From Streptomyces sp. NBC_00490 (lineage in GTDB: Bacteria > Actinomycetota > Actinomycetes > Streptomycetales > Streptomycetaceae): DNA of 64,000 nucleotides. Shown one piece after another: positions 1 through 64,000 of this stretch. Position 1 is the first letter of the stretch. Each line of letters opens with the position of its first letter. The notes below the pieces were generated by a model. The model was not told the DNA's origin, did no database searches, and saw nothing but the letters and a program-made list of their open reading frames with translations. The stretch is taken from NCBI RefSeq assembly GCF_036013645.1, contig NZ_CP107869.1, positions 930,001 through 994,000 on the forward strand, in the 5' to 3' direction. Position numbers and translations under genes: made by a program.

Positions 1-1229
1 TGAAGGATGGGGACGACCTGGTCGACGAAGGTGTCGAAGCCGTCGTGGTAGCTGTCGATGGCGATCGAGAAGCCGTCGCAGGCCCCTGCCTCGAACCACT
101 GCTGCATGTGATCGGCCGTGTCGGCGGCGGTACCGGCGACCACCGGGTGGTAATCGATGACTCCGTGGGCGAGCACGTCACGCAGCTTCCAGCCTTGCCG
201 GACCACTTCGAGGGCACGGGCGGAGCGTGGGTCCTGCGGGCTGGGTACGGCGTCGGCGAGTTGGTCGGCGGTCAGGGGCTCGTCGAGCTGGGCGGGGCCG
301 AGCGGGAGGCCGATCATGGCGCCGAGGTAGGCGACGCGTTGGTTCAGGTCGACGACCTCGTCCAGGAAGCGGCGCCGTTGAAGGGCGGCCTGGCGGGAGG
401 GGGCGATGGTCGGCATGAACCCGGCGAGCATCTTCACCTCGTCCGGGTCGCGTCCGGCGCGCTCGGCCGCGTCCCGCAGGGCCTGGCGCTGGGCCCGGGC
501 GTCCTCGACGGTGTACGGGTTGGCGTAGACGCCGCTGGCGTAACGGCCCGCGAGTTCCAGGCCGTAACTGCCGCCGCCTGCCTGGAAGATGACCGGCTGG
601 CCCTGCTCGGACGGGGGAATGGGCAGTGGGCCGCGGGAGGCGACGTGCTTGCCCTGCAAGTTGACCGGCCGGAACTTGTCCATGTCGGCGAAGCGCTTGC
701 CGTCGACGTCGAGCAGCCAGGCGTCCTGATCCCAGCTGCCCCACAGCCCCTGCACGATCTGGATGACCTCGTGGGCACGCTCGTACTTCTCCGCGCGCGG
801 CGGGATCGTCGCGCCGAAGTTCGCCGCGGCGGCCGGGGCGGAGGTGGTCACGGCGTTCCAGCCGGCCCGGCCGTGGCTGATCACGTCCAGGGCCTTGAAC
901 TGGCGGGCGAGATTGTAGGGCTCGGTGAACGTGGTGGAGGCGGTGGTGACCAGGCCGATCCGCTCGGTCTCGCGTGCGAGGACGGTCAGGATCAGCAGCG
1001 GGTCGATCATGTGGTGCGGGGCATGGTGGTCGAGGTCGACGTCCAGGACCGGGGTGTCGGCGATGAACAGCAGCTGGATCTTGCCGCGCTCGGCGGCCTG
1101 CCCGTAACGCACGAACTGGTCCATGTCCGTATAGCTGTTCAGGTTCGCACCCGGTAGCCGCCAGGCCCCGGGTGCGGCGCCGTATCCGCCGCTGAACTGC
1201 ATGCCCAGGACCATCTGTCGGCTCGTCAC
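1..1229 (-). CDS. LLM class (NtaA/DmoA-type) FMN-dependent monooxygenase, 3' end cut by window
   Basis: The minus-strand reading frame stays open from a GTG at 1229 to the window edge, giving at least 409 residues. It fits the luciferase-like NtaA/SnaA/DszA flavin monooxygenases, which use reduced FMN from a partner reductase to oxidise sulfur- or nitrogen-containing small molecules. Visible family features are the start MTSRQMVLGMQF, FIADTP, the segment TTASTTFTEPYNLARQF and DVISHGRAGWNAVTT, all typical of the family's TIM barrel. The GTG start is set by a strong GGAGGAG about 6 nt upstream. The nitroreductase 45 nt upstream on the same strand could be the flavin reductase or part of the same operon. 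The substrate cannot be read from the sequence. Confidence 0.9.
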   Translation of the reverse strand, partial: MTSRQMVLGMQFSGGYGAAPGAWRLPGANLNSYTDMDQFVRYGQAAERGKIQLLFIADTPVLDVDLDHHAPHHMIDPLLILTVLARETERIGLVTTASTTFTEPYNLARQFKALDVISHGRAGWNAVTTSAPAAAANFGATIPPRAEKYERAHEVIQIVQGLWGSWDQDAWLLDVDGKRFADMDKFRPVNLQGKHVASRGPLPIPPSEQGQPVIFQAGGGSYGLELAGRYASGVYANPYTVEDARAQRQALRDAAERAGRDPDEVKMLAGFMPTIAPSRQAALQRRRFLDEVVDLNQRVAYLGAMIGLPLGPAQLDEPLTADQLADAVPSPQDPRSARALEVVRQGWKLRDVLAHGVIDYHPVVAGTAADTADHMQQWFEAGACDGFSIAIDSYHDGFDTFVDQVVPIL

Positions 1230-1274
1230 GGTTACTTCTCCTCCGAATTACCAAATACGGTGCGGGCGCAGGAC

Positions 1275-1976
1275 CTACGGCCTGTCGAGGACTCCCGGGG
1301 TGTCATGCAGGACCACGCTCCGCTGCAGTGGAACCCGCTCTGTGCGAAGGGTGTTCACCGGCGCCGCCGGGTCAGCCATGCCGAAGGAGATGCCGAACAG
1401 CAGCTTGAGCTCCGCGGGGACATCCAGGAACTCGCGGACGGTGTCGGCGTAGACGCCGAGGATGGTCTGCGGGATGCCGGCCAGCCCCCGGGCCGCCAGC
1501 GAGAGCAGGAAGTTCTGCGCGTACATCCCGATGTCGCCGGCCGTCCGTACCCCGTCGCCCAGGGCCGGCATGAACAGGAAGGCGGCATGGGGAGCACCGT
1601 AGAACTCCAGGTTCTCGCGGACCGCCGCCCTCCTGCCGCCCTGGTCCGAGCGCTCGACGCCCCTGGCCCGGTAGACACTCGCGCCCAGGGCCCGCGACCG
1701 CTCGACGTAGACACCCTCCTCGCCGTAGCCGTCGGTGAAATCCGACGAGGTCCGTCCCTCCTCCTCGGCCCGGAGCAGGTCCTTGGCCAGGGCGTCGCGC
1801 GCCGCACCCGAGACAACGTGCACCGTCCATGGCTGGGTGTTGCTGTTCGAGGGCGCGGTCTGTGCGTCTTCCAGCACGCCGCGGATGTCCGAAGAGGACA
1901 GGGCGGTGGGCAGGAACCTTCGGGGGGAGCGTCGGGAGCGCGCGATGTCGGTGAAGGGTGATGTGGTGCCGGGCAC
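1275..1976 (-). CDS. Nitroreductase family protein
   Basis: This 233-residue protein matches the FMN-dependent nitroreductase family, which reduces nitro groups, quinones or flavins with NAD(P)H. Diagnostic parts are the N-terminal RRSPRRFLPT, the FMN-contact segment APSNSNTQPW and the late GLAGIPQTILGVY region. The frame stays open to 2021, but the GTG at 1976 follows GAGAGGAA at the right distance, so I chose it over the upstream starts. It lies 45 nt upstream of the flavin monooxygenase on the same strand, so co-transcription is likely and it might supply reduced FMN. That partnership is an inference from position only. Confidence 0.9.
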   Translation of the reverse strand: MPGTTSPFTDIARSRRSPRRFLPTALSSSDIRGVLEDAQTAPSNSNTQPWTVHVVSGAARDALAKDLLRAEEEGRTSSDFTDGYGEEGVYVERSRALGASVYRARGVERSDQGGRRAAVRENLEFYGAPHAAFLFMPALGDGVRTAGDIGMYAQNFLLSLAARGLAGIPQTILGVYADTVREFLDVPAELKLLFGISFGMADPAAPVNTLRTERVPLQRSVVLHDTPGVLDRP

Positions 1977-2237
1977 GGCGGTTCCTCTCCATGGGCGCGC
2001 AGTCACCGCCACGGCGGCCACGGCGGGGTGCCGTACGGCGGGCCATGCGAGGGGCAGGCCGTGCGGGGCCGGCTGCGGCGCGTTCTGGGGGCGCCGGCGG
2101 GCATGCGGGTGCTCGCGGGCAGCGGCGTGCCGAGACTGCGGTCTGCGGGCTGCAGCGCGGGGACTGTGCGCTCTTGGTGTTCGCTTTGTGAGGCCGCTCT
2201 CGTTCGTTGCGTGCGCGAGGGCGGCGCTGGGGTTGGT

Positions 2238-2975
2238 TCAGCGGTGGGCGGCTCGGTTCATCTCGACGACGTCGTCGACGGTGGGGTTGGCGCCGAGGGC
2301 GGCGATGCGTTCGGGGAGGCTGTCGCGGATGGCCGCGTCTTTGGCGCGGTCGGCCGCGGCCAGGGCTGCCGGGAGTTCGTCGACGGTCAACTCGGTGCAG
2401 TAGGCGGGGCTGTTGGGCTGCTGGCGCCAGGAGTCGGCCAGGGGGCCGGCGTCGTAGGGGTCGAAGCCGGTGTCGTCCACCAGACTCATGGCCACCTTCC
2501 GCGCCTGCTCGCTGTCGCCGGAGACGGGGATGGCGAGGCGTCCGGGTGTTCCGGCCGGGACGCCCTTGGTCCGCTGGGTCTCGGCCAGCGCGGCGTTCCA
2601 CGCCTTGGTGACGGGGCGGCCGAGCAGCTCGGCGGTGTACAGGCTCTCCACCTGGCCGTTGTCCACCACCTCGATCGGTTCGCTGAGCATGCCGGGGTAG
2701 TAGTTCGCGGTGTCGATGACCACCGTCTCGTCGGGCACCGACGCGAACACGTCTGCCAACTGGCCCGCCACCCCGAACGGGATCGACAGGATGATGACGT
2801 CCCGGCCCTGAACGGCCTCGGCAAGGTCCACGGCACGGGCCCCGGACTCCAGCACCTCCGCCCTGACGACCGCGGGGCCGCGGGCGTCGGCCACCTGCAC
2901 GTCGTGACCGGCCGTGCTGAGCTTGGCGGCGAGGTTCCCGCCGATGGCACCGGCGCCTATAACAGTGATTTTCAT
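2238..2975 (-). CDS. NAD(P)-binding F420-reductase-like oxidoreductase
   Basis: The 245-residue product opens with a Rossmann motif, MKITVIGAGAIGGNLA, and continues with the layout of the NADPH-dependent F420 reductase / ProC-like (F420_oxidored) family: DARGP after strand 2, VIILSIPFG, and a TVVIDTANYY segment. Members reduce or oxidise small substrates with NADP(H); most actinobacterial homologues of this length have no assigned substrate. The ATG at 2975 is preceded by AAGGA. The TetR gene lies 107 nt upstream on the same strand and is its likely regulator. A true F420 reductase is possible but not shown. Confidence 0.87.
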   Translation of the reverse strand: MKITVIGAGAIGGNLAAKLSTAGHDVQVADARGPAVVRAEVLESGARAVDLAEAVQGRDVIILSIPFGVAGQLADVFASVPDETVVIDTANYYPGMLSEPIEVVDNGQVESLYTAELLGRPVTKAWNAALAETQRTKGVPAGTPGRLAIPVSGDSEQARKVAMSLVDDTGFDPYDAGPLADSWRQQPNSPAYCTELTVDELPAALAAADRAKDAAIRDSLPERIAALGANPTVDDVVEMNRAAHR

Positions 2976-3082
2976 GATTTGTCCTTGAGAGGTTATGCCG
3001 CCCCGAGGGCAGCGCGAGGTGATGGCCGTGTGGTGATGCCGCCTGGCGCGGCAGGGGTCAGGGCGGCGGAGTGCCCGGCGCT

Positions 3083-3676
3083 TTACGCCTGTGCGCCTTG
3101 CTCGCGGTAGCCGCTCGCAATGAGGGTGCGGAGCCGGTCGAGTGACTCCTCCTCGGTGCCGGTGCCCTTGATCCAGGCGACGGAACAGGCGGCGAGGAAC
3201 AGGTCCTCTCCGCGCACCGACGCGCGCACGCGCCCCGCGAGCTGCGCGGTCCGCACGTACTGGTCGGTGGCGGAGATGAGGATGTGGCAGGGAATCGTGA
3301 GCGGGTTGTCCGGCTCCTGCGCCCGGGCCGCTGCCATGAGCGGGTCCGGCAGCCCGCTGAAGGCGCTGAAGTACTCCTCCATCGCCCGCAGCCACTGCTC
3401 CAGCGCCTCGGCCGGGTCGCCGAGCTGGTCGATGTCGGCCTGGCGGGCGACCAGTTCCTCGGAGCGCGTCTGCAGTACGGCCGCCAGCAGCGCTTCCCGG
3501 GTGGGGAAGTGCCGGTACAGGGTGCCGGGCCCGACGCCCGCCTCCTTGGCCACCGCTTCGAGGGAGGTGCCGACCCCGTGCTGGAGGAAGTGGCGCTGCG
3601 CGGTCTCCAGGAGGGCCGCACGGTTGCGCTGGACGTCCGCGCGGGGCTTGCGTCCTCGCTGTTCGTCGGCGCTCAT
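3083..3676 (-). CDS. TetR/AcrR family transcriptional regulator
   Basis: A 197-residue TetR-type repressor. The N-terminal helix-turn-helix is clear (residues about 15-60, with VAKEAGVGPGTLYRHFPTRE), and the rest is a helical ligand-binding domain ending near SGYREQGAQA. The frame is open to 3742, but the ATG at 3676 gives the usual short N-terminus before the DNA-binding domain. It lies just upstream of the F420-reductase-like gene on the same strand, and a long inverted repeat starts 41 nt upstream of its start codon, so autoregulation and control of the neighbour are likely. Its ligand is unknown. Confidence 0.92.
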   Translation of the reverse strand: MSADEQRGRKPRADVQRNRAALLETAQRHFLQHGVGTSLEAVAKEAGVGPGTLYRHFPTREALLAAVLQTRSEELVARQADIDQLGDPAEALEQWLRAMEEYFSAFSGLPDPLMAAARAQEPDNPLTIPCHILISATDQYVRTAQLAGRVRASVRGEDLFLAACSVAWIKGTGTEEESLDRLRTLIASGYREQGAQA

Positions 3677-3716
3677 ACGCCCTCCTGCGTCTCGTGATCT
3701 GATGGCGACAGCAAAG

Positions 3717-3765
3717 CGGATGCTGCCTCCGTATGGACTCAAGAGTAAAACGGAGGCGGCATCCG
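3717..3765. promoter_or_regulatory. Inverted repeat, probable TetR operator
   Basis: CGGATGCTGCCTCCGT at 3717-3732 is answered by ACGGAGGCGGCATCCG at 3750-3765, with 15 of 16 positions complementary and a 17-nt spacer. The repeat lies 40-90 nt upstream of the TetR start, where an autoregulatory operator would be expected. Confidence 0.65.
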
Positions 3766-3840
3766 GTCAAACCGGCGGCTGATCACTTGGACGAGGCGGC
3801 TGGGCCGCGTACGCGCGAACCCGTCCCCCGGCCCGGGACG

Positions 3841-4680
3841 TCAGGGGGTGAGCTGCTGGTGTCCGATGACGGAGAGCAGCTCGAGTTTGCTGTGGCTCTC
3901 CGTGCCGGGGCGAGTGGTCAGCACCACCAGGGCCTGAGCGCGGTTCTCGGTGAACAGGAGCTGGGCATCGACATCAATACGGCCGAGTTCCGGATGGAGG
4001 ACGGTCTTGCAGTCGTCGTAGCGTTGCGCGACCTCTTGAAGTTCCCACATGCGGACGAACTCGGGGCTGTGTTCCTGGAGTTCGGCGAGGATCCGGGCGG
4101 CCCGGGGAGTGTCGCTGCCGGATGTCAGCGCGGCCCTCAGGCGGGCCGCCTGGGCGCGGCCGTGGCGTTCGCGGTTCTCCTCGGGAACCATCAGACGGTC
4201 GGCCGGGTCCATGAACCAGCGGTAGTAGGCGCTGCTGGCCAGACCGGTGTGGCGGGTCTGGTCGCCGAGCAGCGCGACGGCCAAGGGGTTCATCGCGAGG
4301 GTGTCGAGCAGGTCGGTCTGCACCATGGCCGGGGAGTCGTCCAGGCGGTCCAGGACCCGCAGCAGCGTCGGGCTGACGTGGTCGGAGCGGTGGAAGCGGG
4401 CCGGGGCGTTGTGGCCGATGAGGACGAAGAGATGGTCGCGCTCGTCCAGGGACAGCCGCAGTGCCCGGGCGAGGGCCGCGGTGATCTGGACGGAGGGCTG
4501 CGGAGCACGCTGCTGTTCCAGCCGGGCGTAGTAGTCGGTGGACATACCGGCGAGCTGCGCGACCTCCTCGCGCCGCAGCCCCTGCGTACGCCTGCGCGGC
4601 CCCTCGACCAGCCCGACATCGCGGGGCCGCAGCGTCTCACGCCGGTGACGCAGGAACGCCGCCAGTTCCTTCTTGTCCAT
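3841..4680 (-). CDS. MmyB-like helix-turn-helix regulator
   Basis: This 279-residue protein has an N-terminal XRE-type helix-turn-helix (about residues 35-60, REEVAQLAGMSTDYYARLEQ) and a long C-terminal PAS-like region with the MmyB-type signatures ALNPLA-like TLAMNPLAVALLG, YYRWFMDP and LRAALTSG. That is the MmyB-like family, common in actinomycetes and often paired with an SDR gene that it controls. The SDR lies upstream on the same strand, and an identical 23-bp element stands before both genes, which supports that pairing here. The ligand is unknown; related proteins bind fatty-acid-like molecules. Confidence 0.92.
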   Translation of the reverse strand: MDKKELAAFLRHRRETLRPRDVGLVEGPRRRTQGLRREEVAQLAGMSTDYYARLEQQRAPQPSVQITAALARALRLSLDERDHLFVLIGHNAPARFHRSDHVSPTLLRVLDRLDDSPAMVQTDLLDTLAMNPLAVALLGDQTRHTGLASSAYYRWFMDPADRLMVPEENRERHGRAQAARLRAALTSGSDTPRAARILAELQEHSPEFVRMWELQEVAQRYDDCKTVLHPELGRIDVDAQLLFTENRAQALVVLTTRPGTESHSKLELLSVIGHQQLTP

Positions 4681-4712
4681 GCCGCCATCCTCGCCTCATC
4701 CGTCCCGGCTAT

Positions 4713-4735
4713 CCAGAGACCGCCGATCCATGGAT
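4713..4735 (+). promoter_or_regulatory. Operator copy 1 of the MmyB-like regulator
   Basis: The 23 bp from 4713 to 4735 occur again, inverted, at 5874-5896. The end of the element is a perfect 10-bp palindrome, ATCCATGGAT (4726-4735). It lies 33 nt upstream of the regulator start codon. A second inverted repeat, GATGAG-CA-CTCATC, follows at 4733-4746. Confidence 0.75.
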
Positions 4736-4746
4736 GAGCACTCATC

Positions 4747-5034
4747 TCCCGCCCACGTGCAGCTGCTCACGGAGGGCGGGAGGCGCTCGCAGCCAGCCGA
4801 CCCGAGGGTCACCGGCCTCTGGGAGAGGGCATGCGGCGGGAGGCCCGTCGAGGACGTCAAACGGGCCTCGTCGCCTGAACCGGCCCGCACGACGGTGTTC
4901 GCCGTGTCGGCCGGGCACTCGCGCCTCTCGCCACCCGGGACGGAGTCGGCCGCTACCTGTGCGACGACCGAGGCGCAGCCGATGACGCTTCCCTTCGGTG
5001 AGGATCACGCCGAGGCGGGGTCACCACAGGTCGG
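4747..5034. other. Intergenic stretch, no gene seen
   Basis: Between the regulator's operator and the SDR stop codon I see no convincing coding frame on either strand: the open frames are arginine/proline-rich antisense types without ribosome sites. It probably holds the SDR terminator and the regulator promoter. Confidence 0.5.
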
Positions 5035-5784
5035 TCAGCTGCCGCTGATCATGGCGAGGACGTCGTCGTAGGAGCCGTTGGCCACCGCGTCGCGGATGAA
5101 CCCGGCGCGCTCGACGACCAGCTCCTTCGCGTCGGGCTTCTCGCGCAGCAGGTCGAGGGTCTCGGTGAGGAAGTCGTCCAACGGCATGGACTGGTCGCTG
5201 TCCTGCTGTCCCAGCAGGGTTGTGCGCACGCCCGGCGGGACCACTTCGATCACCTGGACGCCGGCGTCGGCACCGGCGAGCTGGATGCGCAGGCTCTCGG
5301 AGAGGGAGTGCAGCGCGGCCTTGGTCGCGCTGTAGGTCGGGGTGCTCTGGTACGGGACGAACGCCAGCGCGGAGGTGACGTTCATGAGGACCGCGTCGTC
5401 CTTGCCCACCAGCAGCGGCAGGAAGGCGTACGTCATCCGGATCGTGCCGAGCAGGTTGACGGTCACGTGGTCCTCGGCGACCGTGAGCCCGACCGGGTCG
5501 AGGAGGTCCTCCCGCAGCATGATGCCGGCGTTGTTCACCAGGACGTTCAGCCCCGGGTGGCTGGCCGCCACGGTCTCACGGGCGCGGGCGATCGAGTCGG
5601 GGTCGGCGACATCGAGGACGAGGGCGTCGATGCCCGGGTGCTCGGCCGTGATCTCGTCGAGGAGTTCCTTGCGCCGGCCGGCGACGATCACCTTGTTGCC
5701 GGCCTCGTGCAGATGCAGGGCCAGCCCGAGGCCGATGCCCGAGGTTCCGCCAGTGATCAGGATCGTGTTGCCGGTCATCTTCAT
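5035..5784 (-). CDS. SDR family oxidoreductase (DltE-like)
   Basis: A 249-residue classical short-chain dehydrogenase. The cofactor motif is GGTSGIG near residue 12, followed by NNAG and the catalytic Ser with YSATK (Tyr and Lys spaced by three). The RR pair at VAGRRKE suggests NADP preference. The ATG at 5784 has AAGGAG nine bases upstream. The shared 23-bp element about 90 nt upstream indicates control by the MmyB-like regulator encoded downstream. The natural substrate is unknown; the DltE label reflects sequence type, not a role in teichoic acid synthesis. Confidence 0.93.
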   Translation of the reverse strand: MKMTGNTILITGGTSGIGLGLALHLHEAGNKVIVAGRRKELLDEITAEHPGIDALVLDVADPDSIARARETVAASHPGLNVLVNNAGIMLREDLLDPVGLTVAEDHVTVNLLGTIRMTYAFLPLLVGKDDAVLMNVTSALAFVPYQSTPTYSATKAALHSLSESLRIQLAGADAGVQVIEVVPPGVRTTLLGQQDSDQSMPLDDFLTETLDLLREKPDAKELVVERAGFIRDAVANGSYDDVLAMISGS

Positions 5785-5873
5785 GGGGTCTTGCTCCTTC
5801 GGTACGGCGGGCCGTTGAGCGTCCGCGGCCTCGACCGTAGAAGCGTCCGTGCAGGGGCGGGAGAGGAAGGTTT

Positions 5874-5896
5874 ATCCATGGATCGGCGGTCTCTGG
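5874..5896 (-). promoter_or_regulatory. Operator copy 2 of the MmyB-like regulator
   Basis: Exact inverted copy of the 23-bp element at 4713-4735, with the palindrome ATCCATGGAT at 5874-5883. It lies 90 nt upstream of the SDR start codon. Confidence 0.75.
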
Positions 5897-5977
5897 CTGA
5901 GTCGACAGAGGCCATAGCCGCCGGCCCATCCTCGTGACGGCGCCCTGAGCACGCGGCGGACAGGCAGCGGTGGCACA

Positions 5978-5995
5978 TACGTAACGGATTACGTA
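5978..5995. promoter_or_regulatory. Perfect palindrome before the lipoprotein gene
   Basis: TACGTAA-CGGA-TTACGTA is a perfect 7-bp inverted repeat with a 4-nt centre, 46 nt upstream of the lipoprotein start. It has the size and form of a TetR-family operator, but no regulator gene adjoins it. Confidence 0.55.
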
Positions 5996-6040
5996 CTCCT
6001 ACCGATGTGTCCCTGACATCTGTGCCGTTTCCTTGCGTTT

Positions 6041-6946
6041 ATGACGACACCGAGCGTGAAGGCGCCGATGCCGAGGATCGAGCGGAAAGCCTCCGTGGTG
6101 CCCGTCGTCGCGGGCCTCGCCGTGGCCGTCCTGTTCACCGGGGGTTGTTCCGGCAGCCAGGGCACTTCTCTTTCCGGGGACCCGTCCGAGAGCGCGACGG
6201 TGGTGTCGGAGTCGCCGAGCCCTTCGCCGACCCCGTCCCTCACTCCCCCGTATCCGACCGGGGCGTCCGGCTGCCACGACAACAAGGGGTGGACGGCCGA
6301 GGAATCCAGCGACTGGGTTGGGCTCGTCGTCAACACTCCCAAGGAGAACTACGACGACGACAACACGGTGCAGGTAGTCAGCCAGCCGGGATACAACGGC
6401 CCGCTCTGCCGTGAGATCACCGTGCAGGTCGAGTTCTGGAAGCTGGTGTACGGCGTCGCGGACGGCGACCGCGGCGAACGTCTCTCGGACGGGACGCGAC
6501 CCGTCTACTACTTCGACATCCGCCGGGTGAAGCGCGTCGAACTCCGAACGGACGCGAGCAGCGAGCGGAAGATCGCCCTGCCCAAGTCCCTCTACGCGAG
6601 TGACCGCAGCCCCTGCGAAGGCGCCCTCCTCTCGATCACCGTGGGCAAGCCGCTGACGAGCAAGGAACTTCCGGAGGAGATCGAGGTCGGCGGCGACGAG
6701 AGCCGCTGGGACAGCGCCCCGGTGGACTTCCGGTCGAAGCGGGTCGCCGACTACGAGCTGTCCCAGCCCTCGGCACCGCGGGTGTGCAGCCCGGACGGCA
6801 AGCCCACCGCCGACCCGGCCGATGTACCCACACCGGGCTCCCAACCGACAGACCTCTACCCGACGGAGCTCTACCCGACGGATCTCTACCCCACGCCCGA
6901 GACCAGCTTCGACATCGACGACGTCCTGCGCTCTCCCAGGCCCTGA
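6041..6946 (+). CDS. Secreted lipoprotein with C-terminal YPT repeats
   Basis: I do not recognise the family. The product (301 residues) starts with a lipoprotein signal: a basic stretch, a hydrophobic core VVAGLAVAVL and a lipobox-like FTGGC, so it is probably anchored outside the membrane. A Ser/Pro/Thr-rich linker follows, then a globular part of about 170 residues containing four Cys. Near the C-terminus four copies of a Tyr-Pro-Thr unit (LYPTE/LYPTD) repeat every five residues. The ATG at 6041 has no good ribosome site; the ATG at 6068 follows GAAGG and would give a more typical 23-residue signal, so it may be the real start. Confidence 0.75.
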   Translation: MTTPSVKAPMPRIERKASVVPVVAGLAVAVLFTGGCSGSQGTSLSGDPSESATVVSESPSPSPTPSLTPPYPTGASGCHDNKGWTAEESSDWVGLVVNTPKENYDDDNTVQVVSQPGYNGPLCREITVQVEFWKLVYGVADGDRGERLSDGTRPVYYFDIRRVKRVELRTDASSERKIALPKSLYASDRSPCEGALLSITVGKPLTSKELPEEIEVGGDESRWDSAPVDFRSKRVADYELSQPSAPRVCSPDGKPTADPADVPTPGSQPTDLYPTELYPTDLYPTPETSFDIDDVLRSPRP

Positions 6947-7072
6947 GTCTCCCGGGCGGGATCCGAGCGTGCACCGACCTCTTCACCACCACATCAACAG
7001 GACCACCACATCAACAGGCCTTGCCACAAAGACAGTTCGACAGGGCCATCCGACATCACCTTGGGGAATCAC

Positions 7073-7930
7073 ATGCGCATACGCGCTGCTGCCACCGTCC
7101 TTTCCGGCGCCGTCGTACTTTCGGCGCTCGTTCTTCCGAGTGCCGCCCAGGCAGCGGAGCATCCCGGTGCGGCGACGGACCTCCTCGCGTTCGCCTCGCC
7201 GAGCGTCGAGCCGCAGGACGCGCTGGGCGGCACCACCTTCTCGGACGGGGTCGTCAACGCGGGCAAGGACATCGTTCTCGGCGTCAGCGGCAAGAAGGCC
7301 GTTCCCGTCACGTTCACCGCCTTCGACGTGGAAGGTGTGGCCATCACCCAGGCGTTCCTGTGGCAGGGCACCGACAGTTCGAGCACGGACACCATCACCG
7401 GCGCCCTGGAGTCGGACGACTACCCCACCTGCACGGAGACACCGGTCGACGGCGGATACAGCTACAGCTGCAAGACGGTCTTCACCATCGACCCCGCGGT
7501 CGCCTTCAAGGACGGCAACGGCACCGCGGGAACCTGGAAGGTCTTCCTGGGCGCCTACGACCTCTACGCGAACGCCAGTTACGACGACGACGTCACCAGA
7601 ACCAAGATCAAGCGCGCGGCCAAGCTGACCGCCAACGCCTCCCCGGAGCCGGTGAAGAAGGGCAAGACCATCACGGTCACCGGCAAGCTGAGCCGCGCGA
7701 ACTGGACCACGGGCAAGTACGCGGGATACGCGGCCCAGCCGGTGCAGTTGCAGTTCCGCAAGAAGGGCAGCAGCACCTACACCACCCTCAAGACGGTCAA
7801 GACCAGCAGCACCGGCACCCTCAGCACCACGACCAAGGCGGGCACCGACGGCTACTACCGCTTCGCCTTCGCCGGCACCACAACGACCGGCACCGCGAAG
7901 GCGACCGGCGACTTCGTCGACGTCAAGTAG
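7073..7930 (+). CDS. Secreted protein with signal peptide and Ig-like C-terminal domain
   Basis: A 285-residue exported protein of unknown role. The Sec signal is MRIRAAATVLSGAVV to PSAAQAAE, with cleavage expected after AQA. The N-terminal half has a beta-rich domain with one Cys pair (PTCTE and YSCKT). The C-terminal half, from about residue 185 (KLTANASPEPVKKGKTITV), resembles the extracellular beta-sandwich repeats seen in many Streptomyces secreted proteins annotated as calcium-binding or Ig-like. The ATG at 7073 follows TTGGGGA and puts the signal peptide in the usual place; a TTG four codons earlier is unlikely. It lies 126 nt after the lipoprotein gene, perhaps as a separate unit. Confidence 0.82.
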   Translation: MRIRAAATVLSGAVVLSALVLPSAAQAAEHPGAATDLLAFASPSVEPQDALGGTTFSDGVVNAGKDIVLGVSGKKAVPVTFTAFDVEGVAITQAFLWQGTDSSSTDTITGALESDDYPTCTETPVDGGYSYSCKTVFTIDPAVAFKDGNGTAGTWKVFLGAYDLYANASYDDDVTRTKIKRAAKLTANASPEPVKKGKTITVTGKLSRANWTTGKYAGYAAQPVQLQFRKKGSSTYTTLKTVKTSSTGTLSTTTKAGTDGYYRFAFAGTTTTGTAKATGDFVDVK

Positions 7931-8008
7931 GCCGCGTCCCGGCCAAGACCACGGTGACCGGCCCGGACAGCCTCACGGATCACCGCCGAGGGGGCACCCG
8001 GGCCGGGC

Positions 8009-11000
8009 TCACTCCCCCTCCGCGCGGGCGTCCCCGAAACGGCTTCCCGTGCGGCGGCGGGCCATCAGCGTGGCCAGGGCGGTACGCGAGGAGACCCCGG
8101 TCTTGCGGAAGGCTCGGGAGACATGGGTCTCGACGGTGCGCCGGCTGACGTAGAGACGGTCCGCGATGGCCTGGCTGGTGAGCCCCTGCGCGACCAGTTC
8201 GGCTATCTCCAGCTCCCGGACGGTCAGGGTGGCCAGCCGTTCGGTGAGTTGGGCGCGACCCGATGAGCCGTACACAGTCTCGGAGCCGCCGCCAGGGGGA
8301 CGGGTGACGTCGGCGAGGCCGAGCAGCATTCCGCTGCCGCCCGACTCGGCGAGCCGGCGCCCCCTGCGCCAGGCGTGCGTGCCGTCCCGGCCGCGGCCCG
8401 CAGCCGCTTCCAGCGGGGCGCCGAGCAGCAGGGAGTGGGCCTCCCAGAAGAGCGCGCCACAGCGGGCGCTTTCCGCCGCGGCCTCAGCGAACAGGTCCGC
8501 CGCCGCTGCCGTGTCCGCCTGCGCGAGCGGCAGATGAGCGGCGCTGCGCAGCGCGGAGGCCCGCTGCATCGGCAGCCCCAGTTGTTCCGCCTCCTTGCGG
8601 GCTCGCTCGGCCCAGCCACGGGCCTCCTCGAACTTCCCCGTCACCAGTGCGGACGTGACCAGGATCTCCAGGTAGAGCGGTCGCATCGAGGGCTGGATCC
8701 GTTGCAGTTCGGGGCCGCCCGCCCGGAATATCGCTTCCCGGGCGCGGATCGGATCGCCGGCCATCAGCGCGGCCCACCCGAAGATGCACCAGGCCGTGGA
8801 AGCCCACCAGTTGACCCCGGTACCGGCCGCGGCCACAGCCTCGTCGGCGACGGCGAGGGGGCGCGGATCCCCCGGCGGGCAGCCGGCGACGAGCGCCGCG
8901 GCCCTGCTCGCCAGAACGAAGGCGAGCAACTGGTCGCTGCCGATCCCCCGGGCGATGTCCTCGGCCTGGTCGGCGAGTTCCAGAGCCGAGGAGATCCGGC
9001 AGGTCTGCAGGCGGACATGCGACAGGCACAGCAGCAGATGGGGCACGACGTAGAGCTGTCCGCTGCGGCGGGCGATGTCGAGGCCGCGCTCGGCATGCCG
9101 CTCCGCGTCGGGGTAGTGCTCCAGGAAGGCCTCCGCCCAGCCGAGTCGGGCCAGGGGTTCGCACAGCGCCGTGAGGTCGTTGTCGGGCAGGGAGTCGACC
9201 AGGGCGGCGGCCTGCCGGGCGAACCGGTGTGCCGCGGCCATGTTGCCCTCGTACGCCTCTCCCAGAGCGGCGACGGCGAGGACACCCGCCTCCCCGACCT
9301 CGTCCCCCGTGGACCGGGCCGCCGTGAGGGCCGCCTCGACCTCGGTGCGCACCTCGGCGTACGAGGTATCGCTGTCCTGGGGCGCGGCCGAGCCGAGCTC
9401 CAGGCCGAGCCGGACGACGTGAGCCGGCGCGGGACCGCGGGCCAGCTCGCGGCGTAACAACGCGACGGCCTCGGTGGAGCGCCCCAGATGACGCTCCACC
9501 AGCGCGCACAGTACGACCGCGCGCACTCTTAGGTCCTGGTCCTGGTCCTGGTCCTGGTTCTTGTCCTGGTCCTGGTTCTTGTCCTGGTCGCGGCCGGCGG
9601 TCGGGCCGACGGGTGACCGGTGCGGGGTGACGATCAGCTCTTGGAGCAGGTCGCGGCTCTCGCGCAGGCCACCGCACGCGGCCAGTGCGCGGGCCCGTCG
9701 CAGGGCCAACTCGCCTCGGCGGGCCGCGTGTTCGGGAGTGTCCGGAAGGTGGCGCAACGCCACTTCGAGCCAGTGGGCGCAGCTCCTCGGGGCCGTCCGG
9801 GCGGTTCGTGCGGCGGCCTCGTCGAGCACGGCCACCGCCGCCGGGTCCCAGGAGGTCAGCGACCGTTCCACATGGTGGGCTCGCTCGGCCGCCGAGGCAC
9901 CGACGCGGGCCAGCTCCTGTGCGGCGAGCCGGTGAATCTCGACGCGTCTCAAAAAGGGCGTGCCTTCGTGGACAAGGGTTCGCACGACCGGATGCCGCAG
10001 GGTCAGCAGGCCTTGCGGGGTGGCGCGCAGCAGGTCGCGGCGGGTGAGAGCGTGGACGTCGTCGGTGAACGCGGGGCCGGAGCGGCCGGTCACCCGGCTC
10101 ACCATCGCTGGGGTGGCGTGCTCACCCAGTACGGCCACGGCCTCGACCATGCCGCGCCGGGAGGGGGCGAGCACGCCGAGTTCGTCCAGCAGCAGGGCGC
10201 CGAGCCCCGGCGGCGCCGAGGACTCTGTCGTCGCACCCCCACGGTGGGCCTGAAGGAGGGTCAGGAAGTAGAACGGGTTGCCCTCGCTCGCGGCGTGCAG
10301 CGCGGCGGTCTCGGTCAACGGCAGGCCGGGGCCCGCCAGTTCGGCGCAGTCGCGAACGCTCAGCGGTCTCAGCCCGAGTCTGACGACGGAGCCGGTGTCG
10401 ACTCCTCGGGTGAGCTGGGCGGCGAGGGACTCGGGACTCTGACGGTCACGGCGTGTCACCGCCAGGACGACGGGGGCGTGCACGGGATGGCGTACGAGGT
10501 GGTCCAGCAGCTCCAGCGACGCGGAATCCGCCCAGTGCAGGTCGTCGAGGGCCAGCAACAGGCCGGAGGGGGCGGCGAGCCGGGCGAGCAGGACGGCCGT
10601 GGACCGGTGCAGTCCGAAACGGTCGAGTGCGCCGCCCCGCTGAAGGAGGGTCGCCACCGCATCGGCCTCCGGGAAGCCGTCCAGGACGTGCGGGTCGAGG
10701 TGGGCGAGCGCGTCGGTGAACACCTGGAACGGCACCTGACGCTCGTACTCCGTGGCTCTGCCGCGCAGCACCAGCATTCCGCGTCGACGCGCCCCCGCGC
10801 ACACCTCGCCCAGCAGCCGGCTCTTGCCGATGCCGGCCTCACCGGTGATGTCGACGAGCTGGGAACGGCCACCGTCACGGAACTCCGCACCCCGCACCGC
10901 GCTCCTCGCCGTACCGCGCGCGTCGCCTGCCGCACGGTCCAACAGTGCGTCGCACAGGGCCAGTTCGACGGACCTGCCCAGCAACGGAGCCCTGTATCCG

Positions 11001-11029
11001 CTGCCCCCGACCACCCCGTCCGCCCCCAC
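8009..11029 (-). CDS. LuxR-family AAA ATPase regulator (LAL type)
   Basis: This 1006-residue protein has the LAL layout: an N-terminal NTPase with Walker A GEAGIGKSR (about residue 63) and Walker B LLLALDDLHWAD (about 155), a long helical TPR-like middle, and a C-terminal LuxR helix-turn-helix (about residues 930-990, LTVRELEIAELVAQGLTSQ and RRTVETHVSRAF). Such proteins are usually ATP-dependent activators of secondary metabolism or carbon-use genes. The GTG at 11029 is preceded by a purine run. An acidic Asp/Gln/Lys/Asn repeat around residues 480-499, from a tandem DNA repeat, interrupts the middle region. No obvious target gene adjoins it; the START-like gene on the other side is divergent. 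Confidence 0.93.
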   Translation of the reverse strand: MGADGVVGGSGYRAPLLGRSVELALCDALLDRAAGDARGTARSAVRGAEFRDGGRSQLVDITGEAGIGKSRLLGEVCAGARRRGMLVLRGRATEYERQVPFQVFTDALAHLDPHVLDGFPEADAVATLLQRGGALDRFGLHRSTAVLLARLAAPSGLLLALDDLHWADSASLELLDHLVRHPVHAPVVLAVTRRDRQSPESLAAQLTRGVDTGSVVRLGLRPLSVRDCAELAGPGLPLTETAALHAASEGNPFYFLTLLQAHRGGATTESSAPPGLGALLLDELGVLAPSRRGMVEAVAVLGEHATPAMVSRVTGRSGPAFTDDVHALTRRDLLRATPQGLLTLRHPVVRTLVHEGTPFLRRVEIHRLAAQELARVGASAAERAHHVERSLTSWDPAAVAVLDEAAARTARTAPRSCAHWLEVALRHLPDTPEHAARRGELALRRARALAACGGLRESRDLLQELIVTPHRSPVGPTAGRDQDKNQDQDKNQDQDQDQDLRVRAVVLCALVERHLGRSTEAVALLRRELARGPAPAHVVRLGLELGSAAPQDSDTSYAEVRTEVEAALTAARSTGDEVGEAGVLAVAALGEAYEGNMAAAHRFARQAAALVDSLPDNDLTALCEPLARLGWAEAFLEHYPDAERHAERGLDIARRSGQLYVVPHLLLCLSHVRLQTCRISSALELADQAEDIARGIGSDQLLAFVLASRAAALVAGCPPGDPRPLAVADEAVAAAGTGVNWWASTAWCIFGWAALMAGDPIRAREAIFRAGGPELQRIQPSMRPLYLEILVTSALVTGKFEEARGWAERARKEAEQLGLPMQRASALRSAAHLPLAQADTAAAADLFAEAAAESARCGALFWEAHSLLLGAPLEAAAGRGRDGTHAWRRGRRLAESGGSGMLLGLADVTRPPGGGSETVYGSSGRAQLTERLATLTVRELEIAELVAQGLTSQAIADRLYVSRRTVETHVSRAFRKTGVSSRTALATLMARRRTGSRFGDARAEGE
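9532..9590. repeat. In-frame GGTCCT hexanucleotide tandem repeat
   Basis: About nine units of GGTCCT or the variant GGTTCT/TGTCCT run through the LuxR-type regulator gene, partly as an 18-bp higher-order unit. On the coding strand they read as Gln-Asp and Lys-Asn pairs. The 6-bp unit means copy changes keep the reading frame. Confidence 0.85.
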
Positions 11030-11236
11030 CCGTACCCCCTTGCCTTCACATTCCCCTCACACATCATTCTCTCCCGGTGATCGCCGTAACCGCGGCGCCG
11101 ACGAACCGGAACGGACGGCCGTCGCCTGATGCACCAGTTCGTCTCGCGCGGAGCCCGAAGGTCCCATAAGGTCGCGGTGCCTCCGTCGGTACGAAGGCAG
11201 CGCGGTCCTCACGGCTCGACCGGTCAGGAGTGCCCC

Positions 11237-11695
11237 ATGTCAGGACAGTTCCAAGCGGTGGTTGAGGTCGACCGGCCCGTCGAGGATGTGTTCGCCTATC
11301 TCGCCGACGGACGCAACGACCCCCAGTTCAGCCCCCGGGTACTCAAGATCGAACGGATCCCCGAAACCCCCACCACCGTAGGAACGGTCTTCAAGAGCAC
11401 GGTCAAGGACGCCGGCATGAAGAGCGCCAGGGAGTTCCGCATCACCGAACTCGAAGTCCCGGTACGGATCCGCTGGAGCGAGGTGTCCAAGAACAGCGTG
11501 ACGGTCCGCGAAGGCGGCTACGACCTGGAGGGCTTGCCGGACGACAGGACCCGGGTACGCATCTTCAACGTCCTGGACGGCCACGGGCTCGGCAAACTCC
11601 TCGTCGGCGTGGCCCTCATCGCCGCCAGGAAGGACGCGGACGCGTTCGGCACCCGGATCAAGTCGGCGGCGGAGGCGGCAATCGCGCCACGCTGA
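11237..11695 (+). CDS. SRPBCC (START-like) family protein
   Basis: A 152-residue protein of the polyketide cyclase/dehydrase SRPBCC superfamily, which folds into a helix-grip pocket for hydrophobic ligands. The start VEVDRPVEDVFAYLADGRN and the later pattern TVFKSTVKDAG, then EVPVRIRWSEVS, are characteristic. The ATG at 11237 follows CAGGAG. It is divergent from the LuxR-type regulator with about 200 nt between them, so the two could share a control region. No catalytic role can be assigned; many members of this length simply bind lipids. Confidence 0.88.
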   Translation: MSGQFQAVVEVDRPVEDVFAYLADGRNDPQFSPRVLKIERIPETPTTVGTVFKSTVKDAGMKSAREFRITELEVPVRIRWSEVSKNSVTVREGGYDLEGLPDDRTRVRIFNVLDGHGLGKLLVGVALIAARKDADAFGTRIKSAAEAAIAPR

Positions 11696-11894
11696 CGCCG
11701 GGAGGACGAGTACACAGTCCTCGCAAGACGACCCCTCCCACGATTCCATGTCCAACCCCACTGTCCGCAGAGTGACGCACGTCACGCTCGACATGAGAAA
11801 TAAATGGATCGAGGTTCCCACTTATTCGATCAATGAGCAGCAACACCCGGCGCGCCCCCGGATGACGCGCCCCTGACTGATTCAGGAGGCTGCC

Positions 11895-12038
11895 GTGGCT
11901 CAGGTAGCGCTTCGGGACGGCATATCCCCGCAGTCGAGTGCGCCGGGGAAGAAAACCGAACGCGTGGTGCCGCTGTGGGAGGCGGCCAGGACGCGGCGCC
12001 TGCGGAGCATCGCGCACGATGCCGGGGCCACCCGGTGA
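11895..12038 (+). CDS. Small protein, 47 aa, unknown
   Basis: A GTG at 11895 preceded by CAGGAGGCTGCC opens a 47-codon frame (VAQVALRDGISPQ... ending GATR) that stops at TGA 12036-12038. The ribosome site is among the best in this part of the window, and the stop overlaps the GTG used to start the membrane protein. I recognise no domain. The product is basic (nine Arg/Lys), ending in an Arg-rich helix-like segment EAARTRRLRS. It may be a real small protein or a leader peptide that couples translation of the next gene. Confidence 0.5.
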   Translation: MAQVALRDGISPQSSAPGKKTERVVPLWEAARTRRLRSIAHDAGATR

Positions 12039-12871
12039 GTTGTGCCGCCGCCTGCGGTCTTCGCAGCCGCGGCTCCCGGCACGCTCCTGATAGCAGCCAG
12101 ACCCCGTCGAAGCAGGCGCACGTACGGCGGAGCCTGCGACGCGCGATGGCGGGTTTGGCGGGGACGGTCCTCGTCTATTCCGGCCTCCTCGCTGTGTCCG
12201 TCCGCGAGGGGGAACCCTTCGTCAGGGCCGACTGGACGTCATCCGCCGCCGAGGGGCTACGCCCCTACGGGACCGCCGCGGTTGATGGAGGAGCGGAGTT
12301 CCTCGGCGATGTGACACACACGCTGACCTGGGCCCTCGCCTTCGCCCCACTGCCCTTGGCGGTGCTGAGTCTGCTCTGGCTGGCCCAGCGCAATCAGCAG
12401 GCCTATCTGCGCCTGGCCATCGCGTTGATGTTGTCCGGCACGGCCGGGCTCGGCGCACTCGCCGTGGGGCGGGGATGGCCGGTGCGCGAGTCGTCCCTGT
12501 TCGGTGACTACCTGGCGCTGCCCGGCGCGACCGCGGGCTGGTACGTGCTGATGGCGCTCGCGGTGGTCACCACCACCACGAAGACCTGGCCGCGGGTGAC
12601 CGTACTCCTGACCGCGCTGACCGCGGCCGCGGCGGGAGCGTCGACCGGGGGCAGCCTCTGGCTCGCAGCGCTGCCGCCCGTGGTCGTACCCGTTCTGGCG
12701 TGGTTCGCCGCAGGGCACCTCCTCCACGAGAAGCAGCAGCAAGCACGCGGGCGCGACAACGCCTTGTCCGCCGGGGATGTGCCGGGACGGGTCCTGTCGT
12801 TCCGGGCCCGTACCCGGGCGCCGCAGCGGGCGGACACCCCGGAAGCCGGCCGGCTGCGGCAGGCGGGCTGA
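12035..12871 (+). CDS. Multi-pass membrane protein, PAP2-like or unknown
   Basis: The 278-residue frame starts at a GTG that overlaps the stop of the small upstream ORF by four bases. After a basic N-terminus of about 40 residues there are five or six hydrophobic segments (AGLAGTVLVYSGLLAV, LTWALAFAPLPLAVLSLLW, LRLAIALMLSGTAGLGALAV, AGWYVLMALAVVTT, VTVLLTALTAAAA, PPVVVPVLAWFAAGHLL) and a charged tail. The spacing resembles phosphatase-like PAP2 membrane proteins of actinomycetes, but I do not find a complete PAP2 catalytic triad, so function is left open. An internal ATG at 12146 is an alternative start. Confidence 0.65.
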   Translation: MSCAAACGLRSRGSRHAPDSSQTPSKQAHVRRSLRRAMAGLAGTVLVYSGLLAVSVREGEPFVRADWTSSAAEGLRPYGTAAVDGGAEFLGDVTHTLTWALAFAPLPLAVLSLLWLAQRNQQAYLRLAIALMLSGTAGLGALAVGRGWPVRESSLFGDYLALPGATAGWYVLMALAVVTTTTKTWPRVTVLLTALTAAAAGASTGGSLWLAALPPVVVPVLAWFAAGHLLHEKQQQARGRDNALSAGDVPGRVLSFRARTRAPQRADTPEAGRLRQAG

Positions 12872-13005
12872 GTGGCATGGACGTCAGCGCTCTGATCGAG
12901 GCGGCCGGGTGGTGGTCGTACGCACCCTCACGGCGAACGCCGTACTGCCACCCGACCCGACCCGACCGGACGGTTCCTGCCACCCGAGGGGCCGGGATCC
13001 GCGAC

Positions 13006-14208
13006 TCAGCGCCCCGGATGGACGCGGACTGGTAGGGACGCCCAGGAGCGCAGGGTGTTGTTGAGGTGTCGGCGCGGGTTCGCGGTGAGTTCGATGTGCT
13101 CGACTCGACGTGCGAGGGCGGTCAGCAGGGCCTCGGCCTCCAGACGGGCGACGTGCTGGCCGACGCACTGGTGGATGCCCATGCCGAAGCCGACATGCCC
13201 GGAGGGGTCGCGCGTGAGGTCGAAGCGGTCGGGATCGTCCCAGCGCTCGGGGTCGCGGTTGGCCGCGCCGAGGAACATCAAGATCTTCGTGCCCTGCAAG
13301 ACGACGGTGCCTGCGATGGTGACGTCGGTGGTGGCGGTACGGAAGAACGTCTGCACCGGCGACTGCCAGCGCACCGCCTCGTCGAAGGCGACCCGTGCCA
13401 ACTCCGGCCGCTCGCGCAGTCGTTGCCACTGTTCGGGGTGGGTGGCGAAGGCGTACAGGCAGGCCGCCAGCCCGTGCACCGTGGTGTCGACACCGGCGGT
13501 GAGCAGGGAGCGCACCACCAGGGGCGCCTGCGCGGGAGTCAGGTCCCCGCGATCGGCGGCGGCCCAGACCCTTGCCCCGAACCCGCCCTCGGCCAGGGCC
13601 TCGCGGGCGCACTGGGCCCTCACCCATGCCGACAGCTCGGCCACTCGGTGGGCGTCGGCCTTCACCAAATCGTTGACGGGCCCGAAGGAGTTGAAGGCCA
13701 TGTTGCCGTACGGCAGGAGGTTCTCCCGGCCGTCCGGGCCAAGGCCCACGGCGTCGGGGAACACCGTGAGCGGGAACGCGCGCGCCAGTTCGGTGAACGC
13801 GTCGAACTCCGTCGCGTCGGCAAGAACGTGCTCGACCAGTTCCTCGGCCGCCTGCTGCCAGGCCTCGCGCAGCTGACGCAGCGCGGGTGGCGCCAGGATC
13901 TCCCGCAGCACGCGTCGAGGTGCGTCGTGCCGAGGCGGGTCGGACTCCAGCAGCAGGCTCGGCGGCCGCCATGGTTTCTCGTGCCGAAAGTTGGCCAGGC
14001 CGACCCCCGCTCCCGACTCGAAGTGCTGCCAGTCCACCAGGGCGGCATGCACTTCCTGATAGCGCGCCAGGGCGTGCACGTCGTAGCGGGAGAGGTAGAC
14101 GACGGGTCCGGCGGACCGCAGGACGTGATGGAGCTCTTCGGGCGCCCGGAGGACGTCGGGTGAGAAGACGTCGGCGTCACAGACGGGCAGCACGGCGGTT
14201 TCGGGCAT
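13006..14208 (-). CDS. Cytochrome P450
   Basis: A 400-residue soluble bacterial P450. Visible motifs in order: the I-helix oxygen-binding AGVDTT (about residue 246), the K-helix FDEAVRW (Glu and Arg of ExxR), and the heme loop FGMGIHQCVG with the Cys ligand near residue 350. The ATG at 14208 is chosen because translation upstream would run through the end of the reductase gene. It lies 34 nt after the reductase gene on the same strand, so electrons probably flow NAD(P)H to FMN to [2Fe-2S] to heme. The substrate is unknown; P450s paired with this type of reductase often demethylate or hydroxylate aromatic acids. Confidence 0.95.
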   Translation of the reverse strand: MPETAVLPVCDADVFSPDVLRAPEELHHVLRSAGPVVYLSRYDVHALARYQEVHAALVDWQHFESGAGVGLANFRHEKPWRPPSLLLESDPPRHDAPRRVLREILAPPALRQLREAWQQAAEELVEHVLADATEFDAFTELARAFPLTVFPDAVGLGPDGRENLLPYGNMAFNSFGPVNDLVKADAHRVAELSAWVRAQCAREALAEGGFGARVWAAADRGDLTPAQAPLVVRSLLTAGVDTTVHGLAACLYAFATHPEQWQRLRERPELARVAFDEAVRWQSPVQTFFRTATTDVTIAGTVVLQGTKILMFLGAANRDPERWDDPDRFDLTRDPSGHVGFGMGIHQCVGQHVARLEAEALLTALARRVEHIELTANPRRHLNNTLRSWASLPVRVHPGR

Positions 14209-14242
14209 GGCGGGTCCTTGCTTCGAGGCTACGGGGAGCAGG

Positions 14243-15202
14243 TCACAGATCGAGGACCAGGCGGTCGTCGCAGGAACGGGACACACACGGGAACATGCAG
14301 GTGTTGGCCGCCCGTTCGTACTCGGCGAGGATCGAGTCACGGTGGTCGGGCCTGCCGTCCAGGACGGGCGTGAGACAGGTGCCGCAGGTGCCCTGTTCGC
14401 AAGAGGACAGCACGTTCGCTCCCGCCCCGCGCACCGCGTCCAGCACCGAGACGTCCGGAGTGACGGTGACAGTGCGCCCCGTTCGCCGCAGCTCCACGTC
14501 GAAGGGCAGATCCCGCACCGGCGCGCGCTGTTCGGCGGCGGTGAAGCGCTCGGTGCGCAGGGTGTACGGCGGCCAGTGGGCGCAGGCGGCCTCCACCGCG
14601 GCGAGCAGCGGAGCGGGACCGCAGCAGTAGACCTTGGTGTCCGGAGGCGGGGTGCCGAGCCAGGACGCGAGGTCGAGCAGTCCCACCTCGTCCTGAGGGG
14701 CGATGTGCACCCGCTCGCCGTGGGCGGCCGTCAGCTCTTCGTGGAAGGCCATGGAGGCCCGGGTTCGTCCGCCGTAGAGCAACTGCCATTCCGCGCCCAG
14801 CAGTTCGGCCTGCTGGACCATCGACAGCAGCGGAGTGATGCCGACGCCGCCCGCGATGAACAGGTACCTCTCCGAGGGTGCCAGCGGGAAGTGGTTGCGC
14901 GGTCCGCCGACACCGATCCGGTCGCCCGGGCGCAGGGTGTCGTGGACGAACGCCGATCCGCCGCGTCCTTTCGGCTCGCGCAGGACGGCGATCCGATAGG
15001 TGTAGGCGTCCCACCGGTTCCCGCACAGCGAGTAGTGCCGCATCGTCCCGCCGGGCAGCACGACTTCGATGTGGGAGCCGGGAGTCCAGTCCGGCAGCCG
15101 CGCGCCCGCCGGATGGGCAAGGGTCAGCGCGACCACACCTTCGGCCACGGTCTCCTTGGCGGAGATCTCCAGAGTCACGACCACGTTGTCGCCTCCCGTC
15201 AT
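14243..15202 (-). CDS. Phthalate dioxygenase reductase-type ferredoxin-NAD(P) oxidoreductase
   Basis: This 319-residue single-chain reductase has the order flavin domain, nucleotide domain, plant-type [2Fe-2S] domain. The flavin motif is MRHYSLCGN (R-x-Y-S), the nucleotide motif is GGVGITPLLSM, and the C-terminal cluster is SCEQGTCGTC plus a later Cys in NTCMF. That is the VanB/phthalate dioxygenase reductase family, which passes electrons from NADH to an oxygenase. It starts at ATG 15202. The P450 follows 34 nt downstream, and the IclR-type regulator lies just upstream on the same strand; a palindrome in its promoter is the likely control site. Confidence 0.94.
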   Translation of the reverse strand: MTGGDNVVVTLEISAKETVAEGVVALTLAHPAGARLPDWTPGSHIEVVLPGGTMRHYSLCGNRWDAYTYRIAVLREPKGRGGSAFVHDTLRPGDRIGVGGPRNHFPLAPSERYLFIAGGVGITPLLSMVQQAELLGAEWQLLYGGRTRASMAFHEELTAAHGERVHIAPQDEVGLLDLASWLGTPPPDTKVYCCGPAPLLAAVEAACAHWPPYTLRTERFTAAEQRAPVRDLPFDVELRRTGRTVTVTPDVSVLDAVRGAGANVLSSCEQGTCGTCLTPVLDGRPDHRDSILAEYERAANTCMFPCVSRSCDDRLVLDL

Positions 15203-15249
15203 CGGATTGCCGGAAGCATGCGCGGGGGCGAGCGGGAGGCGCGACGGGA

Positions 15250-15266
15250 CTCTCATTCAATGAGAG
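15250..15266. promoter_or_regulatory. Palindrome, probable IclR operator for the P450 operon
   Basis: CTCTCATT-C-AATGAGAG is a perfect 8-bp inverted repeat around one base, 47 nt upstream of the reductase start and downstream of the IclR stop codon. Confidence 0.65.
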
Positions 15267-15284
15267 AGGAAGCTGCGGGATTCC

Positions 15285-16031
15285 TCAGCCGGGCAGGCCG
15301 CGAGCCGTCAGGGCCCGGGAGACGCCGCGCGCCGCGGTCCGCACCACGGGTACGACGGAGGCCGCCCCGGCCTCGTTGGGGACGATCACCGACAACGCGG
15401 CCACCACCTCCCCCTGCCGTCCACGGACCGGGGCGGCGACGCCGAGGGCGTCCTCGTGCACGTATCCCGGGCAGTACGCGTAACCCTGGCGCCGGACCTC
15501 CGCCAGGGTGGAGCGCAGCGCGGTGGGGGTGGTGATGGTGTGCGGCGTGTACGCCTGCAGGGTTCCGGTGAGGATGCGTTCCTGGAGTGCGACGGGACCG
15601 TGCGCCAGCAGTACCAGGCCGCTGGACGACACATGCAGCGGCAGCCTGCCCGCGATCCGGGTGTAGTTAATGACTGCTCCCGGTGCCGAGAGCCGTTCGA
15701 GGAACAGCACCTCCTCGCCCTCCAGCACGGCGAGTTGGACGTGGTGGCCCACCACGTCGTGCACGCCCTCCAGGAACGGCATAGCCGTGTCCCGCAACGA
15801 CAGGGTGGGCGACGCCCGCGTCCCCAGCTCCCACAACCGCATGCCGGCCCGCACCCGGCGGTCGGCGTCCCGTGCCAGGAAGCCGTGCGTGACCAGTTCG
15901 GCCACCAACCGCGACGCGGTCGCCAGGTGCAGTCCCGTGCGACGGGAGATCTCGGAGACGGTGAGAGCCGGCTCCTCGGGTGTGAACACCTCAAGGATCC
16001 GCACCGCCCGAGACAGAACCGAATCACCCAT
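15285..16031 (-). CDS. IclR family transcriptional regulator
   Basis: A 248-residue IclR-type regulator: winged helix-turn-helix at residues 6-65 (TVSEISRRTGLHLATASRLVAEL) and a GAF-like effector domain (GRLPLHVSSSGLVLLAH, EDALGVAAPVRG). Members sense small aromatic or organic acids. The ATG at 16031 follows GGAGG. It precedes the reductase-P450 pair on the same strand by 82 nt, with a palindrome in the gap, so it probably controls those genes. The effector should be the P450 substrate or a related acid, by inference. Confidence 0.93.
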   Translation of the reverse strand: MGDSVLSRAVRILEVFTPEEPALTVSEISRRTGLHLATASRLVAELVTHGFLARDADRRVRAGMRLWELGTRASPTLSLRDTAMPFLEGVHDVVGHHVQLAVLEGEEVLFLERLSAPGAVINYTRIAGRLPLHVSSSGLVLLAHGPVALQERILTGTLQAYTPHTITTPTALRSTLAEVRRQGYAYCPGYVHEDALGVAAPVRGRQGEVVAALSVIVPNEAGAASVVPVVRTAARGVSRALTARGLPG

Positions 16032-16138
16032 CTGTGGTGTCCTCCCACAGCCATGATCGGCTCAGGGACCGCGCAGGTCCATGCCCGCAGGCACATGGAC
16101 GGCGACGATCCCGCACCTCACGGCTCCAGCCCCCCAGG

Positions 16139-16849
16139 TCAGTCCTTGCCCGAGCTCGACTCCGGTGCCGCATCGCCCGCCGAACCGGCGCGGAGCATGG
16201 CCTTGTAGAGGGCGTCATGCTCGGGCGAGGCTGGCAGAGGGCCGCGGGCCGGAGCCTCGAATGACTGGACGAAGAGCGCGACGACGCGGCGCCATGCGTC
16301 GGGGGCGGCGCCGCTGGTGGCGTTGACCACGCCGGCGTTCGCCATGTGCAGCAGCACCAGGTCCGAGGAGTCGAAGTCCTCGCGCAGCCGGCCCGTCGCC
16401 TTGGCCCGGCTGATGAGCTCCACCATGCCCTGGTAGGCCTCGTCGCGGCGCCTTTCCAGGCCCTTGGCGGTGGGGAAGGTCGTGGTCAGCACGTCGGCGA
16501 AGCCGGAGTCGGCGGCCTGCATCGCGCAGGCGGTCTCGATGTAGCCGACGAAGCCGTGCCAGGGGTCGGGGTCGTCCAGGCCGGCGGCGACCGCGTCGGC
16601 GTAGGCGTCCATGCGGTCGCAGAAGACGGCGTCGACCAGGTCCGCCTTCGTGGGGAAGCGGCGGAACATCGTGGCGATCCCCACGCCCGCCTCACGGGCC
16701 ACCGAGGCCATTGAGGCGCCCAGACCGTCTCGCGCGAACACCACACGCGCCGCGGCGATGATCCGCTCCCGGTTGCGCTCGGCATCGCTGCGCAGCGGCT
16801 GAGCAGCGGGGACGTCGGAGTGCTGGGCGCCTGGGTTCATACCGGTCAT
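16139..16849 (-). CDS. TetR/AcrR family regulator, paralogue of the one at 20.6 kb
   Basis: 236 residues with the TetR helix-turn-helix at about 28-72 (MASVAREAGVGIATMFRRFPTKA) and a C-terminal domain typical of the SbtR-like group. The regulator at 20595-21305 has exactly the same length and shares long stretches (VAREAGVG, DRMDAYA, DPDPWHGFIGY-like), so they are close paralogues. It diverges from the atypical SDR, with a clear palindrome between the two starts. Two ATG codons (16849 and 16840) are possible; neither has a clear ribosome site, so the message may be leaderless. Confidence 0.92.
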   Translation of the reverse strand: MTGMNPGAQHSDVPAAQPLRSDAERNRERIIAAARVVFARDGLGASMASVAREAGVGIATMFRRFPTKADLVDAVFCDRMDAYADAVAAGLDDPDPWHGFVGYIETACAMQAADSGFADVLTTTFPTAKGLERRRDEAYQGMVELISRAKATGRLREDFDSSDLVLLHMANAGVVNATSGAAPDAWRRVVALFVQSFEAPARGPLPASPEHDALYKAMLRAGSAGDAAPESSSGKD

Positions 16850-16911
16850 CGTAGCAACCGGATTGCCCTATCCATTTCTGGTGGTACGGTGGCAACACAG
16901 AACCGGAATGA

Positions 16912-16937
16912 CCTATCCGGATCTCGATACGGATAGG
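16912..16937. promoter_or_regulatory. Palindrome between TetR and SDR genes
   Basis: CCTATCCG (16912-16919) and CGGATAGG (16930-16937) form a perfect 8-bp inverted repeat with a 10-nt spacer. Further CTATCCA half sites occur at 16868 and 16938. The position between divergent TetR and SDR genes makes it the likely repressor site. Confidence 0.7.
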
Positions 16938-16985
16938 TCTATCCAAATATCTGCTGGCTTCGACCAGCCTTACGAAAGGATCACC

Positions 16986-17663
16986 GTGACCAGCATCGCC
17001 ATCATTGGAGCAGGCCCTCAGATGGGCATGGCCATCGCCCGCACCTTCGGCTCCCAGGGCTTCGACGTCGCCCTCATCTCCCGCAACCGCACCAAGCTCG
17101 ACGGCCTCGTCGCCACCCTCGCCGCCGAGGGCATCACGGCCGCCGCGTTCCCCGCGGACGTCCTCGACCATGACGCACTCAGCCAGGCGCTCAAGGACGC
17201 CGCCGCCAGGTTCGGCGGCATCGACGTCCTCGAGTACTCCCCGCTCGCCATCGAATCCACCGTGCTGGCCACTCCGGCCGAGAGCGACCCCTCCCACATC
17301 CAGCACGAGATCGAGGTCCAGCTGTACGGGGCCATGGCCGCGACCAAGGCGGTCCTGCCCGCGATGCGCGAGGCCGGCGCGGGCACCCTGCTCTACACCA
17401 CCGGCGCCGGCTCCCTCGACCCGCTGCCGATGGTCGGCAACGTCAACGCCGCCGCGGCGGCGCTGCGCAACTGGGTGGTCAACCTGCACAAGGAACTGGA
17501 CGGCACCGGCATCCAGGCCGCGCACATCGCCATCGACGTGGCGCTCGACGGCGGCTCGATCGACCCCACGCTCAAGGCGGCCACGCCCGAGGAGGTTTCC
17601 TCCGTCTACTGGGAGCTGCACACCACCAAGCGCGACCAGGGCGAGATCGTCTACAGGGGCTGA
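16986..17663 (+). CDS. Atypical SDR-type oxidoreductase lacking YxxxK
   Basis: A 225-residue SDR-like protein. It begins SIAIIGAGPQMGMAIARTFG, so the cofactor loop is GAGPQMG rather than the usual GxxxGxG, and contains SRNRTKLDGL. Where classical SDRs carry Ser plus YxxxK, this protein reads GAGSLDPLPMVGNVNAAAAAL: the Tyr and Lys are replaced. It may bind cofactor without classical catalysis or use another mechanism. The GTG at 16986 follows GAAAGGA. It diverges from the TetR gene and ends inside a hairpin terminator, so it is probably a single-gene unit under that repressor. Confidence 0.88.
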   Translation: MTSIAIIGAGPQMGMAIARTFGSQGFDVALISRNRTKLDGLVATLAAEGITAAAFPADVLDHDALSQALKDAAARFGGIDVLEYSPLAIESTVLATPAESDPSHIQHEIEVQLYGAMAATKAVLPAMREAGAGTLLYTTGAGSLDPLPMVGNVNAAAAALRNWVVNLHKELDGTGIQAAHIAIDVALDGGSIDPTLKAATPEEVSSVYWELHTTKRDQGEIVYRG

Positions 17664-17676
17664 ACTTCAGCCCCTG
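17654..17676 (+). terminator. Hairpin terminator overlapping SDR stop
   Basis: CAGGGGCTGAA and TTCAGCCCCTG form a perfect 11-bp stem around one base; the stop codon lies within it. A short T run follows near 17697. Confidence 0.7.
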
Positions 17677-17777
17677 GCACCGCAGCCCCTCCCCCCTTTT
17701 GTCGGAGCCGAATCTGTCGGTGCCGGATCGCGCCACCGCTTCCCGCCGCCCTGCCGCGGCGGCGCGATCCACGGCCC

Positions 17778-18209
17778 TCAGGGCTCCAGAAGAAAAGAAG
17801 GCTCGACACCCATCGAGGCAACGCCCGCTCGCACGGATCGGTCGAACTGTCCGATCGCCTCCGCCAAGGCATCCCAAGTGACGGGAGACGTCCAGAAGTC
17901 CGGCGTGAAAATAGAGCCGACCCGCCAGCCTTCACCGGTGTTCACGATGCGGATGACCCCCTCCTCGGCCTGCATCGACTCGAACGCGAAGTCCTCACGG
18001 CCGGCTGCGGGGCCCTGCAGCCAGAGCGCCAGCCGATATGCCAACTCAGCCACAGGAAACGTCCCCTCGGACCACACCACCCGCCCTTGCTCCCAGATGG
18101 AGAGCTCTGCCTCAATGTCCAGGAGAAGCACCTCCAAGGGAGCCTCCTGCGGGGTGAGCCCACGCCTCCGCAGATCCGACAGTCCAAAGTTCCGGCACAC
18201 GAACCGCAT
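17778..18209 (-). CDS. Hypothetical protein (DUF7878-like)
   Basis: A 143-residue cytoplasmic protein without known function. The start MRFVCRNFGLSDLRRRG, a VLLLDIEAELSIWE strand and the late pattern RIVNTGEGWRVGSIFTPDF recall an uncharacterised actinobacterial family (I believe DUF7878); some members lie near toxin-immunity loci, but nothing here shows that role. The ATG at 18209 gives the family-like N-terminus; the frame is open upstream to 18254. It lies 77 nt downstream of the methyltransferase on the same strand, so they may share a message. Confidence 0.72.
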   Translation of the reverse strand: MRFVCRNFGLSDLRRRGLTPQEAPLEVLLLDIEAELSIWEQGRVVWSEGTFPVAELAYRLALWLQGPAAGREDFAFESMQAEEGVIRIVNTGEGWRVGSIFTPDFWTSPVTWDALAEAIGQFDRSVRAGVASMGVEPSFLLEP

Positions 18210-18286
18210 CGCCCGGCCTCCATGAGATCTGAGGCCCCACACACCCCAGGCCACCCAAATGCGGCGGACTCTACCAAGTCACGTGG

Positions 18287-18940
18287 CTACTCCGGTTTGC
18301 GGACCATGAAGCTGGCGATCGGTCCCTTCACCCCTTCGTCGAGCGCTTGCACCAGTCGCGCGGTGACAACGAGCCCAGCCTGTTCCAGCAGTTCGGAGAT
18401 GCGATCCGCCGGCAGCCGGTAGGACTCGAAGGGCGCCGCCCGGTCGCCGTAGGCAAGGGTCCGACGCAGGTGCTCGCCCTCCCCCACCCGGCACACGAGC
18501 ATCAGATGGCCGCCCGGCGCCAGGGTGCGGTGGAACTCGGCGAACACGACCGGCAACAACTCCGGCGGCGTGTGGTGAGTGGAGTAGTAGGCCAGAATGC
18601 CGCCGAGTTCGTGGTCGCCGATCTCCAACGCGGTCATGGATCCCACGGCGAACCGCAGGTCCGGGTAGGCCTCCCGGGCCAGTTCGATCATCTTCGGGGA
18701 CACATCGATACCGAATACCGACAGCCCCAGTTCCGTCAGGTGCGCTGTCACCTTGCCGGGACCGCACCCCACGTCCGCGACCGCCCCGCCCCCCGTTGCC
18801 TGTACGAGTTCGGCGAACGCGGCCAGCATCGCGCGCGACAGCGGATCCAGCTCGGCGGGTGCCTTGACGCTTGTTGCGTAGTCGGCGGCCACGGTGTCGT
18901 ACGACTCCCGGACCGCGGCGAGGTAGACGGTGTCAGTCAC
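18287..18940 (-). CDS. Class I SAM-dependent methyltransferase
   Basis: 217 residues with the Rossmann-type methyltransferase core: motif I VADVGCGPGKVTAHL (about residue 55), FGIDVSPKMIELA, then motif IV around GGILAYYSTHHTPPE and GGHLMLVCRVG. This is the Methyltransf_11/25 type, acting on small molecules. The GTG at 18940 gives MTDTVYLAAVRESYDTVA, the normal opening of the family. The acceptor is unknown. It diverges from the phosphotransferase gene. Confidence 0.93.
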   Translation of the reverse strand: MTDTVYLAAVRESYDTVAADYATSVKAPAELDPLSRAMLAAFAELVQATGGGAVADVGCGPGKVTAHLTELGLSVFGIDVSPKMIELAREAYPDLRFAVGSMTALEIGDHELGGILAYYSTHHTPPELLPVVFAEFHRTLAPGGHLMLVCRVGEGEHLRRTLAYGDRAAPFESYRLPADRISELLEQAGLVVTARLVQALDEGVKGPIASFMVRKPE

Positions 18941-19124
18941 CCCGCAAACCTAGTGGCAGGTCCACCGAGGCACACGGGAATCTGCCACCCCTTGACTGCG
19001 AGGCTTCGGGAAGAATCTCAGTTGATCCGCACCCTGGCGTATGAATACTGGCTGTTGTCCCAGTAGTTGTGGTCTGCTTCCGGCGTTTCGCGTTGGACCA
19101 GAGGAAAGGCCTGCGCGCATCACC

Positions 19125-20036
19125 ATGCACGATGACCAAGTGGACGTGAACGCCGACATTGTTGCGACCCTGATCCATGAGCAGTTCCCTCAGTGGAGCG
19201 GCAAGGCCATCCGACACCTGCCGTCGACCGGGACGGTCAACGCCATCTTCCGCATCGGGAACGACCTCTCTGCGCGCTTCCCGCTGCGTCTGACCGATGC
19301 CGCCGAAGCACTGGCGGTTCTGGAACAGGAAGCCCAGGCGAGCGCGGAGTTGGCACAGGTGTCTCGGTTCCCCGTCCCGGAACCCGTCGCCCTGGGAAAG
19401 CCCGGCGCGGGTTACCCCATGCCGTGGTCGGTCCAGACATGGCTGCCGGGAACGGTCGCCTCTGATGCCGACCCGAGTGGGTCGACCGCTTTCGCCGAGG
19501 ACCTCGCGGCCTTCATCACAGGCCTGCGGAACGTCGACACGCGGGGGCGGTCATTCAACGGCGACAATCGTGGCGGCGTTCTCACTCACCACGACGAGTG
19601 GATGGCGGAGTGCTTCGGGGAGAGCAAGGGGCTGCTGGACGACGTGCCCCGGCTGCGCCAACTGTGGAGCCACTTCCGGGAGTTGCCGCGGGCGGGCGCC
19701 GACGTGATGAGCCATGGTGACTTGATTCCCGGCAATGTACTGGTCGAGGGAGACCGGCTCAGCGGCGTACTCGACACCGGCGGCTTCGGCCCTGCCGACC
19801 CCGCACTGGATCTGGTCAGTGCCTGGCACCTGTTGCAGCCAGGCCCCCGGGACGTGCTCCGGCGGGCACTGGACTGTGACGATCTGGAGTGGGAGCGCGG
19901 CAAGGCCTGGGCGTTCGAACAGGCGATGGGTCTGGTCTGGTACTACGTCGAGACCAATCCGACGATGAGCAGGATGGGGCGCCGGACACTCGACCGCATT
20001 CTGGATTCGATGGAGTCCATGGATTCGGTGGAGTGA
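19125..20036 (+). CDS. Aminoglycoside phosphotransferase (APH) family protein
   Basis: A 303-residue kinase of the APH/choline kinase fold. The catalytic loop reads SHGDLIPGNVLV (His-Gly-Asp with the downstream Asn), and the metal-binding segment is LDTGGFGPADPALDL, in which the first Asp is the Mg ligand. The N-terminal lobe carries STGTVNAIFRIGND as nucleotide loop. The ATG at 19125 is chosen by its fit to the family start; a frame upstream is open to 19041. Family members inactivate aminoglycosides or macrolides or phosphorylate metabolites; nothing here indicates which. Confidence 0.9.
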   Translation: MHDDQVDVNADIVATLIHEQFPQWSGKAIRHLPSTGTVNAIFRIGNDLSARFPLRLTDAAEALAVLEQEAQASAELAQVSRFPVPEPVALGKPGAGYPMPWSVQTWLPGTVASDADPSGSTAFAEDLAAFITGLRNVDTRGRSFNGDNRGGVLTHHDEWMAECFGESKGLLDDVPRLRQLWSHFRELPRAGADVMSHGDLIPGNVLVEGDRLSGVLDTGGFGPADPALDLVSAWHLLQPGPRDVLRRALDCDDLEWERGKAWAFEQAMGLVWYYVETNPTMSRMGRRTLDRILDSMESMDSVE

Positions 20037-20271
20037 TGTCGCCCCGACCGTGGGCCGAGACGTGACACCCTCCCCCTGCCTCACCGGTCGGGCGTGCAGA
20101 CCACGCCGGGGCTGATGGCATCCGACCCGGATGCGTCGCTCACCCAACTCGCTGGCCCTGGGAGGCCATGGGCTGCCGAGCGGACCGCATAGCGGTGACG
20201 ACTTGACTGCCACGGAGTCCGACGGACACTGCGGCGCGGCAGGTGGCCGCGCCCGCGGGGACGGCTCCGGC

Positions 20272-20508
20272 TCATGGCTTCGCCAGCTCGCCCCGGATCT
20301 GAGGGAGCGCCTTCGTGCCGAGGAGTTCGATGGCGCGCAGGAAGTCGCGCTGGGGCATGCCGCCGACATCCATCTGGAGGATCTGGCGTGTGTGTCCGAG
20401 CAGACCGTGCAGGTGGAGGACCCGGTCGGCGATCTCGTCGGGGCTGCCGGCGAAGACCATGCCGCCGGGTTCGACGGCCGTGGCCCGGTCGGCGCGGGAC
20501 GGGGCAGA
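20272..20508 (-). pseudogene. Relic: C-terminus of an LLM flavin monooxygenase
   Basis: Reading the minus strand, the segment FAGSPDEIADRVLHLHG, then LLGHTRQILQMDVGGMPQRD and IELLGTKALPQIRGEL is the unmistakable end of a luciferase-like flavin monooxygenase. Only about 75 residues remain: upstream the frame enters the promoter region of the TetR gene, and no N-terminal barrel is present anywhere nearby. The missing part was probably deleted, leaving the TetR operator at the junction. Confidence 0.8.
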
Positions 20509-20512
20509 GCTT

Positions 20513-20533
20513 AAGTGGTCCGCCGACCCACTT
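20513..20533. promoter_or_regulatory. TetR operator candidate 1
   Basis: AAGTGG (20513-20518) and CCACTT (20528-20533) form a 6-bp inverted repeat spaced by 9 nt, at the broken end of the monooxygenase relic. Confidence 0.6.
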
Positions 20534-20573
20534 CCATTGCAGCCCACCGTACGCGAGAAACGGGCCGCCCGTT

Positions 20574-20590
20574 CCACTTCAATAGAGTGG
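20574..20590. promoter_or_regulatory. TetR operator candidate 2
   Basis: CCACT (20574-20578) and AGTGG (20586-20590) repeat the same half site immediately before the TetR start codon at 20595, so binding would block translation start or transcription. Confidence 0.6.
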
Positions 20591-20594
20591 GGGT

Positions 20595-21305
20595 ATGACC
20601 TCGCCACCTTCCGACCAGACGCCGTGCCTGCAGCCCGGTACGGGACTGCGCGCCGACGCCGAACGCAACCGCGACCGCATCCTGGCCGCCGCCCGCCGCC
20701 TCTACGCCTCCGAAGGGCTCGGCGTCTCCATGGCCTCTGTCGCCCGCGAGGCAGGCGTCGGCAAGGCCACGCTCGGCCGACGCTTCGCCACCCGGGAGGA
20801 ACTCGTCAACGCGGTCTTCGCCGACCGCATGGACGCCTACGCCGAGGCCGTCACCGAGGCACTCGCCGACCCCGACCCCTGGCACGGCTTCATCGGCTAC
20901 CTCCACGCCATCTGCGCCATGCAGGCCGCCGACCGTGGTTTCGCCGACGTCCTGACCATGGCCTTCCCCGCCGCCAAGGCACTGGAGGCCCGCCGCACCG
21001 AGGCGTACAACCTGCTGCTGGAACTCATCGCCCACGCCAAGGACAGCGGGCATCTGCGCGACGACTTCACCCACCAGGACGTCGTCATCCTGCTCATCGC
21101 CAACGCCGGAGTCGTCACCGCCACCGGCGACGACGCCCCCGACACCTGGCGCCGCCTCGTCGGCCACATGATCCGCTCCTACGCCACGCCCTGCGCACCG
21201 ATCCCCCCGCTGCCCGAGGCCCCGAGGCCCTCCGCCCTCTACCGCGCCATGGTCCGCCTGTCACGAGCCGACCCGTGCTCCATCCAGGACGGCGGCACGC
21301 AGTAG
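20595..21305 (+). CDS. TetR/AcrR family regulator, paralogue of the one at 16.1 kb
   Basis: A 236-residue TetR-type protein with helix-turn-helix at about 30-75 (MASVAREAGVGKATLGRRFATREE) and a helical C-terminal domain that follows the 16-kb paralogue almost throughout (AICAMQAADRGFADVLTMAFP against AMQAADSGFADVLTTTFP). The ATG at 20595 sits directly behind a GTGGGGG purine run. Two CCACTT-based palindromes stand upstream. Its former target was probably the monooxygenase of which only a tail remains on the other side, so its present role is uncertain. Confidence 0.92.
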   Translation: MTSPPSDQTPCLQPGTGLRADAERNRDRILAAARRLYASEGLGVSMASVAREAGVGKATLGRRFATREELVNAVFADRMDAYAEAVTEALADPDPWHGFIGYLHAICAMQAADRGFADVLTMAFPAAKALEARRTEAYNLLLELIAHAKDSGHLRDDFTHQDVVILLIANAGVVTATGDDAPDTWRRLVGHMIRSYATPCAPIPPLPEAPRPSALYRAMVRLSRADPCSIQDGGTQ

Positions 21306-21312
21306 GCGGATC

Positions 21313-21400
21313 CGCGCCAATGACGGACCTCCGACTCCTCGCCGAAGTACAGGGCGCAGGTCTGCTTCCAGCGCTCGACGGCGGCGCGGTCGGCCATGAA
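21313..21400 (-). pseudogene. Relic: C-terminus of a solute-binding protein
   Basis: The minus strand reads FMADRAAVERWKQTCALYFG, nearly identical to FMEDRAQVERLKQTFALYFG at the end of the intact solute-binding protein at 25.2-26.4 kb. Only this 30-residue piece is left. It shows a second copy of that gene once stood here. Confidence 0.78.
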
Positions 21401-21704
21401 GCGAGAGGAAGAAGGGAGGGGATACGGACGCGGTGCGCGGGACGGGCGGCTACTCCCCCTGGGCGACGGCGCCGAGCGTCTGGGCAAAGGTGCCCGTCAC
21501 CCTGCCTGTTGAGTCACTCTGCGGCTTCCTCGGCCAGGTGGGCGCGAACACCGCCGTAAGCCTGGGCAGCCGGCACGACGCTCCCGTCGACGTATTTGAC
21601 TGTCGTCCTGGTACACGAGGCCCACGCGCACCCCGTGGATATGCGGCCCGCTGCGGGAACGGCTCACCGGTGCCCGTCCGCTGACGACGGCCCGACGCAC
21701 CCCA
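21401..21704. other. Degenerate intergenic region
   Basis: No intact gene. On the minus strand two adjacent short protein-like pieces in different frames (VGLVYQDDSQ and, after a shift, YVDGSVVPAAQAYGGVRAHL followed by a stop near 21520) suggest another decayed gene that I cannot identify. Confidence 0.4.
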
Positions 21705-21737
21705 TGGCATCCGCACCCGGTTCCGGCGCGGATGCCA
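21705..21737 (-). terminator. Hairpin terminator of the DsbA-MBL-SnoaL operon
   Basis: TGGCATCCGC (21705-21714) and GCGGATGCCA (21728-21737) form a perfect 10-bp stem, ten bases beyond the stop of the last gene of the minus-strand operon. Confidence 0.75.
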
Positions 21738-21746
21738 CCGAGGAGC

Positions 21747-22127
21747 TCAGAACATGGTGTTGTCGTTGGCGCTCTTCTCCGGCACTTCCTGGATCACGTC
21801 CCAGTGCTCGACGATCTTCCCGTCGACGACACGCCAGAAGTCCGCGACGGCCATGCCACGGTCGCCGGGCTTGAGGTGCAGGTTGCTGTAGGTGACCACC
21901 AGGTCCCCTTCGGCGATCGCTCGCTTGACGTCCAGGCGCAGGTCGGGGAACTGTCCGCGCAGCCAGTGGACATAGCCGACGAACGCCTGCGGTCCGTCCT
22001 GGGCCTCGGGGTTGTGCTGGGTGTAGTTATCGCCGAGGTGGGCTTCGGCCGCCTGTTCGGGCTGGTAGTCGTTGAACGCCTGCTCGTAGAAGGCGATCAC
22101 GAGCGCCTTGTTGTCCTGAGCGGGCAT
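21747..22127 (-). CDS. SnoaL-like / NTF2-like protein
   Basis: A 126-residue alpha+beta barrel protein of the SnoaL-like polyketide-cyclase type: KALVIAFYEQAFND, the conserved YTQHNPEAQDG, then VVTYSNLHLKPGDRGMAVADFWRVVDGKIVEHWDVIQE. Family members include ring-closing aldolases and small hydrolases or isomerases; most are uncharacterised. The ATG at 22127 has AGGGGAT upstream. Last gene of a four-gene operon with another SnoaL-like protein, an MBL protein and a DsbA-like protein. Confidence 0.92.
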   Translation of the reverse strand: MPAQDNKALVIAFYEQAFNDYQPEQAAEAHLGDNYTQHNPEAQDGPQAFVGYVHWLRGQFPDLRLDVKRAIAEGDLVVTYSNLHLKPGDRGMAVADFWRVVDGKIVEHWDVIQEVPEKSANDNTMF

Positions 22128-22161
22128 GCGGATCCCCTGCCTTGCCGTGGTACGGAACCCG

Positions 22162-22572
22162 TCAGTCCGTCATGGCGTCGCGGACGAGGGCGGTGTCGAC
22201 GAACTGCTCGAACCGCACGATGAGTCCGCCGCGTACGACGAAGTGGTGGGCGACGCGGACGGCGATCGGCTTGCCGGTGGCCTTGTTGGTCGCGGTGTAG
22301 CGGGCCAGAACGACGACGTTCTCGCCGTCGACGACGTAGGTGTCGTCGTGGGCGGCCCAGCCGTCCCAGTCCTGGCCGAGCTTCTCCATGACGTTGGCGG
22401 TGACGCCGTCGGGGGTGCGGTAGGTGCCGGCGAGAGGGAAGCCGGCCATCTCGGTCCACTCCACGTCGGGGGCGAGGGTGGCGCGCAGTGCTTCCAGGTC
22501 GCCGGCGGCGGAGGCCAGGTACTGGCGGCGTACGACGTCGGCGGGGGCCGTGGAAGTGGCGAACTCGGTCAT
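22162..22572 (-). CDS. SnoaL-like / NTF2-like protein
   Basis: A second NTF2-fold protein (136 residues) with VVRRQYLASAAGDLEALRATLAPDVEWTE-type opening and ending VRVAHHFVVRGGLIVRFEQFVDT. This is the limonene-epoxide-hydrolase/ketosteroid-isomerase-like group. It starts at ATG 22572, two bases after the MBL gene's stop, so translation is coupled. The two SnoaL-like proteins in this operon differ clearly, so they are not a recent duplicate pair. Function unknown. Confidence 0.92.
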   Translation of the reverse strand: MTEFATSTAPADVVRRQYLASAAGDLEALRATLAPDVEWTEMAGFPLAGTYRTPDGVTANVMEKLGQDWDGWAAHDDTYVVDGENVVVLARYTATNKATGKPIAVRVAHHFVVRGGLIVRFEQFVDTALVRDAMTD

Positions 22573-22574
22573 GG

Positions 22575-23381
22575 TCAGCCCCACTTCATCTCGCCCTTGG
22601 CGACCTTCGCCCCGAGCTGGGCTGCGATCAGCATGCCGTTGTCCGGGTAGCGCGCGATCAGCGCCTCGGTCAGCGCGGCACCGTCGGCCGCCTTGCCGAG
22701 CTCCTCCTCGAAGGCGACGAGGTAGTCGCGGGTCGCGGTGATCGCGGACGCGTCGGCGGCGGTGCCGGGCAGGCGGTGGCCCGGGACGACCAGCTGCGGG
22801 TCGAGGGCGGCCATCTCGTCGAGGAGCTTGATCCAGGCGGTGCGGGAGGCGGGGGTGGCGGTGTCGGCGACCCAGACGTGCTCCTGCTGGAAGAGCAGGA
22901 CGCCGCCGAGCAGGGCGCGGTGCTCGGCCTGCCACAGGTAGTGCCGGTCGGAGAGCTCGGGGGTGCCGCCCTTGAGCTCGAAGCGGTGGCCCTCCAGGGT
23001 GAGGTCGCCGGTCAGCGGCTCCAGGTCGACCAGGCGGGTGGGCAGGTTCGGGCCGAGGGCCTCCCAGGCCTTGAGCTTGCCCTCGTAGGAGTGCTGGATG
23101 TGCTCGATGACGATGGGGGTGGCGACGAACTTCGCCTCGGGGAAGGCGTCGGCGATGACTTCGGCGCCGAAGTAGAAGTCGGGGTCGCCGTGGGAGACGA
23201 ACACGGTGGTGAGCTGCTTGCCGGAGTCGAGGATCTCGGCGGCCAGGCGGTGGCCGTCGGCGCGGGTGAAGGCGGCGTCGACGAGCAGCGCCTCGGTCTC
23301 GCCGGTGACGAGGGTGGCGGTCTTGTTCTTGCTGCCGGCCGGGAAGTCCAGGTCGAGGACCTTGAAGTCGAGCGTGCTCAT
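22575..23381 (-). CDS. Vmh-type MBL fold metallo-hydrolase
   Basis: 268 residues of metallo-beta-lactamase fold: ALLVDAAFTRADGHRLAAEIL, the first metal loop as FVSHGDPDFYFG, then VVPGHRLPG. The usual HxHxDH loop is replaced by SHGDPD, as in the Vmh-like branch, so metal content and chemistry may differ from ordinary MBL hydrolases. The ATG at 23381 has AAAGGAG. It sits between the DsbA-like and SnoaL-like genes in one operon. A truncated paralogue, sharing MSTLxFxVxxLDFPxG, remains at 24979 on the other side of the MarR gene. Confidence 0.9.
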   Translation of the reverse strand: MSTLDFKVLDLDFPAGSKNKTATLVTGETEALLVDAAFTRADGHRLAAEILDSGKQLTTVFVSHGDPDFYFGAEVIADAFPEAKFVATPIVIEHIQHSYEGKLKAWEALGPNLPTRLVDLEPLTGDLTLEGHRFELKGGTPELSDRHYLWQAEHRALLGGVLLFQQEHVWVADTATPASRTAWIKLLDEMAALDPQLVVPGHRLPGTAADASAITATRDYLVAFEEELGKAADGAALTEALIARYPDNGMLIAAQLGAKVAKGEMKWG

Positions 23382-23430
23382 CGGTGGCTCCTTTGCGCGA
23401 GGGACGGGGTGGGGTGGGGACGGGGGAAGC

Positions 23431-24039
23431 TCAGTGCGCGGCGAGGCGTTCGTCGATCTCGTCGGCGGTGGCGTGGCCGTGGGCCAGCGGGGTGACGGTG
23501 TCGCCGTCGACGGCCAGGAGGGTGGGGAAGCCGGTGACGCCGAGGTGGGCCGCGCGGCGGAAGTCGGCCTCGGCGGCGGCCCGCGTTCCAGGGGCTTCGA
23601 AGGCGGCGACGACGGCGTCCGCGTCGAGTCCGGCTGCCTGGGCGACCGTGCGGTAGGTGGCCGGGTCGGACAGGCTCAGGCCGTCGACGTAGAAGGCGTT
23701 CTGGAGGGCGGCGGCCAGTTCTGCCGCGCGGTCGGGGGCGACCTGGCGCAGGGCGGCGACGCCACGGGCGGCGGCCTCGGAGTCCATGACGAACGAGCCG
23801 TCGGCGATCAGCCGCTCGTAGCCCTCGCCGAACTCGGCACCGGTCAGCTCGGCGATCTTGGCGTTCGCGCCCTGGACGTAGCCGAACTGGCGGATCGGGA
23901 CCCGGCGCGGTCCGGTGAACAGGCCGCCGGAGACCACCTCCACCGGCAGTTCGGGGTGGCGGGAGACGGTCTCGCGGAGCGTCCCGGAGAAACCGTGGGA
24001 CCAGCCGCAGTAGGCGTCGAAGACGTAGACGAGCTTCAT
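23431..24039 (-). CDS. DsbA family protein with CGWS active site
   Basis: A 202-residue thioredoxin-fold protein with inserted helical domain, like DsbA/FrnE. The N-terminal active site reads DAYCGWSHGF, so the second Cys of CxxC is Ser. The helical insert runs about 60-150, and the cis-Pro region is VTGFPTLLAVDG. No signal peptide, so it is cytoplasmic. A single-Cys site is suited to glutathione-, mycothiol- or isomerase-like chemistry rather than disulfide exchange. First gene of the operon; its promoter carries the CTGACTCGTCAG palindrome, a predicted MarR site. Confidence 0.92.
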   Translation of the reverse strand: MKLVYVFDAYCGWSHGFSGTLRETVSRHPELPVEVVSGGLFTGPRRVPIRQFGYVQGANAKIAELTGAEFGEGYERLIADGSFVMDSEAAARGVAALRQVAPDRAAELAAALQNAFYVDGLSLSDPATYRTVAQAAGLDADAVVAAFEAPGTRAAAEADFRRAAHLGVTGFPTLLAVDGDTVTPLAHGHATADEIDERLAAH

Positions 24040-24101
24040 CGAAGACCTCGGTAAGGAGGACCGCCCGCCGGTTGCGAGCAGTTCATCTGATCAAACAGTA
24101 G

Positions 24102-24113
24102 CTGACTCGTCAG
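24102..24113. promoter_or_regulatory. MarR operator candidate before DsbA operon
   Basis: CTGAC-TC-GTCAG, 63 nt upstream of the DsbA-like start. The same 12 bp recur at 24901-24912, flanking the MarR gene on both sides. Confidence 0.72.
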
Positions 24114-24191
24114 ACATTCCTCGAACCGTGTGAACTGGGACACACAAACGAGGCCACTGTCATTAGACCCGCACTCCCACCGCTTCGCAGG

Positions 24192-24686
24192 TCAGGGCAG
24201 TCGAGGCAGCACATCCCTGGCCGTGTGACTGAGGATCCGCAGATCCTCCGCGAACCGCGCGCGGTCCGCCTCCGGCAAGGGCTCCACGAAGTACCGCTTG
24301 ATGTTCTCCAAGTGCACCTGCGCAGCGCGTACGGCCGTCTCCTCGCCCAGCGCTGTCAGCCGCACCAGCTTGCCGCGCCGGTCGCCCGGGGACTCCGCGC
24401 GCGTCACAAGTCCAGCCGTCTCCATGCGATCCACCAGCCGGGTGGCGCCGCCGGTGGTCAGGACCTGCTCTTGCGCGATCGCCCGCATGGAAAGTCCCGG
24501 CTCGCCCACCCGCCCCAGGATCAGCAGCACCTCGAAGACCAGATGACTGATGCCACACTCCACCTCGAGCGCCCGGCCAAGGATGTACTCCAGCCGGTTC
24601 GCCGCCCCCTGAAGCCGCCCGAACGCCAGGACGAGCTCGTGGTCGGCAGCCTCCTTCACCGTCCCGATCTCCGCTTGCTCATCCAC
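24192..24686 (-). CDS. MarR family transcriptional regulator
   Basis: A 164-residue winged-helix regulator: dimerisation helices at the ends and the DNA-binding part at about 40-110 (LSMRAIAQEQVLTTGGATRLVDRMETAGLV, then ESPGDRRGKLVRLTALG). The frame is open to 24881, but the GTG at 24686 follows GAGGAGGGGGT and starts where MarR proteins normally start; the upstream sequence is a Pro/Gly-rich antisense-like stretch. Identical palindromes lie on each side of the gene, so it probably controls the DsbA operon and the gene once present at 24979. Confidence 0.9.
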   Translation of the reverse strand: MDEQAEIGTVKEAADHELVLAFGRLQGAANRLEYILGRALEVECGISHLVFEVLLILGRVGEPGLSMRAIAQEQVLTTGGATRLVDRMETAGLVTRAESPGDRRGKLVRLTALGEETAVRAAQVHLENIKRYFVEPLPEADRARFAEDLRILSHTARDVLPRLP

Positions 24687-24900
24687 GACGTCGCCACCCC
24701 CTCCTCTCACCCCAGCATCACCGTACCGATCACGCAGGGCACGGGCGGCAGAGCCGAATCGAATGGCCCGGCCGATCGGCGGCGGCCCCGGAGGCGCCAT
24801 GAGCCACATGTACGGCTCTCCTGCGGGCGCGGCAGCCACGCCAACTGCCTTGCCGGCCATGCGACTCGGATCACATCGCATGCCTCCGACACAAGAACAC

Positions 24901-24912
24901 CTGACTCGTCAG
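24901..24912. promoter_or_regulatory. MarR operator candidate, second copy
   Basis: Second copy of CTGAC-TC-GTCAG, 67 nt upstream of the truncated MBL gene at 24979; the following AGATACTCTT resembles the flank of the first copy. Confidence 0.68.
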
Positions 24913-24978
24913 ATACTCTTCAGGTGAACCGCTCGCCCCCAGCGAGCCCCATTCCCGACCGAAGAGCGAAGAGCCCTG

Positions 24979-25095
24979 ATGAGCACGCTCGAATTTACCG
25001 TCCCCAACCTGGATTTCCCGGTCGGCGGCACGAAGTTGGTCAACATCCGGTCCCACCCGCGAACACGGCCGGCTCGCCGCCAAGGGGCCTGTTGA
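24979..25095 (+). pseudogene. Relic: N-terminus of an MBL fold hydrolase
   Basis: From ATG 24979 the reading frame gives MSTLEFTVPNLDFPVGGTK, matching the first residues of the intact MBL protein at 23381 (MSTLDFKVLDLDFPAGSKN). After about 23 codons similarity stops and an unrelated Arg-rich stretch reaches TGA at 25093-25095. The promoter and operator are intact but the body of the gene is gone. Confidence 0.75.
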
Positions 25096-25165
25096 GCGTG
25101 CCCTGCCAGAACAGCGGCTTCGCTGTTTCCCCTCCCGCTGTCCCGGCCGGAGCGGTACGCCGCCC

Positions 25166-25180
25166 GTGTTCCGGGAACAC
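25166..25180. promoter_or_regulatory. Palindrome upstream of solute-binding protein
   Basis: GTGTTCC-G-GGAACAC, a perfect 7-bp inverted repeat around one base, 30 nt before the GTG start of the solute-binding protein. It could be an operator; the regulator is not evident. Confidence 0.5.
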
Positions 25181-25210
25181 CCCTGCCCCCACGCAGAAAG
25201 GGTTACCCCA

Positions 25211-26350
25211 GTGACCAGCCTTCCCAGTCGTCGGCGCCTCCTTGCCACCGGAGCGGGCGCCGCGCTCGGACTCGGCGCGCTCGGCGCCACCGCGACCCCC
25301 GCCGCGGCCGGCCCGGCCACAGCCGCACGCGGCGCCGGCTCCGAGGAGACCAGGAGCCTCGACGAGCTGTACCAGGACGCCCTCGCCGAAGGCGGCAAGC
25401 TCATCATCTACGCGGGCGGCGACCTCGCCAACTCCGGCAGCGGCGCCGGCGCCCGGACCGCCTTCCGCCAGCGGTTCCCGCAGATCGACCTCAACCTCAT
25501 CGTGGACTACAGCAAGTACCACGACGTCCGCGTGGACAACCAGTTGGCGACCGACACCCTGGTCCCCGACGTGGTGCAGTTGCAGACGCTCCAGGACTTC
25601 ACCCGCTGGAAGCGCCAGGGCCGGCTGCTGCACTACAAGCCCGCCGGCTTCAGCAAGCTGTACAAGAAGTTCCGGGACCCGGACGGTGCATGGGTGGCCG
25701 GCATGGTCATCGCCTTCAGCTACCTGTACGACGTGGCGGCGGCCGGGGCCGACGCGCCGCGGACGCCGCTGGACCTGGTCGACCCGCGTTGGAAGGGTGC
25801 CATCGCCTCCTCCTACCCGCACGACGACGACGCGGTGCTCTACCTCTTCGCCCTCTACGCGGAGACCTACGGCTGGGACTGGGTGGCCGACTTCGCCGCC
25901 CAGCAGCCGCAGTTCGCCCGCGGCACCTTCTCCCCCGGCACCGCGGTCACCAACAAGGAGAAGATCATCGGCGTCGGCGCGGGTGGCAACCCGCTCGCCA
26001 CCAGCCCGAACCGCTGGATGATGACCGACGGGCACCCGTTCATGGCGTGGGGTCAGCGGATCGCGATCCTGAAGCAGGCCGCCAACCCCACGGCGGCCAA
26101 GCTCTACCTCAACTGGCAGCTGTCCACCGAGCGTCAGACCTCCAACAGCTGGTCCGTGCGCACGGACATCGCGCCGCCCACCGGCCTCAAGCCGATCTGG
26201 GAGTACCCGAACGCCAACGTGGACGGGTTCCCTCGCTTCATGGAGGACCGGGCCCAGGTCGAGCGGCTGAAGCAGACCTTCGCCCTCTACTTCGGCGAGG
26301 TCAAGGGCGACCCGACACCCGGTTGGCCGGGCCTGCACCCGGGCGCCTGA
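25211..26350 (+). CDS. ABC transporter extracellular solute-binding protein, orphan
   Basis: A 379-residue family-1 type binding protein, resembling iron(III) or polyol/spermidine binders. The N-terminus SRRRLLATGAGAALGLGALG with AAAGPATAA is a twin-arginine-like export signal; there is no lipobox Cys. The core includes LIIYAGGDLANSG, a ligand-lobe PDVVQLQTLQDF and a hinge region WKGAIASSYPHDDDAV. The GTG at 25211 follows AAAGGG. No permease or ATPase gene adjoins it and a hairpin terminator follows, so it acts alone or with a transporter elsewhere. A 30-residue relic of a second copy lies at 21.3 kb. Confidence 0.9.
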   Translation: MTSLPSRRRLLATGAGAALGLGALGATATPAAAGPATAARGAGSEETRSLDELYQDALAEGGKLIIYAGGDLANSGSGAGARTAFRQRFPQIDLNLIVDYSKYHDVRVDNQLATDTLVPDVVQLQTLQDFTRWKRQGRLLHYKPAGFSKLYKKFRDPDGAWVAGMVIAFSYLYDVAAAGADAPRTPLDLVDPRWKGAIASSYPHDDDAVLYLFALYAETYGWDWVADFAAQQPQFARGTFSPGTAVTNKEKIIGVGAGGNPLATSPNRWMMTDGHPFMAWGQRIAILKQAANPTAAKLYLNWQLSTERQTSNSWSVRTDIAPPTGLKPIWEYPNANVDGFPRFMEDRAQVERLKQTFALYFGEVKGDPTPGWPGLHPGA

Positions 26351-26409
26351 CCTCCGGCAGGCCCTGTACGGGTCGGGCCCGAAAGTTCCGGACCGTATAA
26401 CGACGTATC

Positions 26410-26443
26410 GCATCCCCACCAGCCCTTCGGCGGGTGGGGATGC
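26410..26443 (+). terminator. Strong hairpin terminator
   Basis: GCATCCCCACC (26410-26420) and GGTGGGGATGC (26433-26443) form a perfect 11-bp stem with a TTCG-containing loop, 60 nt after the solute-binding protein. Confidence 0.85.
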
Positions 26444-26519
26444 CCATTGGTTCCGCCGTAGGGCCCGGACGGTCGGCGAGTTGGGTACCGGTCAGTTTCC
26501 CCAGGTTCTGCGGTGCAGC

Positions 26520-26860
26520 TCATGGCTCACGCCGTCGCCGAACGGGCCGTACCGGACGGCCCGTTGACCCTGCGGATAGACGTCACGACCTCCGACGTAC
26601 TGCCTCCCTCCGTCACCGCCCGCGGCGCCGGCCCGGACGGGCGGGACCCGGCCGTCGGCCTCCGCCGTGGCGGTCCCGACGGCCTTCGTCTCGGGTACGA
26701 GACAGCAGCCGGCGACTTCGAGATCCTCGCCGAACTCGACGGCCGCTATCTGACCACCGAGGTCGCCGGCGGCTTCACCGGCCGTGTGTTCGGCATGTAC
26801 GCCACCCGCGGCAGCGCGGCCTTCGACTGGTTCGAGCTGCGGGCTGTGTGCCGCGGCACC
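26520..26860 (+). pseudogene. Relic: C-terminal domain of a GH43-like glycosidase
   Basis: The plus strand reads AVAERAVPDGPLTLRIDVT, then GLRLGYETAAGDFEILAELD, GRYLTTEVAGGFTGRVFGMY and FDWFEL. This is the beta-sandwich domain that ends family 43 beta-xylosidase/arabinosidase proteins. No catalytic propeller is present, and upstream lies a terminator. The frame continues into unrelated Arg/Pro-rich sequence after about 26860. It is a leftover tail, not a working enzyme. Confidence 0.65.
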
Positions 26861-27023
26861 CGCCCGCTGCGGCCTCGCAGACCATGCTGCGCGGCCGCAT
26901 CGCCCAGGACGAGCAGACCGCCACCCTCGCGGCGACGACTCCGGCGCCATGAGTGGGCATACGGCAGCCTGTTGCTGAGGCCGACACCGGGACGGCCACC
27001 GGCTGCCGACGCGGCGGTGACCG

Positions 27024-29141
27024 TCAGGCGTCCGTTCGGTCGTGCAGCACCAGGAGCGCGATGTCGTCGGTGCGCGGGCCGGCGGTGCCGGTCTTCCTGA
27101 GCAGGTCGTCGATGAGCAGGTCCAGGTCCCGGTCTTCGGCGTCGGCGAGGTGGTGCGCGAGGCCGGCGATGGAGTCGTCGAGGTCGACCCCCGGCGTCTC
27201 GATGAGGCCGTCGGTGTAGAAGGCGAGCATCAGACCCGGGCTGAGTGGGATCTCGGTCAGCGGGAAGTCGGCGTCGGGGTCGATTCCGAGGAGGGGTCCG
27301 GGCGGAACGACGGCGGGCCGGGTGACGCGATCGGGCAGCCGCAGGAGTGGTGGCGGATGGCCGGCGCTGGCCAGGCACACGCGTCGGCGGGTGAAGTCGA
27401 AGTGGGCGTAGAGACAGCTGGTGAAGAGCTCGGGGGCGAGGTCGGCGAGGAGCCGGTTGGTTCTGGCGAGGACCTGGTCGGGGGGCGTGCCGAGGGTCGC
27501 GTGGGCGTAGATGCCGGTGCGGACCTGGCCCATCAGAGCGGCGGCGGCGACGTTGTGTCCCTGGACGTCGCCGATGACGGCTGCGGCGGCGGTGTCGCCG
27601 AGCCGGATCAGGTCGTAGAAGTCTCCGCCGATGTCCATGCCCCGGGTCGCAGGAAGGTAGCGGGCGGCGACGCGCAGACTGTTGACCTGGGGAAGGGTGC
27701 GCGGCAGCAGTGCCTGCTGGAGGCCGTGGGCGAGCTCGTGTTTGGTGTCGTAGAGGCGGGCGCGGTCGAGGGCCTGGGCGATGAGTCCGGCGAGCGACGT
27801 CAGGACCGCGCGCTCCTCGGCGCGGAACGTGTGGGGGTGGTCGTAGGACAGGACGCAGCAGCCGACGGGCCGGCCGGAGATGATCAGCGGCAGGAAGGCC
27901 CATGCCTGCTTCCCGCTGGCCTGGGGGGCCTGGGGGTAGATACGGCGCATCTCCTCCTGGTCGGCGAAGAACGCGGGGATGCCGCTGCTGAGGGCCTGTC
28001 CGGCCGGGGTGAAGTCGGTGTCGAGGGGCAGGCCGTCGAGGCGCTCGATGGTGTGGGGGGCGTAACCGCGGTATCCGGTGATCCGCAGCCGCCCGGCGTC
28101 GGCGGTGGACAGGACCAGTCCCTGGGCGCCGAAGGCGGGCATGATCTGATCGGCGACCAGGTTGATGACGTCCTGCACCCCGACGACCTCGGTCAGTCCG
28201 GCGGCCAGGTGCGTGAGCTGGTAGAGCCGGCCCGCGCCGGCCGGTGCGACTTCGTGCGTGGACCGACTCGGCGCCGGTGCCGGATGGGGCCGCGCACCGC
28301 TGGGAACGATGCGGACGCTGATGCCGCTGGCATCCGGGTAGAGGTGGAACTCCAGCCACTGGTCCGGTGGGCGGCACGCGGTGAACGACACGGGCTCGCG
28401 GCTGATCACCGCGGCACGGTAGCGGTCCTCGTAGGTGGGGTCGTCCAGCCAGCGCAGGGACTGCCACGGCAGGGTGCCCAGCAGCCGGCCGGCTTCGCAG
28501 CCCAGCAGCTCACAGGCGCCGGAACTGAGGTAGGTGAACTGCCCCTCGAGGTTCAGCGCGCAGCTTCCGCCGGGCAGGCGCTCCGCGAAGTCGGCGGCCG
28601 CCATCGCCGGGCTGCCGGGTGGGCGAGCGGCGGGGACGACGCGAGGCCGGTCGTCGTCGGACGGGAACTTTCCCCGCTCGACGGCTTCCTCCAGCAGCCG
28701 CGCCAGACGTACGCAACTGGACGCGATGTGGCCCCGCTCGCGTCCGGTCATGTACGGCGGACGGGAGGCCGGCCACATGAGCAGCAGTGTTCCCCAGCGC
28801 CGGGCACCGGTGACCGGCGCGGCGACCAGTGCCAGCGGGTAGGGAAGCACGGCCGCGGTGCGGGGATAAGAACGGGCCATCTCCTCCTGGCTGCCCACCC
28901 ATACCAGGCGGTTCTCACGCGCCGCGACGGCCACCGGTGCCGGAGCGGCCGTCGGTACCCTCGCCCACGGTTCGGCGAACTCCGCCGGCGCCCCGCACAG
29001 CACGTCCAGCCGCAACAGCCGCTCATCCGAGGTGAGCAGGTACAGAGCACCGATCGACGCGCCGGTTCGACGCACCGTCTCCGCGAACACGGCATCCAGA
29101 TCGTCGCTGTCGACGGCGGCCGGACAGCCCGCGCTGGTCAC
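27024..29141 (-). CDS. GAF/PAS-containing PP2C-type SpoIIE phosphatase
   Basis: A 705-residue phosphatase of the RsbU/SpoIIE class. Order: N-terminal GAF domain (about 10-160), PAS domain (about 180-290, QFTYLSSGACELLGCEAG), second GAF (about 305-450) and PP2C catalytic domain (about 470-700). Catalytic acidic motifs are visible: DIGGDFYDLI, GDVQGHNVAAA, YTDGLIETPG and TDDIALLVL. Such enzymes dephosphorylate anti-sigma antagonists and so release sigma factors under stress. The GTG at 29141 follows GGAGGTG. A STAS protein is encoded at 38.3 kb, a conceivable but unproven partner. No membrane segment. Confidence 0.94.
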   Translation of the reverse strand: MTSAGCPAAVDSDDLDAVFAETVRRTGASIGALYLLTSDERLLRLDVLCGAPAEFAEPWARVPTAAPAPVAVAARENRLVWVGSQEEMARSYPRTAAVLPYPLALVAAPVTGARRWGTLLLMWPASRPPYMTGRERGHIASSCVRLARLLEEAVERGKFPSDDDRPRVVPAARPPGSPAMAAADFAERLPGGSCALNLEGQFTYLSSGACELLGCEAGRLLGTLPWQSLRWLDDPTYEDRYRAAVISREPVSFTACRPPDQWLEFHLYPDASGISVRIVPSGARPHPAPAPSRSTHEVAPAGAGRLYQLTHLAAGLTEVVGVQDVINLVADQIMPAFGAQGLVLSTADAGRLRITGYRGYAPHTIERLDGLPLDTDFTPAGQALSSGIPAFFADQEEMRRIYPQAPQASGKQAWAFLPLIISGRPVGCCVLSYDHPHTFRAEERAVLTSLAGLIAQALDRARLYDTKHELAHGLQQALLPRTLPQVNSLRVAARYLPATRGMDIGGDFYDLIRLGDTAAAAVIGDVQGHNVAAAALMGQVRTGIYAHATLGTPPDQVLARTNRLLADLAPELFTSCLYAHFDFTRRRVCLASAGHPPPLLRLPDRVTRPAVVPPGPLLGIDPDADFPLTEIPLSPGLMLAFYTDGLIETPGVDLDDSIAGLAHHLADAEDRDLDLLIDDLLRKTGTAGPRTDDIALLVLHDRTDA

Positions 29142-29322
29142 GAGGCACCTCCAGCATCGTGGCGGGGATCCGGGACGGCCGGGTCGGTCCTGCGTACCCG
29201 AGACTGCCCCTATGAGGACGCTACGCCCATGGCGCCCCTGTCGGTTAGTCGGGCGGTCGCCCGGGCACCCGGGTCACATCCCCGGCGGCGGCGACCAGGG
29301 GATGAGGGGACGAGGAGAGACA

Positions 29323-29631
29323 GTGACGACCGGCCCACTCCACGATGACGAGCGACACAAACTCGACGAGATGGAACGCGCCCTGCGCCGCGACCGCCGT
29401 CTCGAACGGCGGATGCGCAGGCTGGGCCGGCGTCGGCGCCCCCTGTTGGCCCGTATCACCCACTACCGGCCGCACCCGTGGACCGTCGCGGTGCTGCTGG
29501 CGATCTCCGTCGGACTCGTGGCGGCAGGCATCGACACCTCGGAGCCGGCGGTGATCTGGGCCTTCGCCGCTCTGTGGCCCGTGACGCTGTATGCGGGGTT
29601 CAGGCTGTTGTGCGGGTGGAGGGAGCGCTGA
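29323..29631 (+). CDS. DUF3040 family membrane protein
   Basis: A 102-residue protein with the DUF3040 opening, DDERHKLDEMERALRRDR, a basic middle and one or two hydrophobic segments (TVAVLLAISVGLVAAGI and VIWAFAALWPVTLYAGF). The family is restricted to actinobacteria and has no known function. The GTG at 29323 has GAGGAGAGA upstream. It diverges from the SpoIIE phosphatase gene. Confidence 0.82.
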   Translation: MTTGPLHDDERHKLDEMERALRRDRRLERRMRRLGRRRRPLLARITHYRPHPWTVAVLLAISVGLVAAGIDTSEPAVIWAFAALWPVTLYAGFRLLCGWRER

Positions 29632-29755
29632 GCCGACGTCGGCGGAGGCGGTGTTTGCTGTGGGGCCGAACGGACACTCGGAAATCCTTGACGTGACGGG
29701 GTGTAGGACGAACCGGACCGTGAACGGGCCGGACGCAGAAAGAAGATGAACCGCT

Positions 29756-29929
29756 GTGACCGGGGAAGTCAGGAAGACGATCACTGTCAGCCGACCTGAG
29801 ACGGGCTGGGCGCAGGCCCGCCGACTGCGTGGGCAGGCCATACGCACCTGCGTGCGCGCGACGATCGACAGCGACACGGCGCAGCTGCGGGACGGGGCCG
29901 ACGCGAACGTCGTACGGGGCGAGGACTGA
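29756..29929 (+). CDS. Small hypothetical protein, 57 aa
   Basis: GTG 29756 to TGA 29929. The product VTGEVRKTITVSRPETGWAQ continues with a basic helix-like part and an acidic tail (ADANVVRGED). I recognise no family. The ribosome site (AGAAAGAAGATG) is weak. Kept as a candidate because codon bias looks coding and no other gene occupies this region. Confidence 0.4.
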   Translation: MTGEVRKTITVSRPETGWAQARRLRGQAIRTCVRATIDSDTAQLRDGADANVVRGED

Positions 29930-30234
29930 GCCCCTGCCCTCTGACTTCGGCCCTCTCGAAGCCTGCGTATTCCGCCACGCGACGGCTCGCCCATGAGGTC
30001 GCCCCCTCGCGTGTGCCGGCTTCGGACCGTGTCCGCTTGAGTGTGCCAAGAGCGGGTGGAACGGTGGCGCGGAGCGGACGGGGAGGTGAGGGGTATGCCG
30101 GGTGACGGCCCGGGGGACGGAGACTCCGGGCAGGAGCCGGACGTCGAGCGTGCTCGTATCGCCCAGGGCTGGTCACCCGCAGTATGGCCCCCGCCGCCGT
30201 GGTCGAGGCCCAGCCCCGGAAGTGACCTCTCCGC
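29930..30234. other. Intergenic stretch, no convincing gene
   Basis: An open plus-strand frame from about 30041 runs over the end of the topoisomerase gene and has no ribosome site. It reads MPGDGPGDGDSGQEPDVERA, so a very small protein cannot be excluded, but I see no support. Confidence 0.4.
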
Positions 30235-31267
30235 TCAGGTGCGGGTTCCGTCACGGAGCAGGCGCACCACGGCTTGCTCGACGGGCCCGTGCGTGGCGGG
30301 GATGCCGTACGGGCACTCCTCACCCAGATATGGCAGCGCTTCGGCGATCGTCACCCCTTCTTCGTAGAGTTCGATCACGCGCGGGTTGATGTACGAGGCC
30401 CGGCAGACCGCGGGCGTGTTGCCGAGAAAGTCGGCCACCTCCCGCGCCGCGCGGGCGATGGCACGGCGGCGCGCGGTCTCACTGCGTGCGACGGGCTGGG
30501 AGACCGCGAGGGCCACGGCCGCCATGACGGTGGCGTGCCAGGTACGGAAGTCCTTGGCGGAGATGTCCAGACCGGACACGTCCTTGAGGTACGCGTTGAC
30601 CTCGTCGCCGCTCACGTCGTGCCAGGCACGCCGCTCCCAGTAGGCCAGCAGCCGGTCACCGCCGCCCCGGCGCCGCATCAGCGCCGTCAGGCTCCGGCAG
30701 GTGGCGGGGTCGATGACACTCTGGACGAGCTCCTGGCCGGCCTTGCCGGTGTAGGTGAACACGACGGCGCCGGCCCGGCAGCGAGAGTGCTCGCGCAGCA
30801 GCGTCGTCAGGCCGTAGCTGTGGTTGAGTTCGGTGTAGCGGTCGCTGCCGATGCGGAAGCATCCGAGGTCGAGCAGGCGTACGGCGGTGGCGAGGACCCT
30901 GCGGCGCGTCAGTCCCCGCTCGTTCAAGTGCCCCTCGACCACGGCCCGTAGGGCGGGCAGGGCCTCTGCGACATCCAGCACGTGCCCGTGCTTGGCCTGC
31001 TCCTGTGCGGCGCGGAACCGCGGATGGTAGAGGTACTGGCGGCGCCCGGCGGCGTCCGTACCGACGGCCTGCAGATGTCCGTTGGCCCCGGTGGCAGATC
31101 CACACATCCCGCCAGGCCGGCGGAATGACCAGCGCCCGAATCCGCTCCAACTCCTGCCGGTCGCGCAGCGCTTGACCCGTGGAGTCGTAGTAGCGGAAGC
31201 CACGGCCGTGGCGTCGACGTCTGTACCCGGGCTCGGTAGGCCGGCTGTGGTGGAAACGCAACCCCAA
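30235..31267 (-). pseudogene. DNA topoisomerase IB with apparent +1 frameshift
   Basis: The type IB topoisomerase relaxes supercoils through a Tyr-DNA intermediate. Upstream of 31090 the minus frame reads GYRRRRHGRGFRYYDSTGQ and LVIPPAWRDVWICH; below it the family sequence resumes in another frame as NGHLQAVGTDAAGRRQYLYH, with FRIGSDRYTELNHSYGLTTL, TGKAGQ and the tyrosine segment CRASYINPRV. Removing one base from the CCCC run at 31086-31089 joins the two into about 343 residues, normal for the family. This is either a real inactivating frameshift or a sequencing error in a homopolymer. The start is TTG 31267 or 31261. Confidence 0.8.
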
Positions 31268-31327
31268 CCCCCCTCGTCAGCCTTCCCTGGCGAGGAAGGT
31301 CTCTCTTCCGGTACCCACACCCGTATA

Positions 31328-32149
31328 TCAGGGGCGCCGCCAGGCGTCGTCGGTCAGATGGCTGCCGGCCTGCGGTCCCATCCGCAGCATGCCGCCGTCC
31401 ACCGCCCAGGAGGCGCCCGTGACGTACGACGCGCCGGGGCCGGCGAGGAAGGCGATCACGGCCGCGACCTCCCGGGCATCGCCGGGGCGCCCCAGCGGCA
31501 CGCCCGGCCGTCGCTCGGCGGTGACGTCCGTGTCCTCCTGTCCGGTCATGGGAGTGGCGATCTCGCCCGGAGCCACGGCGTTCACGGTGATTTCGTGTTC
31601 GGCCAGTTCCAGCGCCATGACCTGCGTGAGCAGTCCGAGACCGCCCTTGGCCGCGCAGTACGGCGCCGCGCCGACCCGGGGCTGGTGCTCGTGGACGCTG
31701 GTGACGTTGATGATCCGGCCGCCGCCGCCCTGAGCGATCATGCGGTGGGCGGCGCGCTGAGCGCACAGGAAGGGCCCCACCAGATCGACGTCGACGACCT
31801 GGCGCACGGTGCTGAGATCCAGGTCGAGGAACGGGGTCATGGTCCCCGTCCCGGAGTTGTTGACCAGCACGTCGATCCTGCCCAGCCGCTCGGCCAGCCG
31901 GTCTATGACCTCGGCGGCCTCGGGCAGCCGGGTGAGATCCAACTGCTCGATCTCGGCCCGGCGCCCTGCCGCGCGTACCTCGTCCGCCGTCCGCTGTGCC
32001 CCTTCGCGATCGCTGTGCCAGGTGACACCGATGTCCATGCCGGCTTCGGCCAGCCGGACAGCGGTGGCACGGCCGATCCCGGAGTCGGACCCGGTGATCA
32101 GTGCCACGGGGGCGGCAGGAGAGTCGGGAGCGGGGTGCTGCGGTTCCAT
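31328..32149 (-). CDS. SDR family oxidoreductase
   Basis: A 273-residue classical SDR: ALITGSDSGIGRATAVRLAE, the NNSG motif, INVTSVHEHQPRVGAAPYCAAKGG with the Tyr and Lys, and a family-typical GPGASYVTGASWAVDGG end. Such enzymes oxidise or reduce secondary alcohols or sugars with NAD(P). The frame is open upstream to 32362, but the ATG at 32149 begins just before the Rossmann motif. It runs in the same direction as the START-like gene and the topoisomerase. Substrate unknown. Confidence 0.93.
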   Translation of the reverse strand: MEPQHPAPDSPAAPVALITGSDSGIGRATAVRLAEAGMDIGVTWHSDREGAQRTADEVRAAGRRAEIEQLDLTRLPEAAEVIDRLAERLGRIDVLVNNSGTGTMTPFLDLDLSTVRQVVDVDLVGPFLCAQRAAHRMIAQGGGGRIINVTSVHEHQPRVGAAPYCAAKGGLGLLTQVMALELAEHEITVNAVAPGEIATPMTGQEDTDVTAERRPGVPLGRPGDAREVAAVIAFLAGPGASYVTGASWAVDGGMLRMGPQAGSHLTDDAWRRP

Positions 32150-32303
32150 GGCGACTCCAAATGATGGTCGTTGCTCCGAGAACGAGCCGACAGGCCCCAC
32201 GGCGGATCCGGCGGTGGCCGGGAGCCATGCCTGCCACTCCAACTCCCCGGCACGGACCCCGTGTTCACCCCTCGGCACGGTTTCCCGACTTCGGCGCCAC
32301 GGG

Positions 32304-32780
32304 TCAGAGGGTCGAACCGGGATTCCCAGGCCGGATGCGTCCTCGCCAGGCGCCCGTTTCACCCCCGTGCTGCTCGATGTAGTCCTTGAAGCGGCGCAGG
32401 TCTCCCTTGACCCGGCGGTCGATCATGCCGAGCGCGTCCGCGCCCTTCTCCGCGACTCCGGTGGGCTCGACGTCCATGGTGAGTTCCACGCGCGTGTGCG
32501 TGTCGTCCAGCTGCTCGAACCTGACCGATCCACGCTGCCGGGTCTCGCCGTCGACGGTCCGCCAGGTGATCCGGTCGTCCGGCAACTGGTCGACGATCTC
32601 GGTGTCGAACTCACGCCGCACCCCGCCGACACTCGTCACCCAGTGGTTGTGCCGGTCGTCGAGCTGCCGCACCTCCTCGACGCCCTCCATGAAGCGCGGG
32701 AACTCCTCGAACTGCGTCCACTGGTTGTAGGCCGTGTGGAGCGGCACCTCGACGTCGACTGCTTCCTTCACCGTGCTCAT
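32304..32780 (-). CDS. SRPBCC (cyclase/dehydrase) family protein
   Basis: A 158-residue helix-grip protein: MSTVKEAVDVEVPLHTAYNQ, then FPRFMEGVEEVRQLDD, and GTRVELTMDVEP-like TRVELTMDVEPTGVAEK. This Coq10/polyketide-cyclase type is common in actinobacterial stress islands. The ATG at 32780 follows AGGAGAAACG. It is followed on the same strand by the SDR, with a 154-nt gap. Ligand unknown. Confidence 0.92.
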   Translation of the reverse strand: MSTVKEAVDVEVPLHTAYNQWTQFEEFPRFMEGVEEVRQLDDRHNHWVTSVGGVRREFDTEIVDQLPDDRITWRTVDGETRQRGSVRFEQLDDTHTRVELTMDVEPTGVAEKGADALGMIDRRVKGDLRRFKDYIEQHGGETGAWRGRIRPGNPGSTL

Positions 32781-32908
32781 CGTTTCTCCTCACTGGCGTT
32801 CGTCGCGCGCGGAGCCCAGCGGCCCCACGCGTCCGCACGACGCCGGGTACCCGGGCCCGAGGCATGAAGACCTGCATACCGGGGCGAATCCCTCATCGGC
32901 TAGGGGCG

Positions 32909-34066
32909 TCAGTCCTGGACAAGTTGATCGGCGAGGCGATGCGCCTGGGCCAACAGCGTTCCGTACGTCACCAGCGCGTCCGGATCGTCGGACACGGCTT
33001 CCGGCAGCCGCACGCGGAATTCGCCGAGCCTGCGGTGGAGTTCCCCGACCGCCTCACGCAGTTGCTCCGCGGCGGAGTCCTCACGGCCGCTCGGGGCGAA
33101 CCGGGCCTGGCTGTAGAGCCGGACGGCGCGGGCCGTGTGCCGTAGGAAATCCGCGTAGGTGCGAGTGAGCTCCGTGACCGGCAGAGCCGCCTTCCCACCG
33201 GCCGCGGTCTCCCCCACCGTCCGGGTCACGCCCGCGGTATGGACAGCGACGTAGTCGAGCACCGCGAGCACGTCCGAGTACACCGTGTCGTCGGGGGAAG
33301 AAGTCCGCCCTCCTCGGCGCGCACGCGGGTTGACGCGCACGCTTTCACGGCCCCAGCCGATGGCCGACCGGGCCTGGTCGACCAGGCGGCCCAGACGGAG
33401 CGCACGCTCGTGCCACTCTCCGGCCTGATGGCCGTCCCACTCACCGGAGGCCAACCCGTCGGCGACCGCCTCCAGGATCTCCTGAGCCTCACAGGCCGCG
33501 TCCTGAAGTGCCGCCCTGGCGTCCCGCAGGTACACCGGGGGCCGAATCAGCGCGTTGACCACGACGCCGACCAACGCCCCGAAGAGCGCCTCCGCGATAC
33601 GGGCGCCCGACGACGTGATGCTGACCGGGCCACCGGTCAGCACGAAGAGCGCACCGGTGGCGGCATAGATCCCCTGACTGCCCAGACGCCGCCACTGCCC
33701 CAGCAACAGCACTACCGGAAGGACGACGGCCATCGTGACCATCGAGCTGTTCAGCAACAACGCCACCGCTGTCGCCAGCGCCGTACCCACCGCGATCGCC
33801 GCGACCTGCTGCAGCCCGTGCGCGACCGACCGGTAGACCGTCGACTCGACGAGCACGACCGCGACCCACGGTGCCACGAACGCCATCGGCGCCTCGAGCC
33901 ACCAGCCCACGACCGCCCAGGCCACCCACGCGGCCAGCGCCGCCTTGCCCGCCTGCACCACCAGATCCCGCTCACGCCCCGGACCCGTCCATGCCCGCCG
34001 CACCGCTGCTACGGCGGCCCCCGCACCGCGGCGGCCCGCCTGGCCCGCCCTACGCATCCACTCCAT
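32909..34066 (-). CDS. FUSC/aromatic acid exporter family membrane protein
   Basis: About 385 residues. The N-terminal half has five or six membrane helices (VQAGKAALAAWVAWAVVGWW, FVAPWVAVVLVESTVY, AIAVGTALATAVALLL, MAVVLPVVLLLGQW, YAATGALFVLTGG, LVGVVVNALIRPPVYLRDA), and the C-terminal half is a soluble helical domain. That is the FUSC / aromatic acid exporter (ArAE) architecture, thought to export organic acids. The start is uncertain: ATG 34066 or 34057, neither with a clear ribosome site. Confidence 0.85.
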   Translation of the reverse strand: MEWMRRAGQAGRRGAGAAVAAVRRAWTGPGRERDLVVQAGKAALAAWVAWAVVGWWLEAPMAFVAPWVAVVLVESTVYRSVAHGLQQVAAIAVGTALATAVALLLNSSMVTMAVVLPVVLLLGQWRRLGSQGIYAATGALFVLTGGPVSITSSGARIAEALFGALVGVVVNALIRPPVYLRDARAALQDAACEAQEILEAVADGLASGEWDGHQAGEWHERALRLGRLVDQARSAIGWGRESVRVNPRARRGGRTSSPDDTVYSDVLAVLDYVAVHTAGVTRTVGETAAGGKAALPVTELTRTYADFLRHTARAVRLYSQARFAPSGREDSAAEQLREAVGELHRRLGEFRVRLPEAVSDDPDALVTYGTLLAQAHRLADQLVQD

Positions 34067-34282
34067 GACACAGCAAGTGCCACACCAGGAACGAAACGCA
34101 CCCGCCAACCGTCATTTCACTCAACCTCGCCGGTCGATCGCGCGGGTGGAGGTGCGGAGACGGCGGCCGTCCGGCGGCCTACCCCTCTCCCCCGTGACGG
34201 CGTGGAGACCGGTCTCACGCGGGTACTCGGGGCCGGTGGCGGTGAAGGCGCCGCCCGAACCACGAAGGGATGGAGTGCTCCC

Positions 34283-34705
34283 ATGACTCAGCATGTCAGC
34301 GACGTGATGACGAGCGCACCGGTGTCCGTGGAACCGCAGACCTCGGTGACGGCCGTGGCCCGGATGATGCGGGACGAGAACATCGGTGCCGTACTGGTCA
34401 CCGACGGCGAACGACTGCGCGGTCTGGTCAGTGACCGCGACCTGGTGGTGCGCGCGCTGGCCGACGGCGGCGATCCGAACAACACGACGGTGGCGGACGC
34501 CTGCAGCGACGATCTGGTCACTGTGGGGCCCGACGACGACCTGAGCCGCGCCGTGGACATGATGCGTGAGCACGCCGTGCGCCGGATACCGGTCGTGGAC
34601 CAGGAGCAGCACGCGGTGGGCATCGTCTCCCTCGCCGACCTGGCCATCGAACGCGACCCGGAATCGGCGCTCGGCGACATCAGCGCCGCCAGGCCCAATA
34701 CGTAA
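34283..34705 (+). CDS. Tandem CBS domain protein
   Basis: A 140-residue protein made of two CBS domains: HVSDVMTSAPVSVEPQTSV with DENIGAVLVTD, and VADACSDDLVTVGPDDDL with HAVRRIPVVDQEQHAVGIVS. CBS pairs bind adenine nucleotides and usually sense energy state. The ATG at 34283 has GGAGTGCTCCC upstream. No enzymatic partner is fused; free CBS proteins like this accompany stress genes in Streptomyces. It diverges from the FUSC gene. Confidence 0.94.
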   Translation: MTQHVSDVMTSAPVSVEPQTSVTAVARMMRDENIGAVLVTDGERLRGLVSDRDLVVRALADGGDPNNTTVADACSDDLVTVGPDDDLSRAVDMMREHAVRRIPVVDQEQHAVGIVSLADLAIERDPESALGDISAARPNT

Positions 34706-34869
34706 CGCCCGCCTCGAACCGATCCGGCGAGAGGGACCGTTTCGCCACGGATCGGCCGGGAAACCCGGATCTTCCTCGTTCGTTGCGAAGGTGAGGACAG
34801 TGACCGGACAGCACGACGAACTGCCGATCCCGACAGCGACGCCATGAGAGCGAACACGCCAACCGTGCC

Positions 34870-35076
34870 ATGGTGATGCGGCTTCCGGAGGCCAGGCTCG
34901 ACCGGCCGCCCGCCGACACCACCGCGTCCTCGGACGGAGGACACGGCGGCCCCATGACACCGGACCCGCCCCGAGGCGGGTCGAAGGTCACCCCGCAGAC
35001 GGCCGCTCCGCCCCTGCACGCGCCGCCGCACGGCACACCTGATCAGCCGGCCAAGCCCAAGGCCAACCGGACGTAG
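34870..35076 (+). CDS. Possible small Pro-rich protein
   Basis: An open frame of 68 codons or, from ATG 34954, 41 codons (MTPDPPRGGSKVTPQTAAP). It is Pro/Thr/Ala-rich and resembles no family I know. GGAGG lies 15 bases before 34954. It precedes the DUF6480 gene, whose product is also Pro-rich in its first half. Weak candidate. Confidence 0.3.
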   Translation: MVMRLPEARLDRPPADTTASSDGGHGGPMTPDPPRGGSKVTPQTAAPPLHAPPHGTPDQPAKPKANRT

Positions 35077-35104
35077 CCGGCCTGGAGCCGAGAGGACATG
35101 CGCC

Positions 35105-35332
35105 ATGGCGACTCCTGACCCCGAACCGAGGCGAACCCCAGGGCTCGAACCAGGCGGCGGAGTGTCGCCCGGGGAGACTCCACCCGCCGAGGGCGGCACC
35201 CACGGCATCTCCCATCCGGAGCCGCCCGAGCTGCGCAAGGGATGGGGAGCGATGCCGCTCACCTTGATCATGGTGGTGGTGGCGCTGGTGGCAGTCGGGC
35301 TGATCGCCATGATGGTGGCCCTGATCGCGTGA
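35105..35332 (+). CDS. DUF6480-like small membrane protein
   Basis: A 75-residue protein: Pro/Gly-rich soluble part (GGGVSPGETPPAEGGTHGIS, PEPPELRKGW) then one C-terminal membrane segment, MPLTLIMVVVALVAVGLIAM. This is the pattern of the actinobacterial DUF6480 family, function unknown. The ATG at 35105 has GAGAGGACATGCGCC upstream, and a perfect terminator follows the stop. Confidence 0.75.
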   Translation: MATPDPEPRRTPGLEPGGGVSPGETPPAEGGTHGISHPEPPELRKGWGAMPLTLIMVVVALVAVGLIAMMVALIA

Positions 35333-35337
35333 CGCTT

Positions 35338-35374
35338 CCCGACGCTCCCGGCCGGCACAGCCGGGAGCGTCGGG
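35338..35374 (+). terminator. Strong hairpin terminator
   Basis: Perfect 15-bp stem (35338-35352 with 35360-35374) and a 7-nt loop, starting 6 nt after the DUF6480 stop codon. Confidence 0.85.
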
Positions 35375-35441
35375 ACTGCTGCTTGTCGACCCTTCTCGTC
35401 CCTCACAGTGGACGAATGTCCGCCACCGACCATCCAAGATT

Positions 35442-35455
35442 TCCTGAATTCAGGA
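35442..35455. promoter_or_regulatory. Perfect palindrome, CmtR operator candidate
   Basis: TCCTGAATTCAGGA, a perfect 14-bp palindrome 20 nt upstream of the cmtR-like start. A TACTGT hexamer at 35463-35468 would be the -10 element, so the message would begin near or at the start codon. Confidence 0.7.
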
Positions 35456-35474
35456 TTCGCTGTACTGTCGTGAT

Positions 35475-35810
35475 GTGCTGACCGTTGCCTCCGACATCGA
35501 CGTGCTGGCCCGCTTCGGCCGCGCGCTCGCCGATCCCATCCGCTGCCGCATCCTGCTCTCGCTGCGCCAGGCACCGGCCTATCCGGCCGACCTCGCCGAC
35601 CAGCTCGGCATCTCGCGCACCCGGCTCTCCAACCACCTGGCCTGTCTGCGCGACTGCGGCCTGGTGGTCACCGTGCCCGACGGCCGGCGCTCCCGCTACG
35701 AACTCGCCGACGAACGGTTCGGCCACGCCCTGGACCACCTGCGCGCCGCGGTCGTCGCGGTGGAGGCGGACAAGACCTGCCCCGACGCGGACAGGGACGG
35801 CTGCTGCTGA
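35475..35810 (+). CDS. cmtR: ArsR/SmtB-type metal sensor, CmtR-like
   Basis: A 111-residue ArsR-family repressor with winged helix at about 20-80 (LADQLGISRTRLSNHLACL). Cys57 and Cys61 in the recognition-helix segment HLACLRDCG and Cys102 near the C-terminus match the Cd(II)/Pb(II) ligand set Cys57, Cys61 and Cys102 known for mycobacterial CmtR; Cys24, Cys110 and Cys111 are extra. It should release DNA on binding soft heavy metals. The GTG at 35475 is only a few bases from the -10-like TACTGT and has no ribosome site, so translation may be leaderless. Its stop overlaps the ATG of the transporter (TGATG). Confidence 0.9.
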   Translation: MLTVASDIDVLARFGRALADPIRCRILLSLRQAPAYPADLADQLGISRTRLSNHLACLRDCGLVVTVPDGRRSRYELADERFGHALDHLRAAVVAVEADKTCPDADRDGCC

Positions 35811-36523
35811 TGACCGCGACATCCCTCGGACCCTCCCCGGCCCGCCGCGAGACACTCGCCCGGCGGATACGGCTGCTGGTCGGCGCGACGATCATCTACA
35901 ACGTCGTCGAGGCCGTCGCGGCCCTGACGGCGGGCACGATCGCCTCGTCCACCGCACTGATCGGCTTCGGCCTGGACTCCGTCATCGAGGTCTCCTCCGC
36001 CGCCGCGGTCGCCTGGCAGTTCTCCGCCCGCGACCACGCGGTCCGTGAAGCCCGGGAGCACACCACGCTGCGGATCATCGCGGTCTCCTTCTTCGTGCTC
36101 GCCGCCTACGTGACCACCGACGCCGTCCGCGCGCTGACCGGTACGGGCGAGGCCGAGCCCTCCCTGCCGGGCATCCTCCTCGCCGCCCTCTCTCTGGCGG
36201 TGATGCCGTTCCTGTCCGCCGCCCAGCGGCGCGCCGGACGGGAACTCGGCTCCGCCTCCGCCGTCGCCGACTCCAAACAGACGCTGCTGTGCACCTACCT
36301 CTCGGCGGTGCTCCTGGCCGGCCTGGTCCTCAACGCCGCTCTCGGCTGGTCCTGGGCCGACCCCTTCGCCGCCCTCGCCATCGCCGCCCTCGCCGTCAAG
36401 GAGGGCCGCGACGCCTGGCAGGGCAAAGGCTGCTGCGCCCCGGCAACCGCACCCGCGACCACCTCGCCGAGCGACGACGTGGACGCGTGCGGCTGTGGAG
36501 CCGACTGCGCATGCTGTTCGTGA
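35810..36523 (+). CDS. CDF-type heavy metal exporter with Cys-rich tail
   Basis: A 237-residue cation transporter with about six membrane helices: NVVEAVAALTAGTIASSTAL, SLIGFGLDSVIEVSS-like IGFGLDSVIEVSS with the metal-binding Asp, SFFVLAAYVTTDAVRAL, ILLAALSLAVMPFLS, and the second site ASAVADSKQT. It ends in a Cys-rich tail, DACGCGADCACCS, plus GKGCCAP before it, suited to soft metals. It starts at the overlap TGATG with cmtR, so the pair is translationally coupled and should form a Cd/Pb/Zn efflux unit induced by metal. Confidence 0.92.
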   Translation: MTATSLGPSPARRETLARRIRLLVGATIIYNVVEAVAALTAGTIASSTALIGFGLDSVIEVSSAAAVAWQFSARDHAVREAREHTTLRIIAVSFFVLAAYVTTDAVRALTGTGEAEPSLPGILLAALSLAVMPFLSAAQRRAGRELGSASAVADSKQTLLCTYLSAVLLAGLVLNAALGWSWADPFAALAIAALAVKEGRDAWQGKGCCAPATAPATTSPSDDVDACGCGADCACCS

Positions 36524-36599
36524 ACAGCTCGTTGCGGACCGCCCTCAGTACCTTCCGGGGCACTGATACTGGCCAGGCAATCGATCAACAGGAGCAGCG

Positions 36600-37385
36600 G
36601 TGGACTGGACATGGGCGGGAGGGCTGGTCGCGGGCCTGCTGATCGCGACCGTGACCGCCCCGGTGGGGGTGTCCGGAGCGGTGTTCCTCCTCCCCATCCA
36701 GCTGAGTGTCTTCGGCGTGCCCAATCCCGCGGTCACCCCGACCAATCTGCTGTACAACGTCGTCGCCGGACCAGGAGCCCTGTGGCGCTACCGGCGCGAC
36801 GGGGCGCTGCGCGGCGACCTCGCCCGGCGTCTGGTGCTGGGCACCCTGCCGGGTGTCGTCCTCGGCGCCGCCATCCGCGTCTTCGCCCTCCCCGGCCCGG
36901 GCGTCTTCCGGCTCCTGATCGCCGCCCTGCTGCTGCCGCTCGGCCTGTGGCTGTGCCTGCGCGCCCTCACCCCGGCTCGTCACCGGCCGCCGCCCGCAGG
37001 CGAGTTGAGCCCACGCGCACTCACCGGCCTCGCCCTGGCGGTCGGAGTGGTCGGCGGTATCTACGGCATCGGCGGCGGCTCCCTCCTCGGACCGATCCTC
37101 GTCGGACGCGGCCTGCCCGTCGCCCGCGTCGCCCCGGCCGCACTCGCCGCCACGTTCGCCACCTCCGTCGTCGGCGCCACCGCCTACGCGCTGCTCTCCT
37201 TCGTCAGCTCCGCGGACGTCGCCCCCGACTGGTGGCTCGGACTCGCCTGCGGCACCGGCGGACTGATCGGCGGCTACCTCGGCGCCCGTCTCCAACCTCG
37301 TCTGCCTGAACAGGTTCTACGGCTCCTGCTCGGCGCCCTCGCCGCGGGCCTCGGCGCTCTGTACGCGGTCCAGACCCTGAACTGA
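36600..37385 (+). CDS. TauE/SafE family membrane permease
   Basis: A 261-residue TauE/SafE-type exporter: about eight membrane helices, the N-terminal repeat GVSGAVFLLPIQLSVFGVPNPAVTPTNLLYNVVAG and the second copy GVVGGIYGIGGGSLLGPILVG with LAATFATSVVGATAY. Family members move sulfite, sulfonates or sulfoacetate. The GTG at 36600 has CAGGAGCAGC. It follows the CDF gene by 76 nt, so it probably belongs to the metal-responsive unit; the transported anion is unknown. Confidence 0.9.
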   Translation: MDWTWAGGLVAGLLIATVTAPVGVSGAVFLLPIQLSVFGVPNPAVTPTNLLYNVVAGPGALWRYRRDGALRGDLARRLVLGTLPGVVLGAAIRVFALPGPGVFRLLIAALLLPLGLWLCLRALTPARHRPPPAGELSPRALTGLALAVGVVGGIYGIGGGSLLGPILVGRGLPVARVAPAALAATFATSVVGATAYALLSFVSSADVAPDWWLGLACGTGGLIGGYLGARLQPRLPEQVLRLLLGALAAGLGALYAVQTLN

Positions 37386-37876
37386 TGCCGGTCCAGGGGA
37401 CGATCCGCCCGCCATCTCCGAACCTGCGCCGCGAGCGGGGTTCTTTCTCGCGGGTCACGGTTTCCTCGGTCACGCACACAAGAGTGCCTGGCCAGGTCCT
37501 GTTCCGATCTTCCTGAGCGCTCTCCGCCCCCGGCACCGGGCGGGCTCCAACCCGGCCCGGGGACGAGCTCATGCCGAGGCGCCGGCTGGAGCCGCATCGC
37601 CGACAACGCGGCTCCAGCCTCTGCCTTCCGGTGCGGCGCGACTCCCGCAGCGCCGACGCCGGAGAGCATCCCGCACGAGGACCTTTGCGAGGGGAGCTCG
37701 GTCCTCGCACTTCGGCCGCCGCCGCAGGCGCGGCGGCGGCCGGATACTGAAAGCCTCCCACCACCACCGCGCCCTGTCTGCCATGTCGGCAAACCGGCCC
37801 CCAGCCCGCCCCTGGCCCGCTCCGGTATCGGGCCAGGACGAAGGCCGCACAGCAGCGGCGACCGCGTCCGTGCTGG
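37386..37876. other. Intergenic region with one strong hairpin
   Basis: No coding frame here is convincing. A perfect 13-bp inverted repeat, 37713-37725 with 37730-37742 around AGGC, is the main structure. It is not followed by a T run, and lies 330 nt beyond the permease stop, so it may be a bidirectional terminator or an RNA structure. Confidence 0.5.
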
Positions 37877-38305
37877 TCAGCCTGGCGGCCGGGGCTCCAC
37901 CTCGTTCACCACCTGGGCGGCCATGCGCAGGCAGATCACGGGGAGTTCGGGGGCGTCGCGGATCCAGTCCTCGGTGTCGACGCCGGCCACCACTCCTGCC
38001 GTCCACAGGGTCGCCAGCAGGCGGGTGGCCAGGTCGCGCTCGGCTCCCGTGGCCGTGGGAGCCTGACGACGGACGGCGACGGTCGCCTGCTCGATCAGGG
38101 ACGGCTCCAGCAGCCACCGGATCCCGGCCCCGGCCCCGGCCTCCACAAGGAAACCCGCATAGATCGCCATGAAGATGCGCGCGGTGTCGGACTCCTTCTC
38201 CAGACCGACCCGGGCCTGCTCGGTGAACTGCGAGATCAGGCCCAGGTGGTCACTCAGATGACTCGACGGCGTCCCACGGCTTCGCCGTCGCTCGCCATTA
38301 GTCAT
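37877..38305 (-). CDS. Hypothetical protein, 142 aa
   Basis: I do not recognise this protein. It has an all-helical look with segments FMAIYAGFLVEAGAGAGIRW, LEPSLIEQATVAVRRQAPT, ATRLLATLWTAGVVAGVDTE and PVICLRMAAQVVNE. Composition and codon bias support coding. The last helices are reminiscent of the ligand-binding half of a TetR-type protein without a DNA-binding part, which is speculative. It is followed, upstream on the same strand, by the STAS gene with 18 nt between them, so co-transcription is likely. Confidence 0.6.
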   Translation of the reverse strand: MTNGERRRSRGTPSSHLSDHLGLISQFTEQARVGLEKESDTARIFMAIYAGFLVEAGAGAGIRWLLEPSLIEQATVAVRRQAPTATGAERDLATRLLATLWTAGVVAGVDTEDWIRDAPELPVICLRMAAQVVNEVEPRPPG

Positions 38306-38323
38306 GTCCGCACCATCCCGGCG

Positions 38324-38728
38324 TCAAGAGCTCTTCCCGAGCTCGGGCCGGCCCCGCCCTTCAGTGGAAGGCCCGCCGACGGTCAGAGCCTGCTCAACGC
38401 TGTCATGGACCGCCAGCACCCCGGTCAGACCCACGATGCGCAACACCGCGTGAGGCCATCTGCGCGACACCACCACCCGCACCGCGATCCCCTGCTCACC
38501 CGCCTGCTGCCGCAGGTCCTCCAGCACCGCCACCCCGGCCATGGTCAGGAACGGGGCAGCGGCCCAGTCCACGACCACCGCGGCCACGCCGTCCGGCGAG
38601 GAGGGGCTGAAGTGGGTGCGGCACAACGACCGCAGGTCCCGCCGGAGCAGTTCAGCGTTGCCGATGTCCACCTCCGGGGGCATCTCCACGATCAGACAGT
38701 CCTGCCGGATGGACGTTCGAAGCGTCAT
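38324..38728 (-). CDS. STAS domain protein, anti-sigma factor antagonist-like
   Basis: A 134-residue STAS protein: MTLRTSIRQDCLIVEMPPEV, IGNAELLRRDLRSLC, then VVVDWAAAPFLTMAGVAVLE and SRRWPHAVLRIVGLTGVLAV. In anti-sigma antagonists the loop is Asp-Ser-x-Gly with a phosphorylatable Ser; here it is FLTMAG, with Thr at the corresponding place. It may therefore be regulated by Thr phosphorylation or be a pure binding protein. The ATG at 38728 is chosen by family fit. It could be a target of the SpoIIE phosphatase at 27-29 kb, but that is inference. Confidence 0.86.
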   Translation of the reverse strand: MTLRTSIRQDCLIVEMPPEVDIGNAELLRRDLRSLCRTHFSPSSPDGVAAVVVDWAAAPFLTMAGVAVLEDLRQQAGEQGIAVRVVVSRRWPHAVLRIVGLTGVLAVHDSVEQALTVGGPSTEGRGRPELGKSS

Positions 38729-38957
38729 GAGGACCGCCTCCGCACTGCCGTTGCCTCTGCACAAGTGCCGTCTCAAGGCACAACAGCAGTATGCCCATCC
38801 GAAATCGCGATTTCAGCCGACTTGAGCCAGAGAAAGGGACCGAGACGTTCCCGCACACCAACACGGCGGCCGCTCAGCGCAAACCGGACAGCACTGCCAC
38901 GGCCGTAGCCCGCCCGTGGACGGGCACTCCACGCGGGCCGCCCGATCGGTCAGCCGG

Positions 38958-39410
38958 TCACGTGCCCACAGCAGTGCGGGACGGGACGCAGGCGGTCAGC
39001 TCCGCACGGCCGAACAACAGGGCGTAGCCGGAAGGGAGTTGGGCGAGGATGCGGTTGAGGAGTTCCTCGCCGGCGAGCTGGGCCACGATGCGCAGGACGG
39101 TGCCGGTGTCCCAGCGTGTGGTGGCCAGACTGCCGCCGGTGCGTGACGCCAGCTCCTTGACGAAGCCCCAGCCGGTGAGGGGTTCGGTGGCGGGGATCTG
39201 GGAGGTGAACGTGACAGCGGCCTCGTACGGCAGTCGGGCCGCGAGTTCCACGCGTTCATCGCCCGTGAGCTGACGTCCGAAGGCGTCCAGCACGGCGCGC
39301 ACGGCCTGTTCGGCCTGGGCGCGGGTGGCATAGGCGCCTTCGTAGCGCACTTGTTCCAGCATCTGCTCGAACGTGACACCCGTGATGCCCGGTAGTTGCT
39401 GGTCGATCAT
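38958..39410 (-). CDS. DUF2267 family protein
   Basis: A 150-residue helical protein of the DUF2267 family: TFEQMLEQVRYEGAYATRAQ, AVLDAFGRQLTGDERVELAARLP, then LNRILAQLPSGYALLFGR. The repeat of helical hairpins is typical; the family has no assigned activity but often accompanies Hsp20 and CBS-domain genes in stress clusters. The start is ATG 39410. A second copy follows upstream at 39.5-39.9 kb on the same strand, 108 nt away, with modest similarity. Confidence 0.9.
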   Translation of the reverse strand: MIDQQLPGITGVTFEQMLEQVRYEGAYATRAQAEQAVRAVLDAFGRQLTGDERVELAARLPYEAAVTFTSQIPATEPLTGWGFVKELASRTGGSLATTRWDTGTVLRIVAQLAGEELLNRILAQLPSGYALLFGRAELTACVPSRTAVGT

Positions 39411-39518
39411 CGCTGACGCGGTTGCCTTTCTCGTCGAGGATGGTTCGCCGGTGAGCGGCGCAAAATCCCCCGCCCCCGGTCTCGGCGTCGCCTGGGCGGA
39501 GGAGTGCGGCTGCCGGTG

Positions 39519-39914
39519 CTAGACGCGCTGAGGGTGGCCGAACAACAGGTCATAACCCGCCGGGAGTTGGAGCAGTATGCGGCGGGTGAGCTCATCGCCC
39601 GCCGCATCGGCGGCCACGCTGAGCACGGCGCTCACGTCCCAGGCGGCGGTCTGTTCGGTCGCTCCCTCGATCCATGCCGCGGTGGCCCTCACGAACCGCT
39701 CGGGGGACAGCGGCTCGCGCGCCTGGAGCGGGTTGACCAGGATGAGCGCCAGCTCCTCCGGCAGCCGTGCGGCCAGTTCCGCTCTCACCTCGCCCACCAC
39801 GTGCGCACCCAGCATCGCCAACACCGTGCGGGCGGCCCGCGCGGCTTCCTCGGTGCTCTCGTATCCGCCGCGTTCCTTGACGTGGTCGAGGAACGCCTCC
39901 CATCGCATCACCAT
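39519..39914 (-). CDS. DUF2267 family protein
   Basis: A 131-residue DUF2267 protein: RWEAFLDHVKERGGYESTEE, VLAMLGAHVVGEVRAELAARLP and LTRRILLQLPAGYDLLFGHP. It shares the late motif LxRILxQLPxGYxLLFG with the downstream copy, so the two come from one ancestral gene. GGGAGCAGC precedes ATG 39914. The Hsp18 gene ends 92 nt upstream, so hsp18 and both DUF2267 genes may form one heat- or stress-induced message. Confidence 0.92.
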   Translation of the reverse strand: MVMRWEAFLDHVKERGGYESTEEAARAARTVLAMLGAHVVGEVRAELAARLPEELALILVNPLQAREPLSPERFVRATAAWIEGATEQTAAWDVSAVLSVAADAAGDELTRRILLQLPAGYDLLFGHPQRV

Positions 39915-40006
39915 TGCTGCTCCCGTGCCTGTGTGTGGGCGGCGAACGGAGGACGGGGCCGCTCACGGGGAGGCCGTCCCCGTCCTCCGGTGCGGCCGGA
40001 AGGGGT

Positions 40007-40441
40007 TCAGCCGCTGATCTCCTTGCGCGTGGACCCGCCACCGATGGTGATCTTGCGGGGCTTGGCGCGCTCGGCGATCGGGATACGCAGGGTCAGCACC
40101 CCCGCGTCGTAGTCCGCCTTGATGTGCTCGGTGTCCAGGCTGTCGGCGAGTACGACCTGGCGGGAGAAGACGCCCAGCGGCCGCTCGGAGAGCTCCATCT
40201 GGACGTCGTCCGCCTTGTTGACGGGACGGCGCTCGGCCTTGACAGTCAGCATGTTCCGCTCGACGTCGATGTCGATCGCGTCCGAGGCCACACCGGGCAG
40301 GTCGAAGGCGATCACGTACTCCTCGCCCTCACGGTAGGCGTCCATCGGCATCGCCGACGGCCGCGACCAGGTGCCGTTCGTGTTCAGGAGCTGCTGGGTG
40401 AGCCGGTCGAGCTCACGGAAAGGGTCGGTACGCATCAACAT
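40007..40441 (-). CDS. hsp18: Small heat shock protein Hsp18 (Hsp20 family)
   Basis: A 144-residue alpha-crystallin type chaperone: [19 protein letters not shown], the strand [20 protein letters not shown], and the C-terminal [22 protein letters not shown] with the I-x-I-type tail. It binds unfolding proteins as an ATP-independent holdase. The ATG at 40441 has GGAGGTGTTTGACG upstream; a TTG two codons before it is less likely. Two TGTCATC/GATGACA repeats lie between it and the divergent RheA-like gene, matching the RheA control known for Streptomyces albus hsp18, so heat should release it. Confidence 0.95.
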
Positions 40442-40507
40442 CGTCAAACACCTCCAGCGTTCGGATCAGGCACTGTGCCAATGCGTTCACCTGCCATCGT
40501 TGTAACA

Positions 40508-40526
40508 TGTCATCCAAACGATGACA
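40508..40526. promoter_or_regulatory. RheA-type operator 1
   Basis: TGTCATC-CAAAC-GATGACA, a perfect 7-bp inverted repeat with 5-nt spacer. It matches the RheA operator pattern TGTCATC-N5-GATGACA described for Streptomyces albus. Confidence 0.85.
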
Positions 40527-40534
40527 AGTTCTGA

Positions 40535-40552
40535 GTCATCGAAAGGATGACA
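40535..40552. promoter_or_regulatory. RheA-type operator 2
   Basis: GTCATC-GAAAG-GATGACA, second copy of the same operator, 9 bases from the first and 17 bases before the rheA-like start codon. Confidence 0.8.
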
Positions 40553-40568
40553 TGACTGTGGAGGCCCG

Positions 40569-41246
40569 ATGACCAGGGATGATGAGCCCACCCCCCGCGC
40601 CCACGGCCTCTCGCCGGCATCGTTCCTCGCCGCCGCGACAGCGCTGGACACGATCCACGAGGCCCTGCACACCGCACAGACCGGACAGGACGGCGCGCCC
40701 CCTGAGTCCGATCAGAGCGGTTCCGAGCGGGCACTCGCCGTGCTCCTGCTGCTGCGCGAGGCACGCGAGCAACTCGCCGAGTGGGAACCGGGCCTGATCG
40801 AAGCCGCACGGGAGGCCGGCGCCAGCTGGGCCGACCTCGCCCACCCGCTCGGCGTCTCCAGCCGCCAGGCTGCCGAACGCCGCTACCTGCGCGTTCGCCC
40901 GGGAACGCCGGGGTCCACGGGCGAGCAGCGGGTGACAGCCACCCGCGACCGCCGCGCCGCCGACCGCACCGTCACCGCCTGGGCCCGCGCCAACGCCGCC
41001 ACCCTGCGCCGGCTCGCCGGTCAGATCACGGCGCTCACCGATCTCCCCGCCGCCGCCCGGACCCCGCTGGCCGCACTCAACGCGGCTCTCGCCGACAACG
41101 ACCCGGCTGCCCTCGTCGCCCCTCTGACGGACGCGCACCCCTACCTGGCAGGCCACCCCGGCCTCGCCGCCCGTGTCGACGACCTCACCCACCACACCGG
41201 CCGACTCCGCCGACGCAGCGAAGACCAGCGCCGTAACCGCGCCTGA
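40569..41246 (+). CDS. rheA: HSP18 transcriptional regulator (RheA-like)
   Basis: A 225-residue protein divergent from hsp18. It has an N-terminal helical region (TALDTIHEALHTAQTGQD), then LREAREQLAEWEPGLIEAAR, a helix-turn-helix-like EAGASWADLAHPLGVSSRQA, and a basic stretch RRAADRTVTAWARANAATLR. This is the type of protein annotated in Streptomyces as HSP18 transcriptional regulator. RheA of S. albus is a thermosensing repressor of its own gene and hsp18; position and operators here fit the same role. The ATG at 40569 comes right after the second operator. Slightly longer than the 199 residues I recall for RheA. Confidence 0.85.
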   Translation: MTRDDEPTPRAHGLSPASFLAAATALDTIHEALHTAQTGQDGAPPESDQSGSERALAVLLLLREAREQLAEWEPGLIEAAREAGASWADLAHPLGVSSRQAAERRYLRVRPGTPGSTGEQRVTATRDRRAADRTVTAWARANAATLRRLAGQITALTDLPAAARTPLAALNAALADNDPAALVAPLTDAHPYLAGHPGLAARVDDLTHHTGRLRRRSEDQRRNRA

Positions 41247-41490
41247 CCCGCTGCGATCTCGTGATGGACGGCCGTACTACGGGCAACGACGGCCCGGGAC
41301 CTGGGACTTCCAGCACCAGGGCCCGAGCCACCACCTGCCGGCGCTGCGCACAGCGCACCGCGGCCTGCACGCATGCCACCGTGATTTCGAGCGGGGCCTT
41401 CACCGCATCGCCGAGCCGGCTCGGGCCGGCGGCCCACCCCGTCGGGGAGTTGGACGCCGCCGCCGATGTCCTCGGTCCGGCCTCCTCGCG

Positions 41491-43149
41491 TCAGACCACC
41501 TCGACCGAGCCGGCCTCGTTTCCGACGATGTCCCGCAATCGCCTCTTGTCGATCTTGCCGACCTTCGTCAGCGGTAGCTCGTCCACGATCCGCAGGTCTT
41601 CGGGGAGCTTGTACCGGGCCACCTGCATCGCGGCGAGGGCGGTGCGGACCCCTGCGAGGGACAGGTCAGCACCCGGTTCGGCGACGACGACCACGCACAC
41701 CCGCTCCCCCAGGTCCGCATCGGGCTTGGCGACAGCGGCGACGCGGGCGACACCCGGCAGGCGGTAGACGAGGTTCTCGACCTCCTCCGCGGAGATCTTC
41801 TCGCCACCCCGGTTGATCATGTCCTTGTCGCGTCCTTCGACGACGAGGTTGCCCGAAGGGTGCACCCGGACGATGTCGCCCGTGCGGTACCAGCCGTCAG
41901 GGGTGAAGGCGCGGGCGTTGTGCTCATCGGCCCGGTAGTAGCCGCGCGGGGTGTACGGGCCGCGGGTGAGGAGGGCGCCCATGCCTCCGGGGGGTACGGG
42001 GTGGTCGGAGTCGTCGACGATGAGGATTTCGTCGTCGGGACACATGGGGCGTCCCTGGGTTTCGATCTTGACGTCGTCGGGGTCGTCCCCGCGCGTGTAG
42101 TTCAGCAGGCCTTCCGCCATGCCGAACACCTGCTGGAGCGTGCCCCCGAGCACCGGTTCGGCACGGCGGGCGACCTCCGGGGCCAGACGGGCGCCGCCGA
42201 CCTGAAGGAGCCGTAGTGCGGGCGGGGCGGGGTGGCGGCCGGAGGTCACGGCGTCGATCCACCGCTGGACGACGGCCGGCACGGCGGCGGTGGCCGTCAC
42301 TCCCTCGGCCGCCATCAGGGGCAGCACCTTGTCGGGATCCGGGGTGCGGGCCAGAACGACACGGCCGCCGTTCATGAGGGTGCCCAGGATCCCGGGACAG
42401 GCCAGCGGGAAGTTGTGCCCGGCGGGCAGTGCCACCAGGTAGACGGAGTCCCGGTCGAAGCCGCAGACTTCGGCGCTGCGCCGCGCGTTGTACTCGTAGT
42501 CGTCGTGGGTGCGGGTGATGAGCTTCGGCAGTCCGGTCGTCCCGCCGGAGAGCAGAAAGACGGCGATGTCGCCGCTGTCCGGGGCGATCCGGTCGAGCCG
42601 GGCGCGCGCGGCGGCCGGGTCGTCGGCCGGTTCGGCCAGGGCGCGCAGATCCGTGGCGTCGGCGCCGCCCGTGCCACCCGCGACGAGCAACAGCCGTACG
42701 CTCGGCGTGGCTTGGGCGACCTCGCGTCCCAGGGCCTGGTGGTCGAAGTCGCCGATGCGGTCAGGTACGGCGATCGACGTGACCTCGGCATGCGCGGCCA
42801 GGTAGCGCAGTTCGTGACCGCGGTGCGCGGGCAGCGCCATCACGGGGGCGATCCCGGCCCGCAGACAGGCCAGGGTGAGCGTGACGAACTCCCAGCCGTT
42901 GGGCAGCTGCACGAGCATCGCGTCACCGGGGACCAGTCCGGAATCCAGCAGGCGGCACGCCAACGCGTCGGCCCTGTCGACGAGTTGGCGATACGTCAGA
43001 CGCGTGTCGCCGTCCACGACGGCCACCGTGTCGCCGTAGGCCGCGGCCCATTCGTGCAGGTACGACCCGAGCGGCCGGGCCCGCCAGTACCCGGCCTCGC
43101 GATAGCGGTCCGCCGCTTCCTTGGGCCAGGGAACGAATCCTTCACGCAT
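41491..43149 (-). CDS. sdgA: Salicylyl-AMP / 2,3-dihydroxybenzoate-AMP ligase-type enzyme
   Basis: A 552-residue adenylate-forming enzyme of the DhbE/EntE type, which activates aryl carboxylates with ATP. Core motifs: LLSGGTTGLPKLITRTH, GMAEGLLNYTRGD, GWYRTGDIVR, EGRDKDMINRGGEKIS and the catalytic Lys in TKVGKIDKRRL. It is the last gene of an operon that also encodes a CoA ligase, a salicylyl-CoA-type hydroxylase and gentisate enzymes, matching the salicylyl-AMP step SdgA described in Streptomyces sp. WA46. The ATG at 43149 overlaps the end of the preceding gene by 8 nt. A siderophore role is less likely in this context. Confidence 0.9.
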   Translation of the reverse strand: MREGFVPWPKEAADRYREAGYWRARPLGSYLHEWAAAYGDTVAVVDGDTRLTYRQLVDRADALACRLLDSGLVPGDAMLVQLPNGWEFVTLTLACLRAGIAPVMALPAHRGHELRYLAAHAEVTSIAVPDRIGDFDHQALGREVAQATPSVRLLLVAGGTGGADATDLRALAEPADDPAAARARLDRIAPDSGDIAVFLLSGGTTGLPKLITRTHDDYEYNARRSAEVCGFDRDSVYLVALPAGHNFPLACPGILGTLMNGGRVVLARTPDPDKVLPLMAAEGVTATAAVPAVVQRWIDAVTSGRHPAPPALRLLQVGGARLAPEVARRAEPVLGGTLQQVFGMAEGLLNYTRGDDPDDVKIETQGRPMCPDDEILIVDDSDHPVPPGGMGALLTRGPYTPRGYYRADEHNARAFTPDGWYRTGDIVRVHPSGNLVVEGRDKDMINRGGEKISAEEVENLVYRLPGVARVAAVAKPDADLGERVCVVVVAEPGADLSLAGVRTALAAMQVARYKLPEDLRIVDELPLTKVGKIDKRRLRDIVGNEAGSVEVV

Positions 43150-45202
43150 CGTCGGATCCTCCTTGATCCCGGGTGTCACGCAGCAGAAGTACGGCGTCGA
43201 GCGCGACGACGTCGCCGTCGGGAAGGACGCGCAGGGGGTTGATCTCGCACTCGGCCACGGCCGCGTCGGCGGCGAGGGAGGCGAGGGCCAGCAGCACGTG
43301 GGTGAGTCGTGCGCGGTCGACCGGGGTGGCGCCGCGCGCGCCGAGGAACATCTCGCGGGTGGCGAGCTCGTCGAGCATCGTGTGGGCCTCCTGCGCGGAC
43401 AGCGGCGCGAGGCGCAGAGAGACGTCGCCGAGGATTTCGGCGGCGGTTCCCCCGGCGCCCAGCGCCAGCACGGGACCGAAGACGGGGTCGCGGCGTACGC
43501 CGACGATGAGTTCGGGGCCCGTGGGCGCCATCTGCTCGACCAGCAGCGCGGGGCTGGCGGGCATGCGGGCGAGGGCGTCTTCGAGCTCCTCGTGTGTGCG
43601 GATGCCGACCTGGACCCCGCCGACCTCCGTCTTGTGCAGGACCTCCGCATCGAGGATCTTCACGACGACCGGTCCGCCGAGGTCGTCGAGAGCCGCGTGC
43701 GCCGCGGCCGGATCGGCGCACACGCGGCGCACGGGCGTACGGATGCCCAGCTCCGCGAGGACGCCCTTGGCGGTGTGCTCGTCGACCGGGCCCGACGGGG
43801 GCAGGGTGGGTACTTCGGGGACGGTGACCACGTTGGCCTCGAGACGGAAGCGGGCCGCCGCGTCCTCGACGAGCGCGCGCACCATGGTCGATCCGGAGGC
43901 CGGTGTGGCCGCGCAGGGGATTCCGGCTTCGCCGAGTTGTCGGCGGGTCTGCCGAGCCTGCTCCACGGGCCCGCCGACGACGGCGACGAGCGGGGTGGCG
44001 GTGCGGGCGCCGGCCAGCGCGGCGGGAAGGTCGACGGCCGTGGGTTCCAGCAGCCCGTACACGGCGGTGACGTCGATGCCGGGATCTTCCGAGACCCGCT
44101 CCACGACCTGGGTGAGGGTGGGTGAGGGGCGGCCGGTGTCGACGGGGTTGTTCAGATAGGTGAGGGCCGGGAGCAGGTCCCGCAGCTCCTTCACCGTCCG
44201 TTCGACCAGCGGCGGGACCTGAATGCCGTGGGAGCGCAGGTCGTCGGTGAGCAGCAGACCGGGTCCGGCCTGTGCGGTGACCAGGCCGATGCCCGGGCGG
44301 GGGTGGGCGGTGAGGCGTACCCGGCTGAGCGCGGTGACGGCGTCGACGAGGTCGCGTTCGTCATCGACGAGGACGGCTCCGGCCTGGCGCAGAGCTGCCC
44401 GGGTGACGCGCCAGGAGGTGGCCAGTGCGCCGGTGTGGGAGCGGGCGAAGTCGCCGATGTCGCTGCGGCCGACGACCAGGGCCACGACGGGGACACGACC
44501 GGTCAGGCGACGTACGGCCTCGGTGAGGCGACGGCCTTCCGCGGCGGTCTCCACGTGCAGGGCGACGGCCCGTACGTCGTCGTCCTCCGCGAGGTGGCGC
44601 AGTACGTCGGCCTGCGTGACGTCCAGGCTGTTGCCCAGCCCGACCCCGAGGCGCAGGCCCACGCCGGCCTCGGCCAGGGCGAAGGCCAGCGCGTGGTTCA
44701 CGCCGCCGCTCGCGGCCACCACCGCCACCGGCCCCGGAGCCAGGTCGGCCGCGCCCGGCACGAAACTGGCCGTCAGCCGTCGGTGGGGGGCGAGGAAGCC
44801 CGAGGTGTTGGGCCCCAGGACACGGATGCCGGTGTCCCGCACCACCTCGGCCAACGCCTGCTGGTACAGCGCGCCCTCGCCGCCGGCTTCGGCGAATCCT
44901 CCGGCGCACACGAGGGCGGCGCGGGCACCCGCGGCCGCCGCCTCGCGCAGCGCGTCGGCGGTCACGGCGGCCGGAATGCAGGAGATGACCAGGTCCGGTG
45001 TGACGTCGTGGGCCGCGGAGGCTTCGGCGATGCTCGGGAAGAAGCCCCGGTCTGGGTCCGGGCGGCCGGTGTTGACCTTCATCACCGGTCCGGGGAAGGA
45101 GGCGAGGGAGTCGGTCATCGCCGCGCCGAGCTTTCCGGGGGTGGCCGACGCGCCGAGTACGGCGATGGCTCGGGGCGCGAACAGCGGTTCCAGGCCGGTC
45201 AC
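43142..45202 (-). CDS. sdgB: ADP-forming acyl-CoA ligase type, probable salicylyl-CoA synthetase
   Basis: 686 residues of the acetate-CoA ligase (ADP-forming) superfamily: CoA-binding domain (about 1-130, RAIAVLGASATPGKLGAAM), ligase domains (about 140-440, with the His of RSHTGALATSWRV) and an ATP-grasp domain (about 470-686, GGPVVVKILDAEVLHKTEVG). It is the natural candidate for SdgB of the WA46 salicylate pathway, which makes salicylyl-CoA. It is unusual that the operon also has an AMP-forming ligase; the two may act in turn. GTG 45202 overlaps the hydroxylase stop by 4 nt. Which acid it uses is inferred from the operon. Confidence 0.86.
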   Translation of the reverse strand: MTGLEPLFAPRAIAVLGASATPGKLGAAMTDSLASFPGPVMKVNTGRPDPDRGFFPSIAEASAAHDVTPDLVISCIPAAVTADALREAAAAGARAALVCAGGFAEAGGEGALYQQALAEVVRDTGIRVLGPNTSGFLAPHRRLTASFVPGAADLAPGPVAVVAASGGVNHALAFALAEAGVGLRLGVGLGNSLDVTQADVLRHLAEDDDVRAVALHVETAAEGRRLTEAVRRLTGRVPVVALVVGRSDIGDFARSHTGALATSWRVTRAALRQAGAVLVDDERDLVDAVTALSRVRLTAHPRPGIGLVTAQAGPGLLLTDDLRSHGIQVPPLVERTVKELRDLLPALTYLNNPVDTGRPSPTLTQVVERVSEDPGIDVTAVYGLLEPTAVDLPAALAGARTATPLVAVVGGPVEQARQTRRQLGEAGIPCAATPASGSTMVRALVEDAAARFRLEANVVTVPEVPTLPPSGPVDEHTAKGVLAELGIRTPVRRVCADPAAAHAALDDLGGPVVVKILDAEVLHKTEVGGVQVGIRTHEELEDALARMPASPALLVEQMAPTGPELIVGVRRDPVFGPVLALGAGGTAAEILGDVSLRLAPLSAQEAHTMLDELATREMFLGARGATPVDRARLTHVLLALASLAADAAVAECEINPLRVLPDGDVVALDAVLLLRDTRDQGGSDDA

Positions 45203-46752
45203 TTGATGCCTCCGACGAGGTCGGCGCGGCCGGACAGCAGCAGCGTGGTCGCGCTGTCGTCGTCGTACGCGCCGATGACGGCGGAGGGCAGGCCGTGCGC
45301 GAGCCGGGCCTCCTCGGCGACCAGCACGCGGGTCAGCGCCGTACCACCGCGTACGCCGATGAGCGGAGCGCCCGCCTCTGCCGTTTCCCGCACCTGATCG
45401 AGGGCGAGCGGCAACCCCTCCTCGGTGTCCGGGGCGTCGATCCACACGCCCGCCCCCGACGTCTGGCCGCTGAAGGGGGCCATCGGGATGCCGGTGCCGT
45501 CGGTCCCGGTGAGGACCTCGTCGCCGGCTGTCACTCGGCGTGAAGGGAGCCGGAACGGTCCGCCATGGAAGGGTGTCTCCAGGGGTGGTGCGTCGTGGCT
45601 CTGCCGCCACCATCCGTCGACGCGGTCCACGTACGCCGCGTCGCGCACGGCGAGTTTGCCGCGCGGGATGCTGCGGGTGAGGAAGTGGAAGGCGAACTGC
45701 GTCGGGGCGTCGAAGGAGCGGACGTAGCGGCCGAAGTGCTCCCACCACGACAGGCTGGGCCGCGCCGAGTTCTGGATCTTCTCGACCTTGGGGCGGCGAC
45801 GCTCCTCGTAGATCTCCAGCGCCTCCGGCACGCTGTGCGGCGCCTCCCCCAGGGCCTCGGCCAGCGCGACCGCGTCCTCCATGGCCATCTTGGTGCCGGA
45901 CCCGACGGAGAAGTGTGCGGTGTGCGCGGCGTCGCCGAGCAGCACCCATGTGCCCCGTCGCCAGGAACGGGCCCTGCGGGTGGCGAAGTTGGCCCAGCGG
46001 GAGTTGTTGCCGACCAGTGGGTGCCCGTCGATCTGGTCGCGGAAGAGGTCTTCCAGGTAGCTCTTGGTCTTCTCGTCGCTCAGGCCCGGCGGGGTCGACG
46101 GATCGAAGGCGTCGAGTCCGGCCCTGGCCCAGGAGTCCGCGTCGGTTTCGACGATGAAGGTGCTCAGCGAGTCGCTGATGGGGTAGGCGTGGGCGGCGAA
46201 GACACCGTGAGGGCCGACCTGGTGGACGAAGGTGAGCCCGTCGAACAGGTAACTGGTACCGAACCAGATGAACTTCGCGCTCGCCACGTCCGCCGTGGGT
46301 GCGAAGTCGTCGGCGAACAGGGTGCGGAAGCGGCTGTTGGCGCCGTCGCACACCACCACCAGGTCGAAGTCGTCCAGCTCGGCGGGATCGCGGACCTCGT
46401 GCTGGAAACGCATCTCGACGCCCTCGGCGCGGGCCCTCTCCTGCAACAGGCTCAGCAGCGTCTTGCGCACCACGGCCGCCATACCCATGCCGCCGACGCG
46501 CTCGCGGGCGCCGTGCACGCGGACCTCGATGTCGTCCCAGTGCCTGCCGTGCTTGTCCAGCGCCTCGCTGAGGACGGGGTCGGCGGCGTCGATGGCGTCG
46601 AGGGTGGCGTCGGAGAAGACCACGCCGAAGCCGAACGTGTCGTCGGGGCGGTTGCGTTCGAAGACCACGACCTCGGCCTCGGGCCGGCTCCGCTTCACCA
46701 GCGTGGCGAAGAAGAGTCCTCCGGGGCCTGCGCCGATGCAGGCAACTTTCAT
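45199..46752 (-). CDS. sdgC: FAD-dependent salicylyl-CoA 5-hydroxylase-type monooxygenase
   Basis: A 517-residue class A flavoprotein: dinucleotide fold VACIGAGPGGLFFATLVKRS, GGMGMAAVVRKTLLSLLQER, the DG motif VVVCDGANSRFRTLF and the flavin-binding GDAAHTAHFSVGSG. It resembles the monooxygenase half of anthraniloyl-CoA and salicylyl-CoA hydroxylases rather than the salicylate 1-hydroxylase, and lacks the extra OYE-like domain of the anthraniloyl-CoA enzyme. It should hydroxylate salicylyl-CoA at C5 to gentisyl-CoA with NADH and oxygen. GAAGGA lies six bases before ATG 46752; ATG 46758 directly abuts it and is less likely. Ends in the CoA ligase start. Confidence 0.9.
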   Translation of the reverse strand: MKVACIGAGPGGLFFATLVKRSRPEAEVVVFERNRPDDTFGFGVVFSDATLDAIDAADPVLSEALDKHGRHWDDIEVRVHGARERVGGMGMAAVVRKTLLSLLQERARAEGVEMRFQHEVRDPAELDDFDLVVVCDGANSRFRTLFADDFAPTADVASAKFIWFGTSYLFDGLTFVHQVGPHGVFAAHAYPISDSLSTFIVETDADSWARAGLDAFDPSTPPGLSDEKTKSYLEDLFRDQIDGHPLVGNNSRWANFATRRARSWRRGTWVLLGDAAHTAHFSVGSGTKMAMEDAVALAEALGEAPHSVPEALEIYEERRRPKVEKIQNSARPSLSWWEHFGRYVRSFDAPTQFAFHFLTRSIPRGKLAVRDAAYVDRVDGWWRQSHDAPPLETPFHGGPFRLPSRRVTAGDEVLTGTDGTGIPMAPFSGQTSGAGVWIDAPDTEEGLPLALDQVRETAEAGAPLIGVRGGTALTRVLVAEEARLAHGLPSAVIGAYDDDSATTLLLSGRADLVGGIK

Positions 46753-46768
46753 CGTCATTCCTTCGCGC

Positions 46769-47494
46769 TCACAGCCACGCGGGCAGTTTCGGCAGGGATG
46801 CCCCACCGGTCGGGTACAGGGGGCCGGGCACAGGTCGCCCGGTCGCGTAGGCGGCCAGGCTGGGCAGGTCACCGCTCACCACGACCGGTTCCGCGCTGCC
46901 GGGCGCGCCCAGGGGCCAGGTGCGATCGGCGTCCTGGGTCCGCAGTTCGACGGGGGGACAGTCCTGGCGGGCCCGGAAGGCGGCTGTCACGTCGTCCAGG
47001 AGCGCGGCGCACACCTCGTGCGGGACGTCGTCGAAGCTGGTGTCGATGTTCAGGTCGACGGCGTGCACCCACACCTCGCGCACCCGCATCCAGGCCACTT
47101 GGGAGGCGGGCACCTCACGGCCTCGCGCGGTGCGGACGGTCGCTGCCCAGCACTCGTCCGGCAGGGCGGTGAGTTCCGCGGCGAGCCGGCTGTCGGCCGC
47201 GAGCAGGTCCGCACGCAGCTCCGTGGCCGGGCGCCGGGCGCCCTGCTCGATCTCGCGGGCACGCTGGTCGCCGCTGGTGTACATGGGCGTCTCGACTCCG
47301 GTACGCGCCCAGGTCAGCAGATTGACGAGTGCGTCGGCGTTGCGGGCGACGTGGGCGACGAGGTGGGCCCGGCTCCAGCCCGGCAGGGACGAGGGCCTGG
47401 TGATGCCCGGGTCGGTCAGCCGGTGCACGGCGGCCTCGAAGGCCGCCGTGCCCTTGGCCGCCTGCTCCAGCATCGGGGCCGGGCGTGAGCTCAC
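46769..47494 (-). CDS. Mycothiol-dependent maleylpyruvate isomerase
   Basis: A 241-residue protein of the MDMPI family, a DinB-like four-helix bundle that uses mycothiol and a metal to isomerise maleylpyruvate to fumarylpyruvate. Visible landmarks are SLPGWSRAHLVAHVARNADALVN (first metal His), MRVREVWVHAVDL (with the second His) and a C-terminal domain with TYATGR-like YATGRPVPG. GTG 47494 overlaps the hydrolase stop. Its use of mycothiol fits an actinobacterial host. It is the expected step after the gentisate dioxygenase in the same operon. Confidence 0.93.
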   Translation of the reverse strand: MSSRPAPMLEQAAKGTAAFEAAVHRLTDPGITRPSSLPGWSRAHLVAHVARNADALVNLLTWARTGVETPMYTSGDQRAREIEQGARRPATELRADLLAADSRLAAELTALPDECWAATVRTARGREVPASQVAWMRVREVWVHAVDLNIDTSFDDVPHEVCAALLDDVTAAFRARQDCPPVELRTQDADRTWPLGAPGSAEPVVVSGDLPSLAAYATGRPVPGPLYPTGGASLPKLPAWL

Positions 47495-48321
47495 CGCGTC
47501 TCCCGGCGGCAGGTGTTGCGGGTCTCGCCGATCCCCTCGATCCGGGTGACGAGGAGCGAACCGTCCTGCAGATAGCGGGCGGGCTTGCGGGCATGGCCGA
47601 CTCCGCCCGGTGTACCGGTGGCGATCACGTCGCCGGGCACCAGCGTGATGATCTCGGACAGGTACGCGACCAGCGTGGCCGGGTCGAAGACGAGGTCGCC
47701 CGTGTCGGCCTTCTGGACCGTGTCACCGTCGACTTCACAGGTCAGGCTGAGTCCTTGGGCGGACACCGCGGGGTCGTCGGCGGTCACCAGCCACGGTCCG
47801 ATGGGTGTGGTGGCCTCGAAGGTCTTGCCCTGGTCCCACTGGGTGGTGCGGTACTGCCAGTCGCGGGCGGTGACGTCGTTGAGCACGGTGTATCCGGCGA
47901 TCGCGGCGCGTGCCTGCTCCGGGTCGGCGTGCCGGACCTCGGCGCCGATGACGACGCCGAGTTCGGCCTCCCAGTCCATCTGCGCGGACGCGGCGGGCAG
48001 GGTCACGTCGTCGTAGGCGCCGACCAGGGCCCGCGCGTACTTGTTGAACAGTGTGGGGTGCGAGGGGAGTTCGCGGCCCATCTCCAGAATGTGGGTGCGG
48101 TAGTTGAGGCCGACGCACACGACCTTCTCCGGTGCGACGACCACCGGGGCGTAGGCCAGGGCGCCTTCGTAGGTCTCGCCGTCGGCGCCCGCGGCACGCG
48201 CCGCCCAGTCGGCGTGGCGCAGGAAGGCCACCAGGTCGCCCTCGCCGAGGTCCACTGCCTTGTCGTCGTCGACGCGGACGGCGCGCGTGGTGCCGTTGAC
48301 CCGGATGGTGGCGAGCTTCAC
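47491..48321 (-). CDS. Fumarylacetoacetate hydrolase family: fumarylpyruvate hydrolase
   Basis: A 276-residue FAH-fold hydrolase with GLNYRTHILEMGRELP, the metal-binding segment DWEAELGVVIGAEV, NDVTARDWQYRTTQWDQGK and IITLVPGDVIATGTPGGVG. In this operon the obvious substrate is fumarylpyruvate, cleaved to fumarate and pyruvate. It starts at GTG 48321, overlapping the dioxygenase stop by 4 nt, and its own stop overlaps the isomerase start. The metal ligands (Asp, Glu, Glu) are in place, so I expect it to be active. Confidence 0.93.
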   Translation of the reverse strand: MKLATIRVNGTTRAVRVDDDKAVDLGEGDLVAFLRHADWAARAAGADGETYEGALAYAPVVVAPEKVVCVGLNYRTHILEMGRELPSHPTLFNKYARALVGAYDDVTLPAASAQMDWEAELGVVIGAEVRHADPEQARAAIAGYTVLNDVTARDWQYRTTQWDQGKTFEATTPIGPWLVTADDPAVSAQGLSLTCEVDGDTVQKADTGDLVFDPATLVAYLSEIITLVPGDVIATGTPGGVGHARKPARYLQDGSLLVTRIEGIGETRNTCRRETR

Positions 48322-49394
48322 TTCTGTTCTCCTCGGGAGGTACGGGCGAGGCCCAGGGCCTCGTAGACGGGCTCGTCGCTGAAGCGGAACAGGTCGATCT
48401 GAGTGCGGGCGGACAGCGAGACCTCGCACCAGGACGGGACGACGAACAGGTCGCCCTTGGCGATCTCGAAGACCTTGTCGCCGACGCGGGCCACCGCCTC
48501 GCCGTCGAAGACCTGCCAGACCGCGGAGCCGACGGTGCGCACCGGGACGGTCTGGGTGCCGGCCCGCAGTCGGCGCATCTCGGTGCGCATCGTGACCAGG
48601 GCGTCCTTGCCGGTGGTGGGGTTGGAGAAGCGGATTCCGGCGTGGCCGGGCTCCAGTACGCCGGGGACGCCTTCGTCCTCCAGCTCCAGCTGGGCGGTCA
48701 GGGCGGCGTCGGTGTGTTCCCAGCGGTAGGCGTTCAGTGGGGAGTTGGGCTGGTCGGGCTGGCTGATCGGGCGCAGTCCGGGGTGGCCCCACAGTCGTTC
48801 GCCGCGTGAGCGGTCGGGGGTTTCGCGGGTGGAGAGCTCGTCGGGGCCGAACTCGAAGAAGCCGGCGTCCAGTTGGGAGACGAGGGGGATGTCGAGGCCG
48901 TCGAGCCAGGCCATCGGCCGGTCGGTGACGTTCTGGTGCTCGTGGAAGGCCCAGCTCGGCGTGAGCAGCAGGTCACCTCGCCGCATCGCCACCGCGTCGC
49001 CGTCGACGTTGGTCCACACGCCCTCGCCTTCGACCACGAACCGGAAGGCTCCCTGGCTGTGCCGGTGGGAGGGGGCGACCTCGCGCGGCCCCAGGTACTG
49101 GATCGCGGTCCACAGGGTCGCGGTGGCGTAAGGGCGGCCCGGCAGGCCGGGGTTGGACAGGGCCATGGCGCGGCGCTCGCCGCCGCGCCCCACCGGTACG
49201 AGTTCGCCGGAGCGCTGTGCGATGGGCAGCAGCTCCGCCCACCGCCACAGGTGCGGGACGGCGGCGGGCTGCGGCGACATCGGCATGAGGCCGTCCACCT
49301 GGGTCCACAGCGGGATCAGGCCCGCGTCCTCGAAGTCCGCGTACAGCTCGTCGAGCAGCTTGCGCTCGGTCTGTTCGCTGGTGGTGTCGGTCAC
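48318..49394 (-). CDS. sdgD: Gentisate 1,2-dioxygenase
   Basis: A 358-residue double-cupin, Fe(II)-dependent ring-cleaving enzyme. The first cupin shows SHRHSQGAFRFVVEGEGVWT with the metal His, GDLLLTPSWAFHEHQN and the later GHPGLRPISQPDQPNSPLNA; the second cupin starts near IRFSNPTTGKDALVTM. It opens gentisate to maleylpyruvate. The frame continues upstream, but the GTG at 49394 follows GTGGAGGTTTCC and gives the usual family start with a helical N-terminus. First gene of the operon, divergent from the IclR gene. Confidence 0.95.
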   Translation of the reverse strand: MTDTTSEQTERKLLDELYADFEDAGLIPLWTQVDGLMPMSPQPAAVPHLWRWAELLPIAQRSGELVPVGRGGERRAMALSNPGLPGRPYATATLWTAIQYLGPREVAPSHRHSQGAFRFVVEGEGVWTNVDGDAVAMRRGDLLLTPSWAFHEHQNVTDRPMAWLDGLDIPLVSQLDAGFFEFGPDELSTRETPDRSRGERLWGHPGLRPISQPDQPNSPLNAYRWEHTDAALTAQLELEDEGVPGVLEPGHAGIRFSNPTTGKDALVTMRTEMRRLRAGTQTVPVRTVGSAVWQVFDGEAVARVGDKVFEIAKGDLFVVPSWCEVSLSARTQIDLFRFSDEPVYEALGLARTSRGEQK

Positions 49395-49488
49395 GGAAAC
49401 CTCCACGTCGTGTTGTTCGGCGACCGCCGGAAGAAGCGCGCATCGGTCCGCGCTGTTTCCTGACGCTACGCCGATGTTTCCCCTGACC

Positions 49489-49512
49489 GGAATCCTTGAA
49501 GAGTAGGATTCC
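49489..49512. promoter_or_regulatory. Palindrome, probable IclR operator of gentisate operon
   Basis: GGAATCCT-TGAAGAGT-AGGATTCC, a perfect 8-bp inverted repeat with an 8-nt spacer, 3 bases before the IclR start codon and 95 bases before the dioxygenase start. Confidence 0.72.
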
Positions 49513-49515
49513 GCT

Positions 49516-50289
49516 ATGGAGAATGCAGTGGATAGGTCGGCCACTCCGTCGTATCCGGTGAGTGGCGCCGGCAACGCGCTGCGCGTCGTCCGGCTGCTGC
49601 ACGAGCTCGACGAGCTGCGGGTGATGGATGTCGCCGACCGGCTCGGCGTCGCGCGCTCGACCGCTCACCGGATCCTCGCGATGCTCGTCTTCGAGGGATT
49701 CGCGGCGCAGGACCGCCACAAGGTGTACCGGCCGGGACCCGCCCTGCAGGCGATCAGGGGAAGCCAGGCCGCTCCTCCCCCGGATCTGGTCACGCTCGCC
49801 CACCCCCACCTGCGACGGCTGGCGGACACCGTCCGTGAGACGACCCACCTGATGGTGCTCGAGGGCAACGGCGCCCGCTTCCTGGACGGCGTGGAGGGCC
49901 CCCAGGCGCTGCGCGTCAGCTACCGCACCGGCACCCTCCTGCCCGCCCACGTCACCTCGGGCGGCAAGGCCCTGCTCGCGGCGTTGCCGGCCGACCGGCT
50001 CCGGGCCCTCTTCCCCAACGGGCTTCCCGGGGACCGGGCCAAGGCACCCAAGGACTTCGAGAGCCTCGTGAACGAGCTGGTGTCGGTGCGACGGGACGGC
50101 TACGCGATCAACCTCCAGGAGAGCGAGCGCGGAGTGCACGCCGTCGGCGCGTGTGTGCGCGACCGCACGGGAGCCGCCGTGGCCGCCGTGGCGGTCGCCG
50201 CTCCGTCGGTGCGGTGCACCCGCGCGAGCCTGGCAGCGTTGTCCCGTCCCTTGCTGGCGGCCGTGCAGGACATCGGTCAGGGTCTGTGA
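49516..50289 (+). CDS. IclR family regulator of the salicylate/gentisate operon
   Basis: 257 residues with a winged helix-turn-helix (about 15-75, DVADRLGVARSTAHRILAML) and an IclR effector domain (about 95-250: HVTSGGKALLAALP, NLQESERGVHAVGACVRD). It faces the gentisate operon across 120 nt containing a palindrome, so it likely controls the operon and itself in response to salicylate, gentisate or a CoA ester. Ends in a hairpin terminator shared with the convergent aldehyde dehydrogenase. The start ATG 49516 lies immediately beyond the palindrome, with the ribosome site inside it. Confidence 0.94.
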   Translation: MENAVDRSATPSYPVSGAGNALRVVRLLHELDELRVMDVADRLGVARSTAHRILAMLVFEGFAAQDRHKVYRPGPALQAIRGSQAAPPPDLVTLAHPHLRRLADTVRETTHLMVLEGNGARFLDGVEGPQALRVSYRTGTLLPAHVTSGGKALLAALPADRLRALFPNGLPGDRAKAPKDFESLVNELVSVRRDGYAINLQESERGVHAVGACVRDRTGAAVAAVAVAAPSVRCTRASLAALSRPLLAAVQDIGQGL

Positions 50290-50300
50290 ACGACGGCGGC

Positions 50301-50332
50301 GTGCGGCACCGTCATCCCACCGAGTGCCGCAC
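50301..50332. terminator. Hairpin terminator between IclR and aldehyde dehydrogenase
   Basis: GTGCGGCAC and GTGCCGCAC (50301-50309, 50324-50332) form a perfect 9-bp stem that extends imperfectly outward. The two flanking genes converge. Confidence 0.72.
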
Positions 50333-50364
50333 ACCGTCGGCCCCCGCCCGGGAGACCGGGTCGG

Positions 50365-51855
50365 TCACCGGCCGTGTCCGGTCACCTCGAAAGACGGCGC
50401 CCAGCGCGGTATCTCGCCCCTGCCGGAGACCAGGCGGATGTTCTTGCTGTAGCCGTACTCGCGCAGGGTTTCCGCCGAGGTCTCCCGGCCGAAGCCGCTC
50501 GCGCCGACACCGCCGAACGGCGCGCCCGTGAAGTTCCGGTTGTAGTTGTTCACGAAGACGAACCCGGTGTGCAGGGCGCGGCTGACCCGTAGCGCGCGCT
50601 CGGAATCCGGCGTGAACACCGCCGCGACCAGGCCGAATTCGGTGCCGTTGGCGATCTTGACGGCCTCGTCCTCGTCGCGGAACGGGATCATCGAGATGAC
50701 CGGGCCGAAGATCTCCTCCCGCGCGATGCGCATGTCCGGGCGGACGCCGGTGAACAGCGTCGGCGCGACGTAGAAGCCGCCCGCCAGCTCGGGGTCGTCG
50801 GGGAGCGGTGCCTGCGCCGCGATCGTGGCACCCTCCTGGACACCTATGTCGATGTAGTCCAGCACCCGCTTGCGCTGGGCGGCGGACACCATCGGGCCGA
50901 TGTGCGTGCCCGGATCGGCGCCGTTGCCGACGCGCAGCCGCTTCACCGCGTCGCCGTAGCGGCGCGCGACCTCGTCGTAGATGTCGGCGTGCACCAGGAC
51001 CCGGGACGCCGAGGTGCACGCCTCACCCTGGTTGTAGAGGCCGCCCTCGATCGCCCACGGCAGCGCCTGGTCGAGGTCCGCGTCCTCGAAGATGATGAAC
51101 GGGTCCTTGCCGCCGAGCTCCATCAGGGTCGGCGTCAGGCGGTCGGCCGCGGTCTTGATGACCGAGACCCCGGTGGTGGGCGACCCGGTGAACGAGACCT
51201 TGCCGACGAGCGGGTGCCCTGCCAGCCGCGATCCGATCGAGCCGGTGCCCGGAATGATGTGCACCACGTCGTCGGGCAGGACGGACTGGATGATCTCCAC
51301 CATGCGCAGGGCCGACAGCGGGGCCTGCTCCGGCGGCTTGATCACCACCGCGTTGCCGACGGCCAGCGCCGGGGCCAGTTTGCTGGCGGTGTGAATCGGC
51401 GGCCAGTTGAACGGCACGATCGCGCCGATGACGCCGTAGGGTTCGAGCACCGTGATGTCCAGCAGGCTTCCGCCGTCGTTGACCTGGCCGGGCATGGAGT
51501 CGCACAGGCTCGCGAAGTACTCGAAGATCCCGATCGCCGCGTTCACGTCTCCGTTGCGCGCCTGGGTCAGGGGCTTGCCGTTGTCGCTGCTCTCCAGGGT
51601 CGCGATCTCTTCGGCGTGCTCGCGCACCGCCTGAGCGATCTTCCGTAGCCAGCTGCCGCGTTCGCGGGCGGTGCGAGCCTTCCACGCGAAGTGCGCGTCG
51701 TAGGCCGTCTGCACGGCCTGGTCGACCTCCTTGTCGCCGGCGCCGTGCACAACGGCCAGCGGCGCGCCGGTCGCGGGGTTGTCGACGGTGAACTGATCGG
51801 CGGCGTCCTCGGACGACCACCGGGTGCGGATCTCGGGTGGTGACGACGTGGCCAT
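50365..51855 (-). CDS. NAD(P)-dependent aldehyde dehydrogenase
   Basis: A 496-residue ALDH of the betaine/aminobutyraldehyde/benzaldehyde type. Landmarks: PFNWPPIHTASKLAPALAVG, the NAD motif SFTGSPTTGVSVIKTAAD, the catalytic Glu in LMELGGKDPF and the catalytic Cys in NQGEACTSASRV, then the family end EIFGPVISMIPF. It starts at ATG 51855. The substrate is unknown; next to the salicylate operon a salicylaldehyde or similar aromatic aldehyde is plausible. A relic of a different oxidoreductase lies upstream. Confidence 0.94.
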   Translation of the reverse strand: MATSSPPEIRTRWSSEDAADQFTVDNPATGAPLAVVHGAGDKEVDQAVQTAYDAHFAWKARTARERGSWLRKIAQAVREHAEEIATLESSDNGKPLTQARNGDVNAAIGIFEYFASLCDSMPGQVNDGGSLLDITVLEPYGVIGAIVPFNWPPIHTASKLAPALAVGNAVVIKPPEQAPLSALRMVEIIQSVLPDDVVHIIPGTGSIGSRLAGHPLVGKVSFTGSPTTGVSVIKTAADRLTPTLMELGGKDPFIIFEDADLDQALPWAIEGGLYNQGEACTSASRVLVHADIYDEVARRYGDAVKRLRVGNGADPGTHIGPMVSAAQRKRVLDYIDIGVQEGATIAAQAPLPDDPELAGGFYVAPTLFTGVRPDMRIAREEIFGPVISMIPFRDEDEAVKIANGTEFGLVAAVFTPDSERALRVSRALHTGFVFVNNYNRNFTGAPFGGVGASGFGRETSAETLREYGYSKNIRLVSGRGEIPRWAPSFEVTGHGR

Positions 51856-51951
51856 GGTCGTGCTCCGTTCAGGGGTGTGCTTGGGTCGACGGCTCGCTCG
51901 CAAGACGGGGCGGCCGCCGGTCGGTGACGGCCCCTCAGTGCCTGAAAACGA

Positions 51952-52128
51952 TCATTCCGTTCGTGTGTCGGCGATCAGCGCGGCGAGTTCCCGCAGCACA
52001 TCGGCGCTCGATGCCGCCGCGCTGCCCTCCGCCTTGGTGCCGTTCCTCGCCGCGCCCGCGAAGTCGATGATCCTGTTGATCCGTCCACTGGGTACGCCGA
52101 GTTCCAGCGCCAGTTGTACGTAGGTCGT
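51952..52128 (-). pseudogene. Relic: internal part of an NADP-dependent medium-chain oxidoreductase
   Basis: The minus strand reads YVQLALELGVPSGRINRIID and FAGAARNGTKAEGSAAASSA, DVLRELAALIADTRTE. This is the stretch just before the end of zinc-independent NADP oxidoreductases (quinone reductase type), whose tail would continue with the usual IPIAATYPL and RGKIVL motifs. Here it stops in Thr-Glu and the upstream frame has no Rossmann part. It is a truncated remnant of a gene once lying between the two aldehyde dehydrogenases. Confidence 0.65.
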
Positions 52129-52290
52129 GGCGATAAGGCTTCGCCGGGTGACCGCGGTCGAGGAGGCGGCGAGTGAGGGCTCGGCTGGGAAAGGACGGCG
52201 TGGGACATCGCCGTTCTCCCTCGGTGGTGGCGCGGTGGCTGTCCGGACGCACCATCCGCTCGCGCGCATTCCCCGCTTAACGACTGGCGG

Positions 52291-53826
52291 TCAGTCGGTC
52301 TTCTCGCCGCTCTCGGCCAGGATCCTGTTGCGCACACCGGCGAGAGCTCCCGCCATCGCGCCGGCGGGCCGGCCGAAGGTGGTGGCGGAGAACTGGGCGG
52401 GGCCTGTCTTGGCGGTGAAGGAGTGCGGGTAGGCGAACTCACGGAGCCCTTCCTCGCCCTGCTTGCGCCCGTAACCGCTGTCACCGCGACCGCCGAAGGG
52501 CACCGCGGGGTTGATGGAGAACACCAGGGCGTCGTTGATGCTGGTCATTCCGACCCGGAGCTGACGGGCGATGGCCTCGCCGCGGTCGCGGCTGAAGACA
52601 GCGCTGCCCAGTCCGTAGCGGCCGGTGTTGATGTGCGCGATGGCTTCCTCGGTGTCGGTGACCTTGACGACGGCGAGCGTGGGTCCGAACGTCTCCTCGG
52701 TCACCGCCAGGGCGTCGGGGCTCACGCCGACGAGGATGGTCGGGGTGACATAGCGCTCCCCCACTGCCTGGAGGCCGCCGACCGTGGCGGTGGCGCCGCG
52801 ATCGAGAGCGTCCTGGATGTGCTCCCTGATGATCGGGATCTGGGTGGGCAGCGGAACCGGCCCGATCTCCGCGGCCTCGTCGCTGCCGACGCGCACCTGT
52901 CGGGCAAGGTCGCTGATCTTCTCGACGAACGCGTCGTGCACCGACTCCACGACGTAGGCCACTTCGAGGCTGATGCAGCCGTGTCCGGTGTTCTGGATGG
53001 CGCCCCAGACGACGTGACTGGCGGCCTCGTCCAGGTCGGCGTCCTCGGCCACGATGACGCCGTCCTTCCCGCCGAGTTCCAGCAGCACGGGGGTGAGGGT
53101 CTGCGCGCACTGGGCCGCCACCGTCTTGCCCGTGGCGACACTGCCGGTGAACGCGAGCTTGTGCAGCCCGGCGTCGATGAGCGCTCCGCCAGTGGCCCCG
53201 AACCCGTTCAGGCACTGCAGGACGTCCGGGAAGTCGGGGACCGCGCGCCGCCAGGTCCGCACGAGCCACTCACCGACGCCGGGGGTGATCTGGCTGGGCT
53301 TGAGGATGGCGGCGTTTCCGGCCGCGATCGCCTCGATCAGGATGGCCCCCGGTGTGAGCAGGGGGAAGTTCCACGGGCCGATGACACCGACGACGCCGTA
53401 GGGCTGGTATTCGACCCACGCACGCTGGTTGGGCACGGTGGGGCTGCCGGGCAGCTCCCGGCGTCCCAGCACCCGCTCGGCGTTCTCGACGGCGTACTGC
53501 ACGTGCTCCAGAATCCCGAGCACCTCCACGCGAGCCTCGTCGAGCGGCTTGCCGTTCTCGGCGTGGATGAGGGCGGCCCCCTCCTCACCGCTCACGGCTA
53601 TCTCCCGCCGCCATGCGCGCAGCCGCTCCGCGCGGCCCGCGAATCCGAGGTCCCACCAGGGCCCGGAGACCGAGCGGGCGGCAGCGACGGCCGTGGCGGC
53701 CTCTTCCTTGCCGGCCACGGGGTAACGGGCGAACTCGGCCCCGGTGGCCTGGTCGACGGTCACCACCTCGCTTCCGTCCTGTCCGATGACGCCATCACGC
53801 GTGATCGTTTCAGTGGTCTTGGTCAT
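52291..53826 (-). CDS. Aldehyde dehydrogenase (succinate-semialdehyde / aryl aldehyde type)
   Basis: A 511-residue ALDH: GVVGVIGPWNFPLLTPGAIL, KLAFTGSVATGKTVAAQCAQ, the Glu of LLELGGKDGV and the Cys in NTGHGCISLEVAY, followed by ETFGPTLAVVKVTD. The catalytic region QNTGHGCISLE is less common than QAGQxC, so its substrate branch is uncertain. It starts at ATG 53826 with GGGAGAAACCC upstream. A strong promoter overlapping a TCAA-N4-TTGA palindrome lies upstream, so the tandem MarR regulators on the other side probably repress it. Confidence 0.94.
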   Translation of the reverse strand: MTKTTETITRDGVIGQDGSEVVTVDQATGAEFARYPVAGKEEAATAVAAARSVSGPWWDLGFAGRAERLRAWRREIAVSGEEGAALIHAENGKPLDEARVEVLGILEHVQYAVENAERVLGRRELPGSPTVPNQRAWVEYQPYGVVGVIGPWNFPLLTPGAILIEAIAAGNAAILKPSQITPGVGEWLVRTWRRAVPDFPDVLQCLNGFGATGGALIDAGLHKLAFTGSVATGKTVAAQCAQTLTPVLLELGGKDGVIVAEDADLDEAASHVVWGAIQNTGHGCISLEVAYVVESVHDAFVEKISDLARQVRVGSDEAAEIGPVPLPTQIPIIREHIQDALDRGATATVGGLQAVGERYVTPTILVGVSPDALAVTEETFGPTLAVVKVTDTEEAIAHINTGRYGLGSAVFSRDRGEAIARQLRVGMTSINDALVFSINPAVPFGGRGDSGYGRKQGEEGLREFAYPHSFTAKTGPAQFSATTFGRPAGAMAGALAGVRNRILAESGEKTD

Positions 53827-53938
53827 GGGTTTCTCCCACTTTCTGAGGACTGCCCGCGCCGGAGCACGCCCGGAGGGCGACGGCAGGTGGCGGACACGGT
53901 CTTCGGGCAGCGATGGCTCGAAGACCTTGGCAAGCATC

Positions 53939-53974
53939 AGATTATCAATCCAATGGCTGATGTCAAACGCTTGA
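53939..53974 (-). promoter_or_regulatory. Promoter and MarR operator of the aldehyde dehydrogenase
   Basis: On the minus strand, TTGACA (53961-53966) is separated by 16 bases from TAATCT (53939-53944), an almost consensus housekeeping promoter. The near-palindrome TCAAACGCTTGA (53963-53974) covers the -35 box and is repeated at 54066-54077. Confidence 0.78.
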
Positions 53975-54065
53975 TAACTAGTAAGATTCTTGTGAATTGA
54001 CAGCGTGGTCAAGAGGCGCGCAGCGGACGCCGCCCACACCGGAGGCCGCAACCGCTGGGTTTACC

Positions 54066-54077
54066 TCAAACGCTTGA
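54066..54077 (+). promoter_or_regulatory. Second copy of TCAAACGCTTGA before MarR gene 1
   Basis: Same 12 bp as at 53963-53974. It overlaps TTGACG (54074-54079), followed at 54094-54099 by TATCCT. The start GTG 54106 lies seven bases after the -10-like box, so the mRNA is probably leaderless. Confidence 0.7.
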
Positions 54078-54105
54078 CGCTCATGAAGTGTCGTATCCTT
54101 CTCGC

Positions 54106-54558
54106 GTGACACGACACAACGAGGAGCCCGTCGGGGCCGATGCTCTTGACCGGGTGACCTGGGCCTTGCGCCGCGCGGAGCTGGCGGTACTGACACTCAA
54201 GGAGCAACGGCTGCGCCCGCTGGGCATGGCGGCGGCGCACTACACACTCCTGATCTCGGTGCACAGCGACCCGGGACTGACCGGCGCCGAGCTGGCCCGC
54301 CGCCTCAACGTGACCCCGCAGGCCGTCGCCTCATTGGTCGCGCGCCTGGAGAACCGGGGGCAGCTGGAGAGGCGCGAGCATCCGCGCCACCGGCACATTC
54401 AGGAACTGCACCTCACCGACGCCGGGCGGGAGGCGTTGCACGCCGCCGACGCGGTGATCTCCGGCATCGAGCGGCAGATCACCGACGGCCTCGGTTCGGA
54501 GGCCGGTCAGCTGCGGGCACTGCTCGAGAAGGTGGCCGAGGCGGCTCGCGAGACCTGA
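54106..54558 (+). CDS. MarR family regulator, tandem copy 1
   Basis: A 150-residue MarR protein: LGMAAAHYTLLISVHSDPGL, TGAELARRLNVTPQAVASLV, RLENRGQLERREHPRHRHIQ. The winged helix sits at about 45-105. The frame opens further upstream, but GTG 54106 follows a -10-like TATCCT at leaderless distance and matches the start of copy 2. About 70 percent identical to copy 2, so a tandem duplication including the promoter. It stands divergent to the aldehyde dehydrogenase and shares an operator with it. Confidence 0.92.
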   Translation: MTRHNEEPVGADALDRVTWALRRAELAVLTLKEQRLRPLGMAAAHYTLLISVHSDPGLTGAELARRLNVTPQAVASLVARLENRGQLERREHPRHRHIQELHLTDAGREALHAADAVISGIERQITDGLGSEAGQLRALLEKVAEAARET

Positions 54559-54705
54559 GTCCCGCACTGCCGTCGACTGACCGGCACCCCGCAAGTCGTG
54601 GCCTCCCTGTCCCGGGAGGCCCACCCGCACCTCCCCCAGAGGGCATTCAGGCTGCTGGCTGCCATCAGGCAGTTGATGTGTGTACAGGTGCCGTATTCTC
54701 GCCAC

Positions 54706-55161
54706 GTGACACACGATGACGATCGGCCCATCGGTGCCGACGCACTGACCCGAGTGACCTGGGCGCTACGGCGGGCGGAGTGGGCGGCGCAGGCCCGCAA
54801 GGATCAGCGGCTGCGACCGCTGGGCCTCGCGGCCGCGCAGTACACCCTGCTGATCTCCGTCCACAGCGACCCCGGACTGACCGGCGCGGAACTGGCCCGC
54901 CGCCTCAACGTCACCCCGCAGGCAATCGCCTCCCAAGTGACCCGTCTGGAAGAGCGTGGTCAGCTCGAACGCCGACCGCACCCGCGCCACCGGCATGTGC
55001 AGGAGCTGCACCTCACCGACGCCGGGCGCGACTGCCTGCGGGACGCCGACGCCGTGATCGTGGAGATCGAACAGCGCATCGCCGAGAAGCTGGGCGCGAA
55101 GAAGGCCGCACAGCTGAGGGCACTGCTCGACGAGGTCGCCGACGTGGTCCGGGAGGCGTAG
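54706..55161 (+). CDS. MarR family regulator, tandem copy 2
   Basis: A 151-residue MarR protein closely similar to copy 1 (LRPLGLAAAQYTLLISVHSD, ELARRLNVTPQAIASQVTRL, EERGQLERRPHPRHRHVQEL). GTG 54706 lies seven bases after TATTCT (54694-54699), again leaderless, with TTGATG upstream. It lacks the TCAAACGCTTGA operator found before copy 1, so it may not be autoregulated in the same way. Its stop lies four bases before the Lrp/AsnC start, which suggests a shared message. Confidence 0.92.
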   Translation: MTHDDDRPIGADALTRVTWALRRAEWAAQARKDQRLRPLGLAAAQYTLLISVHSDPGLTGAELARRLNVTPQAIASQVTRLEERGQLERRPHPRHRHVQELHLTDAGRDCLRDADAVIVEIEQRIAEKLGAKKAAQLRALLDEVADVVREA

Positions 55162-55165
55162 GACA

Positions 55166-56140
55166 GTGAGCCTGCCGACCCTCGATCCCCTCGACCTGCA
55201 GATACTGCAAGCCCTGCAGCTCGACGGACGCGCCCCGTTCAGCCGTATCGCCGCCGTCCTGGGCGTCTCCGACCAGACCGTCGCCCGGCGGTACCGCCGG
55301 CTGCGCAGCACCGTCAACGTGCGGGTGCTCGGCATGACGGACGACAACCGCCTCGGCCGGCAGAGCTGGCTGGTACGGCTGCACTGCACCCCGGACGTGG
55401 CGGAACAGCTCGCGGACGCACTCGCCAAACGCCCCGACACGCTCTATGTGAACCTCATCTCCGGTGGCACCGAGGTCATCTGCGGCATGAAACCACGCAG
55501 CCCGAAGGAGCGCGACGAGCTGCTCTTCGACCGGCTCCAGCGCACCCGGCAGATCGTCACGGTGACCGCCCACTGCCTGCTGCACTCCTTCTACGGCGGC
55601 TCCCTCAGCTGGCTGAACAAGTCCAACGCGCTCAGCCCCGACCAGGAAGCCGCCCTGCGCCGGCCGCCTCCGCCACCGCTCGATGCCCCCGTCGTTCTGG
55701 ACGCGGCCGACGAGGCGCTGCTCGCGCTGCTGCGCCGCGACGGCCGGGCCACCCTCACCGACCTCCAGAACGCCACCGGCCAGCCGGAGTCCGCGGTGAA
55801 ACGACGGCTCGAGTCCCTGCGCTCCACCGGCGTGCTGTACTTCGACGTGCAGTACGACCACGGGCCGCTCGGGCAGGAGGTCAGCGCCATGCTCTGGCTC
55901 ACCGTGGCACCCCGCGCGCTCGCCGAGGTGGGCCGCAGCCTCGCCGCGCACCCGGAGGTGCACTTCGCGTCCGCCACCACCGGCCAGGCCAACATCGTGG
56001 CCTCCGTGCACTTCCGGAACGTCGCCGAGCTGTACACCTACCTGAGCGAGACGATCGGCGCCCTCGACGGCATTCAAGCGGTGGAGTCGGCTCTCATCCT
56101 GCGCCAGGTCAAGCAGCTCAACTACGAGCCGAGCCGCTGA
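55166..56140 (+). CDS. Two-headed Lrp/AsnC family regulator
   Basis: 324 residues, twice the usual Lrp length. Each half has a winged helix-turn-helix followed by a ligand-binding (RAM) domain: first LDLQILQALQLDGRAPFSRI to RYRRLRS (about 8-48), then RADDEALLALLRRDGRATLT-type ADEALLALLRRDGRATLTDL (about 183-220), with effector regions LYVNLISGGTEVICGM and EVHFASATTGQANIVAS. Such duplicated proteins are known in actinobacteria. GTG 55166 follows GGAGGCGTAGGACA and lies just after MarR copy 2. Ligand probably an amino acid or aromatic acid. Convergent with the MFS gene. Confidence 0.93.
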   Translation: MSLPTLDPLDLQILQALQLDGRAPFSRIAAVLGVSDQTVARRYRRLRSTVNVRVLGMTDDNRLGRQSWLVRLHCTPDVAEQLADALAKRPDTLYVNLISGGTEVICGMKPRSPKERDELLFDRLQRTRQIVTVTAHCLLHSFYGGSLSWLNKSNALSPDQEAALRRPPPPPLDAPVVLDAADEALLALLRRDGRATLTDLQNATGQPESAVKRRLESLRSTGVLYFDVQYDHGPLGQEVSAMLWLTVAPRALAEVGRSLAAHPEVHFASATTGQANIVASVHFRNVAELYTYLSETIGALDGIQAVESALILRQVKQLNYEPSR

Positions 56141-56156
56141 CCCTCGGCCGGCCGGC

Positions 56157-58634
56157 TCAGCTGTCCGGATGTGCCAGCTCCACGTCGAACTCGCGCCCCG
56201 GCCCGTCCACGGCCACCGGCGCGGCGACCGGCGGATAGCCACTGGCGATCACCGAGTACTCGCCCTCGTCCAGGTCGGTGAAGGCATAGCCGCCGTCCGG
56301 CCCGGTGGTCGCCGTGCCGATCACATTGCCCGCCTTGTCCACGAGCGTGACCCGTGCCTGGGTCAGCGGCCTGCGGTCCGCGCCGACCCGTACGGTGCCC
56401 CGAAGCACCGCCCCCGGCCACAACGCCACATCCAGACGGGCGAGTCGAGGACCGAACACCCGCACCGGGAGCGCTGCGGGCCGGAATCCCGCCGCGTTCA
56501 CCACCACCGTGACATCACCTTCCGGCAGCTCACCGAACGCGAACGCACCTGATCCATCGGTGGTTTCAGCGGCCAGCGCCTCGCCCCGCACGTCCGTCAC
56601 CGCCACCGTCGCGCCCGGCAACGGCGACCCGTCCCCGGCGATGACCACCGTGCCGGCCAACCCGCTGTTCGCGGACAGCACGATGTCGTGGGACAGCGGC
56701 TCCTCACCCACCACCACGGTGGACGCCTGCGGTTGACGGCCCTCCGCCGCCGCGATCAGGACGTACGATCCCGCACTCGGCACGTCCAGACGGTAACGGC
56801 CTCCGGAAGGGGCCACGGCCCGGCCCAACTGCCGCCCGCCCGGAGAGATCAGCGTCACCGTGGCACCCGCCACCGCCTCCCCCGCCGTCCCGCGTATCCG
56901 GCCGTGCAGGGCGGGACCCCACTCCCCGTCAGGGACGAATGTGTCACCACCGGTTGCGGAGCCGACCCCACCCGACCGCTGCCCCGACTGTCCCGACCGC
57001 CCCCGGGCAGCGGCACCGACCAGCACCGGCTCCGGCGCGAACTCGACGGACGGTGTGGCGTCCTCGGGTGCCGCCTGATCCGCGGAGCCGGCCACGGGCG
57101 TCATGGTGCGCTGCGGAGTCCGCAGCAGTACCGCACCCACGAGCGCGGCGACCAGGGCCAGACACGCGGCCACGATCAGGCACAGGTAGAGGCCGTCGAG
57201 GAAGGCCTCACCCACCGCGCCCATGGCCCGGCCGGTGTCCTGACCGAGGTTCACGCGGGCCGCCGCTCCCAGACCGCCCGCGTTCACCGCGCCGGTGATC
57301 CGATCGGCCACGGGCCCGGTGAGGCCGGCGTCGCGCAGGTGGCCGGGCAGGGTGTCGACACTCCGGGTCGTCAGCAGGGTGCCCAGCACGGCCGGGCCGA
57401 GCGCACCACCGACCTGCCGGAAGGCGTTGTTGCCCGCCGACGCCATGCCGGCCAGATGATGCGGCACCGACGCGACCGCCGTAGCGGTCATGGGGGTGAT
57501 CACCAGGCCGAGACCGAGACCGAGCAGGGCCAGCCGCCAGGCCAGCGGACCGAAGGCGGTCCCGGCGTCGATCGCGGTCAAGGACAGCAGCGATCCCGCG
57601 GTGAGCAGCAGGCCGGTGGTGATCATGGCTCGGGGCGGGATGCGGTGCATGAGGCGCCCGGCCAGCGTGCCCACGACCAGGGACACGAAACTGACGACCA
57701 GCAGCCGGTAGCCCGCGTGCAGGGTGTCGAGGCGCTGCACGAGGCCGAAGTAGAGGCTGAGGACGAAGAAGAAACCGATCAGCCCCAGGAACGTGATCAT
57801 GGCGATCAGGGTCGTGGCGCTGAAGGCCGCGCTGCGGAAGAGCGACAGGTCCAGCATCGGGCTGGGGCTGCGGCGCTCGGCCAGGACGAAGGCGAGGGCG
57901 CTGACCGCCGCCAGCGTCAGGGCCGCGATCACCCGGCCCTCGGTGAACGATGCGGCGCCGCCTTCGATGACGCCGTAGACCAGCGCGGTGATCGTCACCG
58001 CTGCCGTGATCTGACCGGGCCAGTCGAGCCGTCGCTGACCGGGAGCCCGGGAGTCGGTCACCAGCGGTGCCGCGACCGCCAGGGTGACGACCGCGACCGG
58101 TACGGCCGGCAGGAAGATCCATCGCCAGGTGGTGTGGTCCAGGATCACCCCGGCGATCAGCGGTCCGACGGCCAGTGCGGCCATCAGGGACGCCGCCCAG
58201 AGTCCGACGAACGTGCCGCGCTTGCGCGGGTCGGGCACGGCATGACTGATCAAAGCCAGCGTCGACGGCAGCAACGCGGCCGCGCCCAACCCGGCACACG
58301 CCTGACCGACCCACAAGACCTCGACCGACTGTGCCGACAGCGCGATGACGGCTCCCGCGCCGGCCAGCGCGAGGCCCGCCAGGTACACCTTCTTGCGGCC
58401 GTGTACGTCACCGAAGACCCCGGCGGTCAGGATGAAGGCGGCCATCGGGAGCTGGAACGCGGAGGAGACCCAGGTCAGTTGGGAGGTGGACGCGTGCAAC
58501 GCGCTCGCGATGGCGGGCAGGCTCGCCGAGACGGTGGTCACCGGCAGATAGGCGACGAACATCCCGAGACAGGCCATGACCAGCGTGGCCACCTGCCGTT
58601 CTCGCGGATCGTTCACCGTGGGCACGACGTTCAC
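56157..58634 (-). CDS. MFS drug exporter fused to carboxypeptidase-regulatory-like repeats
   Basis: 825 residues. The first 500 form a DHA2/EmrB-type transporter with 14 membrane helices (VATLVMACLGMFVAYLPVTT, the loop motif GDVHGRKKVYLAG, TLAFSVLF-like LGAAALLPSTLALISH). After a Gly/Ser-rich linker the C-terminus has three beta-sandwich repeats of the carboxypeptidase-regulatory-like type: GRIRGTAGEAVAGATVTLIS, GTVVIAGDGSPLPGATVAVT and GTVRVGADRRPLTQARVTLV, each with a D-G-x-Y/F-A/F-x-F pattern. The start GTG 58634 follows GGGAGAG. The repeats are expected outside the cell. The substrate is unknown; the fusion is unusual for a transporter. Confidence 0.92.
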   Translation of the reverse strand: MNVVPTVNDPRERQVATLVMACLGMFVAYLPVTTVSASLPAIASALHASTSQLTWVSSAFQLPMAAFILTAGVFGDVHGRKKVYLAGLALAGAGAVIALSAQSVEVLWVGQACAGLGAAALLPSTLALISHAVPDPRKRGTFVGLWAASLMAALAVGPLIAGVILDHTTWRWIFLPAVPVAVVTLAVAAPLVTDSRAPGQRRLDWPGQITAAVTITALVYGVIEGGAASFTEGRVIAALTLAAVSALAFVLAERRSPSPMLDLSLFRSAAFSATTLIAMITFLGLIGFFFVLSLYFGLVQRLDTLHAGYRLLVVSFVSLVVGTLAGRLMHRIPPRAMITTGLLLTAGSLLSLTAIDAGTAFGPLAWRLALLGLGLGLVITPMTATAVASVPHHLAGMASAGNNAFRQVGGALGPAVLGTLLTTRSVDTLPGHLRDAGLTGPVADRITGAVNAGGLGAAARVNLGQDTGRAMGAVGEAFLDGLYLCLIVAACLALVAALVGAVLLRTPQRTMTPVAGSADQAAPEDATPSVEFAPEPVLVGAAARGRSGQSGQRSGGVGSATGGDTFVPDGEWGPALHGRIRGTAGEAVAGATVTLISPGGRQLGRAVAPSGGRYRLDVPSAGSYVLIAAAEGRQPQASTVVVGEEPLSHDIVLSANSGLAGTVVIAGDGSPLPGATVAVTDVRGEALAAETTDGSGAFAFGELPEGDVTVVVNAAGFRPAALPVRVFGPRLARLDVALWPGAVLRGTVRVGADRRPLTQARVTLVDKAGNVIGTATTGPDGGYAFTDLDEGEYSVIASGYPPVAAPVAVDGPGREFDVELAHPDS

Positions 58635-58983
58635 GAAGCTCTCCCTTGTGGCGCGGCGGGGCCGCACTCGACTTACAGGCCGCTACCTTCCGGCCCATTC
58701 CGCCTTCCGAGCCAGCCACAGCTTCCAGAACCGGGAAAAGCGACATCCGCGGCGGCCTCACGAGGGATATCCGACGGGCCAGGCCCGGAAAGTGGGCGCC
58801 GGTCCGGGCAGGTCCGCTTCATGGAAGCTTCATAGGCCGAGTGCTACGTGCTTTATGGGACGGCTGTTACCTGGCGGACATGCAGGGGTTCCCCCGCATC
58901 AGCGCCGCACCCGCCTGGCCGCGGCGCCACGACCCCATGCGTACGACCTGACTCCCCCCACAGAACGAAGAGGAGCACCGGAA
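58635..58983. other. Divergent promoter region
   Basis: Between the transporter and amidohydrolase start codons I see no gene with a ribosome site. A short Arg-rich open frame on the plus strand has neither. It must hold both promoters; I found no clear palindrome. Confidence 0.5.
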
Positions 58984-60171
58984 ATGAACCTGCGACGGAA
59001 CATCTCGCGTCGAAGGGTGATCGAAGCGACCTCGGCCGCGGCGCTCGTCGGGGCGGCGGCCGCCTCCATGCCGGCCGCCATGGCCTCCGGGGAGGCGGCG
59101 GCACCCGGCGGGCACGGGCTACCGAAGGGCAACTGGCGTATCGACACCCACGCGCACTACTCCCCCGACGTGTACAACGACTACCTGAAGCGCTACGGCC
59201 TGCTCGGCGCCATCACCGGGGCCTACGGGCCCTGGTCGGTCGATCGGCACGTGGCCTTCATGGACCAGTACCGGATCCAGGCCAGCGTCCTGTCGTTCGG
59301 CGACCTCCAGGTCACCGTCGGCCCGGTCGACGACCGGCGCGCCACCGCCCGCGCGGTCAACGACTTCGCGCGTGACCTCGTGCAGACCCGCGGTGACCGG
59401 TTCGGGATCTTCGCGGTCACCCCGATGCCCGACATCGAGGGCTCGGTGGCCGAGGTGGACCGCGCGCTCGGCGAACTGGACCTCGACGGCATCTGCCTGC
59501 TCACCAACTACAAGGGCACCTACCTGGGGGATCCCTCCTTCACGCCGCTGTACGAGATCCTCAATGACCGCGGTGCCTACGTCTACGTCCACCCGACGGG
59601 TCCGGAGGTGAACCCGGCTCCGAAGCTCTGCTTCGGTCCCGACATCCCGGCCGGGAACAACGTCTTCGAGTACACCTTCGACGCGACCCGTGCGATGACC
59701 AGCCTGATCTACAACGGTGTCCTGCGGGACTACCCGAACATCCGCTGGCACTTCACGCACAGCGGCGGCGCCCTGCCGTTCCTGGCCTACCGGCTCGCGA
59801 CCCGGCACTCGGCCTTCCCGCCCTTCAACGAGGTGCTGCCGGAGGGCCCCCTCACGTACATCAAGCGGATGTTCTTCGACGACGCACAGGCGTTCACCGC
59901 CGCGCAGTTGGAGCCGCTGTCGTCCCTCGTGCCCGCCGACCACATCATGTTCGGCAGCGACTGGCCGGCGACCCGCCACCTCTACGCGGCCGACAACCTC
60001 GAGACCATGCCCTTCCTCAAGGGCAGCCTGCCGGTCCTCAAGACAGGCGACCCCGAGCCGACCGTCGACGGGATCTACAGCCGGCGCCAGCGGATCGCCC
60101 TGGAGCGGGACAACGCCCTCGACCAGTTCCCGAAGCTGCGGGCGCGCATCCGCCGCGCCGGCTCGCGCTGA
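58984..60171 (+). CDS. Tat-exported amidohydrolase / ACMSD-type decarboxylase
   Basis: 395 residues. The N-terminus NISRRRVIEATSAAALVGAA is a twin-arginine signal. The mature part is an amidohydrolase_2 barrel of the ACMSD type: IDTHAHYSPDVYNDY with the metal His-x-His, TPMPDIEGSVAEVD, IRWHFTHSGGALPFLAYRL and IMFGSDWPATRH with the catalytic Asp. Relatives decarboxylate 6-methylsalicylate, gamma-resorcylate or aminocarboxymuconate semialdehyde. ATG 58984 follows GAGGAGCACCGGAA. Export makes it unusual: most ACMSD relatives are cytosolic. It is followed 30 nt later by the zinc dehydrogenase. Confidence 0.9.
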   Translation: MNLRRNISRRRVIEATSAAALVGAAAASMPAAMASGEAAAPGGHGLPKGNWRIDTHAHYSPDVYNDYLKRYGLLGAITGAYGPWSVDRHVAFMDQYRIQASVLSFGDLQVTVGPVDDRRATARAVNDFARDLVQTRGDRFGIFAVTPMPDIEGSVAEVDRALGELDLDGICLLTNYKGTYLGDPSFTPLYEILNDRGAYVYVHPTGPEVNPAPKLCFGPDIPAGNNVFEYTFDATRAMTSLIYNGVLRDYPNIRWHFTHSGGALPFLAYRLATRHSAFPPFNEVLPEGPLTYIKRMFFDDAQAFTAAQLEPLSSLVPADHIMFGSDWPATRHLYAADNLETMPFLKGSLPVLKTGDPEPTVDGIYSRRQRIALERDNALDQFPKLRARIRRAGSR

Positions 60172-60201
60172 TACCGCGTAACGATCCGAAGGAACGTGAG
60201 A

Positions 60202-61266
60202 GTGGAACAGACCATGATGGCGGTCCGCCTGTTCGAACATGGCGGACCCGAGGTGCTCCAGTACCTGGAGGTACCCATCCCCCAGGTCGGCCCCGACGAC
60301 ATCCTGCTGCGCGTGCACGCCACCGCCGTCAACAGCTGGGACATCCGCTACCGCACCGGCAACCTGCCCGAGCCCCTGCCGGGACGACCCGCGTGGCCGC
60401 TGCCGTTCCAGCTCGGCCGGGACGCCGCCGGCGAAATCGTCGCCACCGGCACCAACGTCACCAAGTGGCACCCCGGCGACCGAGCCGTCCAACTCCCCCA
60501 CCCACCATGCCGCAACTGCGCCCTGTGCATCCGCGGACTGGAAAACCTGTGCGTCGACACCGCCTACCCCGGACACCAGACCTTCGGCGGATACGCCCAA
60601 TACGTCGTACGCCACCAGGACACCGTCCTGCCCATCCCCGACGGCATCGACTACGCAACCGCCGCCGCCACCATGTGGACCTACACCACCCCCCTCAACT
60701 GCGCACGCCAGGCACCCGTCGGCCCCGGCGACACAGTGCTCATCACCGGCGCCAGCGGCGGCATGGCCACCGCCTGCGCCCAACTGGCCAAACTCAGCGG
60801 CGCCACCGTCATCGGCACCACCACCAAAGCAGACCGCGACGACGCACTCAAGACGCTCGGCTACGACCACATCCTGCACTCCACCGACCCCCACCTGCCC
60901 GCACAGGTCAGACAGCTGACACACGGACTGGGCGCCGACGCCGTCTGGGACTGCGTCGGCGGCAACGACTTCTTCCAGCTCTCCCTGTCCTGCGCACGCC
61001 TCGGCGCCACCGTCACCGTCCTGGGCACACCCCCCAGCCAAAGCTCCCGCCTCGAACTGGACGCACTCACCCTCATCGGCCAGCAAGTGAAGATCGCCGG
61101 GGTACGCGGCGCCACCCGGCGCGACCAGCAACTGTGCCTTCAACTACTGGCCGCCGGACACATCCACCCCATCATCGACCGGTCCTACCCCCTCGCAGAA
61201 GCAGCCCAGGCCCACACCTACCTGGAAAGCCACCGCCAGGTCGGCAAAGTCATCCTCCTGCCCTGA
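60202..61266 (+). CDS. Zinc-type alcohol dehydrogenase / quinone oxidoreductase family
   Basis: A 354-residue medium-chain dehydrogenase: GRDAAGEIVATGTNVTKWHP, a structural zinc cluster CRNCALCIRGLENLC (four Cys), VLITGASGGMATACAQLAKL as nucleotide site, and the family end YLESHRQVGKVIL. GTG 60202 lies at a good distance from GAAGGAAC; an earlier GTG at 60196 is less well placed. It follows the amidohydrolase and is probably co-transcribed, so it could act on the decarboxylated phenolic or its alcohol. Confidence 0.92.
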   Translation: MEQTMMAVRLFEHGGPEVLQYLEVPIPQVGPDDILLRVHATAVNSWDIRYRTGNLPEPLPGRPAWPLPFQLGRDAAGEIVATGTNVTKWHPGDRAVQLPHPPCRNCALCIRGLENLCVDTAYPGHQTFGGYAQYVVRHQDTVLPIPDGIDYATAAATMWTYTTPLNCARQAPVGPGDTVLITGASGGMATACAQLAKLSGATVIGTTTKADRDDALKTLGYDHILHSTDPHLPAQVRQLTHGLGADAVWDCVGGNDFFQLSLSCARLGATVTVLGTPPSQSSRLELDALTLIGQQVKIAGVRGATRRDQQLCLQLLAAGHIHPIIDRSYPLAEAAQAHTYLESHRQVGKVILLP

Positions 61267-61504
61267 CACCTGGGGCCCGCGGCCGTTGGAGTGCGACGTT
61301 CGTACTCCACCGGAGCAGCACGCCCACCGCGAAGCGCCGGCGCCCTCGCCGCGGCCCGGCGCCGGATGGGCGACGCCAGGCACGACACGCACCGTACGCT
61401 GGCCACATTCGAGGCCTCCGCCTCCGGGCCATCGGTCGCCCCGCGGCCCTGACGGCCCTCCCCCGCCCCCTGCCCCTCCCCCTCGGCGACCGAAAGCGAG
61501 CACG

Positions 61505-62209
61505 ATGAGTACGCAGCGCGTTCTGGTCGTCGACGACGAACCCAAGATCCGCATGACCGTGCGCGGTTACCTGGAATCGGACGGCTTCCACGTCGTCGAA
61601 GCCGCGGACGGACCCTCCGCCCTCAAGGCCGTCACCCGTGACCGGCCGGACCTCGTCGTGCTCGACGTGATGCTTCCGGGACTGGACGGATTCCAGGTCC
61701 TGCGCCGCATCCGGGAGGCCAGCCAGATCCCGGTGATCCTGCTGACCGCCCGCGACGAGGAAGTCGACCGGCTGATCGGCTTCACCACCGGCAGCGACGA
61801 CTACGTCACCAAGCCGTTCAGCCCTCGCGAACTGGCACTGCGGGTGCGCGCGATTCTCAGACGCACCGACAACCGCGCCGAGACGGCCCAAGAGGACGAC
61901 GTGCTCCGCTTCGACGGACTGACCGTCGATCCCGAGACACGAACCGTCCTCGTCGACGCCGACCGGACGGTGGAGTTGTCAGCCCTCGACTTCGATCTGC
62001 TGTTCGCGATGGTCCGGGCCCCCGGGCGGGTCTTCACCCGGCGTGGCCTGCTCGCCCAGGTGTGGGGCGAGGACTTCTTCGGCGACGAGCGCGTCGTCGA
62101 CGTACACATCCGCACCCTGCGACGCGCGCTCGGCGACGACGCGAACGCACCCCGGTTCGTCGGCACCGTTCGCTCCATCGGCTACCGGTTCATCGGGCGC
62201 CCTGCCTAG
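61505..62209 (+). CDS. OmpR-family response regulator
   Basis: A 234-residue two-component regulator: receiver domain (1-120) with acidic pair VDDEPKI, phosphoacceptor Asp in VVLDVMLPGLDGF and Lys in TKPFSPREL, and a C-terminal OmpR/PhoB winged helix (about 135-232, FGDERVVDVHIRTLRRALGD and VRSIGYRF). ATG 61505 starts the receiver without extension; the frame is open upstream but has no ribosome site there. Partner of the kinase 23 nt downstream. Signal and targets unknown. Confidence 0.94.
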   Translation: MSTQRVLVVDDEPKIRMTVRGYLESDGFHVVEAADGPSALKAVTRDRPDLVVLDVMLPGLDGFQVLRRIREASQIPVILLTARDEEVDRLIGFTTGSDDYVTKPFSPRELALRVRAILRRTDNRAETAQEDDVLRFDGLTVDPETRTVLVDADRTVELSALDFDLLFAMVRAPGRVFTRRGLLAQVWGEDFFGDERVVDVHIRTLRRALGDDANAPRFVGTVRSIGYRFIGRPA

Positions 62210-62231
62210 CGGCCAGGAAGGACACCCACCC

Positions 62232-63371
62232 ATGTCTCCCTCCCGCTTCCCGGCCCACCCCGGGTACCGTGCGCGGCTGCGTCGCGTCCAGGCCCGACTG
62301 TCGCTGCGCAACCGGCTGGTGCTCTCCCATGTCATGGTGCTCCTCCTGGCACTACTGGCCATGGCGATGATCAGCGCCCTGATCGAGGTGTGGCTCGACT
62401 TCGACGACATCGAAGGCGACTTCGTCGTGCAGGTCGGCCTGTTGTCCGGGGTAGCCGCGGCGTTCCCGGCGTCCTACGCCCTGTCCCGGTTTCTGCTGCG
62501 CCCGCTCGACAGGGTGCGCGTCGCCACGGCCCGGCTCGCCGAGGGACACTACGACGACGTCCTCGAACTGCCCAGCGAGCCGGGCCTGGCAGCGTTGGTA
62601 CAGGACGTCAACAAGCTGGCGGCGGCCCTCGCCGACACCGAGCGCCGCCGAGCAAGACTGATCTCCGAGGTCGCCCACGAGATGCGCACCCCCATCACCA
62701 TCCTGCGCGGCCAGATCGAGGGCATCGCCGACGGCATCTTCACCCCCGACGAGGCGATGTTCGCCTCCCTCGCCGACGACCTCGACCGGCTGCAGCGCCT
62801 GGCCGGCGACCTCTCCAGCCTGTCCCGTGCGGAGGAGGGCGCCTTCGACCTCGACCGCAAGCCCACCGACGTGGCCACGCTGGCACGGGCAACGGCCGAG
62901 CGACTGCGTCCCCAGTACGACGACCAGATGGTGACCCTCGTCGTTGACGCGGACACACCCGTCGTCGCCCGCTGCGACCCGGACCGCATCACCCAGGTCC
63001 TGGTGAACCTGCTCGGCAACGCACTCGTCGCAGGCGACCGGCACGGGCATGTGGCGCTGTCCGTGCACACCGAACCGTCTCCCGCGCACCAGGTGATCGT
63101 CCGCGTCACCGACGACGGCATCGGCATCGCCGGACATGACCTCGAGCGCATCTTCCACCGCTTCGAACGCCTCAACCATCCCCACCGCCCCACTGCCGCC
63201 GGTGGCAGCGGCATCGGCCTGACCATCGCCCGCGGTATCGCCCGGGCCCACGGCGGAGACCTCACCGCGGAATCCCCCGGGCCGGGCAACGGAGCAACGT
63301 TCACCTTGCGCCTCCCGCAGGAACCCGCCCTGGAGGGCAGCACCCCGCCCTCTCGTAGACTGCGGCCGTGA
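62232..63371 (+). CDS. Membrane sensor histidine kinase
   Basis: A 379-residue HAMP-type kinase: two membrane segments (VLSHVMVLLLALLAMAMISA and VVQVGLLSGVAAAFPASYAL), a HAMP region (RFLLRPLDRVRVATARLAEG), a HisKA domain with phosphoacceptor His in SEVAHEMRTPITILRGQIEG, and a HATPase domain (NLLGNALVAGD, DDGIGIAGHDLERIFHRF, GGSGIGLTIARGIARAHGG). Only a short loop is outside, so it may sense a membrane signal. It starts at ATG 62232 and its stop overlaps the MarR start by 4 nt. Confidence 0.94.
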   Translation: MSPSRFPAHPGYRARLRRVQARLSLRNRLVLSHVMVLLLALLAMAMISALIEVWLDFDDIEGDFVVQVGLLSGVAAAFPASYALSRFLLRPLDRVRVATARLAEGHYDDVLELPSEPGLAALVQDVNKLAAALADTERRRARLISEVAHEMRTPITILRGQIEGIADGIFTPDEAMFASLADDLDRLQRLAGDLSSLSRAEEGAFDLDRKPTDVATLARATAERLRPQYDDQMVTLVVDADTPVVARCDPDRITQVLVNLLGNALVAGDRHGHVALSVHTEPSPAHQVIVRVTDDGIGIAGHDLERIFHRFERLNHPHRPTAAGGSGIGLTIARGIARAHGGDLTAESPGPGNGATFTLRLPQEPALEGSTPPSRRLRP

Positions 63372-63829
63372 CCGACGCGACGTTCCCCACCACCGGATAT
63401 CTCACCTGGCAGTTCTCCCAGATCATCGCCGGACGACTGGAGCGGGCGCTGCGCGCGGAGGACCTCACACTGGCTCAGCACAACGCTCTGCAGCAGGTCC
63501 TCTGGACGCCGGGGGTGTCCGCCGCGGAGATCGCGCGCCGCTCCGGCATCACGGCCCAGTCCATGGGAGTCGCGGTGAGCCAGCTCGTCGAGCGAGGACT
63601 GCTGCGACGTGAACCGCATCCGACCAGCCGCCGCAGCATGCGCCTGTTCGCGACCGCCGAGGGACACGCGACGGCCGGTCGTGCCGCGTCGATCGCCCGG
63701 CAGATCGAACAGGAGACGACCTCGCCGCTCTCCCCCGAGGACAAGGACACCATTCACCGTCTGCTGTACCGACTGGTCGAGGAACTGAACCCCGACGCCC
63801 TCGCCATCGACAGCCGCTCCTTGAACTAG
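63368..63829 (+). CDS. MarR family regulator coupled to a two-component system
   Basis: 153 residues: YLTWQFSQIIAGRLERAL, TLAQHNALQQVLWTPGVSAA, then the winged helix EIARRSGITAQSMGVAVSQL and RREPHPTSRRSMRLFATAEG. GTG 63368 overlaps the kinase stop by 4 nt (GTGA), so the three genes are one operon. A MarR regulator translated with a two-component system is unusual; it could control efflux genes that share the signal. No operator palindrome was seen nearby. Confidence 0.92.
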   Translation: MTDATFPTTGYLTWQFSQIIAGRLERALRAEDLTLAQHNALQQVLWTPGVSAAEIARRSGITAQSMGVAVSQLVERGLLRREPHPTSRRSMRLFATAEGHATAGRAASIARQIEQETTSPLSPEDKDTIHRLLYRLVEELNPDALAIDSRSLN

Positions 63830-63886
63830 CCCTGGCTGAGCAGCGGTTGCCCTGTCGGCTGCGGCGCGTCGACGCGAGGAAGAGAT

Positions 63887-64000
63887 ATGGAAAGCAGTCC
63901 GTCACCGTACCGACCCACCCGCGGCCGCCCCCGCAGCGAGGCCGTGGAACAGGCCATCCTGGAGGGGGTGATGAAGCTCCTGGAGGACGGCGTCCCGCTG
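63887..64000 (+). CDS. TetR/AcrR family regulator, 5' part only
   Basis: ATG 63887 after GAGGAAGAG opens a frame that runs off the window end: MESSPSPYRPTRGRPRSEAV then EQAILEGVMKLLEDGVPL (38 codons). RGRPRSEAVEQAIL is the typical opening of a TetR helix-turn-helix domain. Nothing can be said about its ligand domain. It follows the MarR gene by 57 nt on the same strand. Confidence 0.8.
   Translation, partial: MESSPSPYRPTRGRPRSEAVEQAILEGVMKLLEDGVPL

Follow-up and report, generated by a model that had tools for sequence, protein, structure and literature searches.

Five genes follow one another on the minus strand of the window, the whole 64,000-nucleotide stretch of Streptomyces sp. NBC_00490 DNA that we analyzed. 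In the 5'-to-3' direction, they encode a MarR-family regulator, a DsbA-like protein, an MBL-fold protein, and two NTF2-fold proteins, here called SnoaLA and SnoaLB, and the series ends in a hairpin (Table 1). The four linked genes described in a first-pass annotation were indeed found at 24039-21747, with the MarR gene upstream. Their linkage is as tight as had been stated, the gaps being 49 nt between DsbA and MBL, 2 nt between MBL and SnoaLA, and 34 nt between SnoaLA and SnoaLB.

Table 1. Features of the putative operon and of the adjoining DNA (positions in the window)
Feature	Position	Strand	Remarks
MarR-family regulator	24192..24686	-	164 aa from likely GTG; Pfam MarR_2, MarR
Putative operator dyad before DsbA	24099..24116	-	conserved pattern match
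DsbA-like thioredoxin-fold protein, 202 aa	23431..24039	-	Pfam DSBA
MBL-fold protein, 268 aa, SHGDPDFYFG	22575..23381	-	
SnoaLA, NTF2-fold SnoaL_2 protein, 136 aa	22162..22572	-	Pfam SnoaL_2
SnoaLB, NTF2-fold SnoaL protein, 126 aa	21747..22127	-	Pfam SnoaL_2 and SnoaL; optional
Hairpin after SnoaLB, possible 3' end	21705..21737	-	folding; no T-run
Second copy of putative operator, one mismatch	24898..24915	+	heads relic duplicate divergent from operon
Relic MBL N-terminus, first 16 codons	24979..25026	+	68.75% identity over 16 residues
Solute-binding protein gene, downstream of second operator	25166..26350	+	Pfam SBP_bac_6, 35.4 bits

The hairpin has 13-nt arms that are 92% complementary around a 7-nt loop, and its folding z score is -4.19, none of 200 shuffled sequences being equally good. 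The hairpin is strong, but the "perfect terminator" announced earlier is an overstatement, because no T-run follows it and a terminator scan reported no site. A sigma-70 promoter scan of the operon likewise reported no promoter. Based on the sequence, the DsbA-MBL-SnoaL gene set is a conserved, unusually equipped putative operon, which we infer to be read as a single transcript.

Two further features lie on the same strand. Just past the operon, 21338-21403 encodes a C-terminal remnant of a solute-binding protein, 22 residues that are 82% identical to the intact protein of Table 1. About 6 kb from the operon, at 13006-15256, a P450 gene adjoins one for a 2Fe-2S ferredoxin-domain protein, a possible oxygenase pair.

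The regulator and its putative operator

The regulator exceeds the Pfam cut-offs for both MarR_2 (50.9 bits) and MarR (33.1 bits). Its reading frame is open up to 24881, and the alignments of many orthologs begin near residue 34 of the longer frame; judging from the ortholog starts among the matches listed, the start is likely the GTG at 24686 and not 24881. The protein has one cysteine (codon 24557-24555), which is kept in 61 of 63 scorable orthologs. It scores under the cut-off of every curated NCBIfam model with which it was compared, thiol sensors included; the OhrR equivalog NF052638 gives 26 bits versus a cut-off of 200, the one conserved Cys being present.

The operator proposed in front of the DsbA gene was borne out: CTGACTCGTCAG, at 24102-24113, lies within an 18-nt dyad (TGTCTGACGAGTCAGCTA on the minus strand) whose conservation is well above chance. 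Sixty-one loci passed filters for identity, completeness, and length, and the removal of 2 duplicate spacers left 59 distinct MarR-DsbA spacers, with the consensus GaAATATCTGACg.GTCAGtTACTGTT. The exact CTGACNNGTCAG occurs in 47 of the 59, versus 1 of 11,800 shuffled spacers, and at least 9 of the 10 dyad arm bases are matched in 57. The central dinucleotide takes nine different versions in the 47 exact spacers, and such a variable center between conserved arms would fit a dimeric repressor. A -10-like TACTGT (24100-24095) overlaps the end of the dyad. Two loci that lack DsbA and keep this MarR (L036 and L060) carry the exact dyad directly before MBL. In nine loci where another MarR lies divergently, no dyad scores above 8/10. 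MarR was not detected at L042, which has the exact dyad, or at L059, where the dyad scores 8. The sequence marks of a MarR-repressed operon, a MarR domain and a conserved dyad ahead of its first gene, are both present, and their conservation supports control of the operon by MarR.

In the 10.8-Mb genome, the only match without mismatch to the longer conserved operator pattern is the dyad before DsbA. Sites with one mismatch are the second copy in Table 1 and C1:10085021 (L117), around which the listed ORFs show no link to the operon. With up to two mismatches, the pattern has 10 matches versus 5 for a reversed control, so the two-mismatch sites are not above chance. The relic MBL behind the second copy matches with an E value of 6e-5 in the local stretch and of 0.036 across the whole window. 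The solute-binding protein gene farther downstream is possibly a regulon member in the NBC_00490 genome only; as a general member it was rejected, the homologs scored elsewhere having upstream dyads of at most 8/10. We do not claim MarR autoregulation through the second copy, because the 400 nt upstream of its orthologs contain no site of at least 9/10 in 56 of 58 cases and because this copy heads the plus-strand relic MBL.

Co-conservation of the genes

Using MBL as bait, we analyzed the best 80 of 376 matching loci in named Streptomyces, each count being taken over the loci with enough flank. Some loci from other genomes repeat named ones (L009/L086 and L005/L051), and the closest named locus is that of S. 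canus V4I20, with an MBL that is 99% identical. Among these best 80 of 376, SnoaLA stands behind MBL in 77 of 77 loci, DsbA precedes it in 62 of 75, and the MarR ortholog precedes in 56 of 72; MarR, DsbA, MBL, and SnoaLA were all seen in 52 of the 80, short contigs included. A downstream SnoaLB is present in 11 of 76, and 12 of 65 have a solute-binding protein homolog nearby. The co-conservation foreseen for four genes hence extends to DsbA, MBL, and SnoaLA, together with MarR, but SnoaLB is an optional tail. A lack of co-conservation, named in the first-pass annotation as a refuting outcome, is therefore not what this core shows.

A check without bait consisted in searching 246 Streptomyces genomes gene by gene, with adjacency defined as within 700 nt. 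At an identity of at least 70%, DsbA is found in 38 genomes, MBL in 38, and SnoaLA in 36; 35 genomes are common to DsbA and MBL, and 35 to MBL and SnoaLA. Of the 51 DsbA places, which include paralogs of 42 to 57% identity and contig ends, 33 have MBL following within 700 nt, and MBL stands before SnoaLA at 40 of 48 MBL places. At an E value of 1e-60 or better, MBL is present in 40 of these 246 genomes; in a phylum-wide sample, 5 of 296 genomes contain it at 1e-30 or better.

Several loci depart from this arrangement. Nine (L029, L032, L037, L046, L052, L054, L066, L083, and L098) have an alternative form, in which MBL-SnoaLA lacks DsbA and is accompanied by a different divergent MarR and a solute-binding protein; some of the nine have SnoaLB as well, and L037 encodes one more SnoaL protein, in tandem, that seems to carry a signal peptide. 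Downstream of the first MBL-SnoaLA pair, L057 (7779-8582) and L068 (from about 7707) contain a second copy of MBL, and the region in front of this copy reads like a Tat signal. At G434:C1:8075130-8075963, a partial match to DsbA and one to MBL have 9 nt in common and the same open-frame length, and they look fused after a deletion. Genome G382 carries two equal-scoring diverged DsbA-MBL pairs (C1:41509-42986 and 12081823-12083300) near opposite contig ends, perhaps in terminal repeats.

The MBL clade also occurs in proteobacteria, sampled here on plasmids, with 17 MBL loci hand-chosen from 191 matching records (L108 and L165 are near relatives). DsbA is in the flank of 12 of the 17 and absent beside MBL in 5, the annotation of 12 places a divergent LysR gene beside the set, and the set includes an NTF2 gene in 5 (L107, L108, L153, L160, and L165), in the order MBL-DsbA-NTF2 at L160. 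At L159 and L162, a different helix-turn-helix gene occurs together with one for an NAD(P)-dependent oxidoreductase; the L159 regulator is an HxlR protein whose best NCBIfam matches are the redox regulators RrpB and RrpA, below their cut-offs. PF13460 NAD(P)H-binding neighbors occur at L159 and L110, and also at L112, beside a DsbA without MBL. The swapped regulators and altered gene order favor a shared function over the inheritance of one block, the 17 loci not being an independent sample for this argument. DsbA was found beside 0 of 15 canonical MBL relatives, a weak comparison with flanks of mostly 1.5 kb (3 kb for L166). By eye, the N-termini of 16 aligned proteobacterial MBLs are Tat- or Sec-like and the DsbA and NTF2 partners are without signals; the proteins may therefore not share a compartment there, which speaks against a single, simple pathway common to every host. 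On an S. cynarae plasmid (L164, 3100-4702), two NTF2 genes precede one for a DsbA-family oxidoreductase, with no MBL annotated in the stretch.

Active sites of the encoded proteins

All four enzymes had been credited with altered active sites. This is so for the DsbA-like protein (AYCGWSH) and for MBL (SHGDPDFYFG), but no alteration was demonstrated in the SnoaL proteins.

The DsbA-like protein scores 54.5 bits with Pfam DSBA. Its sole cysteine is C11 of the C11-G-W-S14 motif, so it lacks the CxxC redox pair of the DsbA/DsbM disulfide oxidoreductases; C11 and S14 are present in 71 of 72 orthologs, the remaining one not being scorable. The closest solved relatives are 2in3 and DsbM (5hfi/5hfg), a cytosolic disulfide reductase of P. 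aeruginosa, with a sequence match to DsbM at an E value of 2.6e-15; the DsbM-like family bears the label COG3531. DsbM ranks second and fourth in Foldseek and shares the thioredoxin fold (TM-score up to 0.81) and the CGW motif, but it has CGWC where the window protein has CGWS, and identity is about 27%. Among the close fold matches is a structure of DsbM determined with GSH. Kappa-class GST and HCCA isomerase, which use Ser, also match the fold of the window model (TM about 0.62-0.67), but they are distant and the window protein keeps the catalytic Cys.

The window MBL belongs, with a support of 0.99, to a DPD[FY] clade of 26 of the 41 tree sequences, with a Vmh-family protein among them. The clade has other residues in place of most canonical zinc ligands: there is no fixed residue at position 64, Asp stands at 66 and Phe or Tyr at 69, and Asp is absent from 161. 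The window protein, with H64, D66, D68, F69, V161, and H202, has not the dizinc ligand set of class B beta-lactamases (HxHxDH, Asp/Cys, last His). D66, D68, H168, D173, and H202 are invariant in 26 of 26 members, suggesting a working site, and Cys is absent from 89 of 92 aligned MBLs. The MBL fold is predicted; a sequence search against PDB chains at an E value of 1e-3 gave no match, and no signal peptide was seen by eye at the N-terminus. Since it has lost most of the canonical zinc ligands, the hydrolysis step suggested in the first-pass annotation is doubtful for this protein in its ordinary dizinc form, though conceivable, given that mono-zinc enzymes whose site is altered, such as CphA, are known.

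SnoaLA scores 62.0 bits with Pfam SnoaL_2 and also matches DUF4440, but not SnoaL (PF07366). Its close sequence relatives are the NTF2-like proteins 3ec9 (E value of 8e-32) and 3grd, the entry names of which give no function. SnoaLB scores 61.9 bits with SnoaL_2 and 61 bits with SnoaL PF07366, versus a cut-off of 28.4. It is related to 3g0k (E value of 8.4e-24) and weakly matches the SnoL, AclR, and IdmH chains.

Discussion

The reading that we favor, with a confidence somewhat short of even, is that the operon encodes a MarR-repressed, thiol-dependent detoxification unit for a reactive small molecule. MarR would occupy the dyad at the dsbA promoter until it binds an inducer or has its single cysteine modified. 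The one-cysteine DsbM-like protein may then form or resolve a thiol adduct, with mycothiol in Streptomyces and glutathione in proteobacteria, the MBL-fold protein, its metal site being reduced or absent, may bind or convert the product, and the isomerization or dehydration of this product may fall to the NTF2-fold protein. By way of analogy only, an NTF2-family protein is predicted to isomerize an aromatic breakdown product in a passage of PMC12314914 that does not describe the module.

The genes present, their regulators, and some of the neighbors in other bacteria would be compatible with an undescribed detoxification or conversion unit, as first suggested; within that suggestion, hydrolysis by MBL is doubtful and SnoaLB is not part of the core. 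We count in favor of detoxification the co-conservation, the tight spacing, the conserved dyad, the MarR cysteine, C11/S14 in DsbA, the Cys-poor MBLs, the DsbA flanks on plasmids, the swapped regulators, the PF13460 neighbors, and the fold match to DsbM with GSH. We count against it the signals of the proteobacterial MBLs, the MarR scores below NCBIfam cut-offs, the scans without promoter or terminator, the missing DsbA at 5 of 17 plasmid and 13 of 75 Streptomyces loci, and the two loci without MarR.

Were MBL an active hydrolase like Vmh of V. vulnificus, a reported beta-lactam degrader, the operon would serve intrinsic resistance or the hydrolysis of a lactone or ester, the other proteins being accessory. 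We consider this unlikely, even though the predicted fold is that of an MBL and Vmh is listed as a carbapenemase in PMC9604146. A Pantoea member of the same clade (L158, 3390-4244) passes the Vmh equivalog model NF040580 (464.8 bits versus a cut-off of 430) and shares with the window MBL DPD[FY] and the replaced ligands. It has SGDPDFYF and no canonical HxHxDH, despite the activity reported for Vmh. The window MBL matches nearly the full length of that profile but stays below the cut-off, with 228.6 bits, and differs further in that no signal peptide was seen; the ligand changes throughout the clade also argue against this reading. In the stretch read, Pantoea has a LysR-Vmh arrangement without DsbA, another difference from the window.

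The loss of zinc ligands would suit a sensing or sequestration module, in which the MBL-fold and NTF2-fold proteins bind a ligand without converting it and DsbA independently maintains protein thiols. The solute-binding protein near some loci agrees with this reading, which we rate as still less probable: the five residues identical in all clade members suggest a working site, and the solute-binding genes of other loci are without the dyad. It is improbable that the operon is a piece of secondary metabolism, with the SnoaL proteins as cyclases and the remaining proteins tailoring the product. SnoaLB does pass the Pfam SnoaL model and resembles the SnoaL/SnoL polyketide cyclases, and genes for a P450, a ferredoxin-type reductase, a methyltransferase, and SDRs lie elsewhere in the window. 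However, the similarity to the cyclases is weak, no PKS/NRPS or other polyketide gene was found among ten further window genes profiled, and the DsbA-MBL pair recurs in proteobacteria too. After MarR, DsbA, MBL, and SnoaLA, the top neighbor shared by the best 80 of 376 loci is the solute-binding protein (14 of 80). Antiphage defense was rejected, none of the five proteins having a PADLOC match.

Returning to detoxification, the recurrence of versions of the set in distant bacteria suggests an undescribed protective reaction. A bolder proposal, which we regard as possible but doubtful, is that an MBL branch lost its dinuclear zinc site and partners with a cytosolic protein of the thioredoxin fold, often joined by one of the NTF2 fold, in a new, cross-phylum form of thiol-dependent detoxification with swapped regulators. 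If so, the reported carbapenemase activity of Vmh would be a side activity of this ligand-poor branch.

Our literature searches, in which most subscription journals were outside the scope, returned no paper on the DsbA-MBL-SnoaL combination and, for CGWS with DsbA and for DsbM, nothing on the combination. The MBL is present in 40 of 246 Streptomyces genomes and the DsbA-MBL pair recurs in proteobacteria, yet a described function was not found in the literature searched. The main interest of the operon lies in its ligand-poor MBL clade and the DsbM-like partner. How the clade that contains Vmh works with most canonical zinc ligands absent, and why such an MBL travels with a DsbM-like protein, are the two parts of a sharp, testable question.
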